DNA of 64,000 nucleotides from Pararhizobium qamdonense (GTDB lineage: Bacteria; Pseudomonadota; Alphaproteobacteria; Rhizobiales; Rhizobiaceae): contig NZ_CP119566.1 in the NCBI RefSeq assembly GCF_029277445.1, positions 2,234,001 through 2,298,000 on the forward strand, written 5' to 3'. The notes beneath the pieces were generated by a model. It did no database searches and was not told the origin of the DNA. It saw only the letters and a program-made list of their open reading frames with translations. The translations under genes were made by a program, and so were the position numbers. Below are positions 1 through 64,000 of the stretch, in pieces (the first letter of the stretch is position 1; each line of letters starts with the position of its first letter).

Positions 1-370
1 AGCGTTGTTCAATATGTCTGCCCCCGGTGAGGTCGCTGATGGATTTCTTCCACTCCGGGGTCGCGTTTTCAGCGTGGCTGGAGATTACTGCTTCGACGAC
101 CATTGGGAGGTCGCGAGCCACAAAATCTGGGGCGTCGAACGAAAAATCGACGTTGATGTCCAAGCTTTTGAAGACCGCATAGAGGTAAAGCTCCCACCAA
201 CAGCTGTTGAAGGTCGTCTGAAATTCTCGAACGAACTTGTTGTCTCGGTCAATGAAGCCCTTGGCCCAGTCCGCCAAGACTTCACGGACGTCCCAGTCGC
301 TTTCTGACATCAGTCGCTTGAAATTTGGGTGCTGGCGGTTCGGAGTAACAAGGGGCGTAAACAGGTCCAT
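1..370 (-). CDS. Hypothetical protein, possibly nuclease-like, 3' end cut by window
   Basis: An open frame starts with ATG at 370 and runs off the left edge with no stop, so at least 123 residues are present. The N-terminus reads MDLFTPLVTPNRQHPNFKRL and is followed by a Trp/Phe-rich stretch (FQTTFNSCWWELYLYAVF). The later pattern APDF, then about eight residues, then VVEA recalls the PD...E-x-(A/K) core of PD-(D/E)XK nuclease folds; this is only a resemblance. It lies 122 bp downstream of the HerA gene on the same strand, so it may be a third member of the SIR2-HerA operon or an independent cargo gene. The ribosome site is weak (GGAAAG about 17 nt upstream), so the start is uncertain. I do not recognise the family with certainty. 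Confidence 0.6.
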   Translation of the reverse strand, partial: MDLFTPLVTPNRQHPNFKRLMSESDWDVREVLADWAKGFIDRDNKFVREFQTTFNSCWWELYLYAVFKSLDINVDFSFDAPDFVARDLPMVVEAVISSHAENATPEWKKSISDLTGGRHIEQR

Positions 371-492
371 GATGCTATTGCGCGGCTTTCCAAAGGTGAG
401 AATTAGATAAGAGTACCGTGAAGCAGATGCCCCAATGACCATCTGGACCGGGCTGAGGGTTGCAGCCTTTCGCGACGAACCTAATCGTCTGC

Positions 493-2295
493 TTACTCGT
501 TGTCCTCAGGAGCTTTGCTCCAACCCCAATAGGTTTGGTATCGTGGCCCATGAGATTGCGGTTGCTGCCCCTTCTCTGGGCGGTCGATAAGAATGGGCAA
601 GGGGGCGGGCAGCTCTGGACCGACAATAATTGCTTCCCCTTGACCAAGCGATGGGATGAAGGCCGCAGCGTCACGGTCGAGATCGCCGCAAGCGCGCTCG
701 ATTGTTTCGCGGTCCCGCTCATTTGTGAGGCGATGAACGAACAGCGTACCCAACTGGCTCAACACGTCGGTTGGTACGTCCCGAGGGCGTTGGGTCGCAA
801 TTCCCGTTGTCAATCCGTACTTGCGCCCTTCCTTGGCAATCAGGCCAAATGCGTCCAGGGTGACGTGATTGGTTTCGTCGCCGATTGAGCGGCCGATGAA
901 TTGATGAGCTTCATCAAGGAAGCAAACCAACGGCACTTGTTGAAATACGTTTTTTCGAGCAAGGCCGAGTAGATGACGGCCCAACGTATTCAGAAGCAAC
1001 TCTCTGGTGTGGTATTTGAAACTCACGTGCTCGAATGAGAGCACCAGAGCGTTCTGGCTTGGGTCGTTGATGAAATCCTGGATTTCCTTGCAAATATCGA
1101 CGCCTTCGTGGGAGAACAAGCAACGCATTTCTGACGAAGACAGATAGGTTTCAACGCGGACGATCAAAGAGTTACAGGCGCTGAGGGCAAAGTCATCCCA
1201 ATCGCCAAATTGGCCAAGGTTGTTCTTCGTATACTGTTTTACGCACTCTTCCTTGATCTGATCTGGAAGTAGACTGATGTCGAAGTCGCAAACGTGCGAT
1301 TCGAGCTGAGATGCCAAGTCGATGAGAGCAAGTGCATGGGCGGTACGGCTGTTTTCACGCTTCCTAACTGTGCCACGTTTACTCACCTCAATGAAACCTT
1401 TTCGATTTCCGAGCGTGTAAATCTCGGTTTCGCCTTCTTCGACAGCGCGATGGAAAGCGTGCTCGTTCCCTCGCAACGCTCCTGCGAGGCGAAGACTTTT
1501 AATCGCATTTCGCAGATTCGGTCCCTGCATCTGCGCAGACGGCGTAAGTAACGCATAAAGATCGATTTCAGACATTTCGCCGTATGGAAACCGGGCTAGG
1601 GGCTGTTGCTCAGTGCCTTTCGAAAAGGAAAACTCCTTCGCCCCGGCGATTTTTCCGGCAAACTCTCCAGTGGGATCGAACAGGATACACTTTCCACCAA
1701 GGCGAACGATCTCGTTGAGCAGCTTAGAAAGGGTCCAGCTCTTACCGCCGCCGGTCGCACCGAAAATCCCGCAGTGTCGCCCAAAGAGCTTCTCTGGCGG
1801 CATGGCGATGTCCGCACCAGCAATTCCAGATAATCGACCAAGGTTCACAAGTAGTCGCTCGTCTTTTCCCTCTCCAACTTCGCCTTGGAGCGCCTCGCGA
1901 ATGGCAGATGCTAGAGCGTTACCATCCGCCAGGTAAATTCCATCGCCAACACGCGGTTTGACGTTGATGCCGCGTGTTACCTTGTGAGTTGCCTTACTGA
2001 TTGTCGCAAGCAGTTGGGCGCGGCCTTGTGGTTCGGCTGAAGCGTCGGCCTCCATTTGCCTCTCAAGGCCCGAGCGTTGCCGCTCTGGCACCGCTACGTC
2101 GGTTATCCGGCCCAGAATGCACTCTTGATCGCAGTCGACGAAAATAAAATCACCCGTTGTTCCCCTGGCCAAACCCCGTTGGCCGCTGGCCGCCAGTGCT
2201 TTGGGGATGGTAAGTTCGATGTAGGAGGCACCGACCCGCGTGACGGTTCCCACCCGTTTATCTGAATCGACGAGGGCGGATGAGGGTTGGTTCAT
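493..2295 (-). CDS. herA: HerA-like ATPase of a SIR2-HerA defence system
   Basis: The 600-residue protein has an N-terminal HAS-barrel-like region, a Walker A motif GATGGGKS at residues 179-186, a Walker B motif FLDEAH at 459-464 and a motif IATQRPRD near 499-506, the arrangement of HerA/FtsK-type hexameric ATPases. HerA proteins form rings; in SIR2-HerA anti-phage systems the ring assembles with a SIR2 complex and infection triggers NAD+ depletion and DNA cleavage (family knowledge). Its ATG overlaps the stop of the SIR2 gene by 4 nt, indicating translational coupling. The length and full motif set suggest an intact enzyme. Housekeeping HerA-NurA is an archaeal pair, so here the partner argues for defence. 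Confidence 0.9.
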   Translation of the reverse strand: MNQPSSALVDSDKRVGTVTRVGASYIELTIPKALAASGQRGLARGTTGDFIFVDCDQECILGRITDVAVPERQRSGLERQMEADASAEPQGRAQLLATISKATHKVTRGINVKPRVGDGIYLADGNALASAIREALQGEVGEGKDERLLVNLGRLSGIAGADIAMPPEKLFGRHCGIFGATGGGKSWTLSKLLNEIVRLGGKCILFDPTGEFAGKIAGAKEFSFSKGTEQQPLARFPYGEMSEIDLYALLTPSAQMQGPNLRNAIKSLRLAGALRGNEHAFHRAVEEGETEIYTLGNRKGFIEVSKRGTVRKRENSRTAHALALIDLASQLESHVCDFDISLLPDQIKEECVKQYTKNNLGQFGDWDDFALSACNSLIVRVETYLSSSEMRCLFSHEGVDICKEIQDFINDPSQNALVLSFEHVSFKYHTRELLLNTLGRHLLGLARKNVFQQVPLVCFLDEAHQFIGRSIGDETNHVTLDAFGLIAKEGRKYGLTTGIATQRPRDVPTDVLSQLGTLFVHRLTNERDRETIERACGDLDRDAAAFIPSLGQGEAIIVGPELPAPLPILIDRPEKGQQPQSHGPRYQTYWGWSKAPEDNE

Positions 2296-3644
2296 TGGGG
2301 GAAATCCCTGATCTGATCGAGCCGCATTTGCAAACGCTGCCGGTCTGTTTCGCCAGCGATTGCAGGGATGGCATCGACCAAATCCTCAAACCTACCGTTT
2401 AACACGGTGATCCGAGGATCACCCTCCTGGACGAGACGCATTATCTTCTTCTGGAATTTTTTCTGCTTATCAATCTCCAGATCAAGCAGGTGATCCGGCT
2501 GATATCCGTCGAGCTTTATCGGGTTTATGAAAGAGGGATCAACGAGCACCAGCCGGAGTGAGAGGTTCGACTCCAATGCTGACCAGATTGGTGCGCTGAT
2601 ATGGTCATCTGCGAAACCAAAACCCGCGACGAAAAGCGCAGTATCAGGCTCCCGGAGCGCTGCTTGAAATGCCGCGAACGCATCCAAGTAGGGAACCTCG
2701 AACGCCTGCTGGTACTTGGTCGAGCGCGGATAGATTAGAACCGGCTCATGGCCCGGCTGGTTGACCGCCATCGATCTGACGACCACGCCGTCAGATTTTC
2801 TCCGCCAGTCGACCGATCCATGCAGTTTGTACAGGTGGAAAACGGCTTCGATGTAGTCAGCCTTGGTGCCCGACGTTTGCCGCCGCACGATATCGTGCTG
2901 GAAATAATCGCGATTGAACCGCTGCTCTGCGCTGTGAGAGAAGCCATCGACAAGGACGACACCTAATCGTGAGGCCGATTCCTCAATGCAAAGGTCGTAA
3001 TTTGTCGTGAATACCTTCACCCGTGGCTTGTCGACGGTACGCTTCGCGAGCTTTTGCACGAAGGCTTTATGTGCAGGCAAATCAGTGTCCTGGTCGACGA
3101 AGTTTACCTTGGTGAGAATAGCACTCTCAGCCGCAGCGATGAAAGTTCGCAGTCTTTGAACTTCGCCCTTTGGGTCAATCTTTTCGGCTGTCGTCGCACG
3201 GATTTCGGTCAGTTCCAGTTTCATTTTGCAAAGGCTGAGTAGGGTCTCGATGTCCCCAGCCCTGGGCTTTCCCTTGTCGTCTAGGGGGATGGCACCGACT
3301 AATTCGATGACCATATTATCGAACGTTTCGTAGTCGAGGTCGAGTTCGCTGACCTTTGCCCGAGCGGCATGCCAAAGATCGCTCATGCCAGGCGCTTGGC
3401 CTTTGGCTTCGTCTGGGTTGTTTGCGCAGAACGATGCTCCCGACCCAAGGAGAGACAGCACATTCGTAGAGTGGAGCGATTGGAGAAGCGCCTCCTCAAC
3501 CCGCGCCTTGGCCCCTGCGATCCTCCTACTGCCTGGGTCTTCAGGATTAGCTTCCTGATCATGCCAGGCCAGCCATTGTCCCTCCCGTGTAAGAAGGCGC
3601 AGATTTTCTGCCGCACCTTGCCTTTTATCCCAGTAACCGCCCAC
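2292..3644 (-). CDS. SIR2-family NADase effector of a SIR2-HerA defence system
   Basis: The 450-residue protein carries a SIR2-like Rossmann nucleotide site GSGAS at residues 67-71, the motif FTTNYD at 212-217 and LHGS at 274-277, whose His matches the usual catalytic histidine. These are hallmarks of bacterial defence SIR2 domains, which cleave NAD+. The C-terminal part (FVAGFGFADDHI) is typical of SIR2_2-type proteins. The start is GTG at 3644 with GGGGG about 8 nt upstream; no better ATG was seen. It is the first gene of an operon with herA. A LexA box lies about 134 bp upstream, so SOS control is possible but inferred. The predicted location is cytoplasmic. Confidence 0.9.
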   Translation of the reverse strand: MGGYWDKRQGAAENLRLLTREGQWLAWHDQEANPEDPGSRRIAGAKARVEEALLQSLHSTNVLSLLGSGASFCANNPDEAKGQAPGMSDLWHAARAKVSELDLDYETFDNMVIELVGAIPLDDKGKPRAGDIETLLSLCKMKLELTEIRATTAEKIDPKGEVQRLRTFIAAAESAILTKVNFVDQDTDLPAHKAFVQKLAKRTVDKPRVKVFTTNYDLCIEESASRLGVVLVDGFSHSAEQRFNRDYFQHDIVRRQTSGTKADYIEAVFHLYKLHGSVDWRRKSDGVVVRSMAVNQPGHEPVLIYPRSTKYQQAFEVPYLDAFAAFQAALREPDTALFVAGFGFADDHISAPIWSALESNLSLRLVLVDPSFINPIKLDGYQPDHLLDLEIDKQKKFQKKIMRLVQEGDPRITVLNGRFEDLVDAIPAIAGETDRQRLQMRLDQIRDFPQ

Positions 3645-3777
3645 CGATTGCCCCCGACTCGATCAACACAGAGTTGCTGCGATACTACCCATGGCTTTAA
3701 GAACGGAACAAGTCCGGTGCCAGGCAAACAAGCTGTCATTTTTTGCAAACCCGAACGACATGAGAGCCACTGCTACG

Positions 3778-3792
3778 GAACAAAATAAGAAC
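3778..3792. promoter_or_regulatory. Alphaproteobacterial LexA box upstream of the SIR2-HerA operon
   Basis: GAACAAAATAAGAAC fits GAAC-N7-GAAC (GTTC-N7-GTTC on the other strand), the LexA site known in alphaproteobacteria. It sits about 134 bp before the SIR2 start on the minus strand and about 108 bp before the small plus-strand gene. A matching -35/-10 pair for the minus strand was not obvious. Confidence 0.65.
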
Positions 3793-3843
3793 AAAATCGC
3801 TCTTTGTCTGTGTGAAAATCGGCCATTGGTTTGAAACCAAGCC

Positions 3844-3873
3844 TTGACATCCGTGAACAAAATAGGAACATAT
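3844..3873 (+). promoter_or_regulatory. Promoter with embedded LexA box for the 3900 gene
   Basis: A -35 TTGACA at 3844-3849 is followed after 17-19 nt by an AT-rich -10 candidate (AACATAT, 3867-3873). Between and overlapping these is GAACAAAATAGGAAC at 3855-3869, a second GAAC-N7-GAAC LexA box. A repressor bound there would block RNA polymerase directly, so the downstream gene is predicted to be SOS-inducible. Confidence 0.65.
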
Positions 3874-3899
3874 GCCTTTCGTTTTTGGAGGATATTCCT

Positions 3900-4241
3900 A
3901 TGTCGAGCCGTAAGGGTGAACTCACTGCAGCGGGGATAGACCGAGGTTGGCCTCATCAAGTCGCGCTCGCTGCTCACCTTTGCACTGGCAAACAAAGTGC
4001 GGCGCATGATGAATTCTGCAGGTGCCTATCTCGGTGTGTGCGGGGTCATAGTGTCCGATTTGAAGATGTCGGCTACATCGTCCACTGTTTTTCGATCCGC
4101 GACGATGCTGCAGCCTTCATGATGCAGTTTGGCGGGGAATGGTTCGACCCTAGGGAAAGGGGAAATGGCACCAACTGGTTTAAATGGTACAAGGGCAGCA
4201 AGTCGGGAGCGGGGGAACAATACAGTGGCCGGAACCGGTGA
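3900..4241 (+). CDS. Conserved rhizobial hypothetical protein, probably SOS-regulated
   Basis: The 113-residue product begins MSSRKGELTAAGIDRGWPHQ. The ATG at 3900 follows TTGGAGGATATTCCT, a strong ribosome site, which favours it over an earlier in-frame ATG at 3831. The protein has Cys residues in CTG, FCRCLSRC and a C-terminal part rich in Trp and Gly (FGGEWFDPRERG...NWFKWYKG). I recognise it as a small protein recurring in Rhizobiales, but no function is known to me. The LexA box in its promoter suggests a link to the DNA-damage response. It is divergent from the SIR2-HerA operon. Confidence 0.7.
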   Translation: MSSRKGELTAAGIDRGWPHQVALAAHLCTGKQSAAHDEFCRCLSRCVRGHSVRFEDVGYIVHCFSIRDDAAAFMMQFGGEWFDPRERGNGTNWFKWYKGSKSGAGEQYSGRNR

Positions 4242-4254
4242 TGCATGTGCTTGA

Positions 4255-4345
4255 GGTTGCAAGGAGTTGGCTTCTTGGTGCACACAGCAGCGCATGTTTG
4301 GTAAGGATGCGATGGCGGAAGCAAAGATACTGCTCGCCGGGATGG
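4255..4345 (+). pseudogene. Degenerate fragment of a small ORF also found at 48998
   Basis: One frame reads ASWCTQQRMFGKDAMAEAKI and closely matches AWCRQQRILRRDATAEAKIL in the intact 65-residue gene at 48998-49195. The upstream part is interrupted by a TGA at 4252-4254 and the downstream part diverges, so only the core of about 25 codons survives. This is likely a decayed paralogue. Confidence 0.45.
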
Positions 4346-4861
4346 GAGGAATTGCAAGTTGTGTCCGACAAAGCGGCCTTGTTGGCGAGAGCCAAGGCGG
4401 AGCGTCCACTGAGTCGGTCAACGGCGGCATCAAGATAGACGGGCTGTTTGAGCGGTTGGTCGCTCTCAGTCGTGAATCGATGGCGCGCTATCTGCCGAAC
4501 CTATACAGCTATACAACTGTTCAGCGATCAAACTTATTTGCAACGACAAGAGTTCGCGGCCCAGATTATGGGGCTCATTATAATGCTCTTAACATTTGGC
4601 GATGTGCTCGGATGAAGTTCGGTCATCAATCGGTTTCCCTAACCTGGCTGAAGAAGTCTCAAGATGTTAAACTTCTCAGCCAGGCCAGGCTCGTCTTTTC
4701 ACTTCTACATCCCAGAAACTCGCCTAATGGATTTCCGAAAATACATATGAAGGCGCTTTCGATGCTCGGCATCTTTGCACACTGCTTGGCGAGCCGCTTG
4801 ACGCTTTCGCTCATCAGGTGACTGCAGGGCGGTATCACCGCCCCGCGAACTTACACAAATA
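4346..4861. other. Intergenic stretch with no supported gene
   Basis: An open frame continues to 4821 on the plus strand, but its translation has no recognisable motif and no ribosome site, and it is continuous with the decayed ORF. I see no RNA gene or clear terminator here. Confidence 0.4.
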
Positions 4862-5311
4862 TCAGGCGGCTTTAACCGACACCGGAAGCCGGAAAGGCGC
4901 ACCCAATCTATTGAAGGCATTCATGGCGGCGATGGTGATCGTGAGATCGACCAGGTCCTTCGGTTCGAATGCCGAGGAAGCAGCCGCATAAGCTTCATCC
5001 GATGCGTGTGTTTCGCTTACCCGCGTCACTTCTTCGGCCCAAGCGAGAGCCGCACGTTGTTGGTCGGTGAAAATGTGAGGCACCTCGTCCCAGACCGGTA
5101 CCAGCGCGACTTTGTCAACTGACATGGTCTTGCGGAGATCACGACCGTGCATGTCAATGCAGTGGGCGCAACCGTTGATCTGGGAGACCCTGAGAAAGAC
5201 GAGGTGGATTAGCTCTTCAGGCAGATTGGTGTTCTTCATCACATAATTGTGGACTCCGAGCAGAGCTTTTGCGCCGTCCGGGGCGACTTCGTACCAGTTC
5301 ATGCGTGTCAT
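4862..5311 (-). CDS. AhpD-like / carboxymuconolactone decarboxylase-family peroxidase
   Basis: The 149-residue protein contains the redox motif NGCAHCIDMHGRDLRK, the CxxC...H signature of AhpD-type alkylhydroperoxidases, followed by the helical core (RAALAWAEEVTRV, DLVDLTITIAAMNAFNRL). Family members reduce peroxides or act as disulfide reductases. The chosen ATG at 5311 has GAAAGGATC upstream; a longer in-frame start at 5362 lacks one. The gene lies 89 bp after an Rrf2 regulator on the same strand, so the two probably form an operon in which Rrf2 senses redox stress. The predicted location is cytoplasmic. Confidence 0.85.
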   Translation of the reverse strand: MTRMNWYEVAPDGAKALLGVHNYVMKNTNLPEELIHLVFLRVSQINGCAHCIDMHGRDLRKTMSVDKVALVPVWDEVPHIFTDQQRAALAWAEEVTRVSETHASDEAYAAASSAFEPKDLVDLTITIAAMNAFNRLGAPFRLPVSVKAA

Positions 5312-5400
5312 CGAATTGATCCTTTCAATTTCTGATGGTTGCAGTTTTCCCGCCGCCGACACGCAGTGTCGGCGTTAGGTATTCTCGAATTATTCTTCAC

Positions 5401-5934
5401 TTACCGGGGCGGGCGCGCTGCCTTCAGCGCCGTCACGCGTGCGGTCTCACGTGCCGCCGTGCGGTCGCGAAACCAGTCGGCAACCAAGCTCTCGAAGGCT
5501 TCAGGCCGCCCCCCTTGAGCCAGATCGGCCAAGCTTGTCCTTGCCAACTCCGAGCGCATGCGTTTTTCAGCCCTGAGCATCACCGCATGGATACGACAGA
5601 CACCGTTTATCGACCAAGGGGGCGGAGTGCCACCGAACAACACACAACCGCGACGCACTTCCTTGCAGTCAAACAGCTTACGATCACCTTCGATGGCGTC
5701 GACAACATCCCGAACCGACACGTCCGCAGGGGATTTAGCCAACTCATAGCCGCCACTGATCCCGTCGGCGGAGTTGACGATGCCCGCTTTTTCCAGCTTC
5801 GGCATGATCTTTGCCACCATCGCCGCCGGTAGGCCCTGCATCTCCGCCAGGTCGCGGCTGCTGGCGCGTTTAGGATGTTCGGCGACAAGCCAAAGAAGGG
5901 TATGTAGCCCGTACTCAATTGAGACTCCGAACAA
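5401..5934 (-). CDS. Rrf2-family transcriptional regulator
   Basis: The domain begins near FGVSIEYGLHTLLWL and has the Rrf2 winged helix (SSRDLAEMQGLPAAMVAKIM...GIVNSADGISGGYELA), ending in AKSPADVSVRDVVDAIEG. Three cysteines follow (DCKEVRRGC and GVC), consistent with an Fe-S or thiol redox sensor. The open frame extends upstream to 6243, but the extra 103 residues are unlike Rrf2 and run through a promoter-like repeat. I therefore prefer a TTG start at 5934 preceded by AAAGGCG; a start in that extension cannot be excluded. At 177 residues it is slightly longer than typical Rrf2. It likely autoregulates and controls the downstream AhpD-like gene. Confidence 0.8.
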   Translation of the reverse strand: MFGVSIEYGLHTLLWLVAEHPKRASSRDLAEMQGLPAAMVAKIMPKLEKAGIVNSADGISGGYELAKSPADVSVRDVVDAIEGDRKLFDCKEVRRGCVLFGGTPPPWSINGVCRIHAVMLRAEKRMRSELARTSLADLAQGGRPEAFESLVADWFRDRTAARETARVTALKAARPPR

Positions 5935-6020
5935 GCTGACGCCTTTGCGGTGGCCCGAGCCTTCGCTGTCTGCCAAGGCCCGACCAAGGTCGCCAATCGC
6001 GTCTACGTCTTCCTGGGTCA

Positions 6021-6082
6021 AACGCCACCTGTTTTCATCCGCGTTAAAACTATAACGCCACCTACATAAGTCCGCGTTAAAA
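6021..6082 (-). promoter_or_regulatory. Direct-repeat operator upstream of the Rrf2 gene
   Basis: Two 29-nt copies at 6021-6049 and 6054-6082 share AACGCCACCT and CCGCGTTAAAA arms with a variable centre. They are 33 bp apart, close to three helical turns, so two dimers would bind one face. On the minus strand a TATAGT -10-like hexamer lies between them. The position about 90-150 bp before the Rrf2 start fits an autoregulatory operator. Confidence 0.5.
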
Positions 6083-6325
6083 GTCAATCTGAAAGTAAAT
6101 GTTTTGCCGCGTTGGATTGTGGCGAATTCGCATCCGTTCGAAGAACGCGCGTCGACTTGGCCTGCGTCAGAAGTCCAGACTTGTACCGGGGTCAGCTTGT
6201 TGATTTCATCTGCGATTCTGATCGCTGGAAAGCGTGATAGCAACGGGAAACGCCTTATTATTACACCTTATACTTGTCTGGGCGCGTATTGTGGGCCAAA
6301 TTTCGTTCCCGGGGGGAACTTGGCA

Positions 6326-7030
6326 ATGCGGAAGCGATATTGGCTGGTAGGAGCGATTGTTATTTATGCCGTCAGTCGCCTGACGAGTAGTGACCCCGGT
6401 GGGGACGATGCCGGTGTCGCGAACGTTCCCTCTGCTTCTGAACAGCTAAAACGCCGCCCCTCGGTCAGCACCGAAACATCGAAATCGTCTTCCGAGACCG
6501 CCCTGTCCGAAGCAACGGATGCAGACGCGCGAAATTTTGATCCAGAGGAACAAGCTGAGAGTTTTCCGGCTCGGTTTGTCACCGGCAAACGCGTAGCGTT
6601 TCGAAAGGGGCCATCCACTGGGGATGAACTCATTGATCGCCTGGACAGCGGACGGCAAATCCTTCTGATGAAGCAGTCCGGCGAATGGTCTCGGGTAAGA
6701 GACCAACTGACCCAGCGCGATGGTTGGGTCGCCTCACGATTTCTGACCGAAAAGCAAACGCCGTATGGGGAAAAGCCCTCGAAGAAGGCGTCAAAGCAGC
6801 CAGAGCGCGAGAAGTCGATTCCGACAATTCCGGACTCGACGATAGTTCAGCGCATCATCGCTGAGTCTCTCGCGAGCTATCCCAGCTCTTGCGCGTGTCC
6901 CTATAACACCGACCGTGGTGGTCGGCGCTGTGGGAAAAGGAGCGCCTATTCGAAGCCGGGCGGTTACGCGCCGATCTGCTACCCACAGGACGTGACGCAG
7001 GCGATGATTGACGCGGTCCGACGACAATAG
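6326..7030 (+). CDS. SH3-domain envelope protein with rhizobial Cys-rich C-terminus
   Basis: The 234-residue protein begins with a signal-anchor (MRKRYWLVGAIVIYAVSRL), then a low-complexity Ser/Thr/Glu linker. A bacterial SH3 domain follows at roughly residues 80-140 (ARFVTGKRVAFRKGPSTGDE, then GEWSRVRDQLTQRDGWVASR). The C-terminal 50 residues hold CACPYNTDRGGRRCGKRSAY and GYAPICYP, a four-cysteine motif that recurs in rhizobial exported proteins. SH3b domains usually bind cell-wall or protein ligands. The ATG at 6326 has a purine-rich GGGGGGAA before it; the frame opens earlier but without a ribosome site. It probably acts in the periplasm, and its precise role is unknown. Confidence 0.75.
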   Translation: MRKRYWLVGAIVIYAVSRLTSSDPGGDDAGVANVPSASEQLKRRPSVSTETSKSSSETALSEATDADARNFDPEEQAESFPARFVTGKRVAFRKGPSTGDELIDRLDSGRQILLMKQSGEWSRVRDQLTQRDGWVASRFLTEKQTPYGEKPSKKASKQPEREKSIPTIPDSTIVQRIIAESLASYPSSCACPYNTDRGGRRCGKRSAYSKPGGYAPICYPQDVTQAMIDAVRRQ

Positions 7031-7096
7031 TGTTAGTTGAATATAGACCATGCCTGGGACAGCGCCCCGACATCGCAAGCGTGGTAAGCCTACTGG

Positions 7097-7312
7097 TCAC
7101 GCTGATTGGAGGTGAATATTTACGGCTTTGGGGCCTTTGCCAGTACGATCTGGCTCGGCATCGAACGATATTTTCTGGCCATCGCGCAAAGATTGAATGC
7201 CCGAGGCTTGCAGGGCGGAAATGTGGATAAAAATGTCCTTGCCGCCGTCGTCAGGCGTAATGAAGCCAAAGCCCTTGTCAGCATTGTAAAATTTGACGGT
7301 TCCCAAAGTCAT
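7097..7312 (-). CDS. Cold-shock domain protein
   Basis: The 71-residue protein is a complete cold-shock domain: [20 protein letters not shown] carries the RNP1 motif KGFGFI, followed by the RNP2-type DIFIHIS. Such proteins bind single-stranded RNA or DNA and melt mRNA structure. The ATG at 7312 follows GGAGGAAGTCG, clearly better than upstream alternatives. The 5' leader is long and rich in AT, as often seen in cold-shock genes. It stands alone on the minus strand between two convergent or divergent plus-strand genes. It belongs to the CspA family; whether it is cold-induced cannot be told from sequence. Confidence 0.93.
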
Positions 7313-7529
7313 CGACTTCCTCCGAATTTCACACCGTCTATAAGGTGCAACGCAGCGCGCAGAAGCGCAACCAGTCTTGGTGACTGAGCGCACACACCGT
7401 GATCAATCATTATTGCTTTTACAACCATTTCTGATTACGAATGCAACCACACGATTTTAGCTATCGCATGAAGCCTTAGCACTTCCTCCCTGCCGCTATG
7501 ATGGATGGTAGGCGGATTGAGGACTTACT

Positions 7530-8114
7530 ATGTCAGCTATTTCAGGCGTGAACTCCGCTGCACTTCTCATATTGCAACAGACCAATTCCACAAGTTCGAT
7601 AAAGGACGACAAATCTGCCTCAGATAATTTGGTAGCCGTCGCCAATGGCGTCGGTGAAAAGATCGGAATGTCTGCACAGCCAGGACAGGCGCAGTCCCGA
7701 ATTTCCGAGGCGATGTTTAGCGTAGACAACGTCAACATCAACAAGATGAAGCTGGAACTGATCGAACGTGCCGGTCAGAAACTCGGTTTTGATAAAAGCG
7801 ATTTTGACAGCGAGGCCGATTTCGCTCGCCAGATGAGGAAGCAGGTCATAACCATGCATGCTTCCGGGGCCGATCAGAAGATCGCCGAAATCGAGAAGGA
7901 ACTCGGCCTCGACAAACTCGGCATCTCCTTGCTGGACGTTGTCTCCAGCGCACGAAACCCCGATCTCGATGACGCTGTGACGCAGGCTCTGAAAGAGCGA
8001 GAGGGCGCGAAAAACAAGGAAGAAGCCGAGAAGGCGGAAAAGGAACGCGACGCTTTGCCCCCATCATCCCTAGCGCCTGATGAAATTGGCCTGTACGGGG
8101 CAGCCAATAACTAA
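7530..8114 (+). CDS. Hypothetical rhizobial protein
   Basis: The 194-residue protein starts MSAISGVNSAALLILQQTNS and has no signal peptide or membrane segment. The central part is helical and charged (RISEAMFSVDNVNINKMKLE; KIAEIEKELGLDKLG). The C-terminal third is a Lys/Glu-rich coil (LKEREGAKNKEEAEKAEKER) followed by a short Pro/Ser tail. The N-terminal Ser/Ala/Asn-rich segment resembles that of flagellar or secreted proteins of rhizobia, but this is only a compositional remark. The gene is monocistronic, flanked by the divergent cold-shock gene and a minus-strand receiver gene. I cannot assign a function. Confidence 0.6.
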   Translation: MSAISGVNSAALLILQQTNSTSSIKDDKSASDNLVAVANGVGEKIGMSAQPGQAQSRISEAMFSVDNVNINKMKLELIERAGQKLGFDKSDFDSEADFARQMRKQVITMHASGADQKIAEIEKELGLDKLGISLLDVVSSARNPDLDDAVTQALKEREGAKNKEEAEKAEKERDALPPSSLAPDEIGLYGAANN

Positions 8115-8264
8115 TCTCCTGTTGCTTGCATGAATCGTGAGGTCGAGGGACTATGCCACCGGATCATCGGATGGCAGTGCCCACGACCTAATGTCGATCT
8201 AAATGCCTCAGCTAAGCTTTTTGAACCGGGTATACCGGAGCCCGACGGCTTCGCTCTTTAGATT

Positions 8265-8633
8265 CTACTGTAGGCCTAGCCTCTGACTGATCACTGATAG
8301 AAAAGCTTTACCGCTGAAGGGCTTCCTTAAAACTGAGGAGGCGTCTTCGGCTGAGAGTTTTTCAACCAACTCGTAGCGACCCGTAATCAATATGACGGGG
8401 AGTTGCGGATGGTCCCGGTGAAGGATTTCTCGGAGCCGGAACCCATCCAGTCCAGGCATGCCAATATCAGTTACGACACAAGTAATACGGGCAAGGTCTA
8501 GGCTGGCCAAAAGTGTTTCAGCACCATCGAAGGAAAGGGCATCATATTCTGCCGACTCCAACAATTCCCGTAATGCTTGCCTAACGCGGTTGTCGTCATC
8601 AACTATAGCGATGAGTTGACGCTTGTCAGACAT
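8265..8633 (-). CDS. Stand-alone receiver-domain response regulator
   Basis: The 122-residue protein is only a CheY-like receiver domain: the acidic pocket IVDDDN is near residue 11, the phospho-acceptor is Asp56 in VVTDIGMPG, the conserved Thr lies in ILITGR and the conserved Lys in RKPF. There is no output domain, so it must act by protein contact or as part of a relay. It follows the PAS histidine kinase gene by about 63 bp on the same strand, and the two are presumably cotranscribed with the kinase as phosphodonor. Sequence is closest in style to FixJ receivers. An AAGG ribosome site precedes the ATG. Confidence 0.87.
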   Translation of the reverse strand: MSDKRQLIAIVDDDNRVRQALRELLESAEYDALSFDGAETLLASLDLARITCVVTDIGMPGLDGFRLREILHRDHPQLPVILITGRYELVEKLSAEDASSVLRKPFSGKAFLSVISQRLGLQ

Positions 8634-8696
8634 CTACCTTGTTTCCTTCAGTGAAAGTGTCATGGCTGCAGTGCTCTTTGACAGCCCATAGCAGGT

Positions 8697-10772
8697 TTAA
8701 GAAGCAAATTTCGAGATATCGGCAGCGTCGTCATGACTAGGTTGAGCACCGTCTTCCTCTGTCCCTGAAATCGGCAGGGAAAACGCGAAGATTGTTCCTT
8801 GCGGTGAATTTTTTGTGTGCCATAGATCGCCATTGTGCGCTTCTACGATGGACCGGCATATTACTAAGCCCATCCCCATTCCATCGTCTTTTGTCGTGAA
8901 AAACGCTTGCCCGATACCTGCCTCTGTCGGCAAGCCGACGCCATCATCGATGACCTCTACGATGACGTGCGTCTCGTCGTAACGACTTCGCACGATGATG
9001 GGTGAAACAGTTCCTTCGCTTCCATCTAACGCCTCTAGTCCGTTGCGAATTAGGTTCACGAGGATTTGTTGGATTTGTACGCGATCCATCATGACGGTAG
9101 GGATATTTGAAGCGAGTTCGGTGCGTATTCCAACTTTCACACCGATATCGCTGACGCCAATAATCCGCGTGACCTCTTGGATGACTGTGTTGACGTTTTC
9201 AATGACCCGGGCCCGAGAGCTTCGGCGAAAGAGCGAGCGAATACTGCTGACAATCTCCGCCGCGTCTGTGGCATTGTTTATCATGGCTTCCGCAGACGCA
9301 ATCGCGCGATCCACGTTGGGTGAGGCGAGGGTGAGCCATCGGTGGCACGCTTCTGCGTTCGAGATAATCGCCGTTAATGGCTGGTTGACTTCGTGCGCGA
9401 TTGAGGCGGCCAGTTCTGCCAGGCTGGCAGCCCTTGCAGCATCCCCTAGTTTCTCCTGCATGCTTCGCAGTGCGGCCTGCGACTGAACCTCTTCTTCGAC
9501 GTCGATTAGGAAGCCGTATTGCCGCAGTTTGCCCGAAGAGGCGTCTCTGAGGCCTGCATATCGTCCTTCCACCCAACGATATACCCCGTCGGCCCGACGC
9601 AAACGGTAACGCATCGTGACGACAGCGTTGTCTCCAGGATTGCTATTGTAAAGTGTGACTAGTGCTGGCAGATCATCAGGGTGGACCAGTTCTGCCATCG
9701 CACGACCTGCATCGAGGCCGTCTGTCCCCGTATCGTCTTCAGGTGTAATCCCTGTGAAAGTAAGCAGGGGCTTGTTAAAATACGTGTTACCTCGTTCGTC
9801 ACCGACAGTCCAAATCATCATCGGGATGACATCGATAAGTTGTCGAAGCTCCTGTTCGCGGTAGCGGAGTGCATCTTCTTCTCGCTTCAGTGCGTCAATA
9901 TCGATTGCGACCCCGTACCATTGCAGGGGTTTCCCATCAGCGTCCCGCAACAATTCACCTCGCTGTTCGGTCCAACGATAAATCCCATCGGCCCGCCTCA
10001 TCCGGTAACGAGCCGATAAAGGCTCTCCCGTTTCCAGGCTGTGTTTTAGCAAGTCTTCTGCGAGGCCTGCATCGTCAGGATGAATCAGGCCAGGGTTTGA
10101 GCGGCTCACCCGTCGTTGGCTATGCGGGATATCATCAAGTTCACAGCCGAAAAACGTCTGCAAACGCTTGCTAAAATGCGTAACGTAGCCATCGAGGTCG
10201 CAGCACCATATACTTACAGGCAAAGCGTCTATCAGCCTCTGCAGTTCCTGTTCTCTCTTTCGCAAGGCAAGCTCGGCAACCTTTTCGACTTCGATGTCGA
10301 TTTGGGTGCCATACCATGCGGTTATTGATCCCGCGTCATCACGGGCAGGGTGCACCGCCAGCCGGTGCCAGAGGTAAACACCATCCCAGCGTCGCAACCT
10401 GTATTCATAGGTTGCAGGTTCCCCTGATTTCAAGGTCTTTGCCCAATGGTCCAACGTCCCCTGCAGGTCCTCCGGGTGAATAATTTGGGCCAGCATATTT
10501 GCGTAAGCTTCATGGAATTGTCCGCGCTTAAACCCGTTCATCTTGATAAAACTGTCATCCAAGCCGTAATATCTAAGCGCAGGGGGGCTTACATAAGTGA
10601 ACCGGCCATCAGGGTCGTTGGACCACCCGTGGCCTGGCATGCCTTCAACTATCGCGCGAGCATACTTGTCTACGAGGCGCTCATGGCGGGTAGACCAAAC
10701 CCGCCAGACATACCCAGATGCGAATCCGACAATAACGGCGCAAATTACGGTCAGTAGAATATGTGTCGGCAT
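8697..10772 (-). CDS. Membrane-anchored PAS sensor histidine kinase (FixL-like)
   Basis: The 691-residue protein has one N-terminal membrane helix (residues 5-25) and then three PAS_3 domains with PAC tails at about 45-160, 175-295 and 305-425. The dimerisation domain has phospho-acceptor His460 in ASIAHEVNQPL, followed by a complete ATPase domain: N box NLIRNGLEAL, G1 DDGVGLP and G2 GMGMGL. The lack of a periplasmic domain suggests a cytoplasmic signal sensed by PAS. The adjacent receiver at 8265 is the likely partner. Two further kinases of the same architecture lie at 11699 and 36231, suggesting paralogous expansion. Confidence 0.9.
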   Translation of the reverse strand: MPTHILLTVICAVIVGFASGYVWRVWSTRHERLVDKYARAIVEGMPGHGWSNDPDGRFTYVSPPALRYYGLDDSFIKMNGFKRGQFHEAYANMLAQIIHPEDLQGTLDHWAKTLKSGEPATYEYRLRRWDGVYLWHRLAVHPARDDAGSITAWYGTQIDIEVEKVAELALRKREQELQRLIDALPVSIWCCDLDGYVTHFSKRLQTFFGCELDDIPHSQRRVSRSNPGLIHPDDAGLAEDLLKHSLETGEPLSARYRMRRADGIYRWTEQRGELLRDADGKPLQWYGVAIDIDALKREEDALRYREQELRQLIDVIPMMIWTVGDERGNTYFNKPLLTFTGITPEDDTGTDGLDAGRAMAELVHPDDLPALVTLYNSNPGDNAVVTMRYRLRRADGVYRWVEGRYAGLRDASSGKLRQYGFLIDVEEEVQSQAALRSMQEKLGDAARAASLAELAASIAHEVNQPLTAIISNAEACHRWLTLASPNVDRAIASAEAMINNATDAAEIVSSIRSLFRRSSRARVIENVNTVIQEVTRIIGVSDIGVKVGIRTELASNIPTVMMDRVQIQQILVNLIRNGLEALDGSEGTVSPIIVRSRYDETHVIVEVIDDGVGLPTEAGIGQAFFTTKDDGMGMGLVICRSIVEAHNGDLWHTKNSPQGTIFAFSLPISGTEEDGAQPSHDDAADISKFAS

Positions 10773-10879
10773 TAACGCTTCCTAGGGGCTTCCTTCACCT
10801 AGGATAGCTTGGCCTTCAAACGCAGTCACGATGTTAATGGTTCACTGATTTAGGTCCCTGATTTCCGGTGCTCGACGCG

Positions 10880-11326
10880 TTAGGAAACCATCCACCTCTG
10901 TCTGGAACGACGACCGTCCAAGCTGGCAACACCGGCTCCAAATGCAGCTAGTTGGAGCAGGCCGCCTGCCATCGCCGCATTTTTCCAAAAGTGGAGAAAT
11001 TGGTTTTGGTCCGAAAAGTCACTGTGGAACACCAAGGCTGTTAAAAGGCTGAAAAGTGCAAGGATCAAGCCCACGAAACGAGTTTGATATCCCAAGGCAA
11101 TGGCCGCACCCCCGCCAATTTCCAGCACAATCGCTCCGACCAGCGCTATTACCGGAAACGGAAGCCCGGATGCCGCGATGTAACCCAGATATGATTCGGA
11201 GTTGGTGATCTTCCCAATTCCGGACGTTATGAATATCGGGCTGATAAGAAGGCGGCCCACCAGGGCAGCAAGCGCGGTGTAGTTTGCGGCCATATCTCGG
11301 TTGCTAGCAGTGCTGACGGTGCCCAT
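10880..11326 (-). CDS. DoxX-family membrane protein
   Basis: The 148-residue protein has four predicted membrane helices (ALVGRLLISPIFITSGIGKI; VIALVGAIVLEIGGGAAIAL; VGLILALFSLLTALVF; AAMAGGLLQLAAFGAG) and the DoxX hallmarks PIFITSGIGKI and LEIGGGAAIALGYQTR. FHSDFSDQNQFLHFWKNAAM follows, as in YphA/DoxX proteins. DoxX-type proteins of the inner membrane are linked to redox homeostasis and associate with oxidoreductases. The start ATG at 11326 follows GAGG; a shorter start at residue 12 is possible. It is isolated on the minus strand, with kinases on both sides. A shorter DoxX paralogue is at 21492. Confidence 0.88.
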   Translation of the reverse strand: MGTVSTASNRDMAANYTALAALVGRLLISPIFITSGIGKITNSESYLGYIAASGLPFPVIALVGAIVLEIGGGAAIALGYQTRFVGLILALFSLLTALVFHSDFSDQNQFLHFWKNAAMAGGLLQLAAFGAGVASLDGRRSRQRWMVS

Positions 11327-11698
11327 CTGGTCGATCCTCGCTAAATCCGGTCTGCCGCAATGAGATCGCTTGTCTCCACACGGCCAATGTGAGGATCAAA
11401 GCCCATAATGGTTCGGGAAAATAGTCATCTGATCGTATACCTTGATAGGCTGGAGCGCGCGGCGCGACGGATGCTGATCTTTCGCTTTCTGTCACGGTTC
11501 TAGCTAGCAGGGGGCCCGATATCAGCGTAGGCTCTGGCCGTGGTCTGTCCCGGCATTGTTTGACGGAGTTTCAACCGGTGCATCTGCCATTGGGCAGACG
11601 GTATGCGTGTGAAAAGCATGAAACGTTGCCTAAGCTCAATCTCGCCCCTTGCCCAAAGTGAAAGGTTTACGCTTTTATTGTGATGGGTGCGGTGAAAA
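11327..11698. other. Intergenic region between divergent DoxX and kinase genes
   Basis: This 372-bp region should hold the promoters of both neighbours. Short minus-strand open frames cover it, but they lack ribosome sites and recognisable products. No hairpin or conserved operator stood out. Confidence 0.4.
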
Positions 11699-13270
11699 AT
11701 GCTTCGGCTGGTGAATACGTTGGCGCTGAGTGACAAGAACTTTCTAATTTATCTTGCCGACCAGGTAGAATTGGTCCCAGGCAATGGGTGGGCGTGTCTG
11801 GTCGATGGCAGCCAAATTGTGCTCAGCCAATCTATGGCGGCCCAACTGGGGTTGCCGCATCACCAACTGATGATACCTTCTTCCATCCTAAGACATTTGG
11901 ACCCCGACAATGTCGCTGTCTTCGCCCGTAAATGGTTGACGTCCATTAAGAGTGGGGAGCAATTCGACGCGATCCACCGGACGAGGTTCGCCAGCATTAG
12001 CTTCCGGTTTAGCGGCAAGCTTTTGTCGCGCACCGATTTGCCCGCCTCGTTCTGGATTGGCACTGCCTTGGAAATTGACAGCGCTCTTAAGGCGGAGCAG
12101 GTGGGGGGCTATAGCAGCTATGCGAAAGGCATTGATGAAACTGCCGCCTCTCAAAAGGCCCTAAAAGACCGGGAGGAACAGCTTCGTCTCGTCGTTGGCA
12201 CGATTCCCGCCGTAGTCTGGGAGACCGAGCCTAACGGTAAAACAACTTTCTTCAACCGTCGACCAGGTGACTTTCCGGACATTGTGTTACCGGCGACAGG
12301 CGATCCGAAAGAAGCGCTTTTTACCGCAATGAGGTCTGTGATCCACCCTGATGATCAAGCGCAACTGCAAGAGGCGATGGAGAGGAGTTATCAGACTGGA
12401 GACGGGTGGCAGGCGAGATACCGCCGACGGTCAGACAGCGGATACCGCTGGCTTGAAGGTCGCACGACACCGTTGTTAGACGACAAAGGCAATCTAGTTC
12501 GTTGGTATGGCATTGGAATCGACGTTGAGGACGAAGTGCGAGCTAGAGAGCAATATCGACTTGCGCAAGAAGACCTTGAGAGGGTGACCCAGATAGCAAG
12601 CTTGGCCGAATTGTCTGCTTCGATTGCTCATGAAATAAGCCAGCCCCTAGCTTCCGCAGCGGTTGGCGCGGATGCCTGTGTCAGGTGGCTGTCTGCTGAA
12701 CCTCCAAATATTCAAAAAGCAAGACTGAGCGCAGCGGGTGTCCATCGTGATACCGAGTTGGCGGCTGAGATTGTAAGCCGAGTCCGGGCTATGTTTCAGC
12801 TGGGCGAGGGGCACAAGCAAACATGCTCAATAAACACGATTGTCAGTGATGTTTGCTCTATTTTTTCGCACGGGGAAGGAGCCCGAGGCGTTGTGGTTTC
12901 GAAACGTCTAGATGCCGAAGAGCCGCTTGTCGTGGTCGATCCCTTGCAAATCCGACAGGTTTTGATGAACCTGCTGAGGAACGCATCAGAGGCAACGGCG
13001 CTCAACGACGACAGAGCACGTTCGATAGATGTCCAGACCTCCACAAGAGGGCAGCAAGTATTGGTTTCCGTTGAAGACCGGGGAACTGGCATCTCTGAAC
13101 TTACAAAGATTTTCGAGCCCTTCTACACCACAAAAGACAGCGGAATGGGCGTCGGTCTCGCTATCAGCAGATCAATGATTAGTTTACACGGCGGAACGAT
13201 CTGGGCTGAGAACACTGGCGAAGGAGCCCGTGTAGCATTCTCTCTTCAGCGTATGAATACTAATTCTTGA
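11699..13270 (+). CDS. Cytoplasmic PAS sensor histidine kinase
   Basis: The 523-residue protein lacks membrane helices. An N-terminal PAS-like region (about 20-130) is followed by a PAS_3/PAC domain at about 160-285 (AVVWETEPNGKTTFFNRRPG, RWLEGRTTPLLDDKGNLVRW). The HisKA domain carries His311 in ASIAHEISQPL. The ATPase domain has the N box NLLRNASEA, G1 DRGTGI and G2 GMGVGLAI. It is catalytically complete. No response regulator lies next to it; candidates within the window are the receiver at 8265 and the FixJ-type genes at 38634 and 41006. The start has GGTG upstream and is the only good ATG. Confidence 0.88.
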   Translation: MLRLVNTLALSDKNFLIYLADQVELVPGNGWACLVDGSQIVLSQSMAAQLGLPHHQLMIPSSILRHLDPDNVAVFARKWLTSIKSGEQFDAIHRTRFASISFRFSGKLLSRTDLPASFWIGTALEIDSALKAEQVGGYSSYAKGIDETAASQKALKDREEQLRLVVGTIPAVVWETEPNGKTTFFNRRPGDFPDIVLPATGDPKEALFTAMRSVIHPDDQAQLQEAMERSYQTGDGWQARYRRRSDSGYRWLEGRTTPLLDDKGNLVRWYGIGIDVEDEVRAREQYRLAQEDLERVTQIASLAELSASIAHEISQPLASAAVGADACVRWLSAEPPNIQKARLSAAGVHRDTELAAEIVSRVRAMFQLGEGHKQTCSINTIVSDVCSIFSHGEGARGVVVSKRLDAEEPLVVVDPLQIRQVLMNLLRNASEATALNDDRARSIDVQTSTRGQQVLVSVEDRGTGISELTKIFEPFYTTKDSGMGVGLAISRSMISLHGGTIWAENTGEGARVAFSLQRMNTNS

Positions 13271-13433
13271 CGATTTAGATTCAAGACGGTCTTCAACCAA
13301 TCTCCATCGGCTTGTAGCGATGGGATAAGCATGTAACCGGATTCCACGACCTAACTACCAACTAACTGAAAACCTCTTCGCTCGCCCCCAGGAGCACACT
13401 CACGAATGAGTGAACAAGTCCGTCAAAATTAAC

Positions 13434-13458
13434 ATTGTGCGCAATTAAATTGTGCGCT
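13434..13458. promoter_or_regulatory. Short direct/inverted repeats before the hydrolase gene
   Basis: ATTGTGCGC occurs twice (13434-13442 and 13449-13457), 15 bp apart, joined by AATTAA. The first copy extends into a near-palindrome ATTGTGCGCAAT. Such AT-flanked short palindromes are typical of MarR/OhrR-type or LysR operators. The site lies about 35 bp before the ATG, where it could overlap the promoter. Confidence 0.4.
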
Positions 13459-13490
13459 AATTAATTTGCGGGAAAACGAAAGGAACTCTC

Positions 13491-14263
13491 ATGTATAGCT
13501 TTTTGAAACTCGCGCTGGTGACAGCAGTTATCGCAACGCCTGCTCTGGCAGCATTCGCTAGCGATAAGCCTCCAATAGTTTTGGTTCATGGGGCATTCGC
13601 TGATTCTTCGAGTTGGAACGGCGTTATCGAAAGGCTCGAAAAGGACGGCTACAGCGTAACAGCAATCGCTAACCCACTTCGCGCGTTAAATCTGACGCTG
13701 AATATGTCCGCAGCTTCGTTGCAAGCTTGAAAACGTCGGTTGTTCTAGTTGGCCATTCCTACGGGGGCTCCGTGATCAGCGAGGCCGCACAGCCGTCAAA
13801 CGTCAAGGCGCTCGTATACGTGGCTGCTTTTGCACCGGAGGTTGGTGAAAATGCTGCGGGACTTTCCGGAAAGTTTCCTGGCGGTACGCTCGGCGATGCA
13901 CTTCAAAATCCGGTCGGTATTCCCGGTGGCGGTAGCGATTTGTATATACAGCAAGCCAAGTTTCACGATCAGTTTGCTGCAGACGTTCCTGCACAGGCTG
14001 GTGAGTTGATGGCTGCAACTCAACGCCCAATCGCGGCGTCTGCACTAGCTGAAACCGCCACAAAAGCGGCCTGGAAAGACATTCCGTCTTGGTTCATCTA
14101 TGGCGACGCTGACAAAAATATTCCGGAAGCTGCACTCGGCTGGATGGCTGAGCGTGCGAAGTCAAAGAAGACTGTCGTCGTAAAAGGCGCTTCACATGTT
14201 GTAATGGTATCGAATGCGGACAAGGTCGCCGAGCTAGTTGAAGAAGCTGCGGCTTCTAAATGA
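13491..14263 (+). pseudogene. Exported alpha/beta hydrolase interrupted by a frameshift
   Basis: The first frame (13491-13730) gives a signal peptide (MYSFLKLALVTAVIATPALA) and the strand-turn PPIVLVHGAFADSSSWNGVI, and runs into a stop at 13728-13730. The second frame resumes the fold with SVVLVGHSYGGSVISEAAQ, holding the GHSYGG nucleophile elbow. It continues with the acid region IYGDADKNIP and the catalytic His in KGASHVVMVS. Restoring one G after CTTCGCG near 13681-13686 joins the frames as ANPLRGVKSDAEYVRSFVAS, so a 1-nt deletion is the simplest explanation. It may be a true pseudogene or a sequencing error. The family is the periplasmic esterase/chloroperoxidase-like hydrolases common in rhizobia. 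Confidence 0.85.
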
Positions 14264-14267
14264 GCGT

Positions 14268-14314
14268 TGGCCCGCGACAAGGTCGACGCGGCTTCCGTCG
14301 CGGGCCATCTTTGT
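14268..14314 (+). terminator. Hairpin terminator after the hydrolase gene
   Basis: TGGCCCGCGAC at 14268-14278 pairs perfectly with GTCGCGGGCCA at 14297-14307, followed by TCTTTGTT. The stem is strong and the U-run weak, so it is a probable but imperfect terminator. Confidence 0.55.
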
Positions 14315-14399
14315 TAGTCCCGTGTGTGCGATGTATCAGCTACATAGCGCTTGGGGCACAGTTTCCGCAGCGAGTGAGGCGATCTGCCCGTACTTTGGT

Positions 14400-15149
14400 T
14401 CACTGGGCCAAAGAAGTCAGCCACTGGCTGAAGTTTGTTTTGCCGATACGCGCTTCTCCTACGGGCACAAGTGTATCAGGCTCAAGTCGGGCACCAAAGT
14501 ACAACGCGTCAGGGTCGGCTACCACACGGCGAGCGTCGCCTTTCGCCGTCAAATAACGACTCACCGCATCACTCATTGGCTCACGGTTTGGCCCAGCCAC
14601 TTCGACGATGCCTCCAGTTGGGTCTCCCATTAGGACATCGCTAAGGGCATCGGCTAGATCGTTCGCCGCGATCACTTGGACATGACCAGTCGAGATGCGC
14701 GTTTCCTCGTTGGTCCCGCCAAGGTCTGCAATCGCCCCCAGGAATTCCATAAATTGTGTTGAATGCACAATTGTGAACGGCACGCCGGAATCTTTCACCA
14801 ACTTCTCTTGGAGAATTTTTCCTTGGAAATAAGCATTGTCGGGGAGTCGGTCGGTGCCAACAATGGACAACAGAACGTGGTGACGAACGTTTGCCTTCTT
14901 TTCGGCATTGATGAGATTTGATGTAGAAACCCCGAAAAAATCCAGTATGCCTTGCTGGTCGAACGTTGGCGAGTTGGTTACGTCCAGGACCGCGTGAGCG
15001 TTAGCCATGGCCTGTTCCAGGCCTTCACCAGTGATGCTGTTCACACCGGTCTCCGGCGCTGCAGCAATTACTTCATGACCAGCCGACCTTAATCTGGCGA
15101 CGACCTTCGTGCCGATGAACCCTGTTCCGCCTACTACAACATATTTCAT
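14400..15149 (-). CDS. NmrA-like / atypical SDR NAD(P)-binding reductase
   Basis: The 249-residue protein opens with the Rossmann motif YVVVGGTGFIGTKVVARL (GxxGxxG). It keeps an NmrA-like core: VLDVTNSPTF, HHVLLSIVGTDRLPDNAYFQ, KILQEKLVKDSGVPFTIVHS and TQFMEFL. Atypical SDRs of this group bind NADP and act as quinone or redox-sensing reductases. The protein is clearly paralogous to the product of 22004, with the same order of motifs and the same length. It is convergent with the broken hydrolase gene and lies near a LysR regulator on the same strand, with no overlap. The cytoplasmic location is inferred from the lack of a signal. Confidence 0.87.
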   Translation of the reverse strand: MKYVVVGGTGFIGTKVVARLRSAGHEVIAAAPETGVNSITGEGLEQAMANAHAVLDVTNSPTFDQQGILDFFGVSTSNLINAEKKANVRHHVLLSIVGTDRLPDNAYFQGKILQEKLVKDSGVPFTIVHSTQFMEFLGAIADLGGTNEETRISTGHVQVIAANDLADALSDVLMGDPTGGIVEVAGPNREPMSDAVSRYLTAKGDARRVVADPDALYFGARLEPDTLVPVGEARIGKTNFSQWLTSLAQ

Positions 15150-15342
15150 TTTTCGCTTCCCTATTTTCCTTCCGATAGGGTCAACTCAAGTCGGGAATCA
15201 GGCAAGCTATACGGATGTATGCCGTCTACCTGGCGTAACCGGTCGTTTTATAGGTCAGAGCGTTGTCCAACAGTGGGATCGCGTTTGTGCTATAGCTGTG
15301 GTCGCGGCCATCAAGGTCAGTTAAAGTGGCCGAGTTGGAAGC

Positions 15343-16254
15343 TTAAGTAGCACCCCTTAAATTTTGTCGCCGCCATTCAAAAGCGTGATCTATGAACGCT
15401 CGCAGCCCAGCAGAGGGAAGCCGTCTGCTTGGATAATAGAGGCAGACACCAGGGTATGGGGGCGTCCACTCCGGCAGAAGCTGGACAAGTTTTCCGCTGG
15501 AAATATCGTGTTCCACCGCACGAAGGGCCACATAAGCGATGCCTGCATGTTGACGTGCCGCCAAAACACTAAGTTCGGTGCTGCCCGCGACTAGTCGCCC
15601 TCGAACATCGACCGATATCGTGTCACCGTTGCGCTCAAGCTCCCAATTCACCAGACTGCCGCTTGGCAACCGCGCCCTTATGCACTCATGCTGCAGTAGG
15701 TCTCCCGGCGACGTTGGAATGTTTTTCCGCTCAAGATAAACAGGCGAGGCAACTATGACAAAAGACTCTGTTTGGCCGAGCGAGACCGAAATCATGTCCT
15801 TTGGTATCACGTCTTGAAGCCGGATACCGGCATCAAATCCCTGGGCAACGATGTCGACTAGTCGCCCTTCTGTAACGAGGTCAACTTTCATGTCTGGATG
15901 GTTCGCCAAGAAGTCGATGACGAGTGGGAGTATTCTTTCAGCTCCACCTTCTGACGTGTTCAGCCTTAACGTCCCCGACGGAGTGCTGCGCAGATGGTCG
16001 ACCGCAGCAAGTGCGGCATCGATATCGTTTAGCGCTGGACGAACCCGTTTCAGTAGCGCCTCGCCAGCCTCAGTGATGGAAACACTTCTGGTGGTTCGAT
16101 TGAACAATCGAATTCCTAAACGCTTCTCCACAGTCGCAACCTGATGGCTGAGCGACGATACTGAAACCTCCAGCTCCCTCGCGGCTCCACGGAAGCTTCC
16201 AGCAGCTTCAACTGTAGCAATTGCCCGCAGGTCCGCAAGCGTCATTCCCGACAT
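15343..16254 (-). CDS. LysR-family transcriptional regulator
   Basis: The 303-residue protein has an N-terminal winged helix-turn-helix (ADLRAIATVEAAGSFRGAAR; SVSSLSHQVATVEKRLGIRL; FNRTTRSVSITEAG) and a LysR effector domain of the CrgA/DmlR type (TLRLNTSEGGAERILPLVID; GFDAGIRLQDVIPKDMISVS). It is transcribed away from the SDR gene at 16348 across a 93-bp gap, the usual LysR arrangement, so the SDR is the likeliest target. The effector is unknown. The start MSGMTLADL has two possible ATGs 9 nt apart. Length and domain content are normal for the family. Confidence 0.93.
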   Translation of the reverse strand: MSGMTLADLRAIATVEAAGSFRGAARELEVSVSSLSHQVATVEKRLGIRLFNRTTRSVSITEAGEALLKRVRPALNDIDAALAAVDHLRSTPSGTLRLNTSEGGAERILPLVIDFLANHPDMKVDLVTEGRLVDIVAQGFDAGIRLQDVIPKDMISVSLGQTESFVIVASPVYLERKNIPTSPGDLLQHECIRARLPSGSLVNWELERNGDTISVDVRGRLVAGSTELSVLAARQHAGIAYVALRAVEHDISSGKLVQLLPEWTPPYPGVCLYYPSRRLPSAGLRAFIDHAFEWRRQNLRGAT

Positions 16255-16347
16255 TGTCCAATTTCCTTCAACGAGGCGTCCAGCATTGTCCCGGTTATAT
16301 AGTGGATCAAGCGTTGCTAGATAGGGTGGGTATCAAGGAGTGAAACT

Positions 16348-17178
16348 ATGACAAAAACAGTTCTGATTACCGGCTGCTCGTCAGGCTTTGGCGAAGCGAG
16401 TGCATGCCTCTTTGCAGAGAGGGGGTGGAATGTTGTCGCAACGATGCGCAATCCCAGTGATCTCTGCGAAACACTGCCAAACGTTTTTGTAACCAAGCTT
16501 GATGTGCAAGATCGGGCTTCGATCCGGAGCGCATTGGATGCCGGGATCGAAAAATTCGGTCGGATTGACGTTGTAATTAACAACGCTGGGTACGGACTGT
16601 CTGGTGTTTTTGAGGGTACACCCCGAGAGAAAGTTTTGGACCAGTTTGAGGTCAACGTTTTTGGCGTGATGGACGTGGTTCGCGAAACGCTTCCCCATTT
16701 CCGTGCACATCGTTCTGGTCTCTTCATTAACGTGAGTTCGGGAGCCGGTGTTTTCGGGCTGCCGATGATCTCGCTGTATAACGCGTCCAAGTTTGCCTTA
16801 GAAGGCTTCTCGGAATCGCTGTCCTATGAGCTGAGTGCGCTCGGGATCGGTGTCAAAATTGTCGAACCAGGGGGCGTTCTCGAAACCAAGTTCGGTGAGC
16901 GCAGCGGTCAAGAATTTACCTCGACCTCAACACCTGCAGACTACGATGAATTCGTCGCTGGAGCTGGCGCGATCTTCGAGGGTTTGCGCAAGTCGCGCGG
17001 TTTGGCAACTAGCGAAGAGGTAGCTGAAGTCATTTTCAGCGCTGCAACCGACGGAACCGATCAGCTACGTTATATCGCGACTGAGGATATCAAGCCGCTC
17101 ATCGAGAAAAGGCGCGGAAGCTCAGAATCGGAGTATATGACCTTTATGCGCAGCCGAATGATGCCCAAGCTTGATTGA
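16348..17178 (+). CDS. Short-chain dehydrogenase/reductase
   Basis: The 276-residue protein has the classical SDR cofactor motif TGCSSGFGEA near residues 7-16, NNAGYG, the catalytic Ser in FINVSSGAGVFG, and the YNASK catalytic Tyr-Lys pair. A C-terminal substrate region follows (VEPGGVLETKFGER). It is an intact NAD(P)-dependent oxidoreductase of the classical type. The substrate cannot be read from the sequence. AAGGAG precedes the ATG. It is divergent from a LysR regulator and is followed by a hairpin, so it is probably monocistronic and LysR-controlled. Confidence 0.92.
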   Translation: MTKTVLITGCSSGFGEASACLFAERGWNVVATMRNPSDLCETLPNVFVTKLDVQDRASIRSALDAGIEKFGRIDVVINNAGYGLSGVFEGTPREKVLDQFEVNVFGVMDVVRETLPHFRAHRSGLFINVSSGAGVFGLPMISLYNASKFALEGFSESLSYELSALGIGVKIVEPGGVLETKFGERSGQEFTSTSTPADYDEFVAGAGAIFEGLRKSRGLATSEEVAEVIFSAATDGTDQLRYIATEDIKPLIEKRRGSSESEYMTFMRSRMMPKLD

Positions 17179-17198
17179 TCAAGACTAGGCTTCGGCTT

Positions 17199-17230
17199 GT
17201 GGCGGCTAGTAATGGCCGCCACGCATTTGT
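17199..17230 (+). terminator. Possible terminator after the SDR gene
   Basis: GTGGCGG at 17199-17205 pairs with CCGCCAC at 17216-17222 around a 10-nt loop, followed by GCATTTGTT. The U-run is poor, so the call is tentative. Confidence 0.4.
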
Positions 17231-17383
17231 TGGCTTCCGATCATCGGCGAGCTTCGGGCAGTGGCAGTCTCTATGAACGGCTCCACTTAAACTGAGGTCG
17301 AGCCCGTGGCTATATCTTTGTATACTTTTCAAATGACGACATTCCGTCGATTCTCCGAGCAATCACATTGCTAGGATGAAAAC

Positions 17384-17695
17384 ATGTCAAAGATTTCTTT
17401 CACCATTGTATGGCTTATACTTTTTACACTTCCGGCCGGAGCCATTGAGCGTATGTACGCGGCACGTGCTAGCTGCCAGCAGGTTCAAGGCATCATCGCG
17501 CGAGATGGTGCCGTAATCTTGAGGTTCCCTTCTAAGAATGTGCCTGGCCTGACCCTTTACACTCGGTATGTCCGTTCTGAATTCAAATGCGACAGTGATT
17601 TTGGAATCTCCGTACGCAATATCGAAACTGCGGATGACATCAACTGCAGACTGAAGGAGTGCACCCGAAAGTCGCGTGGCTCGAACAGGCGATAG
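17384..17695 (+). CDS. Small secreted hypothetical protein
   Basis: The 103-residue product starts with a clear signal peptide (MSKISFTIVWLILFTLPAGA) and leaves a mature part of about 80 residues with four cysteines (ASCQQV, FKCDSD, INCRLKEC), which could form two disulfides in the periplasm. AGGATG precedes the ATG. The pattern YAARASCQQVQGIIARDGAV resembles small exported proteins annotated as hypothetical in Rhizobiaceae; no function is known to me. It stands alone between an SDR gene and an alpha/beta hydrolase. Confidence 0.7.
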   Translation: MSKISFTIVWLILFTLPAGAIERMYAARASCQQVQGIIARDGAVILRFPSKNVPGLTLYTRYVRSEFKCDSDFGISVRNIETADDINCRLKECTRKSRGSNRR

Positions 17696-18013
17696 CCAGG
17701 TTGCGCGATACTGGAAAAATTTTGTCAAATGCCTAACGCGATGAGACACCAGCGGCGAGCATTTGAACATTTCAATAAGGGCGACTGTGATAGCAAGCCG
17801 CTTTCTAGCTCGTCAGTGAACTATTGCTCCTTACGCTTCATACTTGGCAGTCGTGCCAGCACCTCGTGGCGCAACTCTTTATGTCCAACCCTTCAAGGCA
17901 GCAATAGGTGGTGAAATTGCATCGTCCTGGTCCTGGTTACCAACTACCGTATAGCTGGTGCTGGATTGATCGCCTTGTTCTAATGCCTGAGGGTAAATAT
18001 CAGGAGTTTTTGC
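17696..18013. other. Intergenic region before the hydrolase gene
   Basis: This 318-bp gap has only short open frames without ribosome sites. It presumably holds the promoter for the gene at 18014; I see no distinct operator or hairpin. Confidence 0.4.
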
Positions 18014-19012
18014 GTGCAACGACGAACCCTTCTCTTCGGGACAGCAACAGCAGTTTTAATCGGCACGATCACCGAGCCACGCGCTGAGCGCGCGAACCTG
18101 AAAGAGGAGGCGGGTTTGTTCACGACGGTAAAGCAAATTAATGCAGGTGTGTTGAGCGTGGGGTACTTTGAAGCTGGTCTTAAGGGTGCCCCAGTAGTCG
18201 TGTTATTACACGGCTTTCCATACGACGTGCTGAGCTTTGTCGAGGTTGGGCCGAGCCTCGTAAAAAAGGGTTACAGGGTAATCGTCCCATACCTAAGAGG
18301 CCACGGGACAACCAACTTCCTTGATCCGAAAACCCCGCGATCCGGTCAACAGGCGGCAATCGGCCGAGACTTAATTGAATTGTTAGATGCCCTGGAGATC
18401 GAAAACGCGATCTTCGCAGGGTACGACTGGGGCGGTCGCGCAGCGTGCGTTGGCGCGGCACTTTGGCCAGAAAGGTGCAACGGTTTGGTTTCGGTCAACA
18501 GTTATCTTATTCAAGATATTGCTAAATCGAACCAGCCTGCTCCCGCTCATGTCGAGCGCGGATTTTGGTATCAGTTCTATTTCCAAACCGAGAGAGGGAG
18601 AAAAGGTCTCGCTCGAAACCGGACGGAAATAGCGAGGATCATGTGGCACGAAAATTCCCCGACATGGCGCTTTGACAACGAAACCTTCGAACGCAGTGCT
18701 CGATCATTTGAGAACCCGGACTACGTGGACGTTGTAGTCCACTCATACCGCCACCGTCTTGGTGGCGCGAAGGGTTACCCGGATTACATCGAGATTGAAG
18801 AGAAACTCGCTATACAGCCAGTCATTCAAGTTCCTTCCGTGACCCTGGATGGAGCTGCCGATGGTGTGGTTTCAGCCACTGACGGTACGGCCACCGCTGC
18901 TAAGTTTGGTGGCAAGAGAGTACACCGAGTTATTCCTGGTGTCGGGCACAATCTTCCACAGGAGGCACCCGCCGCGTTCATCGACGCCGTGATCGAAGTG
19001 GCTTCCCTTTAA
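18014..19012 (+). CDS. Exported epoxide-hydrolase-like alpha/beta hydrolase
   Basis: The 332-residue protein starts with GTG after CAGGAG and has a twin-arginine-like N-terminus (MQRRTLLFGTATAVLIG). The hydrolase core has VVVLLHGFPYDVLSFVEVG (oxyanion HGFP), the nucleophile elbow GYDWGG with Asp as in epoxide hydrolases and haloalkane dehalogenases, and the catalytic His in PGVGHNLPQEAP. This suggests hydrolysis of an epoxide or related substrate in the periplasm. It is one of three exported hydrolases of this fold in the window (with those at 13491 and 28889). The substrate is not predictable. Confidence 0.87.
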   Translation: MQRRTLLFGTATAVLIGTITEPRAERANLKEEAGLFTTVKQINAGVLSVGYFEAGLKGAPVVVLLHGFPYDVLSFVEVGPSLVKKGYRVIVPYLRGHGTTNFLDPKTPRSGQQAAIGRDLIELLDALEIENAIFAGYDWGGRAACVGAALWPERCNGLVSVNSYLIQDIAKSNQPAPAHVERGFWYQFYFQTERGRKGLARNRTEIARIMWHENSPTWRFDNETFERSARSFENPDYVDVVVHSYRHRLGGAKGYPDYIEIEEKLAIQPVIQVPSVTLDGAADGVVSATDGTATAAKFGGKRVHRVIPGVGHNLPQEAPAAFIDAVIEVASL

Positions 19013-19130
19013 AAAAAATTGGCCAACTAAAATGCCGAAAGCAAACCATCGTATATCTCATCTTCTGTGGCATTCGACCGTAAGTTCGGTCTGTGCCGCT
19101 GCATAAAGGTACTCAACGGAGCTGATAACG

Positions 19131-19544
19131 ATGTTAAAACTACTCACAGCCACGACTTTAATGATCGCCACTTTGACGACGCCGACATGGGCAGCGCAAA
19201 AAGCGCATAAGGCAAAAATTTCGGTGATCTTCGACCACAAGCTGCCTGATCTTCCGGGAAAAAGCTTGCGAGGCGTCTTGGTCGAATACGGACCAGGCGG
19301 CTACAATCCTTCCCACACTCATGCGAAAAGCGCCTTCATATCGGCTACTGTCATTGAAGGTGAAGTTAAAAGCAAGGTAAATGGCGGGGACGAAAAGGTA
19401 TTCAAGACCGGGGAAAACTGGATCGAGGTGCCCGGTGACCACCATCAAGTGAGTGCCAACGCGAGCACCACAAAGCCTGCGAAAATTCTCGCTGTTTTCG
19501 TCGTCGATACGACTGAAACAGAACTCACAACCCCTGATCCTTGA
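19131..19544 (+). CDS. Exported cupin-domain protein
   Basis: The 137-residue protein has a signal peptide (MLKLLTATTLMIATLTTPTW, cleavage after AA) and a single cupin barrel. GPGGYNPSHTHAKSAFISAT gives the metal-ligand pattern HTH, VIEGEVKSKVNGGDEKVF the second strand, and GDHHQVSANAS the last His. Such small periplasmic cupins bind a metal and are of unknown catalytic role. GGAGC precedes the ATG. It lies 118 bp after the epoxide-hydrolase-like gene on the same strand and may share its transcript. Confidence 0.85.
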   Translation: MLKLLTATTLMIATLTTPTWAAQKAHKAKISVIFDHKLPDLPGKSLRGVLVEYGPGGYNPSHTHAKSAFISATVIEGEVKSKVNGGDEKVFKTGENWIEVPGDHHQVSANASTTKPAKILAVFVVDTTETELTTPDP

Positions 19545-19731
19545 CATTGGGGTAAACGACCGGGCCCTCTGATTGCTGCCCGAAATCGGTGGAGAGACCG
19601 CAGGACACGACTGCGAACGATAGCGGGCTTCATCGAGGATCAACCAAGGCGGATATCGCCTTGGAAATCCGAGATTACAGGGTATCAAGCGAGGGCGTTG
19701 AGCCCGCCGCGACAAGATGGCGTGATTTGTT

Positions 19732-20217
19732 TTAAACGCCCAGTGACTGAGTTAGTTTGCGAAGCAGTCCGTCTAACTGAACAATCTCGCGTGCGGTCAG
19801 CCCGGTCAGAAGCTCACGTTGCGTGACAACGTGATCAACGATTGCTTGTTCAATACGCTCCAGGCCTTCGGTTGTCAGGCACACAATAGCTTTGCGAGCG
19901 TCATCCGGGTCGGCTGTTCTTAGGACGAGCCCCGATTTTTCTAACTGATCGATCCGGTTCGTCATGGTGCCGGACGTGATCATCATTGATGCCAAAAGAT
20001 CGCCAGCAGAGAGAGAGTAGGGCGGTCCAGACCTTCGCAGAGCGGACAACACATCGAACCCGGCCATGTTCAACCCGTGAGACGCGAATGTCTGCTCCGC
20101 CACGGTATGCATATGCTTGGTTGCTCGCGATAAGCGTCCTATCGGCCCCATTGTGGTCACATCCAGATCGGGACGTGCCACGCGCCACTGCTCAATGACT
20201 TTATCTACTTGATCCAT
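19732..20217 (-). CDS. MarR-family transcriptional regulator
   Basis: The 161-residue protein has the MarR winged-helix core: GLNMAGFDVLSALRRSGPPY, LSAGDLLASMMITSGTMTNR (recognition helix) and the wing LVLRTADPDDARKAIVCLT. It is divergent from an old-yellow-enzyme gene, with palindromic sites between them. MarR proteins usually repress their own gene and a neighbour until a phenolic or electrophilic ligand binds. The gene arrangement suggests that the reductase is the target. Length and domain content are normal. Confidence 0.92.
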   Translation of the reverse strand: MDQVDKVIEQWRVARPDLDVTTMGPIGRLSRATKHMHTVAEQTFASHGLNMAGFDVLSALRRSGPPYSLSAGDLLASMMITSGTMTNRIDQLEKSGLVLRTADPDDARKAIVCLTTEGLERIEQAIVDHVVTQRELLTGLTAREIVQLDGLLRKLTQSLGV

Positions 20218-20240
20218 GGTACCCCGATAAACCTAATACG

Positions 20241-20333
20241 TCTTGACGTCAAGATAAAAGAGGCCATTTATTTTGACGTCGAACATCTTGACATAGAGAT
20301 AATGCGACAACATATTTATCTCGACGTCAAGAT
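20241..20333. promoter_or_regulatory. MarR operator sites between the regulator and reductase genes
   Basis: TCTTGACGTCAAGA at 20241-20254 is a perfect 14-bp palindrome. ATCTCGACGTCAAGAT at 20318-20333 is the same with one mismatched pair, and TTTTGACGTCGAA at 20271-20283 is a partial third copy. They cover both divergent promoters, as expected for a MarR repressor of both genes. Confidence 0.7.
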
Positions 20334-20389
20334 TATCGATGTCGCAACAGTCCCAACATTCTGACCCGACAACCGAGGATTTATTCGAA

Positions 20390-21448
20390 ATGTCTGACCT
20401 ATTCACTTCCGTCCGAGTAGGACCTTACTCTCTGGCAAACCGTCTGGCGATGGCTCCGATGACCCGCAGTCGAGCCAACACCGACGGGACGCCTACGCCA
20501 CTGATGGCCGAGTATTACGCCCAGCGCGCCAGCCTGGGCCTGATTTTGACAGAAGCCACCCAACCCTCAGACATAGGGCAAGGCAATGTAAATACCCCCG
20601 GCATCTACACAGCAGCGCACGTGAAGGGCTGGGAGCAGGTCACGTCGGCGATCCACGCCAAGGGTGGTCGTGTGTTCATCCAGATTATGCACGTTGGCCG
20701 CATGTCGCACCCCGAAAATGTAGTCGGTAACCTGCAAGCTGTCGCGCCGTCCGCTCTCGCACCTAACTTACAGCTCCACACCCCGTCCGGAATGAAGGAA
20801 GTGCCAGTACCGCGAGAAATGACTCTGCAGGACATTAAGCAAACTGTCGCAGATTTCCGCCATGCGGCTCGATCTGCCATCGAAGCCGGTGCAGATGGTG
20901 TCGAGGTCCACGGCGCGAACGGCTACCTCATTCAGCAATTCCTTGCTCCCAATGCGAACGTACGCACCGACGAATATGGGGGCTCAATACCGAATCGTGC
21001 GCGCTTTGCTATCGAGGTGGTAAGTGCGGTTGTTGAGGAAATCGGCGCGGAGCGCACAGGCTTCCGCGTCTCTCCCGGTGGTCCATTGGGCGATCTCGAC
21101 GAGGGCAGCGAAGGCCCAGCCCTTTATCGCTACCTCGTAGGCGAATTAGACAAACTTGGGCTTGCCTTCCTTGATGTAATGCATTGGGGCAACGAGGAGC
21201 TACTCAAAGATATACGCAATCTCTGGCACCAGACGTTGATCCTGAACCGTCCTGGTCGTCCGCGCGAACTGATTGGCGCTGACGTAGCCGCCGGTCTAGC
21301 CGACATCGAATCCTATGGCTCGATGACACTGGCCAATCCAGACTTCGCGCGCCGCACACAGACTAAGGCACCTTTGAATGAGGTGGACAAGGCAACCTTC
21401 TTTGGTGGCAGCGCACGCGGTTACACTGATTACCCTAGCCTGGCGTGA
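20390..21448 (+). CDS. Old yellow enzyme family alkene reductase
   Basis: The 352-residue flavoprotein shows the OYE signature regions: NRLAMAPMTRSRANTDGTPT (FMN binding), GVEVHGANGYLIQQFLAPNA with the substrate-binding His and Asn, RTDEYGGSIPNRARF, and a C-terminal GADVAAGLADIESYGSMTLA. These enzymes use FMN and NADPH to reduce activated alkenes, quinones, nitro-esters and maleimides. The start at 20390 (GAGGA 10 nt upstream) gives the usual length; an earlier in-frame ATG at 20339 lies within an operator and is less likely. It is divergent from a MarR gene with palindromes between, so it is probably inducible by electrophiles. Confidence 0.93.
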   Translation: MSDLFTSVRVGPYSLANRLAMAPMTRSRANTDGTPTPLMAEYYAQRASLGLILTEATQPSDIGQGNVNTPGIYTAAHVKGWEQVTSAIHAKGGRVFIQIMHVGRMSHPENVVGNLQAVAPSALAPNLQLHTPSGMKEVPVPREMTLQDIKQTVADFRHAARSAIEAGADGVEVHGANGYLIQQFLAPNANVRTDEYGGSIPNRARFAIEVVSAVVEEIGAERTGFRVSPGGPLGDLDEGSEGPALYRYLVGELDKLGLAFLDVMHWGNEELLKDIRNLWHQTLILNRPGRPRELIGADVAAGLADIESYGSMTLANPDFARRTQTKAPLNEVDKATFFGGSARGYTDYPSLA

Positions 21449-21491
21449 CCATGACTGAAGATTTAGTCAATCTCAGTAGAAAGGTATCTCG

Positions 21492-21839
21492 ATGTACATA
21501 GTTTCTGAAGTGCTCTTCTGGGCTCTCGCCATTTTTTTCCTTTATGGAGCCCTTAACAACTTCCTGGCTCGCGGCAACCTCCGCGAGACCTACCGCAACT
21601 GGGGGTATCCTGACGGATTTCACTACGTGACAGCAGCCCTAGAATTTATCGCTGCCATCCTTCTCATCGTACCTAGCACAAGGATTTTTGGTGCGGCGCT
21701 GGCATCCTGCGTAATGGTGGCGGCAACTGGTACGCTTTTGAGGGCGGGCCTACGTAAGCAGGCAATCATACCAGGAATTATATTAGCGTTCTCTGGCCTT
21801 GGCGTCGCTGCCGCATACAGCGCGGTTTCACAATCATAG
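21492..21839 (+). CDS. Small DoxX-like membrane protein
   Basis: The 115-residue protein has four predicted membrane helices (EVLFWALAIFFLYGALNNFL; VTAALEFIAAILLIVPS; IFGAALASCVMVAATGTLL; IIPGIILAFSGLGVAAAYSA). The spacing and the LRETYRNWGYPDGFHYVTAA loop match DoxX-like proteins. AAAGG precedes the ATG. It lies 43 bp after the old yellow enzyme gene on the same strand and is likely in its operon, so it may serve the same redox response in the inner membrane. Confidence 0.8.
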   Translation: MYIVSEVLFWALAIFFLYGALNNFLARGNLRETYRNWGYPDGFHYVTAALEFIAAILLIVPSTRIFGAALASCVMVAATGTLLRAGLRKQAIIPGIILAFSGLGVAAAYSAVSQS

Positions 21840-22003
21840 CTGCCTGTTTCCTACTCAAGCGCTCTGAAGCGAATGCACTTATGAAGGTGATCCCGGCCCG
21901 CGAGTATACTAGCGCTTCAACAGCGAACTACTATCCTGGCCTCGGCGGGTGAGACCAATGCACAAGTCCCCATCAACACGACTAAGAAGATAAGGAAAAG
22001 CAA

Positions 22004-22750
22004 ATGAAAGCCGTAATTATCGGTGGAAGTGGCTTCATCGGATCAAAGGTTGCCAAATTTTTGAAAGATGCAGGCCACAAAGTCGTCGCCGCTTCCAGAC
22101 GAAGTGGCATCGACGCAGTAACCGGCACGGGCGTAGCGGAAGCGATGAAAGATGCGGACGTCGTGATCGACGTTTCAAATTCGCCATCGTTTGAAGAAAA
22201 GGATGTCTTTGAGTTCTTCACGAAGTCGTCGTCGAACGCCACGCGCTGCGCAAAAAATGCGGGTGTCGGGCACTACATTGCCCTGTCTATTGTCGGGGTG
22301 GATGATCTGCATACCAACGCATATTTCCGCGCAAAGGTTGCCCAGGAAGAGATCGTCAAAAATTCGACGGTTCCGTACACCATCGTTCGAGCGACGCAGT
22401 TTTTCGAGTTTCTTAGTGCCATCGCATATACGCCGGGCGCTGAGGATGTCGTGCGTGTCTCAACGGCTTTCCTCCAGCCCGTTGCAAGCGATGACGTATC
22501 GACATTTATCGCCACGACCGCATTGAGTGCTCCAAAAAATGGAATTGTCGAGATCGCAGGCCCGGAACGTGATCAAACGGATGTTATCATTAGAGCCTTT
22601 CTATCGTCTAAAGGCGATGCACGGAACGTCGTGGGCGATCCGGAGGCTGAATATTTTGGAGCAAAGCTTGAACCGACTTCTCTAGTTCCTGTTGGTGAAT
22701 ATCATAAGGGAGCGACGAGTTTAAGTGAGTGGGTGAAAATCCCGACGTGA
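22004..22750 (+). CDS. NmrA-like / atypical SDR NAD(P)-binding reductase
   Basis: The 248-residue protein opens with AVIIGGSGFIGSKVAKFL (GxxGxxG). It shares with the product of 14400 the blocks VVIDVSNSPSFEEKDVFEFF, HYIALSIVGVDDL, AQEEIVKNSTVPYTIVRATQ and GDARNVVGDPEAEYFGAKLE, so the two are paralogues. Such proteins bind NADP and act as quinone-type reductases or redox sensors. AAGGA precedes the ATG. It follows the reductase/DoxX pair by 165 bp on the same strand, so it may be coregulated by MarR, but no hairpin or operator in the gap was seen. Confidence 0.87.
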   Translation: MKAVIIGGSGFIGSKVAKFLKDAGHKVVAASRRSGIDAVTGTGVAEAMKDADVVIDVSNSPSFEEKDVFEFFTKSSSNATRCAKNAGVGHYIALSIVGVDDLHTNAYFRAKVAQEEIVKNSTVPYTIVRATQFFEFLSAIAYTPGAEDVVRVSTAFLQPVASDDVSTFIATTALSAPKNGIVEIAGPERDQTDVIIRAFLSSKGDARNVVGDPEAEYFGAKLEPTSLVPVGEYHKGATSLSEWVKIPT

Positions 22751-23539
22751 GGTCGGGCAACGTGAAATTGGGGGCACGTCTGCTGCTGATGAAGCAGGGG
22801 GCCAATTACCGACTAGTCCATCTGCCGCGTCAAGTTCAGTCAAAGTGGACTTGGCGCGGTTGATGCGTTGTCTGCACACACATGGCCCGAAGGTCTCAAG
22901 ACATAACTACGTGACGCGTCTTGGTGAGACCGGCGGGCGGTATTTGTGTTGTTACGACTATGTCTTAGCGTTGATTTGAATTCGAAAAGAATTCTGATCG
23001 GGAATAATAACCTGAATGGCTTTGTGAGGTTTTGTCACCGGTACATATATAAAAAGGTATGATGAAATGATCATAATTGACACTATAATAATAAAGAAAA
23101 TTTGCCATTGAGAATCGGAGTGTAGCTGATGATATTTTTCTTTATGCATTGTTTTTGATCCGATTAAAACAGGATATATGTTTAAAGAGAATTCTAATGT
23201 ATTTTAAGTATACGAAGGTTTAGCGTCTCCTGTGGCGATAATGCTGCGCTTTGCGATGTTCGGGGCCTCAAGGCTTGCGCCGGTGATTTCGGATCACTGA
23301 AGAAGGTGAGAGTGCTGGAGGGTTTTCCCACGCATTCTGGTTCGGCAGCTGAAAATCTCCTCGACGAAGCTGAACTGCTTGTGAAGGCGGTGCCATGCAT
23401 TGGGTGGAGCCTGGCCGAGCGGTGATTTCATGTTCTTAGCTGCAATAAGGGTTTTCGCCGGGACGCCCAAGCCCAGTCTTCACGCGCTAAAGGGTCCGCG
23501 CTTCTATCGGAGGCTCTTGAGCTGCGGTCCACCCAAAAT
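22751..23539. other. Long AT-rich intergenic region with ORF remnants
   Basis: No confident gene was found in about 790 bp. The part at 22960-23210 is strikingly AT-rich compared with the neighbours, suggesting foreign DNA. A plus-strand frame near 23270-23420 reads VRVLEGFPTHSGSAAENLLD and ends at a stop without a start codon or ribosome site, so it may be a decayed gene. A weak minus-strand ORF is listed separately. Confidence 0.45.
22958..23149 (-). CDS. Possible small membrane peptide in AT-rich DNA
   Basis: A 63-residue frame contains a very hydrophobic segment (IFFIIIVSIMIISSYLFIYV) and starts MHKEKYHQLHSDSQWQ. The ribosome site is poor (GGATC). Codon use is far more AT-rich than in its neighbours, so it is either recent foreign DNA or not a gene. 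No homologue is known to me. Confidence 0.25.
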   Translation of the reverse strand: MHKEKYHQLHSDSQWQIFFIIIVSIMIISSYLFIYVPVTKPHKAIQVIIPDQNSFRIQINAKT

Positions 23540-23959
23540 TTATGCTCTCTCCAGAAGCGTACGAATGAGAGTACGCTGGCGCACCAGGTCAGCTACCGTA
23601 TATTTATCAAACACTGCCACGAACGCTTGTGTCGCCTCCGACAATATGGGCGGTAACCCGCACGCAGGAGCAATGAGGCAAACCGAGCAATCGAGAAGGT
23701 CATCGAGACCTTCTGTATGACGAAGCACTTTTCCCAGATTGATATCACTTGCTTCTACAGCAAGGCGAATACCGCCATTTCGGCCTCTGACAGACTGGAT
23801 AAAGCCCGCTGCGGCTAGGTCTTGGACGACCTTCATCAAATGGTTTTGCGATATATCGAAGGCCTTCGCAACCTCCCGTATCGAGCCTAAACCCGCATCG
23901 CGTGAACCAAGGTATATCAATACTCGGACTGCGTAGTCGGTGTAGCGTGTCAATCTCAT
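23540..23959 (-). CDS. nsrR: NsrR-type Rrf2 regulator of nitric oxide response
   Basis: The 139-residue protein is a compact Rrf2 winged helix (MRLTRYTDYAVRVLIYLG; FDISQNHLMKVVQDLAAAG; VRGRNGGIRLA) with three cysteines in CSVCLIAPAC that match the Fe-S ligands of NsrR, though spaced C-x2-C-x5-C rather than the longer E. coli spacing. NsrR represses NO-detoxification genes until its cluster is nitrosylated. It is divergent from a hemoglobin and a flavohemoglobin gene, with NsrR-like sites between. The C-terminal VADLVRQRTLIRTLLERA fits the family length. Confidence 0.9.
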   Translation of the reverse strand: MRLTRYTDYAVRVLIYLGSRDAGLGSIREVAKAFDISQNHLMKVVQDLAAAGFIQSVRGRNGGIRLAVEASDINLGKVLRHTEGLDDLLDCSVCLIAPACGLPPILSEATQAFVAVFDKYTVADLVRQRTLIRTLLERA

Positions 23960-23990
23960 GGTTAGCCTGCGTCAAAATGCTCAATCGGAT

Positions 23991-24013
23991 AACATGTATT
24001 ACAGTAGCATGTT
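23991..24013. promoter_or_regulatory. NsrR-type operator 1
   Basis: AACATGTATTA, a 1-nt spacer, then AGTAGCATGTT gives the 11-1-11 inverted-repeat layout of NsrR sites, with the CATG cores conserved. It is close to the nsrR start and may mediate autorepression. Confidence 0.6.
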
Positions 24014-24027
24014 TACACAAAACGGAA

Positions 24028-24050
24028 TAGATGCATCTCATATACATATT
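24028..24050. promoter_or_regulatory. NsrR-type operator 2
   Basis: TAGATGCATCT, a spacer C, then ATATACATATT fits the NsrR pattern AAGATGYATTT-N-AAATRCATCTT in most positions. It ends 12 nt before the ATG of the hemoglobin fusion gene, where a bound repressor would occlude transcription or leader formation. Confidence 0.6.
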
Positions 24051-24062
24051 TATGAGGCGGTT

Positions 24063-24728
24063 ATGAGCACCGAGCTGAATGAAGACAAAATCAAAGAAAT
24101 CCTGGTCGCTTTCTACGCAAGGGTAAGAGCCGACCCGTCGCTGTCAGTTCCGTTCTCGGTCGTCGAGGACTGGGATGAGCACATGGAGCGGTTGTCCGAT
24201 TTTTGGTCGTCACTCATGCTGAGGACGGGCCGGTATAAGGGTAACCCACTTTCCATGCACGCTATCCACTCTGATCTCATTCGACCAGAGATGTTTCAAC
24301 GCTGGCTAGAGCTTTGGAAGCTCACCACGAACGAACTTTTGGAGCCTCAAACTGCCGAGCAGATGCAGGCTAAGGCGACCAGGATAGCCTCACGATTTGT
24401 CCAATCATTGTTTGGCGAGGTTTCGCCTGTCGCAGTTGTCGTGAAACCAGACAATCCCCGCCCATACAAGGTGAGCAGATACTTCGATGAGCACACTGTA
24501 CCGCTTGGCTTGCTTCATTCGCATTCTTTGAAGCCTGGCACATGGGGGGTCGTCCGCGTGGAGGAGGGCTGTGTGCACTACTTCGAGGACAGCGTGAAAA
24601 CCATCTTATCTCCTGAGATAGCGCAGGTCATCCAACCAAATGTACCACATCACCTTGAACTGTCGGGGCCTGTCAAATTCAGGATCGAATTTTACGACGC
24701 CCTCCCAACCCTAAACGCCAATCAGTGA
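24063..24728 (+). CDS. Group III truncated hemoglobin fused to DUF1971
   Basis: The 221-residue protein has two parts. Residues 1-125 form a group III truncated hemoglobin (ILVAFYARVRADPSLSVPF; MERLSDFWSSLMLRTGRYKG; the proximal His in SMHAIHSDLIRPEMFQRWLE). Residues 135-220 are a small cupin-like DUF1971/TehB-type domain (VPLGLLHSHSLKPGTWGVVR; QVIQPNVPHHLELSGPVKFR). The heme domain probably binds NO or O2; the DUF1971 domain is of unknown role. The ATG at 24063 follows GAGGCGG. It leads an operon with flavohemoglobin 9 bp downstream, under NsrR-type sites. Confidence 0.88.
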   Translation: MSTELNEDKIKEILVAFYARVRADPSLSVPFSVVEDWDEHMERLSDFWSSLMLRTGRYKGNPLSMHAIHSDLIRPEMFQRWLELWKLTTNELLEPQTAEQMQAKATRIASRFVQSLFGEVSPVAVVVKPDNPRPYKVSRYFDEHTVPLGLLHSHSLKPGTWGVVRVEEGCVHYFEDSVKTILSPEIAQVIQPNVPHHLELSGPVKFRIEFYDALPTLNANQ

Positions 24729-24737
24729 GGAATTGTT

Positions 24738-25949
24738 ATGCCCCGTCCGTTAACTCCACAAACAATCGAATTGGTAAAGCAAAGCGTCCCCGCTTTAGCG
24801 GTTCACGGCGCTGAAATTACCAAACGCATGTACGCCAAGCTATTTGAAGATGATCATATCAAAAGCTTGTTTAACCACGCCAACCAGGGCGAGGGTGGTT
24901 CGCAGGTACACGCTCTCGCAGCGGCAATCCTTGGCTACGCTCGAAACATAGACAACCTTTCTGTCCTTGCGCCAGTCGTTGAGCGTATTGCTCACAAGCA
25001 CATCGGCTATCACATCCTTCCGGAACACTACCCATTCGTTGCGCGCGCATTATTGGCAGCCATCAGCGATGTATTGGGAGAAGCCGCCACACCCCAGTTG
25101 CTCGAAGCATGGGGAGAAGCTTACTGGTTTCTTGCAGATATTTTGACGGAGCGTGAGCAAGAGCTGCGCCAAGCCATCGAGAACAAAAGTGGCGGTTGGA
25201 CTGGATGGCGGAAATTTGTCATCAGCGACAAGGTTCCAGAAAGTGATGTCGTCACTTCTTTCGTTCTGCGACCAGCTGATGGAGGCCGTGTTCTCCGACA
25301 TCGCCCCGGTCAGTATTTGACATTTAGGCTCGTTCTCGATGGTCACGAGGTGAAACGGAATTATTCAATATCATGCGGGCCTAACGACGAATATTATCGC
25401 ATTTCGGTAAAGCGGGAAGAAGACGGGCAGGGGGGCTCAAGATATCTCCACGATGACGCCGAGATTGGTACGATTTTGGAGGTTACTCCACCCGCTGGCG
25501 ATTTTTTCCTCCCTGACGAGCCATCTCGGCCTGTTGTCCTTCTGTCTGGAGGTGTCGGGTTCACCCCAATGCTGAGTATGCTTGAAGCAATTGGCAGCGA
25601 TTATCCCGAGCTGGAAGCACACTTCGTCCATGGTGCTCTGAATAGCTCCACCCATGCGATGGATCGGCACGTGAGGTCCATTGCCTCAGCGCACGGGCGT
25701 GTTTCAGTCACGACGTTCTACAGCGCTCCCTCAGTGAGCGATGCTGTTGGGCTCTCCCATGACCAAGATGGATATATCACCGTCGATTGGCTCAGCCAAA
25801 AGACGTCTTTGCAGACCTCCGAGTTCTATCTTTGCGGGCCCAAACCTTTTCTCAGGTCGCTCGTAAGCGGGCTGACTCGCGCTGGCGTTCCCAGCGACCG
25901 TATCCATTATGAGTTTTTTGGACCTGCAGATGAACTGATTGCAGCCTGA
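24738..25949 (+). CDS. hmp: Flavohemoglobin / nitric oxide dioxygenase
   Basis: The 403-residue protein has the normal flavohemoglobin layout: an N-terminal globin (residues 1-140, with proximal His in RIAHKHIGYHILPEHYPFVA), an FAD-binding barrel (RPGQYLTFRLVLDGHEVKRN; YSISCGPNDEYYRISVKREE) and an NAD-binding lobe (VLLSGGVGFTPMLSMLEAIG; YLCGPKPFLRSLVSGLTRAG). It oxidises NO to nitrate using NAD(P)H and O2. GAGGAATTG precedes the ATG. It lies directly after the truncated-hemoglobin gene in the NsrR-controlled operon. Confidence 0.95.
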   Translation: MPRPLTPQTIELVKQSVPALAVHGAEITKRMYAKLFEDDHIKSLFNHANQGEGGSQVHALAAAILGYARNIDNLSVLAPVVERIAHKHIGYHILPEHYPFVARALLAAISDVLGEAATPQLLEAWGEAYWFLADILTEREQELRQAIENKSGGWTGWRKFVISDKVPESDVVTSFVLRPADGGRVLRHRPGQYLTFRLVLDGHEVKRNYSISCGPNDEYYRISVKREEDGQGGSRYLHDDAEIGTILEVTPPAGDFFLPDEPSRPVVLLSGGVGFTPMLSMLEAIGSDYPELEAHFVHGALNSSTHAMDRHVRSIASAHGRVSVTTFYSAPSVSDAVGLSHDQDGYITVDWLSQKTSLQTSEFYLCGPKPFLRSLVSGLTRAGVPSDRIHYEFFGPADELIAA

Positions 25950-25997
25950 ACCCGTCAGGGGTCATTCCCCATGCATTTAACCTAGCGAAGTAAAAAC

Positions 25998-27164
25998 ATG
26001 AGCACGCTTCAAAGATTTTGCGGACCAATAACCTTATTCGCAACAGCAATCGCTTTTACACCTGGATCGGCCTTCGCGCACGTCAAGTGGTTTGCTCCTT
26101 ATATTGTGGGTGCCCGCCCTGAGCCAGTTGTCGAAACATTAGTGAACCAATGGTTCTGGACCGGTATCGCACTTGTCCTGATTTTCTTCGTTGCGACGCG
26201 AATGATCGAGAAAAGTCGGTATGGGCAAACAGTAATTGAGGGCCTCAACACGGTGACGTCGCCGCTGTGGCGGAGACAGGACGAGTACATTCGCGCGATT
26301 ATCGCGGCATTTTTCGTAGCCATTTTTGCCGTAGGGGGTGTGTACTTAACCCCCGATCTAAAAACACCGGCGGAGTGGGTTTCCTGGATACAGCTGGTAA
26401 TTGCGTGTTGTATTTTCTCACGGCGAACTATGCCTTTAGCGGGTATTGGCATAGTCGCACTTTGGCTTTTGGCATTGCGCGACTATGACCTCTTCCACCT
26501 CTTCGATTATCTGGCTCTTGGGTTAGGTGTCGCTGCTTACCTACTTCTTGAACCGTCAAAGAATGAGACCGTGCGCGACCGTCGTTTTGAGGCTCTGCGA
26601 TGGGGACTTGCAATCGCATTAATGTGGTCAAGCCTTGAGAAGTTTGCCTTTCCAAGTTGGTTCTATCCCCTTGTGATAGAGAAGCCATTTCTCACGTTTG
26701 GAATGCCACGTGACGTCTTTATCCCAATGGCTGGTGTAACTGAGTTTACACTGGGTTTTGGACTCTTGTGGACACCGTTGATCAGACGCCTGTCTGCGAT
26801 AGCACTTTTGGCAATTTTCACAGCCGCCGTTTGGCCCTTTGGGCGTGTTGATCTGATTGGACACGGCCTAATCATGGCCATTCTTCTAGCTGTTGCAGCA
26901 GACCAACGCAGTGGTGTCGATCTTATGACAGTATTCAAACGTCGGGTCTCAGCCATACCTGTGGGCCTCTCAGCCGCGTTAATTGTTTTTTGCACAAGTT
27001 ACTGGGGGCTGCATGTTGCCTTCTACGGCTATGATGGTGAAGTCAGGGTCGACGAGGGATCGAAGACAACGCACTCCTTTGATCCCGAACATCCACATGG
27101 AAAAACCGAACCTGCCCATGGACAGCAGTCTCGCGACCAGCATGGCGCGTCGCCCGACAAGTGA
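25998..27164 (+). CDS. Polytopic membrane protein of the NO-response cluster
   Basis: The 388-residue protein begins with a signal-like segment (ITLFATAIAFTPGSAFAHVK) and then has about eight to ten membrane helices (for example FWTGIALVLIFFVATRM, AIIAAFFVAIFAVGGVYLT, IGIVALWLLALRDYDLFHLF, LIMAILLAVAADQ). HVKW after the signal and the C-terminal His-rich tail (HSFDPEHPHGKTEPAHGQQ) suggest metal or heme contacts in the periplasm. It follows hmp by 48 bp on the same strand. Function is unknown to me; the context suggests a role in NO or respiratory stress. The tail is a likely disordered metal-binding extension. Confidence 0.75.
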   Translation: MSTLQRFCGPITLFATAIAFTPGSAFAHVKWFAPYIVGARPEPVVETLVNQWFWTGIALVLIFFVATRMIEKSRYGQTVIEGLNTVTSPLWRRQDEYIRAIIAAFFVAIFAVGGVYLTPDLKTPAEWVSWIQLVIACCIFSRRTMPLAGIGIVALWLLALRDYDLFHLFDYLALGLGVAAYLLLEPSKNETVRDRRFEALRWGLAIALMWSSLEKFAFPSWFYPLVIEKPFLTFGMPRDVFIPMAGVTEFTLGFGLLWTPLIRRLSAIALLAIFTAAVWPFGRVDLIGHGLIMAILLAVAADQRSGVDLMTVFKRRVSAIPVGLSAALIVFCTSYWGLHVAFYGYDGEVRVDEGSKTTHSFDPEHPHGKTEPAHGQQSRDQHGASPDK

Positions 27165-27245
27165 CCGGTGGACGGGGGCTTGCGTAGTGCACACGCGGGC
27201 CCTCGCTCAGGTTAGTAAACATGCGTATAGTGTTGCCGAGGGTTC

Positions 27246-28745
27246 GTGCTGGGTACGTTGCCCCTCATGGGATCATCGACGCTCGATCTGTTTGTCGTTC
27301 AAGTTGGCTTGCTTTTAGCGGGTACGATACCGCTAAGATTTGCAGTGCGACACCACACGCGTGTTAAGCTTGGGCTCGATGTTTTCGTATTTGCTATGCT
27401 TTCAGCGATGTTTATTTCTCGCGGGATTGAGCCATTTGCGGCAGGTTACCGTGGAGGGCTCTTCCAGGGTATTTCGCTTGGCGCAGCAAAGGCAGCCTGG
27501 TGGATCAGTCTCGCACTGCTTCTGGTTAATATCATCCGACATTTTGTTGTTTTCGAACACAGACCAAGGGAAGGACGCCTCGTCCGAGACCTGCTCTCAG
27601 GCGTTGTATACATAGGAACCGCACTATCTTTGATCGCCTACGTCTTCAATGTGCCGGTGGGCACCTTGATCGCCACATCAGGTGTTTTTGCAATTGTAAT
27701 CGGTTTGGCGTTGCAGAGTACCTTGAATGATGTGTTCTCGGGCATCGCGCTGAATTTGGGACGCCCCTATCTCGTTGGGGACTGGATCGTGTTGGATGAT
27801 AACGTCCAAGGCAAGGTGATAGAGACAAATTGGCGTTCTACACATTTGTTAAACTCGACGAACGACGTGGTTATCGTTCCAAACTCTACCCTCGCCAAAT
27901 CGAGACTTACGAATTTTAGCAGTCCTGATGAGAGCCACGGAATGTCGGTGGCGGTCCGTTTTCTGCCAACCGAGCGACCTGAATTAGTCGTCGAAGCTAT
28001 GAAAGTTGTCTTGCTGGGTTGCACCAAAATCATGCGGCCCTTGTCCCCGTCTGTATCAGTAACAGGGATGGACAGCGACGGCATTGGCGTGGAGTTGACA
28101 TGTCGCGTCAGAAGCGTCTCGAAGATTGCCGAAGCCAGAAACGAAATTTACGACTTAATCTACCGGCATGCCCGATCATATGGTTTGCTCATGAGCCCAT
28201 CCGTCACACGTGGCGCGACAGCGGCCGAGCCGTTCAGCAGTCCACAGACCAATGATCCTCTTAAATGCCTTCTTTCAGTTTCGCTCTTCCAAGGGTTAAG
28301 CCTGGAGGAGAAATCAGCTTTGTCACAATCAATGATCCCATTGGAGTTCGCAAAAGGGAGGATGATTGCAAGGCAAGGCACATCTTTGACTTCGCTGATC
28401 CTCATTCAGAAGGGCGTGATCGTGGTCGAGCATATTAACGAAGGGCACCGAACTGAGATAACTCGGCTATCGCCTGGAGAGTTCTTTGGGGAGCGTGGAG
28501 TATTGATGGGCGTCGTTGAGCCTGGCGACATCACTGCCCTAACTGCGGTGAAATGCTTTGAAATTCCAAAAGACCGATTTGCTGGGTTATTAAGAGACCG
28601 CCCGATCATTGCTGAAGAGGTCGGCTCTGTCCTTGCGCATCGGATTGAAATTGAAAAAGACCTGCTGCAAGCAGTTAGCGGGTTCTCCATCACCCTGCCA
28701 GTCTCCTTTTCAGCCCGGATCAAAACACTATTCGGTCTCCATTAG
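27246..28745 (+). CDS. MscS-like channel with cyclic-nucleotide-binding domain
   Basis: The 499-residue protein has N-terminal membrane helices (LFVVQVGLLLAGTIPLRFAV; DVFVFAMLSAMFISRG; ISLALLLVNIIRHFVVF). The MscS pore and beta domain follow (PVGTLIATSGVFAIVIGLAL; QSTLNDVFSGIALNLGRPY; GDWIVLDDNVQGKVIETNWR; HLLNSTNDVVIVPNSTLAKS). The C-terminal cyclic-nucleotide-binding fold (LFQGLSLEEKSALSQSMIPL; QKGVIVVEHINEGHR; LSPGEFFGERGVLMGV) could gate the channel. The start is GTG with GAGG; an ATG 21 nt downstream is also possible. It lies 81 bp after the membrane protein in the NsrR cluster, so it may be cotranscribed, but a direct NO link is inference. Confidence 0.87.
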   Translation: MLGTLPLMGSSTLDLFVVQVGLLLAGTIPLRFAVRHHTRVKLGLDVFVFAMLSAMFISRGIEPFAAGYRGGLFQGISLGAAKAAWWISLALLLVNIIRHFVVFEHRPREGRLVRDLLSGVVYIGTALSLIAYVFNVPVGTLIATSGVFAIVIGLALQSTLNDVFSGIALNLGRPYLVGDWIVLDDNVQGKVIETNWRSTHLLNSTNDVVIVPNSTLAKSRLTNFSSPDESHGMSVAVRFLPTERPELVVEAMKVVLLGCTKIMRPLSPSVSVTGMDSDGIGVELTCRVRSVSKIAEARNEIYDLIYRHARSYGLLMSPSVTRGATAAEPFSSPQTNDPLKCLLSVSLFQGLSLEEKSALSQSMIPLEFAKGRMIARQGTSLTSLILIQKGVIVVEHINEGHRTEITRLSPGEFFGERGVLMGVVEPGDITALTAVKCFEIPKDRFAGLLRDRPIIAEEVGSVLAHRIEIEKDLLQAVSGFSITLPVSFSARIKTLFGLH

Positions 28746-28888
28746 GGTGCACTGCAATATACTAATGTATATCTGAAATCTCTTGTTTTTTTGTCTCAAT
28801 CTCCCCGTGCCCGATCAGGGTCCACGTAGACAACCCGGCTTCTCGGGTGACGACCAAGACGCCTCCGGCGTGGCCAAGGAGAAAATCA

Positions 28889-29860
28889 ATGTCAGAGAAC
28901 AATGCCTTTAACAGGCCAGGATTGTTGCGACGAGACGTGCTGGCTCTTGGGGTCGGGGCCACGGCTGCGACCGCCCTACCACTTCACGCACTCGCTGCTT
29001 CAAAGCAGCCCACAAGCCAAAAAGGGAATTTGAACATGGGAACAGTGAAGACCAAAGATGGCGTTGAAATATTTTATAAGGACTGGGGCACGGGCCAGCC
29101 AATTGTTTTTCACCACGGCTGGCCCTTGAGCAGTGATGATTGGGACGCTCAGATGATCTTCTTCGTTGAGAAAGGGTTCCGTGTTGTCGCGCATGACCGC
29201 CGAGGGCACGGCCGCTCTGCGCAGGTCTCTGAAGGTCATGATATGGATCACTACGCCGCAGATGCCGCTGCGGTAGTGGAACATCTTGACCTATCTGACG
29301 CCGTCCATATTGGCCACTCCACAGGTGGCGGAGAAGCTACTCGGTACGTCGCCCGTCACGGCAAAAAGCGCACGGCTAAGCTTGTTCTAATCGGCGCAGT
29401 ACCACCAATCATGCTCAAAACAGCCAGCAACCCTGGGGGGCTGCCGATGGAAGTCTTCGACGTTTTTAGAAACGGCATTGCGGCGAACCGTGCTCAGTTT
29501 TACATCGACATCCCGACAGGCCCATTCTATGGGTTTAATCGCCCCAACGCCAAAATCTCCCAAGGAAGCATCGATAATTGGTGGCGGCAGGGTATGGCCG
29601 GTAGCGCTAAGGCACACTACGACGGCGTTAAGGCGTTTTCAGAAACTGATTTCACCGAAGACCTGAAAATGATTGAGGTGCCTACGCTGGTGATGCACGG
29701 CTCGGATGACCAGGTGGTGCCCATCGAGGATTCGGCCAAGCTTTCCGTAAAGCTTTTGAAGAACGGCTCGCTGAAGGTCTACGACGGTTTCCCCCACGGA
29801 ATGTGCACGACACATGCCGACGTCATCAACGCTGACTTGCTGGACTTCATCAAATCCTGA
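28889..29860 (+). CDS. Exported chloroperoxidase-like alpha/beta hydrolase
   Basis: The 323-residue protein has a twin-arginine signal ([20 protein letters not shown]), then the serine-hydrolase core: [14 protein letters not shown] (oxyanion), [18 protein letters not shown], the nucleophile elbow [17 protein letters not shown], the acid in [10 protein letters not shown] and the catalytic His in [11 protein letters not shown]. It matches the cofactor-free haloperoxidase/arylesterase group. AAGGAG precedes the ATG at 28889. It is exported in folded form if the Tat signal is used. The substrate is unknown. A strong terminator follows, so it is monocistronic. Confidence 0.9.
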
Positions 29861-29896
29861 CCTGGTGACATGTTGGACCAAGTTTCGATCTAGGAT

Positions 29897-29921
29897 GCGG
29901 GCCTACGGGTCCGCTTTTTTT
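29897..29921 (+). terminator. Rho-independent terminator after the hydrolase gene
   Basis: GCGGGCC TAC GGGTCCGC forms a 7-bp stem with one G-U pair (29897-29914), followed by seven T residues (29915-29921), a textbook terminator about 35 bp after the stop. Confidence 0.85.
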
Positions 29922-30255
29922 ATCGACAGAGTCGCTTTTCAGCGTGGGCGAATTGCCGTTCTTGCAACAACTATTCGCTAACGCAGCACCAGGTTCGAAC
30001 CGCAGATGGTCATATTCATGGTCACCCTCATACGCAGCTCGGCTTCGCCTTGCTGCGTACTCTTGCCCAACAATCGATCCGCGAGACAGGTACCGCTCAG
30101 CAATTGTCCACCTGCCCATACACGCATTAAAGCAGCGACCGACATTTGCCTTGAACAGAATGAAAAGAAAATGGGGGGCAGATCATTGCGTCTGCCCAAC
30201 GGATAGGCCGATGCGCCGATCCTTGTTTCGACAGTGCTCAAGAAGATTAGTCTGA
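29922..30255. other. Intergenic region between convergent transcripts
   Basis: This 334-bp stretch lies between the terminated plus-strand hydrolase and a minus-strand small gene. I see no further gene, hairpin or repeat in it. Confidence 0.4.
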
Positions 30256-30468
30256 TTAGCGCTTCTTGCGGCGGGGTGCATTGGCAACGGTGGTGCAATC
30301 CAGCTTTCTATCTTCGGTGCCACTTTCCGGGGCGGTAGAATTTATCATCACCTCGTATTCTGAAGAGGCCTGGAACCAATGCGCTTCGTCTTGACCATGT
30401 GGCCGACCCATCGCGTCCCATATTGCGTATGCCCGGTCGTTTACCCACTGTGGCTGTTCATCGCTCAT
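30256..30468 (-). CDS. DUF2934-family small protein
   Basis: The 70-residue protein reads QWVNDRAYAIWDAMGRPHGQ followed by DEAHWFQASSEYEVM, the DUF2934 pattern (A..IW...GRP.G....HW..A..E), common in alphaproteobacteria. The basic tail APRRKKR may bind nucleic acid. Function is unknown. It is a lone minus-strand gene upstream of the divergent ABC importer operon. Confidence 0.85.
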   Translation of the reverse strand: MSDEQPQWVNDRAYAIWDAMGRPHGQDEAHWFQASSEYEVMINSTAPESGTEDRKLDCTTVANAPRRKKR

Positions 30469-30668
30469 GTGTTGCCCCCTTTAAGTGTTCTGTGGACCTA
30501 TCTTAGCAAAAGCTCGGGGCTGTACGCCGTATACGGAGGTTTACTACGGAACGGGATCAGTTGGTTTCCGCTGCAACCGACTGATTTGGGCCGAAATCTT
30601 CAAGTGCTGACTAGTAAATCTTGGCTATAAGGACCGACGATAGACACATCGGGGCCATAGATTTTAGA

Positions 30669-32219
30669 ATGCTGCAGTTCGGAATTTTTCCATGTGCTTA
30701 CCGCAAGTCGGTTCCCCTTAGGCTTGCCGGACTGATCCTGGCGCTAGTTTTGCTGCTCCCGTCTACTGTTGCCAGCGCTGAGGAAGTGCTGAGAGTTCCG
30801 CTTTCTGCGGATATAAGTACCCTCGATCCCGACAATGGATTCGAGGTCGCCGGATTGGCCGCACTCAACAGTATCTATGAGGGGCTTGTGGAGTACGAGC
30901 CCGGTTCGACGGCCATAGTGGGGCAGTTGGCAGACCGCTGGGAAGTCTCCAATGACGGCCTGACATACACCTTTAAAATAAGGGGCGGAGTGAAGTTCCA
31001 CGACGGCAACGCTCTTAACGCGGCAGCGGTCGTGACGTCTTTGGATAGGCGTCGAACCGGAAAACTCGTCCAAAATTATACACTCGCAAATGTCGAATCC
31101 CTGGATGCGGTCAGCGGGTCGATGGTCCGCATCAAACTTTATAAGCCTCAGCCGTCTTTTCTCGACAGCCTTGCCAGTCCATGGGGCCCGAAAATCTTGA
31201 GTCCGGAGGCGTTGAAGGAACATGATTCCGACGATGCCGCGACGGGATGGCTTACTAATCATGCAGTTGGAACCGGACCATTCAAACTGGAAGAATTTAA
31301 GCGCGGCGAACTCTACACACTCCGGAGAAATGACGACTACTGGGGTAAGAGGGCATTCTTTTCCGTGATCGAGCTGCCGGTGGTACCAGACCTAGGGCAA
31401 CAGATTCTGATGCTGAAAGCCGGTAAAATTGACGCTGTTCCCACGAACTACCCGTTCGCTCAGTTGAACAGTCTTCCGGATTCGCTTGAGGTATCAACGG
31501 CCCCGAGCATGACACAGTTCGACGCATTCCTGAAACCCGGGTCCCTTCTAGATGACGCCAGTTTCCGCAGCGCCGTACTTACCGTCATTAACCCAAGCCT
31601 GTGGGCTAAGGACGCATTTGGCGATCACGCCAGCGTATCGACGTCTATTTATCCCAAAGCGCTGTTCGTTCCGCAGCATCCAATTGTGTTTCCGACCGAC
31701 ATCCATGTTGCCAAAGCATCGGTTGGGAAAACTCCAACCTCCCTGACAATCGGTCTCTTCAGTGCAAATCCAAGCTACGGTCGAATTGCTGATCTATTAA
31801 TCGCGCAGTTAGCCACGATTGGCATTCAGGCAACATCAAGCATTATGCCACCTGGTGCTGCCTATGCTATGAAAGGCAACGATGCAGCTCCAGACATGTT
31901 GCTTATCATTGCCTCACCTGATGCAGCCAATTTAGAAAGCCAAGCAAAGGCGTTTTTCACAAAAGATGCTCCTCTCAACCTCTACGGGAGGATTGTACCT
32001 GGAGCAGATGCTATTGTGGACAAAGCTAGTGCCGTGACCAACGTCGCAGAGCGAAACCAGCTCTTCGAGCGAGCAGGTCAGTTATACTTCGACCAGGGAG
32101 TTGTGATCCCATTGGTCGACGTTGATGATGTCATAGTTCACGCGAAGGGGTTAAAGGACCTGGGGTTAAGGGCTGTTTTCCCTAGGGGAACCATTGATTT
32201 CGCCACCGTGCGAAGATGA
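30669..32219 (+). CDS. Peptide/nickel-type ABC transporter substrate-binding protein
   Basis: The 516-residue protein has a signal peptide (LAGLILALVLLLPSTVASAE) and an SBP family 5 core: LSADISTLDPDNGFEVAGLA, LADRWEVSNDGLTYTFKIRG, GVKFHDGNALNAAAV, NHAVGTGPFKLEEFKRGE and the C-terminal lobe. These periplasmic proteins bind oligopeptides, opines, glutathione or nickel chelates. The ATG at 30669 is favoured because it precedes the signal peptide directly; an earlier frame start at 30621 lacks a ribosome site. It is the first gene of a four-gene importer operon (SBP, fused ATPase, two permeases). The ligand cannot be predicted. Confidence 0.92.
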   Translation: MLQFGIFPCAYRKSVPLRLAGLILALVLLLPSTVASAEEVLRVPLSADISTLDPDNGFEVAGLAALNSIYEGLVEYEPGSTAIVGQLADRWEVSNDGLTYTFKIRGGVKFHDGNALNAAAVVTSLDRRRTGKLVQNYTLANVESLDAVSGSMVRIKLYKPQPSFLDSLASPWGPKILSPEALKEHDSDDAATGWLTNHAVGTGPFKLEEFKRGELYTLRRNDDYWGKRAFFSVIELPVVPDLGQQILMLKAGKIDAVPTNYPFAQLNSLPDSLEVSTAPSMTQFDAFLKPGSLLDDASFRSAVLTVINPSLWAKDAFGDHASVSTSIYPKALFVPQHPIVFPTDIHVAKASVGKTPTSLTIGLFSANPSYGRIADLLIAQLATIGIQATSSIMPPGAAYAMKGNDAAPDMLLIIASPDAANLESQAKAFFTKDAPLNLYGRIVPGADAIVDKASAVTNVAERNQLFERAGQLYFDQGVVIPLVDVDDVIVHAKGLKDLGLRAVFPRGTIDFATVRR

Positions 32220-32253
32220 CGGTCACAATGGCTGAAAAGCGGGTAACACCGAC

Positions 32254-33795
32254 GTGATTGCCGAACCGATACTCTCCGTGAGAAACCTATCTGTCTCGTT
32301 GAGCCGGGACGGATTTTCCAGACGTGTCCTCGACAATCTGACTTTTGACGTGATGCCAGGCGAGATATTAGCGATTGTAGGCGAGAGCGGTTCCGGGAAA
32401 TCAACACTTGGAGCTACCATTCAGGGACTTATCCCATTCGCGGCCAATCCCAAAATTAGCGGTTCTGCCAGACTGGACGGACTGGAAGTTGTCGGTGCAA
32501 AAACCTCTCATCTTCGAACAGCCCGCCGAAGTATCGTCCGTTCGATCTCGCAAGACCCCTTGAGCGCGTTAAATCCAACCATGCCTATAGGACGGCAACT
32601 TAAAGAGTCAGTCGTATGCGACGACACATTTGTCGCTGAGTGGCTTCGCGCGGTTGGCTTGGGAGACGTGGAGGACATTGCAGCAAGGCTTCCTCACCGC
32701 CTATCGGGGGGGCAGCGGCAACGAACCTGTATCGCTATGGCGATGATGGCGCACCCGAAACTCCTCATCGCAGACGAGCCGACTACGGCTTTAGACTCGC
32801 CGCTTCAGGTTCAAATTTTAGACCTCATTCGGCAGCTGGCGAAAAACTGTAACACCGCAGTTCTGTTCATTACTCATAATTTAGGTGCGGCAGCGAAGAT
32901 AGCTGACCGACTCCTCGTCCTCTGCGGAGGGAAGATCGTGGAAATCGGCAACTGCAACGACGTACTGCTAGACCCTCAACATCCCCATACGAAACAGTTG
33001 GTAGCGGCGCAATCTGCGATTAACGTTGGAGGTTTGACCACAGTGAGAGCGCGGCGGACACCTGCTCCGTTCGCTGTGCTTCAGATCGAGCACGTCTGGT
33101 TCACATTTGCGAAAGGGCTACTGACGCGCAATACCTATAAAGAGACTTCTGTCTTGCGTTCCATCAATTTGACCATAGACAAGGGCGAAAGCGTCGCTCT
33201 TGTTGGGGGCAGCGGATCGGGTAAGACAACTCTCGTGCGATTGGCCGCAGGTCTCCTCGCTCCTACGGCTGGTCAGGTAATTCGTCACGACGGTCGAAAC
33301 CCGCAAGTCGTATTTCAAGACCCTGTTACCTCTCTGACTCCGTGGCTAACTGTAGGGGAGCAGATTTCAGAGCGCCTTCGTCCGCTTCGCCTTGATCCCG
33401 ACCGGCGTAATTTTTTCCTGGATGCAGCGATGGAGTCAGTGGGTCTTGATCGGACGGTCCTCGCTTCAATCCCGTCGGAACTGTCGGTGGGACAGTGCCA
33501 GCGCGTCTCCTTGGCAAGAGCTGTAATCGTCCCCCCAGAACTACTCCTCTGCGATGAGCCGACGAGCGCGTTGGATACCACCCATGTCGTAGCTACCCTC
33601 AACATCATCGCTGAACTTCGTGCCCGTCTCGGGATGGCGGTACTTTTTGTCACGCATGATATGGTTATTGCGCACAGTGTCTCTGATCGTGTGATTACCT
33701 TGCGGGACGGTGAATTGACTGCGGAGATCGACCATCCGGCATCGTCTTTGACCAAAAGTGCGACCCTCCGACCAGCCTCTAACGTCGGTGAGTGA
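32254..33795 (+). CDS. Fused DppD-DppF-type ABC transporter ATPase
   Basis: The 513-residue protein holds two complete ABC ATPase domains. The first has Walker A GESGSGKST, signature LSGGQRQRTCIA and Walker B LLIADEPTTALD. The second has Walker A GGSGSGKTT, signature LSVGQCQRVSLA and Walker B LLLCDEPTSALD. Their order mimics separate DppD and DppF of oligopeptide importers fused end to end. It drives import by the permeases encoded next. The start at 32254 lies 34 bp after the SBP gene. The second signature has Val and Cys in place of the usual Gly and Arg/Gln, which is mild. Confidence 0.93.
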   Translation: MIAEPILSVRNLSVSLSRDGFSRRVLDNLTFDVMPGEILAIVGESGSGKSTLGATIQGLIPFAANPKISGSARLDGLEVVGAKTSHLRTARRSIVRSISQDPLSALNPTMPIGRQLKESVVCDDTFVAEWLRAVGLGDVEDIAARLPHRLSGGQRQRTCIAMAMMAHPKLLIADEPTTALDSPLQVQILDLIRQLAKNCNTAVLFITHNLGAAAKIADRLLVLCGGKIVEIGNCNDVLLDPQHPHTKQLVAAQSAINVGGLTTVRARRTPAPFAVLQIEHVWFTFAKGLLTRNTYKETSVLRSINLTIDKGESVALVGGSGSGKTTLVRLAAGLLAPTAGQVIRHDGRNPQVVFQDPVTSLTPWLTVGEQISERLRPLRLDPDRRNFFLDAAMESVGLDRTVLASIPSELSVGQCQRVSLARAVIVPPELLLCDEPTSALDTTHVVATLNIIAELRARLGMAVLFVTHDMVIAHSVSDRVITLRDGELTAEIDHPASSLTKSATLRPASNVGE

Positions 33796-33821
33796 CACAT
33801 GTCATGGTATGGAAGGTAGAT

Positions 33822-34676
33822 ATGGCGAAGCTGTCTTGCGGAAGAGCGTTGGGCCTTCGAACGATTACCAAGAGATTCAGATCGGTTGGTTACCCAGAAC
33901 AGGTGGGTTTGATTGGAATTATATTGGTTACGGCCACGGCACTGTTTGCTGGTCAACTGACGCCGTTCGACCCGCAGGCACGCGTTGCGGCTGCCTATCT
34001 TTCCCCTTCAGATGAGCATTGGTTCGGTACAGACGAGATTGGACGCGACTTGTTTTCCCGCGTGCTGCTGGGCTTGCAATACACTTGGCTTCCATCGGTC
34101 GCCTTTGTCATCATTTGTCTCATTTTCGGAACGTTGATAGGTCTGCTTCCAAGTCTCGTTAGCAGAAGCCTCGACACAGTCATTCAGCGCATTGTCGATT
34201 TCTTCCTCGTTCTTCCTTCGACGCTTGTCGCACTCGCCGTGATAGCAACGATTGGCCCAGGATTAATCAATACAATGATCGCGATGAGCGTAGCCTGGTG
34301 GCCTTGGTATGCCCGAATTTCCCGCGACGAATTCCGCCGGGTTAATGCTCGACCCTATATTGAAGCTGCGCGCGTTGCCGGTGTGGGTCGCGCCCGCCTG
34401 ACGTTCCGATACGTTCTTCCTGGAGCAATTCCTGCGTTAATCGTTGCAGCCACGCTGGATGTGTCGAACGTCATCATGACATTGTCACTGATCTCATTTC
34501 TTGGGTTGGGGCAGCCCGCACCAGCTCCTGAACTCGGTGCCATGACATCCCGCGCTCTCGACAGTCTGACGGTTTTCTGGTGGCTTCCGGTCCTGCCAGC
34601 AGTGGCCATTTTCATGATCTGCTTGCTTTCGAATTTGTCCGGGGACGGTTTGCGAGCCATAATGCAGGGACGATAA
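33822..34676 (+). CDS. DppC-type ABC transporter permease
   Basis: The 284-residue protein has six membrane helices and the OppC/DppC features: the N-terminal region with HWFGTDEIGRDLFSRVLLGL and the EAA loop EAARVAGVGRARLTFRYVLP contacting the ATPase. The chosen ATG at 33822 follows AAGG; a GTG at 33792 overlaps the ATPase stop and gives 10 more residues. It forms the translocation pore with the next permease. Gene order ATPase, DppC, DppB is the reverse of the common DppB-DppC order. Confidence 0.9.
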   Translation: MAKLSCGRALGLRTITKRFRSVGYPEQVGLIGIILVTATALFAGQLTPFDPQARVAAAYLSPSDEHWFGTDEIGRDLFSRVLLGLQYTWLPSVAFVIICLIFGTLIGLLPSLVSRSLDTVIQRIVDFFLVLPSTLVALAVIATIGPGLINTMIAMSVAWWPWYARISRDEFRRVNARPYIEAARVAGVGRARLTFRYVLPGAIPALIVAATLDVSNVIMTLSLISFLGLGQPAPAPELGAMTSRALDSLTVFWWLPVLPAVAIFMICLLSNLSGDGLRAIMQGR

Positions 34677-34679
34677 CGG

Positions 34680-35669
34680 ATGTTCGCTTATCTCTTGCGA
34701 CGTTTGTTGGGACTAACCCTCGTGTTAGTTGCGATGACCTTTTCTGTCTTTTTTCTGCAAAATGTTCTTCCCTCAGACCCTGCGCGCTCGTTGGCTGGAC
34801 CTATGGCACCGCTTTCCAGAGTGGACGAACTGCGTCAGGAGCTTGGTTTGAACGACTCGATTGCCAAGCAGTATGGCCGATTTCTGGCTCGTCTCGTTCA
34901 CGGTGATCTTGGTACGTCGATTCGAACCCGTCAACCGGTCATTGCGGATATTCGAGAAAGGCTTCCGGCCTCGCTTGAGCTGTCGGGAGCCGCGTTCGCA
35001 CTCGGTTTGGGGTTCGCCACGTTGGCCGGAATTCTCCCACTGATTTTTGAAAACGCACGGCCACTTCAGTATTTGCTGACAGTTGCCGCTTCAATTCCTA
35101 TCTTCGCAACTGCTCTGCTACTGGCCTATACATTCTGGTTCCAATTGGGCTGGCTCCCAGGATCAGGGAGAATGGGTGACCGATATTTTTCTGGCCCAAC
35201 GGGTTTGAACATATTGGATGGGCTTCTCAAAGGGGAACCAGCCGCAAGCCTTGACGCATTGGCTCACATTTTACTTCCGGCGTTGGCCTTAGCACTACCG
35301 ATTGCAATCGCAGTGGGACGAACAATGAGCAGCTCCTTGGTTGACGTAATGCGGCAACCTTACATTGGAACTGCGAGAGGGAAGGGGCTTAGCGAAAGTC
35401 GCGTCGTTCTTCGCCACGCTGTGAGGAACTCGTCGCCCGTCGTTCTGGCCATGATCGCACTACAATTCAGACTACTATTTGGAAATTTGCTAGTCGTGGA
35501 ACTGGTTTTTGGTTGGCCGGGCCTCGGTTTCTACATGGTTCAGTCTTTAGCGACGGCCGACAGCCCGGCGGTTCTGGGGGTAACGATAGTTCTGGGAATC
35601 TTCTATCTCGCAGTAAGCCTGCTTACGGAGGTCCTCCAAACGTGGGCCGATCCTCGGATCGAGCTTTGA
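34680..35669 (+). CDS. DppB-type ABC transporter permease
   Basis: The 329-residue protein has an N-terminal helix (LLRRLLGLTLVLVAMTFSVF), the extended OppB N-terminal region (NVLPSDPARSLAGPMAPLSR; ELRQELGLNDSIAKQYGRFL), six helices and the EAA loop (YIGTARGKGLSESRVVLRHA). It follows the DppC gene by 3 bp, indicating tight coupling. It closes the operon; the next gene on the strand is 104 bp further. The complete set of four subunits suggests a working importer. Confidence 0.92.
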   Translation: MFAYLLRRLLGLTLVLVAMTFSVFFLQNVLPSDPARSLAGPMAPLSRVDELRQELGLNDSIAKQYGRFLARLVHGDLGTSIRTRQPVIADIRERLPASLELSGAAFALGLGFATLAGILPLIFENARPLQYLLTVAASIPIFATALLLAYTFWFQLGWLPGSGRMGDRYFSGPTGLNILDGLLKGEPAASLDALAHILLPALALALPIAIAVGRTMSSSLVDVMRQPYIGTARGKGLSESRVVLRHAVRNSSPVVLAMIALQFRLLFGNLLVVELVFGWPGLGFYMVQSLATADSPAVLGVTIVLGIFYLAVSLLTEVLQTWADPRIEL

Positions 35670-35773
35670 GCACCTATCCTCAAGCATAGCCTACCTATTC
35701 TTGCGCCCACTAGATTTTGGGCATCAACGTCGCAGATGGTGTCGTTATGATGGGGAGCAAGAAGGCTTAAGAT

Positions 35774-36301
35774 ATGGGGTGCAGCTTTCAAACACCGCGT
35801 AGCGGGTTGAACCAGTTAACGCTCGGTAAGACAGACGGACAGGTATTGCAGCCATTGCCGCCGACCGAAGACAGGGCGATGAGATCGGGTTTGTGCGAAT
35901 GGCAGCTGGAGCGGGTCGCCGCTCTGGTAAACAACAATTTGCATGGGCCAATACGTGTTGCTGATATGGCAACCAGTGTGAGGCTTAGCCCTAGGCATTT
36001 CACGCGTGCTTTCTCCATTAGAACTGGTATGTCGCCGCACGCATTCGTGATGCAGCAGCGAGTAGAGCGTGCGCGCGAACTATTGCTCACGCTGGATATG
36101 GAGATAGTTGAGGTCGCTCTAGCTTGTGGCCTATCGGATCACGCTCACCTGAGCCGTCTTTTCAAGAGGTTCAGCGGGACGACACCAAGCCAATGGCGTG
36201 AGTCATCGTTAGAATCGAACTTAAGTCTAGTCAGGCCGATGCAGCGACCCGTTCGGGCCAAGGGTCCGGATTGCCGGAATCGTTTGCCTCAATCGGCCTG
36301 A
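35774..36301 (+). CDS. AraC-family transcriptional regulator (DNA-binding domain only)
   Basis: The 175-residue protein is mostly an AraC/XylS double helix-turn-helix: VADMATSVRLSPRHFTRAFS and GMSPHAFVMQQRVERARELL, then VALACGLSDHAHLSRLFKRF and GTTPSQWRE. There is no ligand-binding domain, only a 50-residue N-terminal arm, so it may respond to cell level or modification rather than a ligand. AAGG precedes the ATG. Its last 71 bp overlap the 3' end of the minus-strand histidine kinase gene (convergent), so transcription may interfere. Its target could be the importer just upstream. Confidence 0.88.
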   Translation: MGCSFQTPRSGLNQLTLGKTDGQVLQPLPPTEDRAMRSGLCEWQLERVAALVNNNLHGPIRVADMATSVRLSPRHFTRAFSIRTGMSPHAFVMQQRVERARELLLTLDMEIVEVALACGLSDHAHLSRLFKRFSGTTPSQWRESSLESNLSLVRPMQRPVRAKGPDCRNRLPQSA

Positions 36302-38522
36302 TCGGCAGGCTGAAGGTCACCGCTGCGCCGCCACCGGGAAGCGTTTCTGCTCGCAGTTGTCCTTGATGAGCCTCAATAATCGAATGGCAAATAGCTAGAC
36401 CCATTCCCATCCCATCTTGCTTCGTAGTGAAGAACGGTTCGAAGATTTTGTCTGGGTCGATGATACCCGTGCCACGATCACGAACTTCAATCTCAATCAT
36501 TTCGCCTCTTACACGGGAGGAGATCGTGACCAGTTGTCTCTCAATTGTTTTTTCCTGCATGGCTTCAGATGCGTTCCTGATAAGGTTGAGCAAAACCTGT
36601 TCAAGCTGGACGCGATCCGCGCTTGTGGCTGGTACGTGCGGGTCCAAGTCGATTTCAATCTTCACGGCTTGAGCAATAAGTCTGTCAGTAATTAAATCTC
36701 TCAAGTCGGTGATCAGTGCGTTTACGTCTACTTTGTGCTTGGGGAACACGGCCTTTCCAAAGAGGGCTCTTATACGGCTGACGACTTGCGCAGCTGCATC
36801 GGCATCTCGAACGATCCATTCAGCGGTCCTGTTCGCTCTGTCGAGATTGGGTGGAACAGCGTCGAGCCAACGTTTAAAGGCATGAGAGTTCGCGACTAAT
36901 GCTTGCAGCGGTTGATTTAGTTCATGCGCAATTGAGACCGATAGTTCCGAAAGGCTCGCCGCTCTGAGGGCGCGTGCCAAACGTTCATCGGACCGTCGGA
37001 GTGCTTCCTGGGCACGGACCTCGTCGTCAATGTCCAGGTTCACTCCGTACCATCTTATTATTTCGCCATCTTCGTTGAGGAGTGGTTCTATTCGGGACTG
37101 CATCCACCTGTATTGGCCGTCTTTCCGGCGCAGTCGTCCCTTGTGACTAAAGGGTTTTCCCGCAGCAATCGTCTGCTTGATCGCACTATCGACTGCAACT
37201 CGATCTTCGGGATGTATAAATTCGACCATTTTCAGCTTATCGCCGTCCAGAAGAGCGGAGGCGACCGACAGCCCTGACCAATCCACAAACCGCTTGTTGA
37301 AGTAGTACGGCATTCCCTCGGGCGTCATAAGCCAGATTAACGAGGGAACGGTGTCAATTAGCAACCGAAGCTCGTTTTCGCTCTTGCGAACGGCTTCCGT
37401 TGCTTCGACTTGATCATTTATATCGAGGCAGACACCATACCACTGGATGATGCTACCATCGTGACCACGGAGAGCCTCCGCCTTCCCATCGATCCAGCGG
37501 TAAACACCATCATGGCGACGTTGACGGTATCGAAGAGCGAACGCTTGCCCACTATTCAGCGCCTGCTCAAGGGATTGCTTCCAGATGGCGCGATCCTCAG
37601 GATGTATCGTTGCCATTATTGCCTTAGCAAACTGGGCCGAGTCGCCTGGTTTCGTCGACTCTAGTGGAATACCAGTCCAGATTCTGAGGGGAGTGTTTAT
37701 ATAGGAAGGTTGCCCTTCTGCAGTTGCGCACCAAATCAACGCTGGAACCGTGTCGATCATCTGTTGAAGCTGAGTTTGGCTGTCCAGCAACGCCGCTTCA
37801 GCTTTGCGTTGATCATCGATATCAACCGTTGTTCCGAACCAAGCCACAATGTGCCCATTTTCATCGCGAGATGCTATCGCGGCGTCTCGCATCCAGCGGT
37901 AAGTGCCGTCATGTCGTCTGACGCGCTGTTCCTCGAAGATTGGTTCGCCAGTGCGTAGGCTGTGATCCCAGCGGTCTATGCAACCGTCGCGATCCTCGGG
38001 ATGCACAAATTTGCTCCACCAAGAGTGATTGTCTATCTTGGATATCGCACTCATTTCGGCGGCGGTGACGCCGACATAGTTTAGAGCCTTTGGATTTAGA
38101 AACCTAAGGCGACCGTCAGCGTAGGCCGACCATCCAAAGCCAGGTATGTCCTCGATATTCGGCTGAACCGTTTCATAGACCCGGTCGAACAGAGTCTTCG
38201 CGTTCGCAAGCTTCATTAGCATTGCCAGGCAAATGGCGCTGGCACCAAACCCAAAAAGGCGCTCGGTCGGCTCCACGCCGTCATAAAACGGAGAATTTAA
38301 AAAGCACGCCGTCGCAAAGAAAATTGCCAAGAGGGTAGGGATCGCGTGGCGACATTTCGCTAGCAAGCACGTCGCAGCGACCGTGACCAACATTGCAGTC
38401 GGATCAGACAGCACGAATGTCAAAACGGTTCCTGAGAACCCGATAACGTATACTAAACAGCGCCGACCTTTCGACGTTGCGATGTGGTTGAAAGCCCAGG
38501 AAACGGCCACGGTAGTCCCCAC
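36231..38522 (-). CDS. Membrane PAS sensor histidine kinase with three PAS_3 domains
   Basis: The 763-residue protein has an N-terminal membrane region of about four helices (residues 3-105), then three PAS_3/PAC units at about 125-240, 250-370 and 380-500, each ending in a WFGTTVDIDD or WYGVxxDI motif. The HisKA domain has His533 in VSIAHELNQPL, and the ATPase domain has N box NLIRNASEA, G1 RDRGTGI and G2 GMGMGLAI. It is the largest of three related kinases in the window. A FixJ-type regulator gene lies upstream on the same strand 112 bp away (38634-39281) and is its likely partner. Confidence 0.9.
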   Translation of the reverse strand: MGTTVAVSWAFNHIATSKGRRCLVYVIGFSGTVLTFVLSDPTAMLVTVAATCLLAKCRHAIPTLLAIFFATACFLNSPFYDGVEPTERLFGFGASAICLAMLMKLANAKTLFDRVYETVQPNIEDIPGFGWSAYADGRLRFLNPKALNYVGVTAAEMSAISKIDNHSWWSKFVHPEDRDGCIDRWDHSLRTGEPIFEEQRVRRHDGTYRWMRDAAIASRDENGHIVAWFGTTVDIDDQRKAEAALLDSQTQLQQMIDTVPALIWCATAEGQPSYINTPLRIWTGIPLESTKPGDSAQFAKAIMATIHPEDRAIWKQSLEQALNSGQAFALRYRQRRHDGVYRWIDGKAEALRGHDGSIIQWYGVCLDINDQVEATEAVRKSENELRLLIDTVPSLIWLMTPEGMPYYFNKRFVDWSGLSVASALLDGDKLKMVEFIHPEDRVAVDSAIKQTIAAGKPFSHKGRLRRKDGQYRWMQSRIEPLLNEDGEIIRWYGVNLDIDDEVRAQEALRRSDERLARALRAASLSELSVSIAHELNQPLQALVANSHAFKRWLDAVPPNLDRANRTAEWIVRDADAAAQVVSRIRALFGKAVFPKHKVDVNALITDLRDLITDRLIAQAVKIEIDLDPHVPATSADRVQLEQVLLNLIRNASEAMQEKTIERQLVTISSRVRGEMIEIEVRDRGTGIIDPDKIFEPFFTTKQDGMGMGLAICHSIIEAHQGQLRAETLPGGGAAVTFSLPIRPIEANDSGNPDPWPERVAASA

Positions 38523-38633
38523 TCAAATGTCCCGAACATTTTTTCCGAGTTTACATTAAGATCGCACAAAATCGACTATCCCAAAGGATAGATAGGCGAC
38601 TTAGAGGGGAGGGAGGCTAAAAGGCGGAAGGTG

Positions 38634-39281
38634 CTACAACTGACCGCGAAGTTCTGACGGCAGCGACTGCCAGGCACTAAAGAGCTGAGCAAACGAGGTA
38701 ACTTGCATTTTTTTCATGCCATTACTTCTATGAAGCTTGACCGTGACTTCTTGTATCTTCAGAGCGTGAGAAATCTGCTTATTCAATTCCCCTGCTACCA
38801 CCATTCGGAGGACTTCCCGCTCTCGGGACGACAGGGTTTCAAACAACGCAACATACTTGTTGAATGTGTTGGCCAGCTCGCGCTGACTAATGTCGATGGC
38901 GATTGCCTTCGATACAGCGTCCAGAAAAGTTTGTTCTCGAACTGGTTTAGTCAAAAAATCTTGCGCGCCAGCTTTCATCGCTTGAACGCTCATTGCGATG
39001 TCGCCATGGGCAGTCAAAAACACGATAGGGGTGGAGACACCATTTCGCGCTAAATGGGTCTGCAAATCGAGGCCGCTAAGCCCTGGCATCCTCACGTCAA
39101 GAATGAGGCATGCTGGCCGATCCGGAAGTGGTTCGCTGAGAAATGCGTGCCCCGAAGAATACGTAACGGCATCGATGCCGACAGAATTCAAAAGGTTTCC
39201 AAGTGACTCGCATACAGCAACGTCATCATCGACCAATATCGCAATTGGATTTTTGACCTTCATCTCTCCCATGAGAGTCAT
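38634..39281 (-). CDS. FixJ-type response regulator
   Basis: The 215-residue protein has a receiver domain with acidic pocket ILVDDD, phospho-acceptor Asp62 in LDVRMPGLSG, Thr in FLTAHGD and Lys in TKPV. A LuxR-type helix-turn-helix follows (LSSREREVLRMVVAGELNKQ; EVTVKLHRSNGMKKM). Recognition residues are typical of FixJ. The start at 39281 follows GGGGGG; several in-frame ATGs compete, so the N-terminus may be 3-7 residues off or extended. It precedes the kinase gene in transcription order and likely forms its cognate pair. Confidence 0.92.
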   Translation of the reverse strand: MTLMGEMKVKNPIAILVDDDVAVCESLGNLLNSVGIDAVTYSSGHAFLSEPLPDRPACLILDVRMPGLSGLDLQTHLARNGVSTPIVFLTAHGDIAMSVQAMKAGAQDFLTKPVREQTFLDAVSKAIAIDISQRELANTFNKYVALFETLSSREREVLRMVVAGELNKQISHALKIQEVTVKLHRSNGMKKMQVTSFAQLFSAWQSLPSELRGQL

Positions 39282-39563
39282 GTGTCCCCCCATTGATCCG
39301 ACGACTGCCTTTCCTTGAGAACCCGTAATCGAAAAATAGTACAATAAATCCTCTCCGGTTTGAAGACTATGCCACGGGAATTTGGCTCCATTCGTGGGTT
39401 TTTACCGTATTCTTGCGGGTCAGGTGTTTCACTGGGTGACAGACCCAACGGGTAAATGGTCCGGGCGAATAGGTTCCAATCATCCAGATTCTAGGACAGC
39501 TTGACGCAAGCCTAAGGATGCATTCGTGGGTTGCAATTATTTCCGTTAACATTGGAGTGTTCC

Positions 39564-39974
39564 ATGAGGATCGGGTCTGGCTCTGACTCAGTATATCAAC
39601 TCTTTCTGCCACGAACGAAGAACGACAACCTACCTGATGGGGGTGGGCAGCGGCCATCTGGGCCTTCTATCCGAGGCATCGGTGGCAGCGCTTCCGATAA
39701 TTCAATCGCAGCCGCGTTACAGGCTAAGTTGGCGCAAAGTGCCTTCGACCGTAATGATTCTAATGGTGATGGCTTTGTTGATAAGCAGGAGTACATCGAC
39801 AACAGTTTGAAGCCGCGCTCAGACGGTTACGTGCCGGACCAGGCGGACGTGGAGCGGAGATGGAGCGAATTTGACAAGGAGGGAAAAGGCCGTCTCTCCA
39901 AGGAGGAATTTAAAGAAGGGTTCTCCTCTGTTGTGAGCGTATCTGTGGGTCACTTCAGCAAGCCTATACGGTAA
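39564..39974 (+). CDS. EF-hand domain protein
   Basis: The 136-residue protein contains one clear EF-hand loop DRNDSNGDGFVDKQEY, with the acidic ligands at positions 1, 3, 5 and 12, and a second degenerate loop near DKEGKGRLSKEEF. The N-terminal 50 residues are Gly/Ser-rich and lack a signal peptide. Calcium binding is predicted for at least one site. The ATG at 39564 follows TTGGAG; an earlier frame start at 39531 lacks a ribosome site. EF-hand proteins of this size are common in rhizobia and may be secreted by a non-classical route; that is inference. Confidence 0.85.
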   Translation: MRIGSGSDSVYQLFLPRTKNDNLPDGGGQRPSGPSIRGIGGSASDNSIAAALQAKLAQSAFDRNDSNGDGFVDKQEYIDNSLKPRSDGYVPDQADVERRWSEFDKEGKGRLSKEEFKEGFSSVVSVSVGHFSKPIR

Positions 39975-39981
39975 AACTCTG

Positions 39982-40015
39982 GGCCTTCGACCGGTTTCGG
40001 TTGGAGGCCTTCGTC
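39982..40015 (+). terminator. Possible hairpin after the EF-hand gene
   Basis: GGCCTTCGACC and GGTTGGAGGCC form an 11-bp stem with two wobble pairs, followed by TTCGTCT. The U-run is weak. Confidence 0.4.
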
Positions 40016-40163
40016 TCTACACAGAAGCAAACGACTAGACCAAAGCACAGGTAGACTGTTCTCCGAGCCAGCTAGACGCTCCGAGTGAAGGCTGTAATCT
40101 CTTTACGAAAAATCGAAGTTCGACCGTTCTTAAGTCGGCTTAGTGGTTATCATGGAGAGGGTG

Positions 40164-40943
40164 ATGGACGCGACAGGCTATGTTAAGCGGCAAAAAACCA
40201 ATATAATCTCTGCGTTGGCGACGCTTAAAAGAGAGACAACGCGGACGGCGAGCCTCGTAACGCTGAGCCAGATAGCCTCATCCATTACCCTTGATCTTCG
40301 TCAACCGCTTGCAGTTATCGCGACAGACTGTGCAACTGGCCGTCATCTGCTCGCTCAGCCTCATGCAGACGCACCGAAGATTCGGCTTCTGCTCGACCGA
40401 ATATTAGAATGCGTCCACTGGGCAAACGAGGTGGTCTCCAAGATCGACCAATCTGATCCCCAAAGGACACCTTTTCCGGCTGATCAAGATATCAACGAAG
40501 TTATAGCAACCTCCATTCAAGTTGTGGGCTGCGAAAGCATTTCCAACGGAGTGAAGGTCTCGTTCTCGTCTAGCGAGCCTGGATTGCTGGTATTTGGGGA
40601 CAGGGCGTTGCTCCAACAGCTTTTGGTGACGCTGTTAGTTGTTGTCATAAGAAAACTAAACACGTCCACACTGCACCCGTGTGAACTTAGAATCGAAACT
40701 TGCCGCAGGGACGGCCATGTCTTTATCACCGTCGCAGCGAGAAATCCGCGTAGGCAGTCAATCTACGGAACGGGAGACCCAAAGGTAGAACTGTTCGGCA
40801 CTGGACAGCAGCTCGAAGAGAAAGCCTGTCTTCAGTCCTGTGATGCCATCGTCGCCGCACATGGTGGCATCTTGAACCGAATTCAAACTGAACCCATCAC
40901 CTGGTACTCAATAGTTCTGCCGTTATCTTGCCGTGCCGCCTGA
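40164..40943 (+). CDS. Degenerate (pseudo-) histidine kinase
   Basis: The 259-residue protein aligns end to end with the kinase core of the neighbours but without PAS domains. The phospho-acceptor His is replaced: SSITLDLRQPL (residues 39-49) stands where the kinases have ASIAHEVNQPL, with Leu43 for His. The N box reads LLVTLLVVVIRKL in place of NLIRN, the G1 DxGxG is absent and the G2 GMGMGL is replaced by QQLEEKACL. The fold pattern, the IVAAHGG helix and the terminal WYSIVLPL strand are kept. The reading frame is intact and the start has GGAG, so selection for a non-catalytic role is likely. It lies 62 bp before a FixJ-type gene. Confidence 0.8.
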   Translation: MDATGYVKRQKTNIISALATLKRETTRTASLVTLSQIASSITLDLRQPLAVIATDCATGRHLLAQPHADAPKIRLLLDRILECVHWANEVVSKIDQSDPQRTPFPADQDINEVIATSIQVVGCESISNGVKVSFSSSEPGLLVFGDRALLQQLLVTLLVVVIRKLNTSTLHPCELRIETCRRDGHVFITVAARNPRRQSIYGTGDPKVELFGTGQQLEEKACLQSCDAIVAAHGGILNRIQTEPITWYSIVLPLSCRAA

Positions 40944-41005
40944 TCCTGAGCCCTTGGGGCCAATACGCGGGCGAGCTTTGCCAGCAGACAATCTTGGAGG
41001 TTATC

Positions 41006-41656
41006 ATGCCAAATTCCAGCCAATCTTTGGAGCGAGCGCCCACAATCTATATTGTTGATGATGAGGAGCATTTAGGCTCATCTCTGGTCAATTTGTTTGA
41101 ATCGATGCAGCGTAAAGCAGTGACCTTTAAAAGCGCAGCAGACTTTTTAGCAAACGTTGATGCTCGTGATCGAGGCTGTATCCTACTTGATGTCCAGATG
41201 CCCGGCATGACAGGGTTAGAAATGCAGGAGAGGCTTGCCGAAATTGGTAGCCAGCTCCCTATTATCTTCATGACAGGAAACGGCAATGTTTCAGTTAGCG
41301 TGACAGCGATGAAGGCTGGCGCATTTGATTTCCTTCTCAAGCCCTTCAGCAGCAACGCGGTAATTCAGGCTACAGACAAGGCCATTGAGTATGACGAAAA
41401 AAATCGAGTTAAAGGTGCTTTTCGTCAGAAGATTCAAGATTGCAGCGATAAACTCACTCCCCGGGAGACCGAGGTGCTCAAGTACGTTAGCCAGGGTCTC
41501 ATGAACAAGCAGATCGCACATGAGATGAGTATTAGCGAGATCATGGTGAAGCTTCACCGAGGCCGAATGATGCGAAAAATGCAGGCTACATCGATTGTTG
41601 ATATTGTCCGTAAATATGATTTTTTGAGCGCGTCGGGGGTTGGAGTCACCACCTAG
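41006..41656 (+). CDS. FixJ-type response regulator
   Basis: The 216-residue protein has a receiver with acidic pocket IVDDEE, phospho-acceptor Asp62 in LDVQMPGMTG, Thr in FMTGNG and Lys in LKPF. The LuxR-type output domain has LTPRETEVLKYVSQGLMNKQ and SEIMVKLHRGRMMRKMQ. GGAGG precedes the ATG. It follows the pseudo-kinase gene by 62 bp and is probably cotranscribed, so the pseudo-kinase may bind and modulate it while another kinase phosphorylates it. It shares its C-terminal recognition region with the product of 38634. Confidence 0.92.
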   Translation: MPNSSQSLERAPTIYIVDDEEHLGSSLVNLFESMQRKAVTFKSAADFLANVDARDRGCILLDVQMPGMTGLEMQERLAEIGSQLPIIFMTGNGNVSVSVTAMKAGAFDFLLKPFSSNAVIQATDKAIEYDEKNRVKGAFRQKIQDCSDKLTPRETEVLKYVSQGLMNKQIAHEMSISEIMVKLHRGRMMRKMQATSIVDIVRKYDFLSASGVGVTT

Positions 41657-41809
41657 CCCGCAACCTCGGTGGTGTCTGAGACAATTTTGACTGATTTTTG
41701 GTCGGCGCAGATGAACCGTCGCCGACCGCCGTTGAAGCCAAAGAGAGACCGCCAACTTTGAGGCTCAGGCCTAAATATCAGCTTAAGCGCCGTTTGAGAG
41801 CATGTCGGT

Positions 41810-42082
41810 TTACGCGTGACGGAATGGAATCACGTTGTTGCCCCGCATAAATGCAAGGGCACCCTCTGCCTCAATGGCTTTCACCGCTACGTCCCGCGCC
41901 TCTGCGTCGGATTGGAATTGCTCATCCCAGACGTGACTTGTGTTGTTGTGGTCGACCACCTCAAGCGTCCATGTCGTATCGGTTTCCAGTCGGAAGATGT
42001 CGATGGAGAAGGGAAAGCCATCAACGACGATCCTCTTACTTTTGCCAGAGGTCACCAGATTGGGTTCGTCGTCTTCGATCAT
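41810..42082 (-). CDS. Small conserved rhizobial hypothetical protein
   Basis: The 90-residue protein starts MIEDDEPNLVTSGKSKRIVV and has the pattern WTLEVVDHNNTSHVWDEQFQ, then SDAEARDVAVKAIEAEGALA. It is soluble and has no signal peptide. I recognise this style of small protein in Rhizobium genomes, where it is annotated as hypothetical. The ribosome site is weak. It is convergent with the FixJ gene. Confidence 0.65.
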   Translation of the reverse strand: MIEDDEPNLVTSGKSKRIVVDGFPFSIDIFRLETDTTWTLEVVDHNNTSHVWDEQFQSDAEARDVAVKAIEAEGALAFMRGNNVIPFRHA

Positions 42083-42144
42083 TTAGCACGTCCAGCTTCT
42101 GTATCACGACGACGAATATGCCAATGGAGCTGAACCCGTCAAGC

Positions 42145-42300
42145 GGCTTGCTTGACGGTCCTTTTTAGATGCCCACGGCAGCAACTCGTTGATCCGTATC
42201 GGCCTGTGGCCATTTACGATAGGGGCGAGCGGCTCCGTATCAGGGACGAATTTTTCCAAACTGGCGGCTAGCTTAGGTCGATTGCATCTTGGCGGACTTT
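42145..42300 (-). pseudogene. Remnant of an IS66-type transposase C-terminus
   Basis: One minus-strand frame reads LEKFVPDTEPLAPIVNGHRP and then IRINELLPWASKKDRQ. The run IVNGH...RINELLPWA matches the C-terminal signature of IS66 TnpC transposases. Upstream the frame degrades and no catalytic DDE region, start or inverted repeats could be found, so only a scar of an insertion element remains. Confidence 0.5.
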
Positions 42301-42522
42301 CAGATGGAAGGACGCCCTCGGGAATTTGCGATGCTGAGCCATCTTGGGGGTATAGCGTCTGTTTTGTTGGTGATTAAAGACGCACACATTATGCCTTTGC
42401 CGCTGCTGACGGGGTTGCGGCATCCCTTGCACAAACAATCGAAAAGTTTGCACTGCTCTGCCACCATGATCGATTGGGGGCAGGTCAACCTCTTGTCAGA
42501 ACCGGCGAAAGCACGAGCGATG

Positions 42523-43260
42523 TCAACGTGTCAGGGCTCGCAGCGAGTTTGATTCCCTTTGGATTTTCACTTGTCGCAGAAGACGGGCGATAACCGAACA
42601 CAGTGGGCGCGACAACAGGGATGTATCCTCGAAAAGCTCTTCGTAATGATATGAGGCACTCTGCTCTGACTCGATGTCGAGCAGCCGGTGGAACGCGACA
42701 TGAGACAATCTCCAGCCATCGGATGTGACGGGTAGCGCGATTGCTTGGCTCGGCGAGCTGAACATCGCAACGGAAGGGGTGTCACACATGCATACCACCA
42801 GCTCATAACCACTGAGGCTTGTCGTGGCGGGAACCGGTAAGCTGACACCGATAACTATTGATACTCTTCGTGCCCTGGTCTCCGTGACCAGGGGATCGGC
42901 GATTGGTGTGGGTGTATGAAGCTTTACAGAGGCTCTTATACAGTTCGACAGGATGATCTGTAACGAGTCTAGCTCCTCGGCGAATTCGTGATTGCCGGTA
43001 ATCACGACTTCATCCGCCTCTAAAAGGGCGTGCGCCACTTCCGCTAGGACTGCACTCCACCCTGAAACGGTATAGCGGTCGGTTGTTTGGTCATACTGCA
43101 TTGGAAATGGTAAAACCCCAAGCTCTGAGAGAGAGGTCTGGGGCCAAGCATTCAATTGAGACACCGAATTGGTGGCGAAAAACTCGGGTCCGGCTTTTGG
43201 CATCCGGGGGAGCGTAATTTCCATTCCGGTGCATTTTGCATTCGATAATGACGATGTCAT
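42523..43260 (-). CDS. Hypothetical protein
   Basis: The 245-residue product begins MTSSLSNAKCTGMEITLPRM; the ATG at 43260 follows GGGGGG. The middle has LAEVAHALLEADEVVITGNH and HEFAEELDSLQIILSNCIRA, both helical. Then come SIVIGVSLPVPATTSLSGYE and VVCMCDTPSVAMFSSPSQAI. The C-terminus is basic (RQVKIQRESNSLRALTR). There is no signal peptide or membrane segment. I do not recognise a family. It is divergent from or independent of its neighbours: an IS66 scar on one side, an SDR gene on the other. Confidence 0.55.
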   Translation of the reverse strand: MTSSLSNAKCTGMEITLPRMPKAGPEFFATNSVSQLNAWPQTSLSELGVLPFPMQYDQTTDRYTVSGWSAVLAEVAHALLEADEVVITGNHEFAEELDSLQIILSNCIRASVKLHTPTPIADPLVTETRARRVSIVIGVSLPVPATTSLSGYELVVCMCDTPSVAMFSSPSQAIALPVTSDGWRLSHVAFHRLLDIESEQSASYHYEELFEDTSLLSRPLCSVIARLLRQVKIQRESNSLRALTR

Positions 43261-43428
43261 AATACCCCCCACAAAGTCGTGCCGTACCTATTCAAATGTT
43301 GAACGTGCGGCAAGATTGGTCAGCAGCTTCTTGCGCAGCGAAGAAAGCCTAACCTTTTGTGACTGGTACATAAACTATACAAAGGTGTGCTGCGATCCTG
43401 TCTCGTGAACTGAACCGCAGCGCTGTAA

Positions 43429-44391
43429 CTAGACCTCGGTCAAACGAGTTAAACGAAGGCTCTCTGCCCAAAGCGCTTCAGAGGTTTCAATGTCCATCGC
43501 ATAGGGTCGGACGCCGAATGAGTTTTCTTCCTCAACCGAAGCGATGTTGCAATTTTCGCAGTACACTCCTCCCAAGCTCGCCAGCAGGGGACTGGTAGCG
43601 CACCAGACTGTTGTCGCTGCTCCCTGAGCGAAGTTTTTCCGATCAGACACAGGATCAATGATAGGGTTTCCATCCGCGTCAAGGGCTTTAAAACTCGCAA
43701 TCTCCTCTGCGGAAAGATGTCGGGCGAGCGGGCCCACTATTGATCCGGGATGAACCGAATATGCCCGTATTCCCAGGTTTTTTCCTCGGCGATCCGCTGC
43801 TACAGCGAATAAAGCGTTCGCCGTTTTCGCCTGCCCGTATGCAACCCACTTGTCGTACGTTCGAGATAAAAACGAAAGGTCTTGAAGGTCGAAACCTGGG
43901 ATCATGTGACCTCGCGAAGACAGAACTACAATGCGTGATTGCTCGGCAGCAACCAGCGCGGGCCAGAGCCGGATTGTTAGTCGAAAGTGGCCAAGGTGAT
44001 TTGTTGCAAATTGCCCCTCGTTCCCTTCTCCGTCACGAAACAAGGGGGTGGCCATGACGCCCGCGTTCAGGATCAGGGCTGAAAGTGATCGTCCAGACCC
44101 CATAAACTCCGTTGCAAACCGGTCGATGGAGTCCGGGTTGATGAGATCAAGTTCGAACAATTCGACTCGTGGAATATTTGCTACTGCCGTACGAGCACTG
44201 TCTACGTCGCGGGTTGCTACGATTACGTTGGCACCGATTGAAGAAAGGACCCTCGTGGTCTCAAGCCCCAATCCGGATGCCCCACCCGTGACAACCACCG
44301 ATTTCCCAGTCAAATCGATGTTCTTAGCAACATCCGATGCTGTCGTTTCCGGCCCCCAACCCGTTTCAAGGGGAATTTGATCGTGCGTCAT
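43429..44391 (-). CDS. Short-chain dehydrogenase (retinol-dehydrogenase-like)
   Basis: The 320-residue protein has the cofactor motif TGGASGLGLETTRVL, LILNAGVMATPLFRD, the catalytic Ser in IVVLSSRGHM and the catalytic Tyr-Lys in WVAYGQAKTANALF. The length and N-terminal extension match the WWOX/retinol-dehydrogenase-like SDRs of bacteria. It is an NAD(P)-dependent oxidoreductase of unknown substrate. The ATG at 44391 follows AAGGAG. It is divergent from an AraC gene at 44485, which likely regulates it. Confidence 0.9.
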   Translation of the reverse strand: MTHDQIPLETGWGPETTASDVAKNIDLTGKSVVVTGGASGLGLETTRVLSSIGANVIVATRDVDSARTAVANIPRVELFELDLINPDSIDRFATEFMGSGRSLSALILNAGVMATPLFRDGEGNEGQFATNHLGHFRLTIRLWPALVAAEQSRIVVLSSRGHMIPGFDLQDLSFLSRTYDKWVAYGQAKTANALFAVAADRRGKNLGIRAYSVHPGSIVGPLARHLSAEEIASFKALDADGNPIIDPVSDRKNFAQGAATTVWCATSPLLASLGGVYCENCNIASVEEENSFGVRPYAMDIETSEALWAESLRLTRLTEV

Positions 44392-44484
44392 GACTCTAAA
44401 CTCCTTAATTTGATATTCCAAATATTACCGTCTAGGATAAGAACATCTATGTTCAATTGGCCGAATTTTTATAGAGATAGTCCT

Positions 44485-45414
44485 ATGACCCACGCTGATC
44501 CCCTGTCTGACGTTCTGGTCCTCACCAGGGCGCGAGGCGTTATGTCAACGGGTCTAAGGGCGTCGGGGAGGTGGGCAATATCCGTCGAAGTGGCCGACGA
44601 TCTCAAATTCAACGCAGTCAGTGAGGGGCAGTGTTTGATCCTCATAGGGGATGCGCCGCCTATGGTCCTGGAAAAGGGCGATTGCTTTTTGATCAGGGGG
44701 CCGCTCAGTTTCGTTTTGACAAACGATCTTGATAGCAGCGTCATTCCTGCGGCCGACGTATTCGCCGATACGACCGATGGTTTTGCCGTTCTGGACAATG
44801 GCGGTATGCCGAGAGTGACGTTCATCGGCGGAAGAATGAACTCCGTCGAAGGGATGGATTTACTCACAACCTCATTGCCGAATTTTTTGGTGCTGAAGTC
44901 AGGCAACAAAGGCGCGTCGACTGTTCATTGGTTGCTCAAGCAGTTGGAGAGCGAAGTCAACGAGGACGCTCCAGGGAAGCAGGTCATGTGCGAACAAATC
45001 ATGCATATGATTTTCGTAGAGATGATCAGGATATGCATTGCGCAAGACAACCGCGGTACAGGATGGCTCAAGGCATTAAGCGATCCGAGAATTGGACCTG
45101 CGCTTCACATGATACACTCAGACGCAAAAAAACAATGGCGACTTGAGGAACTCGCTCTGAAATGCCATCTCTCGCGGTCACAATTCTCGGCAAGGTTCAA
45201 ACGCGCGGTTGGCCTGTCGCCCCTCGACTATCTGCTCCGGTGGAGGATGAACTTGGCGAGACACGCATTGCAAGTTCCTAATGCATCAATATCAAGGGTC
45301 GCGGACCAAGTCGGATATAGCTCTGAGGCAGCCTTCGGTGCCGCTTTCAAACGCGTTTTCGGCGTTTCCCCTGGACGACGTACTCAACAGACTGAGACGC
45401 GGCTTCGGCATTGA
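44485..45414 (+). CDS. AraC-family regulator with cupin sensor domain
   Basis: The 309-residue protein has an N-terminal cupin-type sensor (Cupin_6: LILIGDAPPMVLEKGDCFLI; RGPLSFVLTNDLDSSVIPAA) and a C-terminal AraC domain (LEELALKCHLSRSQFSARFK; VGLSPLDYLLRWRMNLARHA; VADQVGYSSEAAFGAAFKRV). AraC_binding Cupin_6 regulators often control adjacent oxidoreductase genes. The start at 44485 is one of two in-frame ATGs; one at 44449 would add 12 residues. The divergent SDR gene is the likely target. Confidence 0.9.
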   Translation: MTHADPLSDVLVLTRARGVMSTGLRASGRWAISVEVADDLKFNAVSEGQCLILIGDAPPMVLEKGDCFLIRGPLSFVLTNDLDSSVIPAADVFADTTDGFAVLDNGGMPRVTFIGGRMNSVEGMDLLTTSLPNFLVLKSGNKGASTVHWLLKQLESEVNEDAPGKQVMCEQIMHMIFVEMIRICIAQDNRGTGWLKALSDPRIGPALHMIHSDAKKQWRLEELALKCHLSRSQFSARFKRAVGLSPLDYLLRWRMNLARHALQVPNASISRVADQVGYSSEAAFGAAFKRVFGVSPGRRTQQTETRLRH

Positions 45415-45486
45415 ATGGCTACTGCATTGATGAGTCAGCGACATTCCTACAAGCCGCCGCATTACAATGAAGCCCCTTTTCCACTT

Positions 45487-45825
45487 TCATTTAAATGGAA
45501 GGATTTTGGCCGATTTTAAGTTCCTCCTACCCTTTTCCCTGTGATTGAGCGCCTCTTCGTATTGGCTGATGACCTCATGGGCGAGGGAAAGCCGTTTCTC
45601 GTAACGTTCGTGCTGTATTCGTGCTTTGCGTACGCTGATCGTGTTGATAACGACCCCTCCAAGTACCAGGGCGCAACAGATGACGGACGCGAAAAGCAGC
45701 ACCGATATCGTGATGGTAGGTCCTGGCCAAAATTGGACTTCTGGATTCAGGGCACTCAATAAATTGATCGCCTCTTTTTCGAGGGATTGAGAAAAAGTTG
45801 AAATATGATCCCGAGCCATGTGCAT
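45487..45825 (-). CDS. Small membrane protein with coiled C-terminus
   Basis: The 112-residue protein has one strong membrane segment (TITISVLLFASVICCALVLGGVVI, residues about 37-61), flanked by a helical N-terminus and a charged coiled-coil-like tail (RKARIQHERYEKRLSLAHEV). GGAGGA precedes the ATG. There is no recognisable enzymatic motif. It resembles phage-like or accessory single-pass proteins, but I cannot assign it. Confidence 0.6.
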   Translation of the reverse strand: MHMARDHISTFSQSLEKEAINLLSALNPEVQFWPGPTITISVLLFASVICCALVLGGVVINTISVRKARIQHERYEKRLSLAHEVISQYEEALNHREKGRRNLKSAKILPFK

Positions 45826-45922
45826 TCCATCCTCCGGTATTGTTCGTTTCGACGCTCGAAATCAGCGCGGCGTCTTTACGGCAAGGTGCGTGGGAAGTTG
45901 GAGCGGCAATCCCAGACTAAAG

Positions 45923-46468
45923 TCAGTCCGTGACCATCGCAGGTTCAACGGCAGATTCCGTGCGTGACGGAATTTTCCGCCATTCATAAAAATGGCTTCC
46001 AGTTCCGTGATCGTGGACTAATATATCGCCATCGACTTCAACCGAGAATTCTGCATGGACTGGGTCTTCGAAGCCCGCGAACATCATGCGCTGCTCAAAT
46101 ATGTCAGACCCGCTCAGGAAGGATATCTCAAACATCGCGACCGTAGCATCCCAGTGTGCAATCAAAGCTGGGTTGCGACCGCGACCGAGTGCTCGTTCTG
46201 AGTAAGCGAATATCTGAGGAAGGCCGAAGAACCGGTCAACTTCCTTTGTCACCCGGTCGTCGGTGTCCGGCTGCCAGTCGGTCGACGATATAGGACCGCT
46301 CCAGGCCTTTTCTGAAGGTGGGTCGCCAAAAAATCCGACGCTTCGATAACCATAGCCATTCCGACAGATAGCGATTTGGATGCGCGCTTTTGCTTCTCGA
46401 TCACGTCGTTTGCAGCGAATAGTCGTCTGAAGTTGTTGGATGTAATCATTGTAAGCGGTTATCGGCAT
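45923..46468 (-). CDS. Hypothetical protein
   Basis: The 181-residue protein starts MPITAYNDYIQQLQTTIRCK and has a strongly basic N-terminus (KRRDREAKARIQIAICRNGY) and an acidic, Trp-containing tail. The ATG follows GGAGG by 7 nt. It overlaps the end of the 46459-47061 gene by 10 bp on the same strand, so the two form a pair. There is no signal or membrane segment and I do not recognise it. Confidence 0.6.
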   Translation of the reverse strand: MPITAYNDYIQQLQTTIRCKRRDREAKARIQIAICRNGYGYRSVGFFGDPPSEKAWSGPISSTDWQPDTDDRVTKEVDRFFGLPQIFAYSERALGRGRNPALIAHWDATVAMFEISFLSGSDIFEQRMMFAGFEDPVHAEFSVEVDGDILVHDHGTGSHFYEWRKIPSRTESAVEPAMVTD

Positions 46469-47061
46469 GATGGTGCCTCCAAAATCGAAGACTTCGCGTG
46501 CTCTGCGCGTTGCAGTGCCGCCGGTTGGACAATTTGGTCCTTGCCGCTTCGATTGGCGTGCGGATTATCCCGATCTGCCAGCGCATTTGACGCGGTCTCA
46601 AGAAGGTTTGCAAAGCTGGAAGTCTCAATGCCATCTGCGCTATTTAATAACCGGATCAGGGGGTCCCCGAGGGCCTGAGAAATCGTCAGATCATCAATTG
46701 ACTGCGCATGCCGGTAGTAGCTTGGTCGCAAAACCAGGAAGTCGCCTGTCGGGGACGACGCCAATTCCAAATCATTATATGACCAGTTTTGAACGACGTC
46801 TTCTGGCAAGCCAAGTTTGGCAGCGGCAAGAGAGAATTCTTCAGCGACTGCCTGGAGTGCACACCAAATAAGCTTGGACTGCTCCTCTGCATTCGGTGCG
46901 CTGGTATCACTTACGGTAATACCGTCGAACGCGCGTGCGGAAAATTGTTCCCGTCGAGCATAATCTTCTTCGAAATTTTCGTTGGTATTGAAACACTGGA
47001 GATCGGTACGCGCTCTACTTAGGATGGTCAGCAATCTCTGAAAACAACTAACCTGAAACAT
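46459..47061 (-). CDS. Hypothetical protein
   Basis: The 200-residue protein is soluble and helical (EEQSKLIWCALQAVAEEFSL; LAAAKLGLPEDVVQNWSYND), with a disordered Ser/Asn/Arg tail. Overlap with the next gene indicates an operon. No motif is recognisable. It may be a chaperone-like or immunity partner of the 45923 product, but this is only based on the tight arrangement. Confidence 0.55.
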   Translation of the reverse strand: MFQVSCFQRLLTILSRARTDLQCFNTNENFEEDYARREQFSARAFDGITVSDTSAPNAEEQSKLIWCALQAVAEEFSLAAAKLGLPEDVVQNWSYNDLELASSPTGDFLVLRPSYYRHAQSIDDLTISQALGDPLIRLLNSADGIETSSFANLLETASNALADRDNPHANRSGKDQIVQPAALQRAEHAKSSILEAPSCR

Positions 47062-47254
47062 CTTCTAATCCCGGAGCTATACTGAAATGGACGATATCTC
47101 AGAGCATCCGGCGGCGTTAGCATACTTAAGTGCACCTATCTTCCAGAGCCAGCGCCATTAAGTTGGTCTCGTTGCCCACGATCTCCTCCCGGGCAACTGC
47201 GATGAACTCGGCGTTTCCCCTGCGCCGAGCCGCGCGGATCGCTGATCCGCTATT

Positions 47255-47288
47255 GGGCCGTCTTCAGCCGCCGAAGACGGCCCTTTTT
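47255..47288 (+). terminator. Strong hairpin terminator with no clear upstream gene
   Basis: GGGCCGTCTTC (47255-47265) pairs perfectly with GAAGACGGCCC (47273-47283), followed by TTTTT. It would end a plus-strand transcript, yet no confident plus-strand gene lies upstream; a tiny frame at 47086-47160 or a noncoding RNA may be the source. Confidence 0.75.
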
Positions 47289-47354
47289 GCGAATTGTCGG
47301 GGACTCGACCATAATGTGGTGCATTCACTTGGTCGCGTTCCGGCAAAGGACCAG

Positions 47355-47903
47355 CTATATCGTTGGCCGGATACAAAGACTCTTGCGGCGCACGCTCAAT
47401 ACTTCCGTCGGCAGCACTCCTAGGATGCTGGGGTTTGCAGCCCCGCGCTGTAATGCTGCGAGGGTGAAGTGCCGTCTGATCAGGGGGAAATTCACCAGAA
47501 TTCCACAGTCGCCATCGGTTTTCTCCAGCATCTCCGCCAAAAACTCGGTTTTAAATGCGATACCAAAATAAACGTGGTGGTTGGCGTCACGCCATGTCGG
47601 ATCGATGACTGTGCCAGAACGGTCTACAAGCCAAGCGTGCTGGATGGGAATTGGAAGCTCAGGCTCAATTGCGTAGCCTTCTGCATACATCAGATCGCTA
47701 TTGGTCAGAGCGTAGGCAGTTGCATTTGCGTAACAATTTTTGGCCTGCCCGAATCTTAGTCCAGGTTGCGCAACGTCAGCCGACAGGAAATTGATACCGA
47801 GCCGCCGGAGTGCTTGGCTGGGACCAAATACCCTCTCAGCCTCGGCAAGGCCATGCACAAATTCCGTCAAATGCTGGATCAGGTCAATTTCGACTTCGGT
47901 CAT
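47355..47903 (-). CDS. Papain/transglutaminase-like protein with Cys-His-Asp triad
   Basis: The 182-residue protein shows the pattern AKNCYANATAYAL (Cys), IPIQHAWLVDRSGTVIDPTW (His then Asp) and HHVYFGIAFKTEF. This order of Cys, His and Asp matches the transglutaminase/NlpC-type catalytic triad, and the segments YAEGYAIEP and HAWLVD support a cysteine-hydrolase fold. Such small proteins occur in accessory and phage DNA. Substrate and cell location are unknown; no signal peptide was seen. The ribosome site is weak. Confidence 0.65.
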   Translation of the reverse strand: MTEVEIDLIQHLTEFVHGLAEAERVFGPSQALRRLGINFLSADVAQPGLRFGQAKNCYANATAYALTNSDLMYAEGYAIEPELPIPIQHAWLVDRSGTVIDPTWRDANHHVYFGIAFKTEFLAEMLEKTDGDCGILVNFPLIRRHFTLAALQRGAANPSILGVLPTEVLSVRRKSLCIRPTI

Positions 47904-48046
47904 GTTTGGTCTATTTCGGTGATCTTATTTAAATGAGACTGCCATTCCGATATCGTGTCAAGACACCCGGCAAATCGCCTCAGTCTTGAAGGCAAACCCC
48001 ATCTGGCTGATATTCTTCTAGCCAACGCAGAAGAACGGGAAAGGCT

Positions 48047-48526
48047 ATGATGCACGAACTCGACCGGGCCATTGAAATCGCAATGGAGGCGCATGCGGGG
48101 CAGACCGATAAAACAGGAGAGCCCTATTATCTCCATTGCAACCGCGTAGCAGCGGCGGTTTCCACAATTGCTGAGAAGACGGTAGCCTATTTGCATGATG
48201 CCGTGGAAAAAACCGACGATTGGTCGATTGAGCGACTCAAGGCGGAGGGTTTCTCTGACGTAATCGTCTCGGCTGTCGACGCCCTCACGAAGCGCGAGGG
48301 CGAGAGTGATCAAGCATTTGTGCGCCGCGCGGGGTCAAATCGTCTTGCTAGACCCGTGAAGGAAGCCGATCTGAAGGACAACCTTGGCCAAGCCGAGGCG
48401 ACTGGGCTCGACCCGGCGAAGTATGTTGAGGGCTTAAAAACGTTGAGCGAGACCGGTAGCGCTGAACCGCCCGACGACGGACATGATGTTCAGGATGACG
48501 AGCCGCCTTGCGAGGGAAGGGCTTAA
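48047..48526 (+). CDS. HD-domain (p)ppGpp hydrolase-like protein
   Basis: The 159-residue protein carries an HD-hydrolase pattern of the RelA/SpoT-N (MESH1-like) type: AHAGQTDKTGEPYYLHCNRV, AYLHDAVEKTDD, VSAVDALTKREGESDQAFVR and VKEADLKDNLGQA. Metal-binding His and Asp residues (YLHD and LKDN) are present. It probably hydrolyses (p)ppGpp or a nucleotide analogue. Its 3' part, which is Gly/Asp-rich, overlaps a minus-strand gene (48348-48758), so the real end may be shorter or frameshifted. The start has GGAAAG. Confidence 0.75.
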   Translation: MMHELDRAIEIAMEAHAGQTDKTGEPYYLHCNRVAAAVSTIAEKTVAYLHDAVEKTDDWSIERLKAEGFSDVIVSAVDALTKREGESDQAFVRRAGSNRLARPVKEADLKDNLGQAEATGLDPAKYVEGLKTLSETGSAEPPDDGHDVQDDEPPCEGRA

Positions 48527-48758
48527 TTGAATGATCCCCAGCCGGTAACTCCGCCTTTTTCTGTACGCCGAGATCATCGGGGAACGCTTGGTCTTCGAAC
48601 CAGAGATTGTCGACCAGGTCACCGAGAGACTCGATCACCTGCTGGCGGGACCACCCGGCTTCCATGGCCTCGTCAATCATGGCCAGAAACGACGGCTCCA
48701 GCGCCTCCTGACATTCCAAATTGTCATCTTTCGGATTTTTGTTTGGTGTTTTCATCAT
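48348..48758 (-). CDS. Small rhizobial protein overlapping the HD gene
   Basis: From the ATG at 48758 (GGAGG upstream) the N-terminus reads MMKTPNKNPKDDNLECQEAL, then EPSFLAMIDEAMEAGWSRQQ, a pattern typical of short rhizobial proteins. After about residue 75 the composition becomes Arg/His/Pro-rich and antisense to the HD gene, so the true end may lie earlier, after a frameshift. The function is unknown. Convergent 178-bp overlap with 48047-48526. Confidence 0.5.
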   Translation of the reverse strand: MMKTPNKNPKDDNLECQEALEPSFLAMIDEAMEAGWSRQQVIESLGDLVDNLWFEDQAFPDDLGVQKKAELPAGDHSIKPFPRKAARHPEHHVRRRAVQRYRSRSTFLSPQHTSPGRAQSPRLGQGCPSDRLPSRV

Positions 48759-48997
48759 GGGAAATCCTCCATTTCGCTCAGAACTCGGAGGCGATGTGGT
48801 TAGTTCCAGCATGCGACAATGCCCTTCAAACAGGCCATTACTTGCCGGTCTCGTGCCCGCGAAAATCGGGTACGTACCTCACGAAATCCGTCACGAATCC
48901 GTCTTGTGCGGCTGTTAGTTTTCGCTGAGAATGCTTTTGCGGAGGTCGCGAGGAGGCGGCGTTTCGCCAAGAGTGTCAGTTCCTTGGGAGGAAAATG

Positions 48998-49195
48998 ATG
49001 CATATTTCCGATACCGCAATACCGCCAAAAGACCTAACCATGCTGCAGACGGTTCTGGATGCTTGGTGCAGGCAGCAACGCATATTACGCCGTGACGCAA
49101 CGGCGGAAGCCAAAATATTGATCAGCGAATACAAGCGCGGCAATCGCTCGCAGATAGAATTGATCGATGCTCTCATCAGTCGGGCGACGCACTAA
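48998..49195 (+). CDS. Small hypothetical protein
   Basis: The 65-residue protein reads MHISDTAIPPKDLTMLQTVL, then DAWCRQQRILRRDATAEAKI and LISEYKRGNRSQIELIDALI. A GGGAGGAAA site lies just upstream. A degenerate copy of the core is at 4255-4345, so this is a duplicated family in the replicon. It is soluble and charged. A strong terminator follows 25 bp downstream. Confidence 0.7.
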   Translation: MHISDTAIPPKDLTMLQTVLDAWCRQQRILRRDATAEAKILISEYKRGNRSQIELIDALISRATH

Positions 49196-49220
49196 AGCCA
49201 CTGCGCATCGACCAGAAAAA

Positions 49221-49244
49221 CCCGGCCAAACAGCCGGGTTTTTT
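49221..49244 (+). terminator. Rho-independent terminator
   Basis: CCCGGC CAAACA GCCGGG with six T residues after it forms a perfect 6-bp stem terminator downstream of the 48998 gene. Confidence 0.85.
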
Positions 49245-49696
49245 CGTAGACGGTAATGCAACTGGGCGGGCACAGTACCAAAATTCCAACTTTTAGCCAT
49301 CGCCGCTCCAAGCTGTGCTGCCACCAGAGCAGCGGTACTGCCGCTTATGCGTGGGAGTTTCGGCCGATATCCGCGAGCAACTCTCCAAGGGTACTGTCCT
49401 GTAACCGCATCTGGAGCCTTTCAAAGTGGCTGCGACTTTGTCGTGTCCCATGGCCTATAATTCACTGAAAGATGGTCATGGTCCACATTACTGCCAAGCC
49501 GTCGTAAGCGGCCCCGACGAACTGTGAACTGGGTCGGTATCGGAACAGGCAGACCCGAAATCCTGGATAACATCTCGGGTGAGGGCGCGGCGATCTGTGT
49601 GTTGGCACGCTGACCAACTGGGTATGCGCCAACGACCTCTCGCTGTCGCGCTTCCTGGGATTGCCTCCTTTGGGCTCTTAACGGTGGCGATACGCC
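49245..49696. other. Intergenic stretch with no intact gene
   Basis: About 450 bp without a supported gene. The later part may belong to the decayed MFS gene that is readable from 49697, as short out-of-frame hydrophobic strings occur, but I could not align them convincingly. Confidence 0.4.
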
Positions 49697-49846
49697 GCCC
49701 ACCCAATTATCGCGCTTGTTGGCTACGCCCTCATTGCCATCGGCTGCTCGTCCGTTTATCCACTTGCTATCTCTGCCACCGCACAGCGGACGGATCGTCC
49801 TTCGCCGGTTAACGTTGCGGGCCTCGGCAACTTGTTGCAGCCCTGA
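49697..49846 (+). pseudogene. Remnant of an MFS transporter
   Basis: One frame reads AHPIIALVGYALIAIGCSSV, then YPLAISATAQRTDRPSPVNV and AGLGNLL before a stop at 49844-49846. The string SATAQRTDRP..VNVA with the preceding helix is typical of an MFS transporter loop in Rhizobiaceae. Only about 50 codons are readable, so the gene is a fragment left by deletion or recombination. Confidence 0.5.
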
Positions 49847-49858
49847 TAGAGCCTGGCG

Positions 49859-50014
49859 CTAACACCCGATACATGTTGCAGTAAAGGCGTTGATGAATTC
49901 CACCAGATGCGCATTGCCTTCAATTGTGCCGTTGTAAGGGAGATATCCGACGTCATCGAGCTTGTCGGTGAGGTCTTGGCAGAAATGAGCGAGGAGCGCT
50001 TCTGCATTGGTCAT
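49859..50014 (-). CDS. Small hypothetical protein (51 residues)
   Basis: From the ATG at 50014, with AGGAG 7 nt upstream, the product reads MTNAEALLAHFCQDLTDKLD, DVGYLPYNGTIEGNAHLVEF and INAFTATCIGC. It has three cysteines, two near the C-terminus (CIGC). No family is known to me. The ribosome site and amino-acid-like composition support a real gene. Confidence 0.55.
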   Translation of the reverse strand: MTNAEALLAHFCQDLTDKLDDVGYLPYNGTIEGNAHLVEFINAFTATCIGC

Positions 50015-50109
50015 ACCGCGTCTCCTAAACGCGTTTCAATACCCATGATTGGCCGACAGATTGTCGGCGGCCTGTGCTCGACCGACACTTTAAATAGTTG
50101 ACTTGTAAC

Positions 50110-50370
50110 TCAGTTTTGCGGAACATCCCGCGCAGCGGCTTCGGACAGCATGTTTGTGGCACCGCATTTATGGCAGTCACAAACGACATTCTTGTTGTCC
50201 TGCCCATAAAAATAGATTTGCGCGGACTTTTGGCTGATGCCTTTGATGATTTCGGCTCCGCACTGGCCGCAGACCATCACGCTATCGGTCGGTGCTTCAA
50301 CTGTAAAATTAGATGGATGTTTTACATCTGTCTCAGGGTTAAACGTCACGCATTTCGCTTTGTATTTCAT
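50110..50370 (-). CDS. Small zinc-ribbon-like protein
   Basis: The 86-residue protein has two knuckles, CGQCGAEI and CDCHKCGA, forming a four-Cys zinc ribbon, with a hydrophobic Phe/Tyr strand between (SAQIYFYGQDNKNVV). TAGGAGATGTGT precedes the ATG at 50370. It probably binds nucleic acid or another protein. It stands alone on the minus strand. Confidence 0.7.
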   Translation of the reverse strand: MKYKAKCVTFNPETDVKHPSNFTVEAPTDSVMVCGQCGAEIIKGISQKSAQIYFYGQDNKNVVCDCHKCGATNMLSEAAARDVPQN

Positions 50371-50539
50371 ACACATCTCCTAGTTTCCGAATACTAAGAT
50401 TTTACTCTGAAAAGTTGATCTGGTCGAGAAAAAGTTGGAATCGGCTCAAACCGTAACCGGGGGGTAAGGTGGCTTGTCTATCACAAGGGACCTCTAACCA
50501 TTTACGGCTAGAAGTTGCCAAACAACCGGAGAAACACGG

Positions 50540-51055
50540 ATGCGACGCATCGCTTTAGCAGCTACCATCATCACCACTTTGATTTCGTCAGAGACCTCGG
50601 CCGCCTGGTTTGCGCGGCTCGACAGCGCGGGGAAGCTGGTGGTCACAGGTGTTGCCACCAATCCCGACGCGACCAGCACAGCCATTTATCTAACGTGCAA
50701 TGGCAACCGTCTCGATATCGAGGTTCTGACCGTGATGAACGCTAAACCGGACGAGCTGACCTACTTCGAAGGAACCAAGATACTTTTCGGTTACAAGGTC
50801 AAAGGTCGACAGAAGGAATTGGGTGTCGATGCCGAACCTGTCGTCTCAGCAGGAGGGGCGCTTTCCATCCGCGCTAATCTGACGCCAGAGCAATCGGCGG
50901 CAATAGCGGACTCCATCGGTCGAGGTTATCGTCTCGATGTAGCTGTCGTACATCCAGAGCTGGGCGACGATAAGGGATTTAAAGCTGTCATGTCAGAAGG
51001 CTTTACGACGGCGACCCTGGCGATGGCTGAGGGCTGCCCTGGGCTTGGCATTTAA
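50540..51055 (+). CDS. Secreted hypothetical protein
   Basis: The 171-residue protein has a signal peptide (MRRIALAATIITTLISSETS) followed by a mature domain rich in beta strands (KLVVTGVATNPDATSTAIYL; ILFGYKVKGRQKELGVDAEP) with one Cys (LTCNGN) and a second near the end (GCPGLGI), perhaps a disulfide. GGAG precedes the ATG. The fold is unknown to me. It lies before a broken secreted gene of similar style. Confidence 0.65.
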   Translation: MRRIALAATIITTLISSETSAAWFARLDSAGKLVVTGVATNPDATSTAIYLTCNGNRLDIEVLTVMNAKPDELTYFEGTKILFGYKVKGRQKELGVDAEPVVSAGGALSIRANLTPEQSAAIADSIGRGYRLDVAVVHPELGDDKGFKAVMSEGFTTATLAMAEGCPGLGI

Positions 51056-51097
51056 CCGCGTCGAACAGATTGAGAGCTGCTCGAATTCGGAGCCAGC

Positions 51098-51604
51098 ATG
51101 AATACGATACTGACCACAGGGTGCATGATTGTAGCATGCGCGAGTGTGGCTTCGGCACAGACGAAGCTGCAGGACTAGAGCGGAAGCTACCTGTGCAAGC
51201 TGACCGCGAGTGCTGGGCTGCGGCTGAATAAGGAATTGCAGACCTGGAATGGTGTGATCTTCGATGTCCGAGACAGCTCGTTGCTGATGAAAATCACCAA
51301 CACCGACAAAATAAGCAGCTCGAAAATCTACTCTGAATTCGGCGAATATTCCGTGGCTTTCAAAGATTTTGGATCGACAGGCAACGCACAGAACTGTGTG
51401 AGCAACTATCCCAGCGCCACGTTCAGTGATGAGGTGCCGGTGATCGAAGGGCGACTGGAATGCAACTACTTCGGCACCACGTATCGCGTCAACCTTCAAA
51501 TGAACCGCATCCAGATCACGTTTGACGGCGGATATATGGAGGATTTGAAGGAAAATCAGGACACGCCCTACATCGCGGTCGGAGTTGCGATAAGGTTTAA
51601 CCGG
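51098..51604 (+). pseudogene. Secreted protein gene interrupted by an in-frame stop
   Basis: The frame begins MNTILTTGCMIVACASVASA, a signal peptide, and meets TAG at 51176-51178, 26 codons in. The same frame then continues as SGSYLCKLTASAGLRLNKEL and on to about 51600 with normal protein composition (ISSSKIYSEFGEYSVAFKDF; SATFSDEVPVIEGRLECNYF). Past 51600 it reads antisense through the next gene, so the original stop is also missing. Two defects suggest a true pseudogene. Confidence 0.7.
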
Positions 51605-52216
51605 CTACCTTGTCCGACTTCTCCTGTTTTTCTCCCACGGCTTCTTTTCCAGCCAGTCCATCATGACTTCGAAAGCTGCATATTTGGCCTCATCGGACGT
51701 CTTATACCGACGCTCGGAATCCCTTTTATATTCCGTCGCTCTATGCCTGATCGTTGCACTCCAAAAGGAGTCATTGGGATAGACGCTGATCGAAAGGCCA
51801 TCCGTTCGGAGATATTCTCCGCCATAGGTAAAGGACGACCGCCACCGTCTGGAAAGCCATTTATCGCGCCTTTTGGCCTTGTTCCGATATCGCACTTCAC
51901 GCTGACGAGCCCGGTCCAGGTCCTCTTCCATGTGACCGGCACAAACGCAGCCTACCTTGAGGTCGTCCGGATAATCCTCGTGTCGCATGACGTGGACGAA
52001 CATGACGCGCTGCTTCTCGCACATCTCACAGACATGGTCTTGCTCACCCGACTTGTAATAGTCGACGACATGCCACCCCCTGTGAGGCACCCCTGGCTCT
52101 GACCATTTCCCGCCCCCTGGCGTGACATCAGGATTTTCATATGCCCCGTCTGCCTGTTCTTGCGGCGTCAGAATCTGCTTCAGTAGACGTGTCCAAGGAC
52201 TGTCGATGACATCCAT
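51605..52216 (-). CDS. Hypothetical protein with Cys cluster
   Basis: The 203-residue protein starts at the ATG at 52216 (AGGAG 7 nt upstream). It contains CEMCEKQRVMFVHVMRHEDY and then VGCVCAGHMEEDLDRA, a four-Cys/His arrangement typical of a zinc site. A basic linker follows (RNKAKRRDKWLSRRWRSS), then a strand-rich part (SISVYPNDSFWSATIRH) and a helical tail. I recognise the CEMC...VGCVCAGHME pattern from accessory genes of rhizobia, with unknown function. Its open frame extends further upstream, but that extension lacks homology-like features. Confidence 0.7.
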   Translation of the reverse strand: MDVIDSPWTRLLKQILTPQEQADGAYENPDVTPGGGKWSEPGVPHRGWHVVDYYKSGEQDHVCEMCEKQRVMFVHVMRHEDYPDDLKVGCVCAGHMEEDLDRARQREVRYRNKAKRRDKWLSRRWRSSFTYGGEYLRTDGLSISVYPNDSFWSATIRHRATEYKRDSERRYKTSDEAKYAAFEVMMDWLEKKPWEKNRRSRTR

Positions 52217-52310
52217 AATAATGCTCCTCATCGTTGAGTGCATGATGCTACAACCTGAATGGTTGGCAACGCAGAATCCTGCTAGGCCGCAGGTGCGACA
52301 GGGGATTTGT

Positions 52311-52868
52311 GTGAAGAATATAGCAGTAATCGTCGCGACGACTGTGTGCATGCTGAGTGGGACGGCGTTGATGGCGCAAGAAGGTGCGGCACCTACAGCA
52401 GAGGGACTGCTCGAAAACGTCTGTATTGGTGGTAGGCTCGACGAAAACCTCTTGGAGCCATATGTCCAGCAGACCGCCGAATTTTTCAAAATGAACGTCA
52501 CCAAGCTGACGCCGGACATGCTCGCGACAGTCAATCCGGATGCAACGTCTGGGTGGGCAATTTCAGATCAAAAGCAATCATTCGTCATCGCATTCGCGCG
52601 CAAGACGGTTGATGGCTACTCAAGCGCCAGTTGCTCGGTCGCCACGGAGGCTGGCGATGAAGCTGCCGATGCAGTCCAGACCTTTATCCAGACCAAATAC
52701 CCAGTCCGGAAGATTGCTGATCAACAGCAGGGAAACTCGACCATCACGGCGTACCGCGCTGAGTTGCTTGGCTTCGCCACTCCGAAGAATTTCAGCGTTC
52801 AGCGCGTGCATGCCGGTGGCGGGCTCTCAGGCATGCTCATGGTATCGTTTTTCGACAGTGGTCCGTGA
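52311..52868 (+). CDS. Secreted hypothetical protein
   Basis: The 185-residue protein uses a GTG start at 52311 (GGGGA upstream), which gives a proper signal peptide (MKNIAVIVATTVCMLSGTAL, cleavage after MA). The mature part has two cysteines (ENVCIGGRL; SASCSVAT), a helical region (YVQQTAEFFKMNVTKLTPDM) and strands (QSFVIAFARKTVDGYSSA). No family is known to me. It is divergent from the 51605 gene. Confidence 0.65.
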   Translation: MKNIAVIVATTVCMLSGTALMAQEGAAPTAEGLLENVCIGGRLDENLLEPYVQQTAEFFKMNVTKLTPDMLATVNPDATSGWAISDQKQSFVIAFARKTVDGYSSASCSVATEAGDEAADAVQTFIQTKYPVRKIADQQQGNSTITAYRAELLGFATPKNFSVQRVHAGGGLSGMLMVSFFDSGP

Positions 52869-53013
52869 ACGCGAGATAGGCATTGACGAAAATCGGCAGG
52901 CCGCAAGAACGTTAGATGAACAAATTTGTAAGAAACCTCTGAATCACCTGTGGAGGGGCCGACAAACGCGCCACAACCCGTGATATTATCAGGGCTTCGA
53001 TGAATCGGAGTTC

Positions 53014-53805
53014 ATGTCCATTTTCCTGCCCTCGCCAAATCCCACGGCCGTTGAGCCCGCCGCAGACGACAAGCCGCGAAAACAAATCCTGTATTTCTGT
53101 GACGAGAGCAGCCAGGACGGTGACACGTTCATGGCCGTGGCAGGCATTGCCGTGGCGAAAGAGGCAATCCCCGTGATCGTGAGCCAGATGACGGAAATCC
53201 GAGAGAAATTTGGGAAACAGGGCGAAGTCAAATGGAAGAACGCGAAGAGCCGCTCAGGTGTCGTCCATGAGGCCTATATCAGGCTTCTGTTCGCATTAGT
53301 AGATGAAGGTCGGCTCCATTTCCATATTCGCTTCAGTCGAATGGATGAATACGACCATAAGCTCTCGGGGCCTAGGCGTAAGATCGACACCGTAAGCAAA
53401 GCGTTCTTCATGCTTCTGCTTCACCGCCCGGTCGCGTTTTACGGTGCCGAGGCTGACCTTCACATCCACCCTGATGATGGTGACTGCACGAGCGAGCTAG
53501 TAAACCAGATTGGCGCTTTGAATTTCGTCGGGAGGAGGAAGTGTGGGGTTCGGGATATCGTGAAGCTGGTACAACCAAGGTCTTCAGAGCGTGAGCCCAT
53601 GTTGCAGCTGCTCGACTGTACCCTCGGAGCGTTGGCTGCTTATCGAAATGGTCGGCATGAAAAGGACGGCATTAGCGACACCAAAAAGAACCTGGCGAAG
53701 CTGACGTTCGACATGACCGGATGGCCTGACCTCACCGGGAACTGCTGGCGAGATAAGAAAAAGCTCAACCGATGGAATTCCGTGCCAAGGTTCAGAAAGA
53801 GCTGA
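53014..53805 (+). CDS. DUF3800-family protein
   Basis: The 263-residue protein has the DUF3800 hallmark: ILYFCDESSQDGDTFMAVAG with acidic Asp-Glu-Ser near residues 29-31, followed by the RNase H-like pattern (EVKWKNAKSRSGVVHE; AEADLHIHPDDGDCTS; ERLL-type CTLGALAAYR). These proteins are predicted nucleases found in accessory DNA and near defence genes. The ATG follows GGAG. Upstream is a secreted gene, downstream a small hypothetical. Confidence 0.85.
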   Translation: MSIFLPSPNPTAVEPAADDKPRKQILYFCDESSQDGDTFMAVAGIAVAKEAIPVIVSQMTEIREKFGKQGEVKWKNAKSRSGVVHEAYIRLLFALVDEGRLHFHIRFSRMDEYDHKLSGPRRKIDTVSKAFFMLLLHRPVAFYGAEADLHIHPDDGDCTSELVNQIGALNFVGRRKCGVRDIVKLVQPRSSEREPMLQLLDCTLGALAAYRNGRHEKDGISDTKKNLAKLTFDMTGWPDLTGNCWRDKKKLNRWNSVPRFRKS

Positions 53806-53980
53806 GAGCGCGACCGAAGGGGCTAGTCTCGTTAAAGACGGGCTGGTTGATGACCCAGGGCTTCGCCCGCATCGGTAATAAAAAGGTAGAGCGGTGTCGC
53901 GAGATTCGCAACCCGCCATCACATAAAGAGATCGTTATGTGACTGTTAGGCCAGCGATAAATATTTTCGGATGGGATTGT

Positions 53981-54523
53981 ATGACAAAGACAAAAACATT
54001 TGGCCTGCGCACACCGACTGATCTTCACCGAAAACTCGTCCACGACATTGAGCGTCTCGCCACCGCGTCTTATTCAGCGCCGTTGTCATATGCTGCATAC
54101 GACTGCGCCGTGACAGCCACCCACATTGCGGACTGGGTCGTCCATACAGTCGGATCGGCCCAGCATCTCAGGCTGACCGGAAAGAAATCCGGACACAACG
54201 AGGCGATGAAAGGATTCGGGCAGACGAACGCCACCCGGCTGCCAGCGCTGGAATTTTGCCGTCAAATTGCGAACGCCGTTAAACATGTCAAGGTCACACG
54301 TGGCCCGATCATGGACAACATGAGCACCGGCCGGTCGGTCAAATTCGATCCACCATTAGACTTTGCGAAACCGATACCGCCAGATCAGAAGATGCTGCCA
54401 CACGCCTACATCACCGTGGATGATAAGTCGTATCCGGTGATCAACCTGTTTCGCGATATGGCCGTCCAGTGGCAGCAATTCCTTCTGGAGGAAGGCCTTT
54501 TCGAGGAAGAGCAGGACGAGTGA
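53981..54523 (+). CDS. Hypothetical protein
   Basis: The 180-residue protein starts MTKTKTFGLRTPTDLHRKLV and is mainly helical (ERLATASYSAPLSYAAYDCA; PALEFCRQIANAVKHVKVTR), with a strand-rich C-terminus (LPHAYITVDDKSYPVINLFR). ICYA-like motifs were not seen. It may act with the DUF3800 gene 175 bp upstream. I do not recognise a family. Confidence 0.6.
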   Translation: MTKTKTFGLRTPTDLHRKLVHDIERLATASYSAPLSYAAYDCAVTATHIADWVVHTVGSAQHLRLTGKKSGHNEAMKGFGQTNATRLPALEFCRQIANAVKHVKVTRGPIMDNMSTGRSVKFDPPLDFAKPIPPDQKMLPHAYITVDDKSYPVINLFRDMAVQWQQFLLEEGLFEEEQDE

Positions 54524-54528
54524 ACGGG

Positions 54529-55050
54529 TTATGCCGCCACCTCAGATTTCTTTCCTCTGAGCATCTTACCTATGCCCCAGGCAATCACGAACACGAAAAT
54601 CGATAGGATCAGGACTGCAATTGCGGAGACGACTGCGATCCCGCTCGTGTTGAAGAAAGGCTGGCCGAGCGCCGTCGGCGGAATGGCGTAAGTGATGCCG
54701 GTCGCAGCTGCCAACAGGGTCATGAGCAAAGCCGTTGTCACACTACCCTGTATGATAACCCTGGCTCCACGTAGACCAGCATAGAAGACCGTAACCAGCA
54801 GCAGGATAATGGTCGCCGTCATCCCGACAGAATAGGCCAAGGCTCTCGGATGTAGGCGCGCCAGAAGGTCAGCACGTTCAGCATCCGTGAGGTTTGCCAA
54901 CTCGGAGCCGGTGAGATGACGCGCTTCGCGATCATAGAGGAGCAGCATGCCAGTGCCAGTCTGGTATGAGCCGGTGCCCACCATGTAGACGAGCCAGATT
55001 GCGACGACAACCGCGCCCACGACTAGGATACTCCTCACAGCTCGATTCAA
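54529..55050 (-). CDS. Four-helix membrane protein
   Basis: The 173-residue protein starts with TTG at 55050, preceded by GGGGGG, and has four membrane helices (RSILVVGAVVVAIWLVYMVG; AYSVGMTATIILLLVTVFY; VTTALLMTLLAAATGITYAI; AVVSAIAVLILSIFVFVIAW). The C-terminal tail is basic (KMLRGKKSEVAA). A loop between helices 1 and 2 carries acidic residues (DAERADLLARLHPR). The family is unknown. It lies 48 bp after the tiny peptide gene on the same strand. Confidence 0.6.
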   Translation of the reverse strand: MNRAVRSILVVGAVVVAIWLVYMVGTGSYQTGTGMLLLYDREARHLTGSELANLTDAERADLLARLHPRALAYSVGMTATIILLLVTVFYAGLRGARVIIQGSVTTALLMTLLAAATGITYAIPPTALGQPFFNTSGIAVVSAIAVLILSIFVFVIAWGIGKMLRGKKSEVAA

Positions 55051-55098
55051 TGCAGCCCCCCTATGCGAGGGTAAAGAGCATTAGAACTCGACCGAAAG

Positions 55099-55176
55099 TC
55101 AATATGTAGCGGCCGCGACCGGTAGAGCTGCCAAAACGACAGCTCCGATGATAATCGCGAGACCGATCCACTTCAT
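55099..55176 (-). CDS. 25-residue hydrophobic membrane peptide, coupled to the upstream gene
   Basis: The ATG at 55176 overlaps the TGA of the 55173-56231 gene (ATGA) and is preceded by AGGAGG 8 nt upstream, a strong ribosome site. The peptide reads MKWIGLAIIIGAVVLAALPV, then AAATY, a single hydrophobic helix. Such small overlapping genes can encode membrane toxins, regulators or signals. It could also be a translational artefact, but the perfect Shine-Dalgarno and the ATGA arrangement argue for function. Confidence 0.55.
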   Translation of the reverse strand: MKWIGLAIIIGAVVLAALPVAAATY

Positions 55177-56231
55177 GCCGCTGCCCTCCTGATCACCTCG
55201 GCTATAGATGTGACGCCGTGTGGCGGATCAGGAGGCTCGTCAGATGGTGGTGACCAGCCCAGTTGTTCAAGTGTCCTGCCCGCGTCGAATTGATCCGTTA
55301 CGGCCTTCCAGGAGGCATCGAGTGTTGTTTCATCCAGGACGTCGTCAGCCCATTCGGGCTTATCCCTGTTTCGGTCGATCCACAGCGTGACTTCGTTGTC
55401 CCATCGGTCGAAATTTGCGAGAGCCCACAATTCGATCCGGCTGAATTTCTCGGTCCAAGGAGCAGGAGCGATAGTTTGCGCGTGTTTTAATCTGTGCAGC
55501 GGGAATGGAGGCTCCGTCGTTTGGTCCCTGAGTGTGGTGATCGCCCCATACAGCCGATCACGCTTTGCGAGCATGTCGTCGAAGAACTCGACCCACATGT
55601 TTTCGTCAGAGGTATCAGCCTTGATGTGCGCAAAGCTGGTCACAGATGTCGAGTAAACGGCGATCAATTTTGCAAACCGGTCCTTTTTACGCAGCTCGTG
55701 AAACCGGTCGTTCTCGTGCTTGGCCATACGCTGATCCCACACCGAAGGTCCTAGCTCCCTCTTGAAGTCCTCCATGGACTTGTGACCACGCTGGCAGATA
55801 TCGGCTCTGTCGGCATCCGTCGGCAGCTCGATGCCGAGCGCGTTGGAAACCTGCGACAGGATATCGTCGATGTCATCCGCTGGCACGACCTCTTCGAGGG
55901 CCAGCACCTTATCAATCGCTTCCTGGATCGCTTGACGCTCGGCGGCACTGGCCCGATATCTGGCCGCGACCTCGGCGATCTGGGCGTTGCGAACCCCCTT
56001 CGCATCAAAGCGGCTGACGGCTGTTTGGAGAATTTCAATCTGGTTGATACGGAGTTCGGCAACGGCCTTTACACGAGCGGCCTCGGCGATCTGCGCGTGG
56101 TATGCGGCGGATGCACGCTGAAAGCCGCCGGACTTGTGCCACGCTACGACCTTTTCGTAGCGCACGAGCGCGCGCATTTCACGGTCTTCGATTTTATGAA
56201 TTTCCTGGATTACTTCCTTCATGATCGACAT
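55173..56231 (-). CDS. Coiled-coil hypothetical protein
   Basis: The 352-residue protein starts MSIMKEVIQEIHKIEDREMR and is helical throughout, with strong coiled-coil parts (AELRINQIEILQTAVSRFDA; AAERQAIQEAIDKVLALEEV; RELGPSVWDQRMAKHENDRF). No signal peptide or membrane segment was seen, and the C-terminus has a Pro-rich stretch (SPPSDEPPDPPHG). The frame extends upstream to 56333 without a ribosome site. Its stop is fused with the start of the tiny membrane peptide gene, so the two are translationally coupled. Confidence 0.6.
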   Translation of the reverse strand: MSIMKEVIQEIHKIEDREMRALVRYEKVVAWHKSGGFQRASAAYHAQIAEAARVKAVAELRINQIEILQTAVSRFDAKGVRNAQIAEVAARYRASAAERQAIQEAIDKVLALEEVVPADDIDDILSQVSNALGIELPTDADRADICQRGHKSMEDFKRELGPSVWDQRMAKHENDRFHELRKKDRFAKLIAVYSTSVTSFAHIKADTSDENMWVEFFDDMLAKRDRLYGAITTLRDQTTEPPFPLHRLKHAQTIAPAPWTEKFSRIELWALANFDRWDNEVTLWIDRNRDKPEWADDVLDETTLDASWKAVTDQFDAGRTLEQLGWSPPSDEPPDPPHGVTSIAEVIRRAAA

Positions 56232-56376
56232 TCCATTTTTCTGATGTCTTTGATCCTGATTAAAATGGTTGGAGCGAACGAAACCTGAATCAAATGAATT
56301 CGACATCCGCCGACAAGAATCTTGGCGACGCACTTCGGAGTTGTGTAATGTCGGCCGCTACAGCGCTGGGGGCGGC

Positions 56377-57120
56377 ATGAATTTTATCAATTTTTCGATT
56401 GGCGGCGCGTCGTCGGCTCCGCAGGCCTGGCTGACGACGGTTATGCCGGGGCTGACGGTCGCATTGAGCGCGGGCTTGATCTTGTTCCTATTGAACTGGT
56501 TTCGGGAGTGGCTGACGGGCTATCTGAAGCGTAAATCCGAGGCTGAGGTGCTGGCTTTTTCGCTTGTCACACTGTTCGATACGTTGATCTCTCAGTGTGC
56601 GGATGTCGTTGACGATCCGCTGCATCAGGACCGAGAAACTCAGTGCTGGGAGAGCACAACCAAAACTCCGGAGATCATTTTTCCGGAGCACGTTACCTGG
56701 TCGGTCTTTGCAAAGGCTCTGCAATACAAAATCAGGTCGATCCCAAACAAAATCGATGTTGCAGAACGCAATATCTCTTCCCTGGGTGAATACGGTGACG
56801 GCCCCCCAGATTACGCTGACGCCTTCCAGGAAGCACGTTGGCGATATTCTTGGATCGGGCTGGAAGCATGCCTGATCAACGATACCCTGGCGGAAAGATA
56901 TGGCGTGCCTCTTTTAGATCGTGGCGACTGGCATCCGGCGGATCGTTTCAGAAGTGAGATAGCGAAGATCACAAAACTTCGGGATGAGAAAGAAGCTCGG
57001 CACGCAGCAATGCCCGATTTTATGAGGCCGAAGGTGCCAATTGAGGTACTTCACGCTCGGCATGCAAAGCTTTCGGCTGATCTGGAAGCCGCAACGAAAA
57101 AGGGCCCGCAGGCCCTCTAA
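56377..57120 (+). CDS. Single-pass membrane hypothetical protein
   Basis: The 247-residue protein starts MNFINFSIGGASSAPQAWLT and has one membrane segment (MPGLTVALSAGLILFLLNWF), then a basic linker (WLTGYLKRKSEAEV) and a large soluble C-terminal domain with Cys and Trp (SQCADVV; QCWESTT; ARWRYSWIGLEAC). GGGGGC precedes the ATG. It is divergent from the coiled-coil gene and convergent with the AbiEii-like gene, whose terminator lies in its last codons. No family is known to me. Confidence 0.6.
   Translation: MNFINFSIGGASSAPQAWLTTVMPGLTVALSAGLILFLLNWFREWLTGYLKRKSEAEVLAFSLVTLFDTLISQCADVVDDPLHQDRETQCWESTTKTPEIIFPEHVTWSVFAKALQYKIRSIPNKIDVAERNISSLGEYGDGPPDYADAFQEARWRYSWIGLEACLINDTLAERYGVPLLDRGDWHPADRFRSEIAKITKLRDEKEARHAAMPDFMRPKVPIEVLHARHAKLSADLEAATKKGPQAL
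57096..57116 (-). terminator. Terminator of the AbiEii-like gene
   Basis: On the minus strand AGGGCC TGCG GGCCCT followed by TTTTCG forms a compact stem with a U-run just after the stop of the 57125 gene. It lies inside the 3' end of the convergent plus-strand gene, so the sequence serves both. Confidence 0.7.
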
Positions 57121-57124
57121 CAGG

Positions 57125-58183
57125 TTATCGTTTGAGCTGTGAAGGCAGATCAGCACCAGTCCGCAGCCGATAATCAGACAAGGTCACGACCTTCTTGCCT
57201 TCATCTTTATCGGCCTGCGCCTGCCTGAAGGCCTTTTTGACCTCATCAATCGTGGGGTTCTTGCCTTCGAGCTTGCGGATACGGGCGGCACCGATGATGT
57301 AACGGATTTTCTGATAGAAGTCCCGAACGTCGATGAACACCTGCATTGCGTCGAGTTTGTCGGAGGTTGGGCCGTACTTTGACAGAACTTTTTCCAGGCT
57401 ACCAGCTTTGTCCATCGTGAAATCATAGCTGAGAGTCTCAGGCTGTTCGATCAAGAAGGCCATGATGTCGTCGTAGCTGTGGCCTGCCGCCAGAAACTTG
57501 GCCAGCAGTTCGGCTGCAACGATGTTGTGGTCTAAGGACATGCCTGCCAGCAGTGACAGGTCGGAGTAATCCTTCCAGCGACCGATTGTCGGGGTCAGAG
57601 CAGACAGAAGCTTGTCAGCAGCCTGGGACTCGAACGACTGGTAGTGTGCGAATGTCGGCTCTTGCTTCGCGTAGAAGGTTGAGCCGTGACGCTTGGTCTG
57701 CTTGTGCCTAGGAAACTTCTTAGGGCCGCCCCATGTCACATCGACATGGTTTTTGACCGTGCTCGGACCAACCTGCACCGAGAAATTGTAGCGATGGACG
57801 AGCTGACCATTCGTGTTGATCACCTGGGCCTTCCGGTCAAAGCCGGTCAGGGCAATTCCCTTTTCGGCAAGGCGTGGTGCCATGACGGTGAAGGCTCTCT
57901 CGAACTCCCAGTCCTCAATGGCACGCATATATAGGAGATCGATATCGGCGGTCTCCCTGATGCCTTGGTGGTACGCGTAGCCCCCTTTAACGAGCGGCTC
58001 GGATTTGATTTCCGCAAGGATGTGGCGAAGGACCTCTTCGCCGGTGGCGCGGTCGAGGGCTCGGCCTGCGTCCATTGTCCGGACACGTGCATTCGTCTCC
58101 GAATTGAACGCACAGCAGGCGGCTTCGATACGCTGTTTGAATTTCTTTCCTTCTTCGAGGATGCGGGTATCGATGTTCGACAT
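57125..58183 (-). CDS. AbiEii/AbiGii-type nucleotidyltransferase
   Basis: The 352-residue protein has the nucleotidyltransferase core KGGYAYHQGIRETADIDLLY: a GG motif at residues 67-68 and the metal-binding Asp pair at 80-82 (DxD). QAADKLLSALTPTIGRWKDY followed by SDLSLL matches the later conserved part of AbiEii toxins. In AbiE systems AbiEii transfers nucleotides to a target and AbiEi is the antitoxin. No AbiEi gene is adjacent, so this may be an orphan or have another partner. GGGAGAA precedes the ATG. Abortive-infection function is inferred from family only. Confidence 0.8.
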   Translation of the reverse strand: MSNIDTRILEEGKKFKQRIEAACCAFNSETNARVRTMDAGRALDRATGEEVLRHILAEIKSEPLVKGGYAYHQGIRETADIDLLYMRAIEDWEFERAFTVMAPRLAEKGIALTGFDRKAQVINTNGQLVHRYNFSVQVGPSTVKNHVDVTWGGPKKFPRHKQTKRHGSTFYAKQEPTFAHYQSFESQAADKLLSALTPTIGRWKDYSDLSLLAGMSLDHNIVAAELLAKFLAAGHSYDDIMAFLIEQPETLSYDFTMDKAGSLEKVLSKYGPTSDKLDAMQVFIDVRDFYQKIRYIIGAARIRKLEGKNPTIDEVKKAFRQAQADKDEGKKVVTLSDYRLRTGADLPSQLKR

Positions 58184-58340
58184 TGTTTTTCTCCCAAATT
58201 GCATCTGGGAGGAGGTTTGTTTTCGGCCTTGCAAGATACGAATTCGGCCGATCAGGTGTCGTCTCGGGTCGAGGTTTCCATTTCAGCAGTCCGAATATCA
58301 ATAGGACAAGACTCCTATGGTCGGCGGAAATGTCCAAGAC

Positions 58341-58697
58341 CTACATTTTCAGTTTAGCCTGCTTGGGTCGGTCGACCAGGTATTCATGCGGCAGCTGACG
58401 GCGATATTTTCTCGCCAACCGAACGGCCATGGGAGCCAGGATCGACGACAGAATGACCTGCCTCGTTGGAATTCGAGCGAGGTTTCTTCCGGCGGTCGTA
58501 TCCGACTTCGAAAAGCCACGGCCGTTTGCCAGCTGCGCGTGATCCTCGTCCTGGGCAGCCAGCCAACCGACCGCTTTGTGAGCCCGCACCAAAGCTGCAG
58601 GATCGTCACACTGTGCGATGCGACATACGAGATTCAAAACTGAATATATTCGTTGCGAAACTATGGAGTAACGGGGGGAGTGACCATCAGTCGTCAT
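58341..58697 (-). CDS. Hypothetical protein with a NGxGFSKxD motif
   Basis: The 118-residue protein reads AQLANGRGFSKSDTTAGRNL, then ARIPTRQVILSSILAPMAVR, with a strongly basic tail (LARKYRRQLPHEYLVDRPKQ). The motif NGxGFxKxD recurs in plasmid- and phage-encoded proteins but I cannot name a function. Its ATG at 58697 lies 11 nt inside the 3' end of the upstream gene, so the two are cotranscribed. The GGATGAAG ribosome site is fair. Confidence 0.6.
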   Translation of the reverse strand: MTTDGHSPRYSIVSQRIYSVLNLVCRIAQCDDPAALVRAHKAVGWLAAQDEDHAQLANGRGFSKSDTTAGRNLARIPTRQVILSSILAPMAVRLARKYRRQLPHEYLVDRPKQAKLKM

Positions 58698-59115
58698 AAG
58701 CGTCTTCATCCTGGATGTCGTAGTCGCCCTCGTATGCTGGGTCGAAATCGCTTTCCATAATGGCCTCTTCCGGATCAGGTGGACCCAGTTCCCATCTGCG
58801 CTTAGCCGTAGCCGATGCATCGGGGTGGCGGCTGGTCATCTGCAAATAATACAAGCGGTTCTCAGCCCTCCTGATTGCTTCATCACCACAGTACCCTGCA
58901 TCCTGCAACGCCTTGCCGATAAGCCGCACCATGCCGTCAGCCGCCTGCTGGTGCTCCAGGAGCCCAGACCGCTGGTAATGGCCCACGAAAGCGGAAAAGG
59001 CGGACGCTATCGCCGTGTCTAGGTCATCCGTTTCCGGGATGGCACGCTGCTTTACAGATGCTCTCCAACGCGCAGTCCGCGCAGCTCCAGCTGATACATA
59101 TTCCTCAGGTTCCAT
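58687..59115 (-). CDS. Hypothetical acidic protein
   Basis: The 142-residue protein starts MEPEEYVSAGAARTARWRAS with GGGAGAA upstream. The middle is helical (DLDTAIASAFSAFVGHYQRS; GMVRLIGKALQDAGYCGDEA) and the tail is highly acidic (ESDFDPAYEGDYDIQDEDAY). It lies immediately before and overlaps the 58341 gene. No family is known to me. Confidence 0.6.
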   Translation of the reverse strand: MEPEEYVSAGAARTARWRASVKQRAIPETDDLDTAIASAFSAFVGHYQRSGLLEHQQAADGMVRLIGKALQDAGYCGDEAIRRAENRLYYLQMTSRHPDASATAKRRWELGPPDPEEAIMESDFDPAYEGDYDIQDEDAYDD

Positions 59116-59356
59116 CGTTTTCTCCCGTCACACTGTGATCCCGTTACCGTCACAATGAGACGCCGCGACGCAAGAAACCCGGTGTTTTTCGTCGGCCAAC
59201 CTAGAATAAAGGGTAACCACAGTAAAATACGTTGTTTTAACTTATTTTAAGTTTCAGTAACCACGCCCGAACAGACAAATCTCCAGGCAATTCAAGACCT
59301 TTGACAATGTTGACATTATGGACATTTACTTCTTTTCCATGCAAAAGGAGACATTG

Positions 59357-59659
59357 ATGGTCGACATTACCGCTACCCAGATCGACGACTATGCTGTGAT
59401 GATGGGAAACGGCAGCAGGTCGACCATCTCCGCCATTGGTGGTATTTCCGAAGCGGGAGCATGGATTGTCGCCCAGCTTGATGAGATGATCGCCTCAGGG
59501 GAATACATAGGCGAATCGGTGATGGCGCATGAAGCGGTCATGAACATTGCTCACAAGATCGAGTTTGGCCGGATCGAAGACGATGCTCGTAAGCCGACCG
59601 CAGATATTCTGCGATACCTGTCTCAATTCGTTTTACAACGTCGCGTTCCGCTGTCCTGA
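59357..59659 (+). CDS. Small hypothetical protein
   Basis: The 100-residue protein reads MVDITATQIDDYAVMMGNGS, then SRSTISAIGGISEAGAWIVA and helical segments (LDEMIASGEYIGESVMAHEA). AAAGGAGACATTG precedes the ATG at 59357. It is soluble and slightly acidic. It is plus-strand, upstream of the convergent primase gene. No family is known to me. Confidence 0.6.
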   Translation: MVDITATQIDDYAVMMGNGSRSTISAIGGISEAGAWIVAQLDEMIASGEYIGESVMAHEAVMNIAHKIEFGRIEDDARKPTADILRYLSQFVLQRRVPLS

Positions 59660-59860
59660 GCTAAGGATGGAGATGAGGGTTCATATACGGTTGATCGCTC
59701 AAGTAGTCTTCGCTTCAATTCCTAAGCCATAGGATAGCATCTACCGAGTTAATTCGTGAACAATCTCCAATTACGTTATTATGATCATCCCCGTAGAACA
59801 GGCCGAGACCATCGGGCCATAGCTAGAGGATATCATCTACCGAGTTAATTCGTGAACATC
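59660..59860 (+). repeat. 32-nt direct repeats downstream of the primase gene
   Basis: AGGATAGCATCTACCGAGTT and the following AATTCGTGAACA occur at 59731-59762 and again at 59828-59859, with one mismatch (G to T at position 7), 97 bp apart. The second copy abuts the stop of the primase gene. They resemble duplicated target or protein-binding sites rather than coding sequence. No gene lies in this stretch. Confidence 0.7.
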
Positions 59861-61402
59861 TTAACCGGCATAAAAGCCAAGGCATCTGTGAATATGTCCC
59901 ACTGATACGCCAAAGTGAACGGCGATCTTACGCATTGATGCACCGTTCTTTTGCATCTCAAGCGCAGCTGCTCCGATCTCAACCCGCCTGTCTGCCATTG
60001 CCGCGTGGGTAGACTTCAAGAGACCCCGACGATGCTTCGATTTGTTGCTGCGCGCTGAAGCGAGCTTTATGCTGCGGTCTTCGCCGATAAGGCAACGCAG
60101 GTCGGCCGCTTCTGCCTCCTCATCTGAGATTGACAGCCACTGCCGGATGGTATCGGCATTCATCGAATAGCGGGCGTCCACAACCATACCATTATATTCA
60201 ATCTCAATCCCATCTGCAGCCATGTGCGCGCGAGCGATAACGGCTGACATCCGAGCCTTGATCTCATCCTCATCCCATTCGCACCGACCACGAGCTAGAT
60301 CGACAATCTCTTCCTCGATCATCTCCACGTCGACAGTCCACGCCAGGCAGACTGATGCGACAAACAACCAGCTGTCGCGACGGCCAGGGGGAAGGATGCC
60401 TTTTCTATATCGGTAGACACGAAGCCGTTCTAGATCGTCAAACACGGACGTGTAGTAGGTCCGGTGAGTCATCTTGTATCCAACAAGGTCCGCTCGTTTT
60501 TCGACAGCCCTGCGCAGAGGGTGTTCGCCCTCCGGCCGTGCGTCAGGCACATGGACCTTGATCGTTGTCGTCTTTGGCTTTGGCTTTGGCTTGGATAAAG
60601 CCCGCTTTACCGGCTCTGTCACCGTCTCCGATGGAGGCACGATCTCGGAGATGAGGTCTTCAAAGTCGTACCGAGCCGGAGACATCGGCGATCCTTTCGA
60701 CCATAGAAGGCGAACGATTGGGTTACCCTGGTCTTCGACTTTGCTGTTCCTCGAACCGGGCAGACGGAAAAAGTGAATAGCATCCTTTGCGCCGCGATCC
60801 GGGCCAAAGCGTTCGAAACGCCTAAATATCTCGTCCTGTATCAACTGCCATCGGCTTAGCTCCGAAGGCGGCACAGCGTCGTGCAGCCAAATACAAAGAA
60901 GACCTTTTCCGCTGCAAAGAATCATTGAGGGGGCGGGAAATGCCTCGTCATCGCAAAAGCGAAGAACTTCGTCGGCAATCCACTCCGGCGGGTATTTTGC
61001 TAGATCGGTGTTGTAGTAGTCGAGGTCTGTGAAAACACATCCGAGTTCGACCAGATTCTGCGTCACCCGCTTCCCATGATAGCGGTGCAGCGAGAGATAA
61101 ATGTCTTTTTTGAACTTGCGCAGGTGATGATCAGCGTAGTCTGCGGCATGTTCGAGGTCGGCATACGTCTCGTAAATTCTGCCCTTCCGAGTCAGGTTGC
61201 CGTAGACAACCAATCCCTCGCCATCGGAAGGATGCATCAACTCGACCATGTGCCGAGCGCTGAACGTTTTGGTGGTTACAGGTCGCTGAACCTTGCCTCG
61301 CACCACTTTCATGGCGGCAGCAGGTATATCGATATCAAAATCCGGAAAAACGAATGCATTTACATCGTCAACCGGCTTGCATTGAGCTTCGCCGAAAAAC
61401 AT
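59861..61402 (-). CDS. AEP-type primase / replication protein
   Basis: The 513-residue protein has the archaeo-eukaryotic-primase pattern: the metal-binding DLD at residues 126-128 in CVFTDLDYYN, the second motif SGKGLLCIWLHD at 164-175, and RLPGSRNSKV near 213-222. The C-terminal part has a helix-turn-helix (ASMRKIAVHFGVSVGHIHRC). Such proteins start replication of plasmids and integrative elements. The start at 61402 has GGGGTG upstream. It is transcribed away from an origin-like region. Alternative views are a phage primase or a plasmid RepB-type protein; both imply a mobile replicon. Confidence 0.75.
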   Translation of the reverse strand: MFFGEAQCKPVDDVNAFVFPDFDIDIPAAAMKVVRGKVQRPVTTKTFSARHMVELMHPSDGEGLVVYGNLTRKGRIYETYADLEHAADYADHHLRKFKKDIYLSLHRYHGKRVTQNLVELGCVFTDLDYYNTDLAKYPPEWIADEVLRFCDDEAFPAPSMILCSGKGLLCIWLHDAVPPSELSRWQLIQDEIFRRFERFGPDRGAKDAIHFFRLPGSRNSKVEDQGNPIVRLLWSKGSPMSPARYDFEDLISEIVPPSETVTEPVKRALSKPKPKPKTTTIKVHVPDARPEGEHPLRRAVEKRADLVGYKMTHRTYYTSVFDDLERLRVYRYRKGILPPGRRDSWLFVASVCLAWTVDVEMIEEEIVDLARGRCEWDEDEIKARMSAVIARAHMAADGIEIEYNGMVVDARYSMNADTIRQWLSISDEEAEAADLRCLIGEDRSIKLASARSNKSKHRRGLLKSTHAAMADRRVEIGAAALEMQKNGASMRKIAVHFGVSVGHIHRCLGFYAG

Positions 61403-61416
61403 AATTAGATCACCCC

Positions 61417-61467
61417 AAGAAAACCGACGGCGAGGGTTTGGCGACCCAGTGACCCGTCGGTTTTTCT
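61417..61467. promoter_or_regulatory. Leader hairpin of the primase gene
   Basis: AAAACCGACGG (61420-61430) pairs with CCGTCGGTTTT (61454-61464); T-runs flank both sides in either orientation. In the minus-strand leader the second arm followed by TTTTCTT lies only about 15-20 nt before the ATG, so it could be an attenuator or a copy-number control structure. Confidence 0.5.
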
Positions 61468-61583
61468 ATGTTTGCTGTGGGCCAATCCTGTTTCAAGATG
61501 CGCAGATATGTTGACAAGCCCAATCTGTTGACCAGCCGTTAACCTATCTAATACTTCTCAGTAGAAATTTATTTTCGGCTGTC

Positions 61584-61619
61584 GGTACCACTTGCGGTAC
61601 CCATCAGGTACCTGTTACC
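61584..61619. repeat. Short GGTACC iterons
   Basis: GGTACC occurs at 61584, 61596 and 61607, spaced 12 and 11 bp, and GTTACC at 61614. Each is itself palindromic. Repeats about one helical turn apart next to a primase gene recall the binding sites of replication initiators. Confidence 0.55.
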
Positions 61620-61671
61620 TTCTTTTCAACGCCACCCGCTCACTGGAGCCACATACCGTGAAAGCCTTTCC

Positions 61672-61732
61672 AATAAATCTATGACGCACACCGCGTTGTC
61701 ACCGGTTTGCACACCGGTGTCTGAGATTTATT
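61672..61732. repeat. Nested inverted repeats upstream of the phosphoesterase gene
   Basis: An outer pair AATAAATCT (61672-61680) / AGATTTATT (61724-61732) encloses an inner pair CACCGGT (61700-61706) / ACCGGTG (61713-61719). Together they can form a cruciform of two arms. With the iterons and the primase leader this region looks like a replication or regulatory site. Confidence 0.55.
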
Positions 61733-61753
61733 GTGACTTGAAAGGACTTTCGG

Positions 61754-62314
61754 ATGGCGTTCGTCACCCACTATTTTACCGCTGACCAGCATTTCGGCCA
61801 TGCGCGCATGCTCGAATTCCGTCCGTTTGCGAACACGGATGAAATGGACCGCTACCTGATCGATGCACATAATGCCGTCGTCAAGGACGCCGATATCATT
61901 TGGATGTTGGGTGATTTCTCCTCCCATCAGGACAGCTGCACCGCCCAGATTTTCGCCCAGTTGAAAGGCCGGAAGCGCCTCATCTTGGGCAATCACGACA
62001 CGGACCACAGCGGCAATGTTCGCAAAGGCATCGCCGCTCTCGCGTGGGACCAGCCCCCGACACATTATGCTGAGGTCAAACAGGATCGCGAACGCGTTAT
62101 CCTGCACCACTACGCCATGCGCACCTGGTCGGCGAGCATCCATGGAAGCTGGCACCTGTATGGCCATTCCCACGGCCGCCTGCCTGCATACGGACGGTCG
62201 CGTGATTGCGGTGTTGATTGCCCTGACCTTGGATACGCGCCATCGACACTCCTGGGTTTGACGGTTCGCATGCGCGATGCCGAGGCGGTGCATGAGCCCC
62301 TCGATGCCAATTAA
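61754..62314 (+). CDS. Calcineurin-like metallophosphoesterase
   Basis: The 186-residue protein has the metallophosphoesterase motifs: FTADQHFGHA (DxH), WMLGDF (GD), ILGNHDTDHSG (GNHD), HHYAM and LYGHSHGRLP (GHxH). The set is complete, so a binuclear metal site is expected. It is of the small phage/plasmid type. AAAGGA precedes the ATG. It starts a chain of overlapping genes that runs to the end of the window. Confidence 0.92.
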   Translation: MAFVTHYFTADQHFGHARMLEFRPFANTDEMDRYLIDAHNAVVKDADIIWMLGDFSSHQDSCTAQIFAQLKGRKRLILGNHDTDHSGNVRKGIAALAWDQPPTHYAEVKQDRERVILHHYAMRTWSASIHGSWHLYGHSHGRLPAYGRSRDCGVDCPDLGYAPSTLLGLTVRMRDAEAVHEPLDAN

Positions 62315-62504
62315 GTTTCCGACCAAACCCGGTCTCCTCGCCCGCCAGCAATTGTCGCTTGAGCGCTTGCGAAAGATGCGCATAGACCGCGATCCAGAGA
62401 TGCAATTGATAATCAGTGATTTCGTAAGCGAATTGAAAGCCGACTTGGCTGCGCACAACATCGATATCGAAATCGTCGCGAGGGAGCATGACGATGACGC
62501 ATGA
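62292..62504 (+). CDS. Small hypothetical protein
   Basis: The 70-residue product starts MSPSMPIKFPTKPGLLARQQ and overlaps the phosphoesterase stop by 23 bp. It is helical and charged (LERLRKMRIDRDPEMQLIIS; DFVSELKADLAAHNIDIEIV). GAGG lies 6 nt before the ATG. It overlaps the next gene by 17 bp, so the three are translationally linked. Function is unknown. Confidence 0.6.
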   Translation: MSPSMPIKFPTKPGLLARQQLSLERLRKMRIDRDPEMQLIISDFVSELKADLAAHNIDIEIVAREHDDDA

Positions 62505-62976
62505 CGAGTTTGTCGCCTACATTCGCGAGCGTTACGCCACCCTCTTTGACCCGACCAACTCCGACGAAGTCTGGCGATACCTCATCACCGTCGGGCCTGG
62601 TTGGTGTCCACTGTTCACCGATTTCTGCGAGCAGATGGAAGGCGTCCTGCACCACCACGACGAGACCGGTCGCTGGTACATCCGGCAGGTGAAGGAGAAA
62701 TTTGGTGAGTTGCGCATCTATGTCCGACCGGCTCCGTACGAGCGACCGGATGTGGACGGATTCATGGAATGGGTGGACGATATCGATCCTCCTGAACCGA
62801 CACATGTCGAAGACATGCTCGGCATCATCAAACAGCATATCACCGGCCGGGCTGCCCATGTCTGTGAGGATTGTGGAGAGCCGGGAGAGCTGCGTGTCCT
62901 GGATGGCTGGTATAGCACGTGCTGCGACAGGCATTTTGAAGAGTGGAAAGCGCGTAAGGCATCTCGAAAATCATAA
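62488..62976 (+). CDS. Hypothetical protein with zinc-knuckle C-terminus (paralogue of 63007)
   Basis: The 162-residue protein has VGPGWCPLFTDFCEQMEGVL, then KEKFGELRIYVRPAPYERPD and a C-terminal CEDCGEPGELRVLDGWYSTC with a following His, a four-ligand zinc site. The same order of blocks (VGAGW..LLDDLVTEF; EKWGELKVAYLYD; CWYCGQAGWMRQ..WWRVRC) occurs in the 63007 product, so they share a domain. GAGGGAGC precedes the ATG. No function is known to me. Confidence 0.7.
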   Translation: MTMTHDEFVAYIRERYATLFDPTNSDEVWRYLITVGPGWCPLFTDFCEQMEGVLHHHDETGRWYIRQVKEKFGELRIYVRPAPYERPDVDGFMEWVDDIDPPEPTHVEDMLGIIKQHITGRAAHVCEDCGEPGELRVLDGWYSTCCDRHFEEWKARKASRKS

Positions 62977-63006
62977 GACGCCGTCCAAAAACGCAGGATC
63001 GAAGCC

Positions 63007-63693
63007 ATGACCGATGAAAAAGATAAGATAAGGCGGATATCGAAAATGGCCCGCGAGCAGCGTGATCGCCACCAGGATTACAGGCTTGTCGATGATCTGA
63101 GTAAACCCGGAATATTCGATGTGACGAACGCCCGCCTGGACGAGACCATGGACCAGCTCAAAGCTGAGAGTCACCGCTATCTCGAAGCTTGGTCCAAAGC
63201 GTTTCTCGATTTTCATACACCCGAAGCGATAGGAGCCTGGGCGAAAATGGGTAAAGTGGACCAGAAAGCAATGTCAGCAATCGTCCAGAGGATGATCGAT
63301 AGCTGCCCAGCCGATCAGGCAAAAAGCGATCAAATGCAGGCAGCTCACGACCGGGTGACCGATGCTCGCCGCCGTGCAGCTGTATATGATGGCGATTTGG
63401 ATCGGGCTCGACCGGCTTACTACGTCGGTGCTGGCTGGCACGCTATACTCGACGATCTCGTCACCGAATTCGCCCAGATCGCCGGACGCGGATTTTTGGC
63501 AGCGCATGAAAAGTGGGGTGAGCTGAAAGTTGCGTATCTCTACGACGGCGACCGCCAAGCGGATGTCGACGCCATTGTCAAACGAGCGTCTGATCGGGCT
63601 CTGGTGGCATGCTGGTATTGCGGCCAAGCTGGGTGGATGCGGCAAGAGCGATGGTGGCGGGTGCGTTGCGACGAGCATTGGAACGCAGAATGA
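63007..63693 (+). CDS. Hypothetical protein with shared zinc-knuckle domain
   Basis: The 228-residue protein has an N-terminal helical extension (KIRRISKMAREQRDRHQDYR; SHRYLEAWSKAFLDFHTPEA) not found in the 62488 product. The shared C-terminal domain follows: VGAGWHAILDDLVTEFAQIA, EKWGELKVAYLYDGD and CWYCGQAGWMRQERWWRVRC with a terminal His. The Cys pairs suggest a zinc knuckle. AGGATC precedes the ATG. Its last 4 nt overlap the next gene (ATGA). Confidence 0.7.
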   Translation: MTDEKDKIRRISKMAREQRDRHQDYRLVDDLSKPGIFDVTNARLDETMDQLKAESHRYLEAWSKAFLDFHTPEAIGAWAKMGKVDQKAMSAIVQRMIDSCPADQAKSDQMQAAHDRVTDARRRAAVYDGDLDRARPAYYVGAGWHAILDDLVTEFAQIAGRGFLAAHEKWGELKVAYLYDGDRQADVDAIVKRASDRALVACWYCGQAGWMRQERWWRVRCDEHWNAE

Positions 63694-64000
63694 CCGAGAA
63701 GTTTTACACATTCCTAGAATTCGCGAAGTTGCTCAACGTTCGCGAGAATGCGATCTGGCACATCATCGATGTCGGTGACATCCGCCCCCATTCGATTATC
63801 GACGACTATCAAAATCGCAGGCTGCCTGACGTGATCGGCAGCTTGCGGTTTTCGGATGCCGACGCCGAAAATTTCAAACAGGAATTCCGCCGTCGTCGGC
63901 ACGAGGATTTTAAAGTCGAGTATGCCGATGTCTATGTACCTGAGGAGGGACCGGGCGCTCGTGGTCTGGAATTTGGCCCTGGATGGATCGAAATCGTACG
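63690..64000 (+). CDS. Helix-turn-helix protein, cut by window end
   Basis: The frame starts with ATG at 63690 in an ATGA overlap with the upstream gene and stays open to the end, so at least 103 residues are present. The N-terminus FLEFAKLLNVRENAIWHIID followed by VGDIRP resembles the MerR/excisionase-type DNA-binding helix-turn-helix. The rest (FRRRRHEDFKVEYADVYVPE; GPGWIEIV) is unfamiliar. It may be a regulator or excision factor of the mobile element. Confidence 0.6.
   Translation, partial: MTEKFYTFLEFAKLLNVRENAIWHIIDVGDIRPHSIIDDYQNRRLPDVIGSLRFSDADAENFKQEFRRRRHEDFKVEYADVYVPEEGPGARGLEFGPGWIEIV

Follow-up and report, generated by a model that had tools for sequence, protein, structure and literature searches.

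A pseudo-histidine kinase gene directly upstream of a FixJ-type regulator in Pararhizobium qamdonense, with kept receiver-docking residues and a patchy distribution among relatives

The locus lies in a stretch of 64,000 nucleotides of Pararhizobium qamdonense DNA (the window), which is probably chromosomal because kinase matches on its contig reach past 4.25 Mb. The frame of interest (40164-40943, plus strand) is open and encodes a 259-aa histidine-kinase homologue with DHp and CA parts, and it stands in a block of regulatory genes with the following features.

36231..38522, minus strand: three-PAS histidine kinase, motifs intact, a candidate phosphate source in the same block
38634..39281, minus strand: FixJ1, a second FixJ-type regulator, divergent from the pseudokinase
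39564..39974, plus strand: EF-hand protein gene between FixJ1 and the pseudokinase, syntenic in Pararhizobium arenae, a putative member of the system only
40164..40943, plus strand: pseudo-histidine kinase, 259 aa, stop included, with alternative in-frame starts at 40152 and 40143
40245..40457, plus strand: DHp region, residues 28-98, constrained (pN/pS 0.43-0.57)
40290..40292, plus strand: Leu43 codon (CTT) at the phospho-His position
40293..40337, plus strand: receiver-docking stretch of DHp helix 1, residues 44-58, with V51, T54, D55 and T58
40488..40928, plus strand: CA region (residues 109-255), degenerate and missing the key N, G1 and G2 residues, its last part near neutral
41006..41656, plus strand: FixJ2, a FixJ-type response regulator, 62 bp 3' of the pseudokinase, with a receiver (41045-41371) and a GerE/LuxR HTH (41450-41611)

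Alignment with intact kinases showed that the phospho-acceptor His is replaced by Leu43 and that the N-box Asn, the G1 Asp and the G2 glycines are all replaced in the window protein, which confirmed the original prediction of an open frame with Leu for the phospho-acceptor His and without the N, G1 and G2 boxes. Profile searches of the 259-aa protein gave no HATPase match, and no PAS domain was matched anywhere along it. The loss of ATP-binding motifs is common among pseudo-histidine kinases, and it is not required of the kind. A sequencing or frame artefact was ruled out, because independent orthologues carry the identical Leu. Judged by its sequence, the gene is thus a pseudo-histidine kinase, and its product would be without catalytic activity and should not autophosphorylate. 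The kinase fold is predicted to be kept, based on a structure model and a profile match, and the model includes the DHp hairpin of two helices, in agreement with the fold that had been proposed. All three open pseudokinases compared here have Cys56 and Cys83, which fall on different helices of the predicted DHp hairpin, while Cys was found at position 56 in none of the 22 intact kinase rows and at position 83 in two of them; as a guess, the pair could have a redox role and could make the grip on a receiver redox-sensitive. A 259-aa protein on a 2893-base contig (P0001) differs from the window pseudokinase at 2 residues (a 99% copy) and possibly represents a second strain with an open frame.

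FixJ2 has the receiver, the LuxR HTH and the intact phospho-Asp site of a FixJ-type response regulator, and its best NCBIfam match is FixJ (E=3.7e-50); it was not assigned as FixJ itself, the score being 170.3 bits against the 255-bit equivalog cut-off of NF006900. The PAS kinase of the window, though intact, fell just under the Pfam HisKA cut-off (25.7 vs 26.9 bits), so a low HisKA score alone is uninformative. Scans of 39300-42300 returned 4 promoter-like sites (2.5 expected) and 2 terminator-like sites (3.0 expected), both at about chance. The pseudokinase and FixJ2 are presumably co-transcribed. Just after FixJ2, the segment 41781-42220 matches plasmids of Agrobacterium rubi and A. vaccinii at 93% identity, where it lies under an IS66 transposase or a hypothetical gene, and is read as an insertion-element remnant; in its place P. 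arenae carries a stand-alone receiver gene of 168 aa (L028:8547-9053). Elsewhere, the window is rich in PAS histidine kinases, with two further genes that have the His (8697-10772, minus strand, and 11699-13270, plus strand), and it contains an AbiEii-like nucleotidyltransferase of a type IV toxin-antitoxin family (57128-58234, minus strand) and adjacent SIR2-like and HerA-like genes (493-3644, minus strand; best PADLOC matches SIR2, E=6.8e-86, and HerA, E=6.4e-139) which look like a SIR2-HerA anti-phage pair.

With the proposed search for syntenic homologues, five orthologous loci are known, that of the window included. In all five, Leu occupies the phospho-His site and a FixJ2 orthologue follows directly; none has His, the restored catalytic residue that had been named as evidence against a pseudokinase. 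At the level of gene order, the pairing with a FixJ-type regulator was likewise borne out, by synteny in three genera. The frame is open in the window, in P. arenae and in Agrobacterium sp. 33MFTa1.1, and broken on two Rhizobium plasmids. The P. arenae protein is 35% identical to the window protein, its frame overlaps that of FixJ2 by 4 nt, and the block shared with the window comprises the transporter, AraC, PAS kinase, FixJ1, EF-hand, pseudokinase, FixJ2, SDR and AraC genes. The Agrobacterium copy is annotated as a hypothetical protein and lies 50 bp upstream of a FixJ2 which is 63% identical to that of the window. The broken copies, with in-frame stops and a frame change in Rhizobium sp. 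Y9 and ended after the first 58 residues in CC-CFT758, have Leu at the same site and are followed by an open FixJ2. The PAS kinase beside FixJ1 in Rhizobium sp. Y9 (L091:13989-15802) is also split into several frames, so that both block kinases are lost there with FixJ1 and FixJ2 open. No pseudokinase was found beside the FixJ2 relatives of Sinorhizobium sp. B11 (60%) and Rhizobium sp. CCGE532 (57%), and a genome of the same species (G009) has neither the pseudokinase nor a close FixJ2 (best 48% identity). In the same block of Sinorhizobium terangae (L029:6598-7548) and S. mexicanum (L109:8767-9816), short histidine kinases with intact motifs directly follow the PAS kinase and FixJ1, and were regarded as another accessory kinase.

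Of the 26 genomes searched within the genus, 14 had a match at E<=1e-10; the Leu protein was confined to the window genome and the presumed P. arenae genome, and the other matches were kinases with His. The family-level search matched 6 of 394 genomes (E<=1e-18) and the order-level search 72 of 397 (E<=1e-15), the window's own genome included in both. Among 68 aligned rows from fetched loci, which cover a minority of the order-level matches and include several rows that duplicate one locus, 62 have His, 5 have Leu and 1 has a gap, and the 5 Leu rows are copies of the two Pararhizobium loci. Protein searches gave 11 different proteins, 9 with His and 2 with Leu, the latter being the 99% copy of the window protein and the P. 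arenae protein, and the search of genome contigs gave two distant matches.

In kinase trees, from which the two broken copies were left out, the three open pseudokinases form one clade on the whole domain (support 98/97) and also on the DHp without the His column (96/93), although all three sit on long branches, which are prone to attraction. In the regulator tree the five pseudo-linked FixJ2 proteins were not grouped, and the Agrobacterium FixJ2 fell closer to regulators whose kinases are intact (93/85, not starred); a constraint grouping all five was not rejected (p-AU 0.146). A single ancestral loss of His would be the simplest reading of these trees, with parallel losses of His to Leu as an admissible alternative.

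Between the window and P. arenae, dN was compared across the block, apart from the transporter's binding protein, which had no match since the P. arenae stretch (L028) stops short of it. The pseudokinase reached a dN of 0.71, whereas FixJ1, the PAS kinase and FixJ2 stood at 0.15, 0.19 and 0.20, respectively. Fast divergence alone does not amount to decay, because the unnamed block gene at 42523-43272 is fast as well (dN 0.58); the small AraC gene reached 0.50. The whole-ORF pN/pS was 0.71, 0.75 and 0.67 in the three pairs of open copies (the two broken ones again left out), with all bootstrap intervals below 1, where the original prediction had taken a dN/dS near 1 as the mark of pseudogene decay; these ratios are upper estimates, because synonymous sites are near saturation. 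In a simple neutral simulation with 2000 runs per level of divergence, the open frame survived 7 times at 0.3 substitutions per site and never at 0.7.

The constraint is regional, with the DHp better conserved and the last part of the CA near neutral. The DHp pN/pS was 0.43, 0.49 and 0.57 for the three pairs, and that of CA residues 109-165 was 0.64, 0.65 and 0.65, with bootstrap intervals below 1 in both; for the whole CA it was 0.79, 0.88 and 0.73, the middle interval including 1, and for residues 166-255, the ATP-lid half, 0.90, 1.08 and 0.80, with all intervals including 1, as was also the case for the first 27 residues (0.91, 0.98 and 0.70). Positions invariant among the three open pseudokinases numbered 27 of 71 in the DHp vs 18 of 147 in the CA (p=2.6e-5). 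When residues conserved in six sister kinases were counted, the DHp and the CA did not differ (16 of 53 kept vs 14 of 72, p=0.20). Residues 44-58 kept 8 of 15 such residues vs 8 of 37 outside this stretch in the DHp (p=0.044) and 22 of 109 elsewhere in the DHp and CA (p=0.009), in retention tests which are small and partly post hoc.

These results bear on slow decay, in which FixJ2 would have come under another kinase while its former kinase, inactivated once in an ancestor, has been eroding, the open frames being survivors without a role. It is the main rival, because two of the five copies are broken beside an intact FixJ2 and other FixJ2 loci are without the gene, and the near-neutral C-terminal CA, the high dN relative to FixJ1, FixJ2 and the PAS kinase, and the absence of the gene from the same-species genome also agree with it. 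Nevertheless, three frames have stayed open despite near-saturated synonymous divergence, the whole-ORF and DHp intervals lie below 1, a block gene is similarly fast, and the docking residues described below are kept, and slow decay is thus considered possible but rather doubtful. The suggestion that the gene has been retained consequently held in part: the long divergence with an open frame and the better conserved DHp speak for it, and the near-neutral C-terminal CA, the two broken copies and the two FixJ2 loci without the gene speak against it. Because of these broken copies and of the B11 and CCGE532 loci, the role of the pseudokinase appears dispensable in some lineages, and overall the gene is conserved but patchy and tied to FixJ2.

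The stretch which is best kept falls on the receiver-docking helix, where V51, T54, D55 and T58 are present in all three open pseudokinases. The structure model aligns residue 45 with residue 262 of HK853, and residues 51, 54 and 58 thereby correspond to HK853 A268, A271 and T275, helix-1 sites which are changed in the rewired-interface entries 4jas and 4jau. The motif H-V-T-D-T was found in all five kinases located within the 12-13 kb stretches around sister FixJ2 genes; two of these stretches (L142 and L145) yielded no kinase. Outside the PAS-kinase block, 5 of 13 intact rows have exactly V-T-D-T, further rows linked to FixJ2-like genes have V-A-D-T or V-N-D-T, and the nine PAS-block kinase rows have mostly A, A, N and A at the four positions. 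A kinase search of the window genome and P. arenae gave 85 matches; in the 30 of these loci that were read, V-T-D-T occurs in only the two pseudokinases, and the other 28 have the His without V-T-D-T, so that in these 30 loci the ancestral FixJ2-type docking face survives only on a dead kinase.

Two further accounts were weighed. The pseudokinase may tune a working kinase, perhaps the neighbouring PAS kinase, by pairing DHp to DHp and altering that kinase's activity; a DHp hairpin is predicted, the PAS kinase is encoded in the same block, and precedents are reported for RocA on CovS (PMC7028121) and for a ChrS pseudokinase on HrrS (PMC9491836). Since the kept stretch is the receiver-docking one, its class differs from that of the PAS kinase, and DHp identity to the PAS kinase is low (24% over the whole domain in the alignment), we regard such tuning as unlikely. 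The pseudokinase may instead be a residual phosphatase or a phospho-sink for phosphorylated FixJ2, for which no phospho-His is needed, and in all three pseudokinases the His site is followed by Asp or Glu (+1) and by Gln (+4). Residues at these positions serve phosphatase activity in related kinases. Their retention says little about phosphatase activity, because the same +1 and +4 residues also occur in 22 of 22 intact rows, and with the nucleotide-binding motifs lost this account seems highly improbable.

The best reading, to which we give about an even chance, is that a sensorless pseudo-histidine kinase docks FixJ2 without phosphorylating it, and that its ancestor was the kinase in a kinase/regulator pair of the FixJ2 class, the even chance applying to both jointly. 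An ancestral kinase would have lost its His, its ATP-binding motifs and any sensor domain, and kept a DHp hairpin with FixJ2-class docking residues, through which the pseudokinase would most likely bind the FixJ2 receiver without phosphotransfer. Such binding would set the amount of free or phosphorylated FixJ2, making the protein an anti-activator, a buffer or a phospho-stabiliser, and any phosphate on FixJ2 would be donated by a different kinase, perhaps the PAS kinase of the block, or by a small phosphodonor. The decoy, scaffold or anti-regulator action first suggested for the protein is a candidate role only, and the original interpretation is supported in part. Limiting, timing and stabilising FixJ2 are alternatives for the direction of the effect that are most likely as a group, and because relatives have the same dead kinase, the pseudokinase now probably holds or times FixJ2 rather than activating it.

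Similar logic has been described for DivL of Caulobacter (structure 4q20), reported to bind phosphorylated DivK and stabilise its phosphorylation (PMC5361649). DivL has Tyr at the His site (PMC5361649), PAS sensor domains and the kinase CckA as its target, whereas the window protein has Leu, carries no sensor domain and is encoded directly upstream of a FixJ-type transcription factor; with Leu rather than Tyr and no PAS match, it was not placed with DivL. NifL of Azotobacter is reported as a kinase-like protein without phosphotransfer that forms a stoichiometric complex with the activator encoded alongside it (PMC3466315, PMC12998174), and as a partner encoded with its regulator it offers a working model for an anti-activator which the window gene order fits. 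It differs, as described there, in its PAS domains, in an inhibition that depends on nucleotide status and in binding an enhancer-binding protein rather than a receiver, and the window protein, at 21.7 bits on TIGR02938 against a cut-off of 242.45, was not assigned to NifL either. RocA (PMC7028121) and the ChrS pseudokinase (PMC9491836) are likewise kinase homologues reported to act without catalysis of their own, but via pairing with a working kinase; RocA is described with transmembrane segments, and the ChrS case comes from laboratory evolution. FixL chimeras are the nearest solved relatives by sequence; unlike FixL, the window protein has no PAS, no His and no ATP site, and assignment to FixL was rejected (NF041777, 27.7 bits against a cut-off of 850; His and ATP-site residues lost).

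Few bacterial pseudo-histidine kinases have been studied so far, according to PMC5361649, and the titles and abstract openings concerning pseudo-histidine kinases and FixJ or rhizobial pseudokinases held no description of this gene, which does not prove its absence from the literature. A more specific form of the docking account, which we advance only tentatively, is that of a dedicated sensorless anti-regulator, a docking-only partner that would occupy the receiver of the downstream transcription factor, with the phosphate coming from a different kinase of the block. If this were true, an ancestral kinase/regulator pair would have become a regulator/anti-regulator pair. Related bacteria of this lineage show the pair with its kinase intact, the dead kinase with its frame still open, the broken gene and loci that lack it, and such a series lets one ask what a kinase remains good for after catalysis and how a regulator survives without it.
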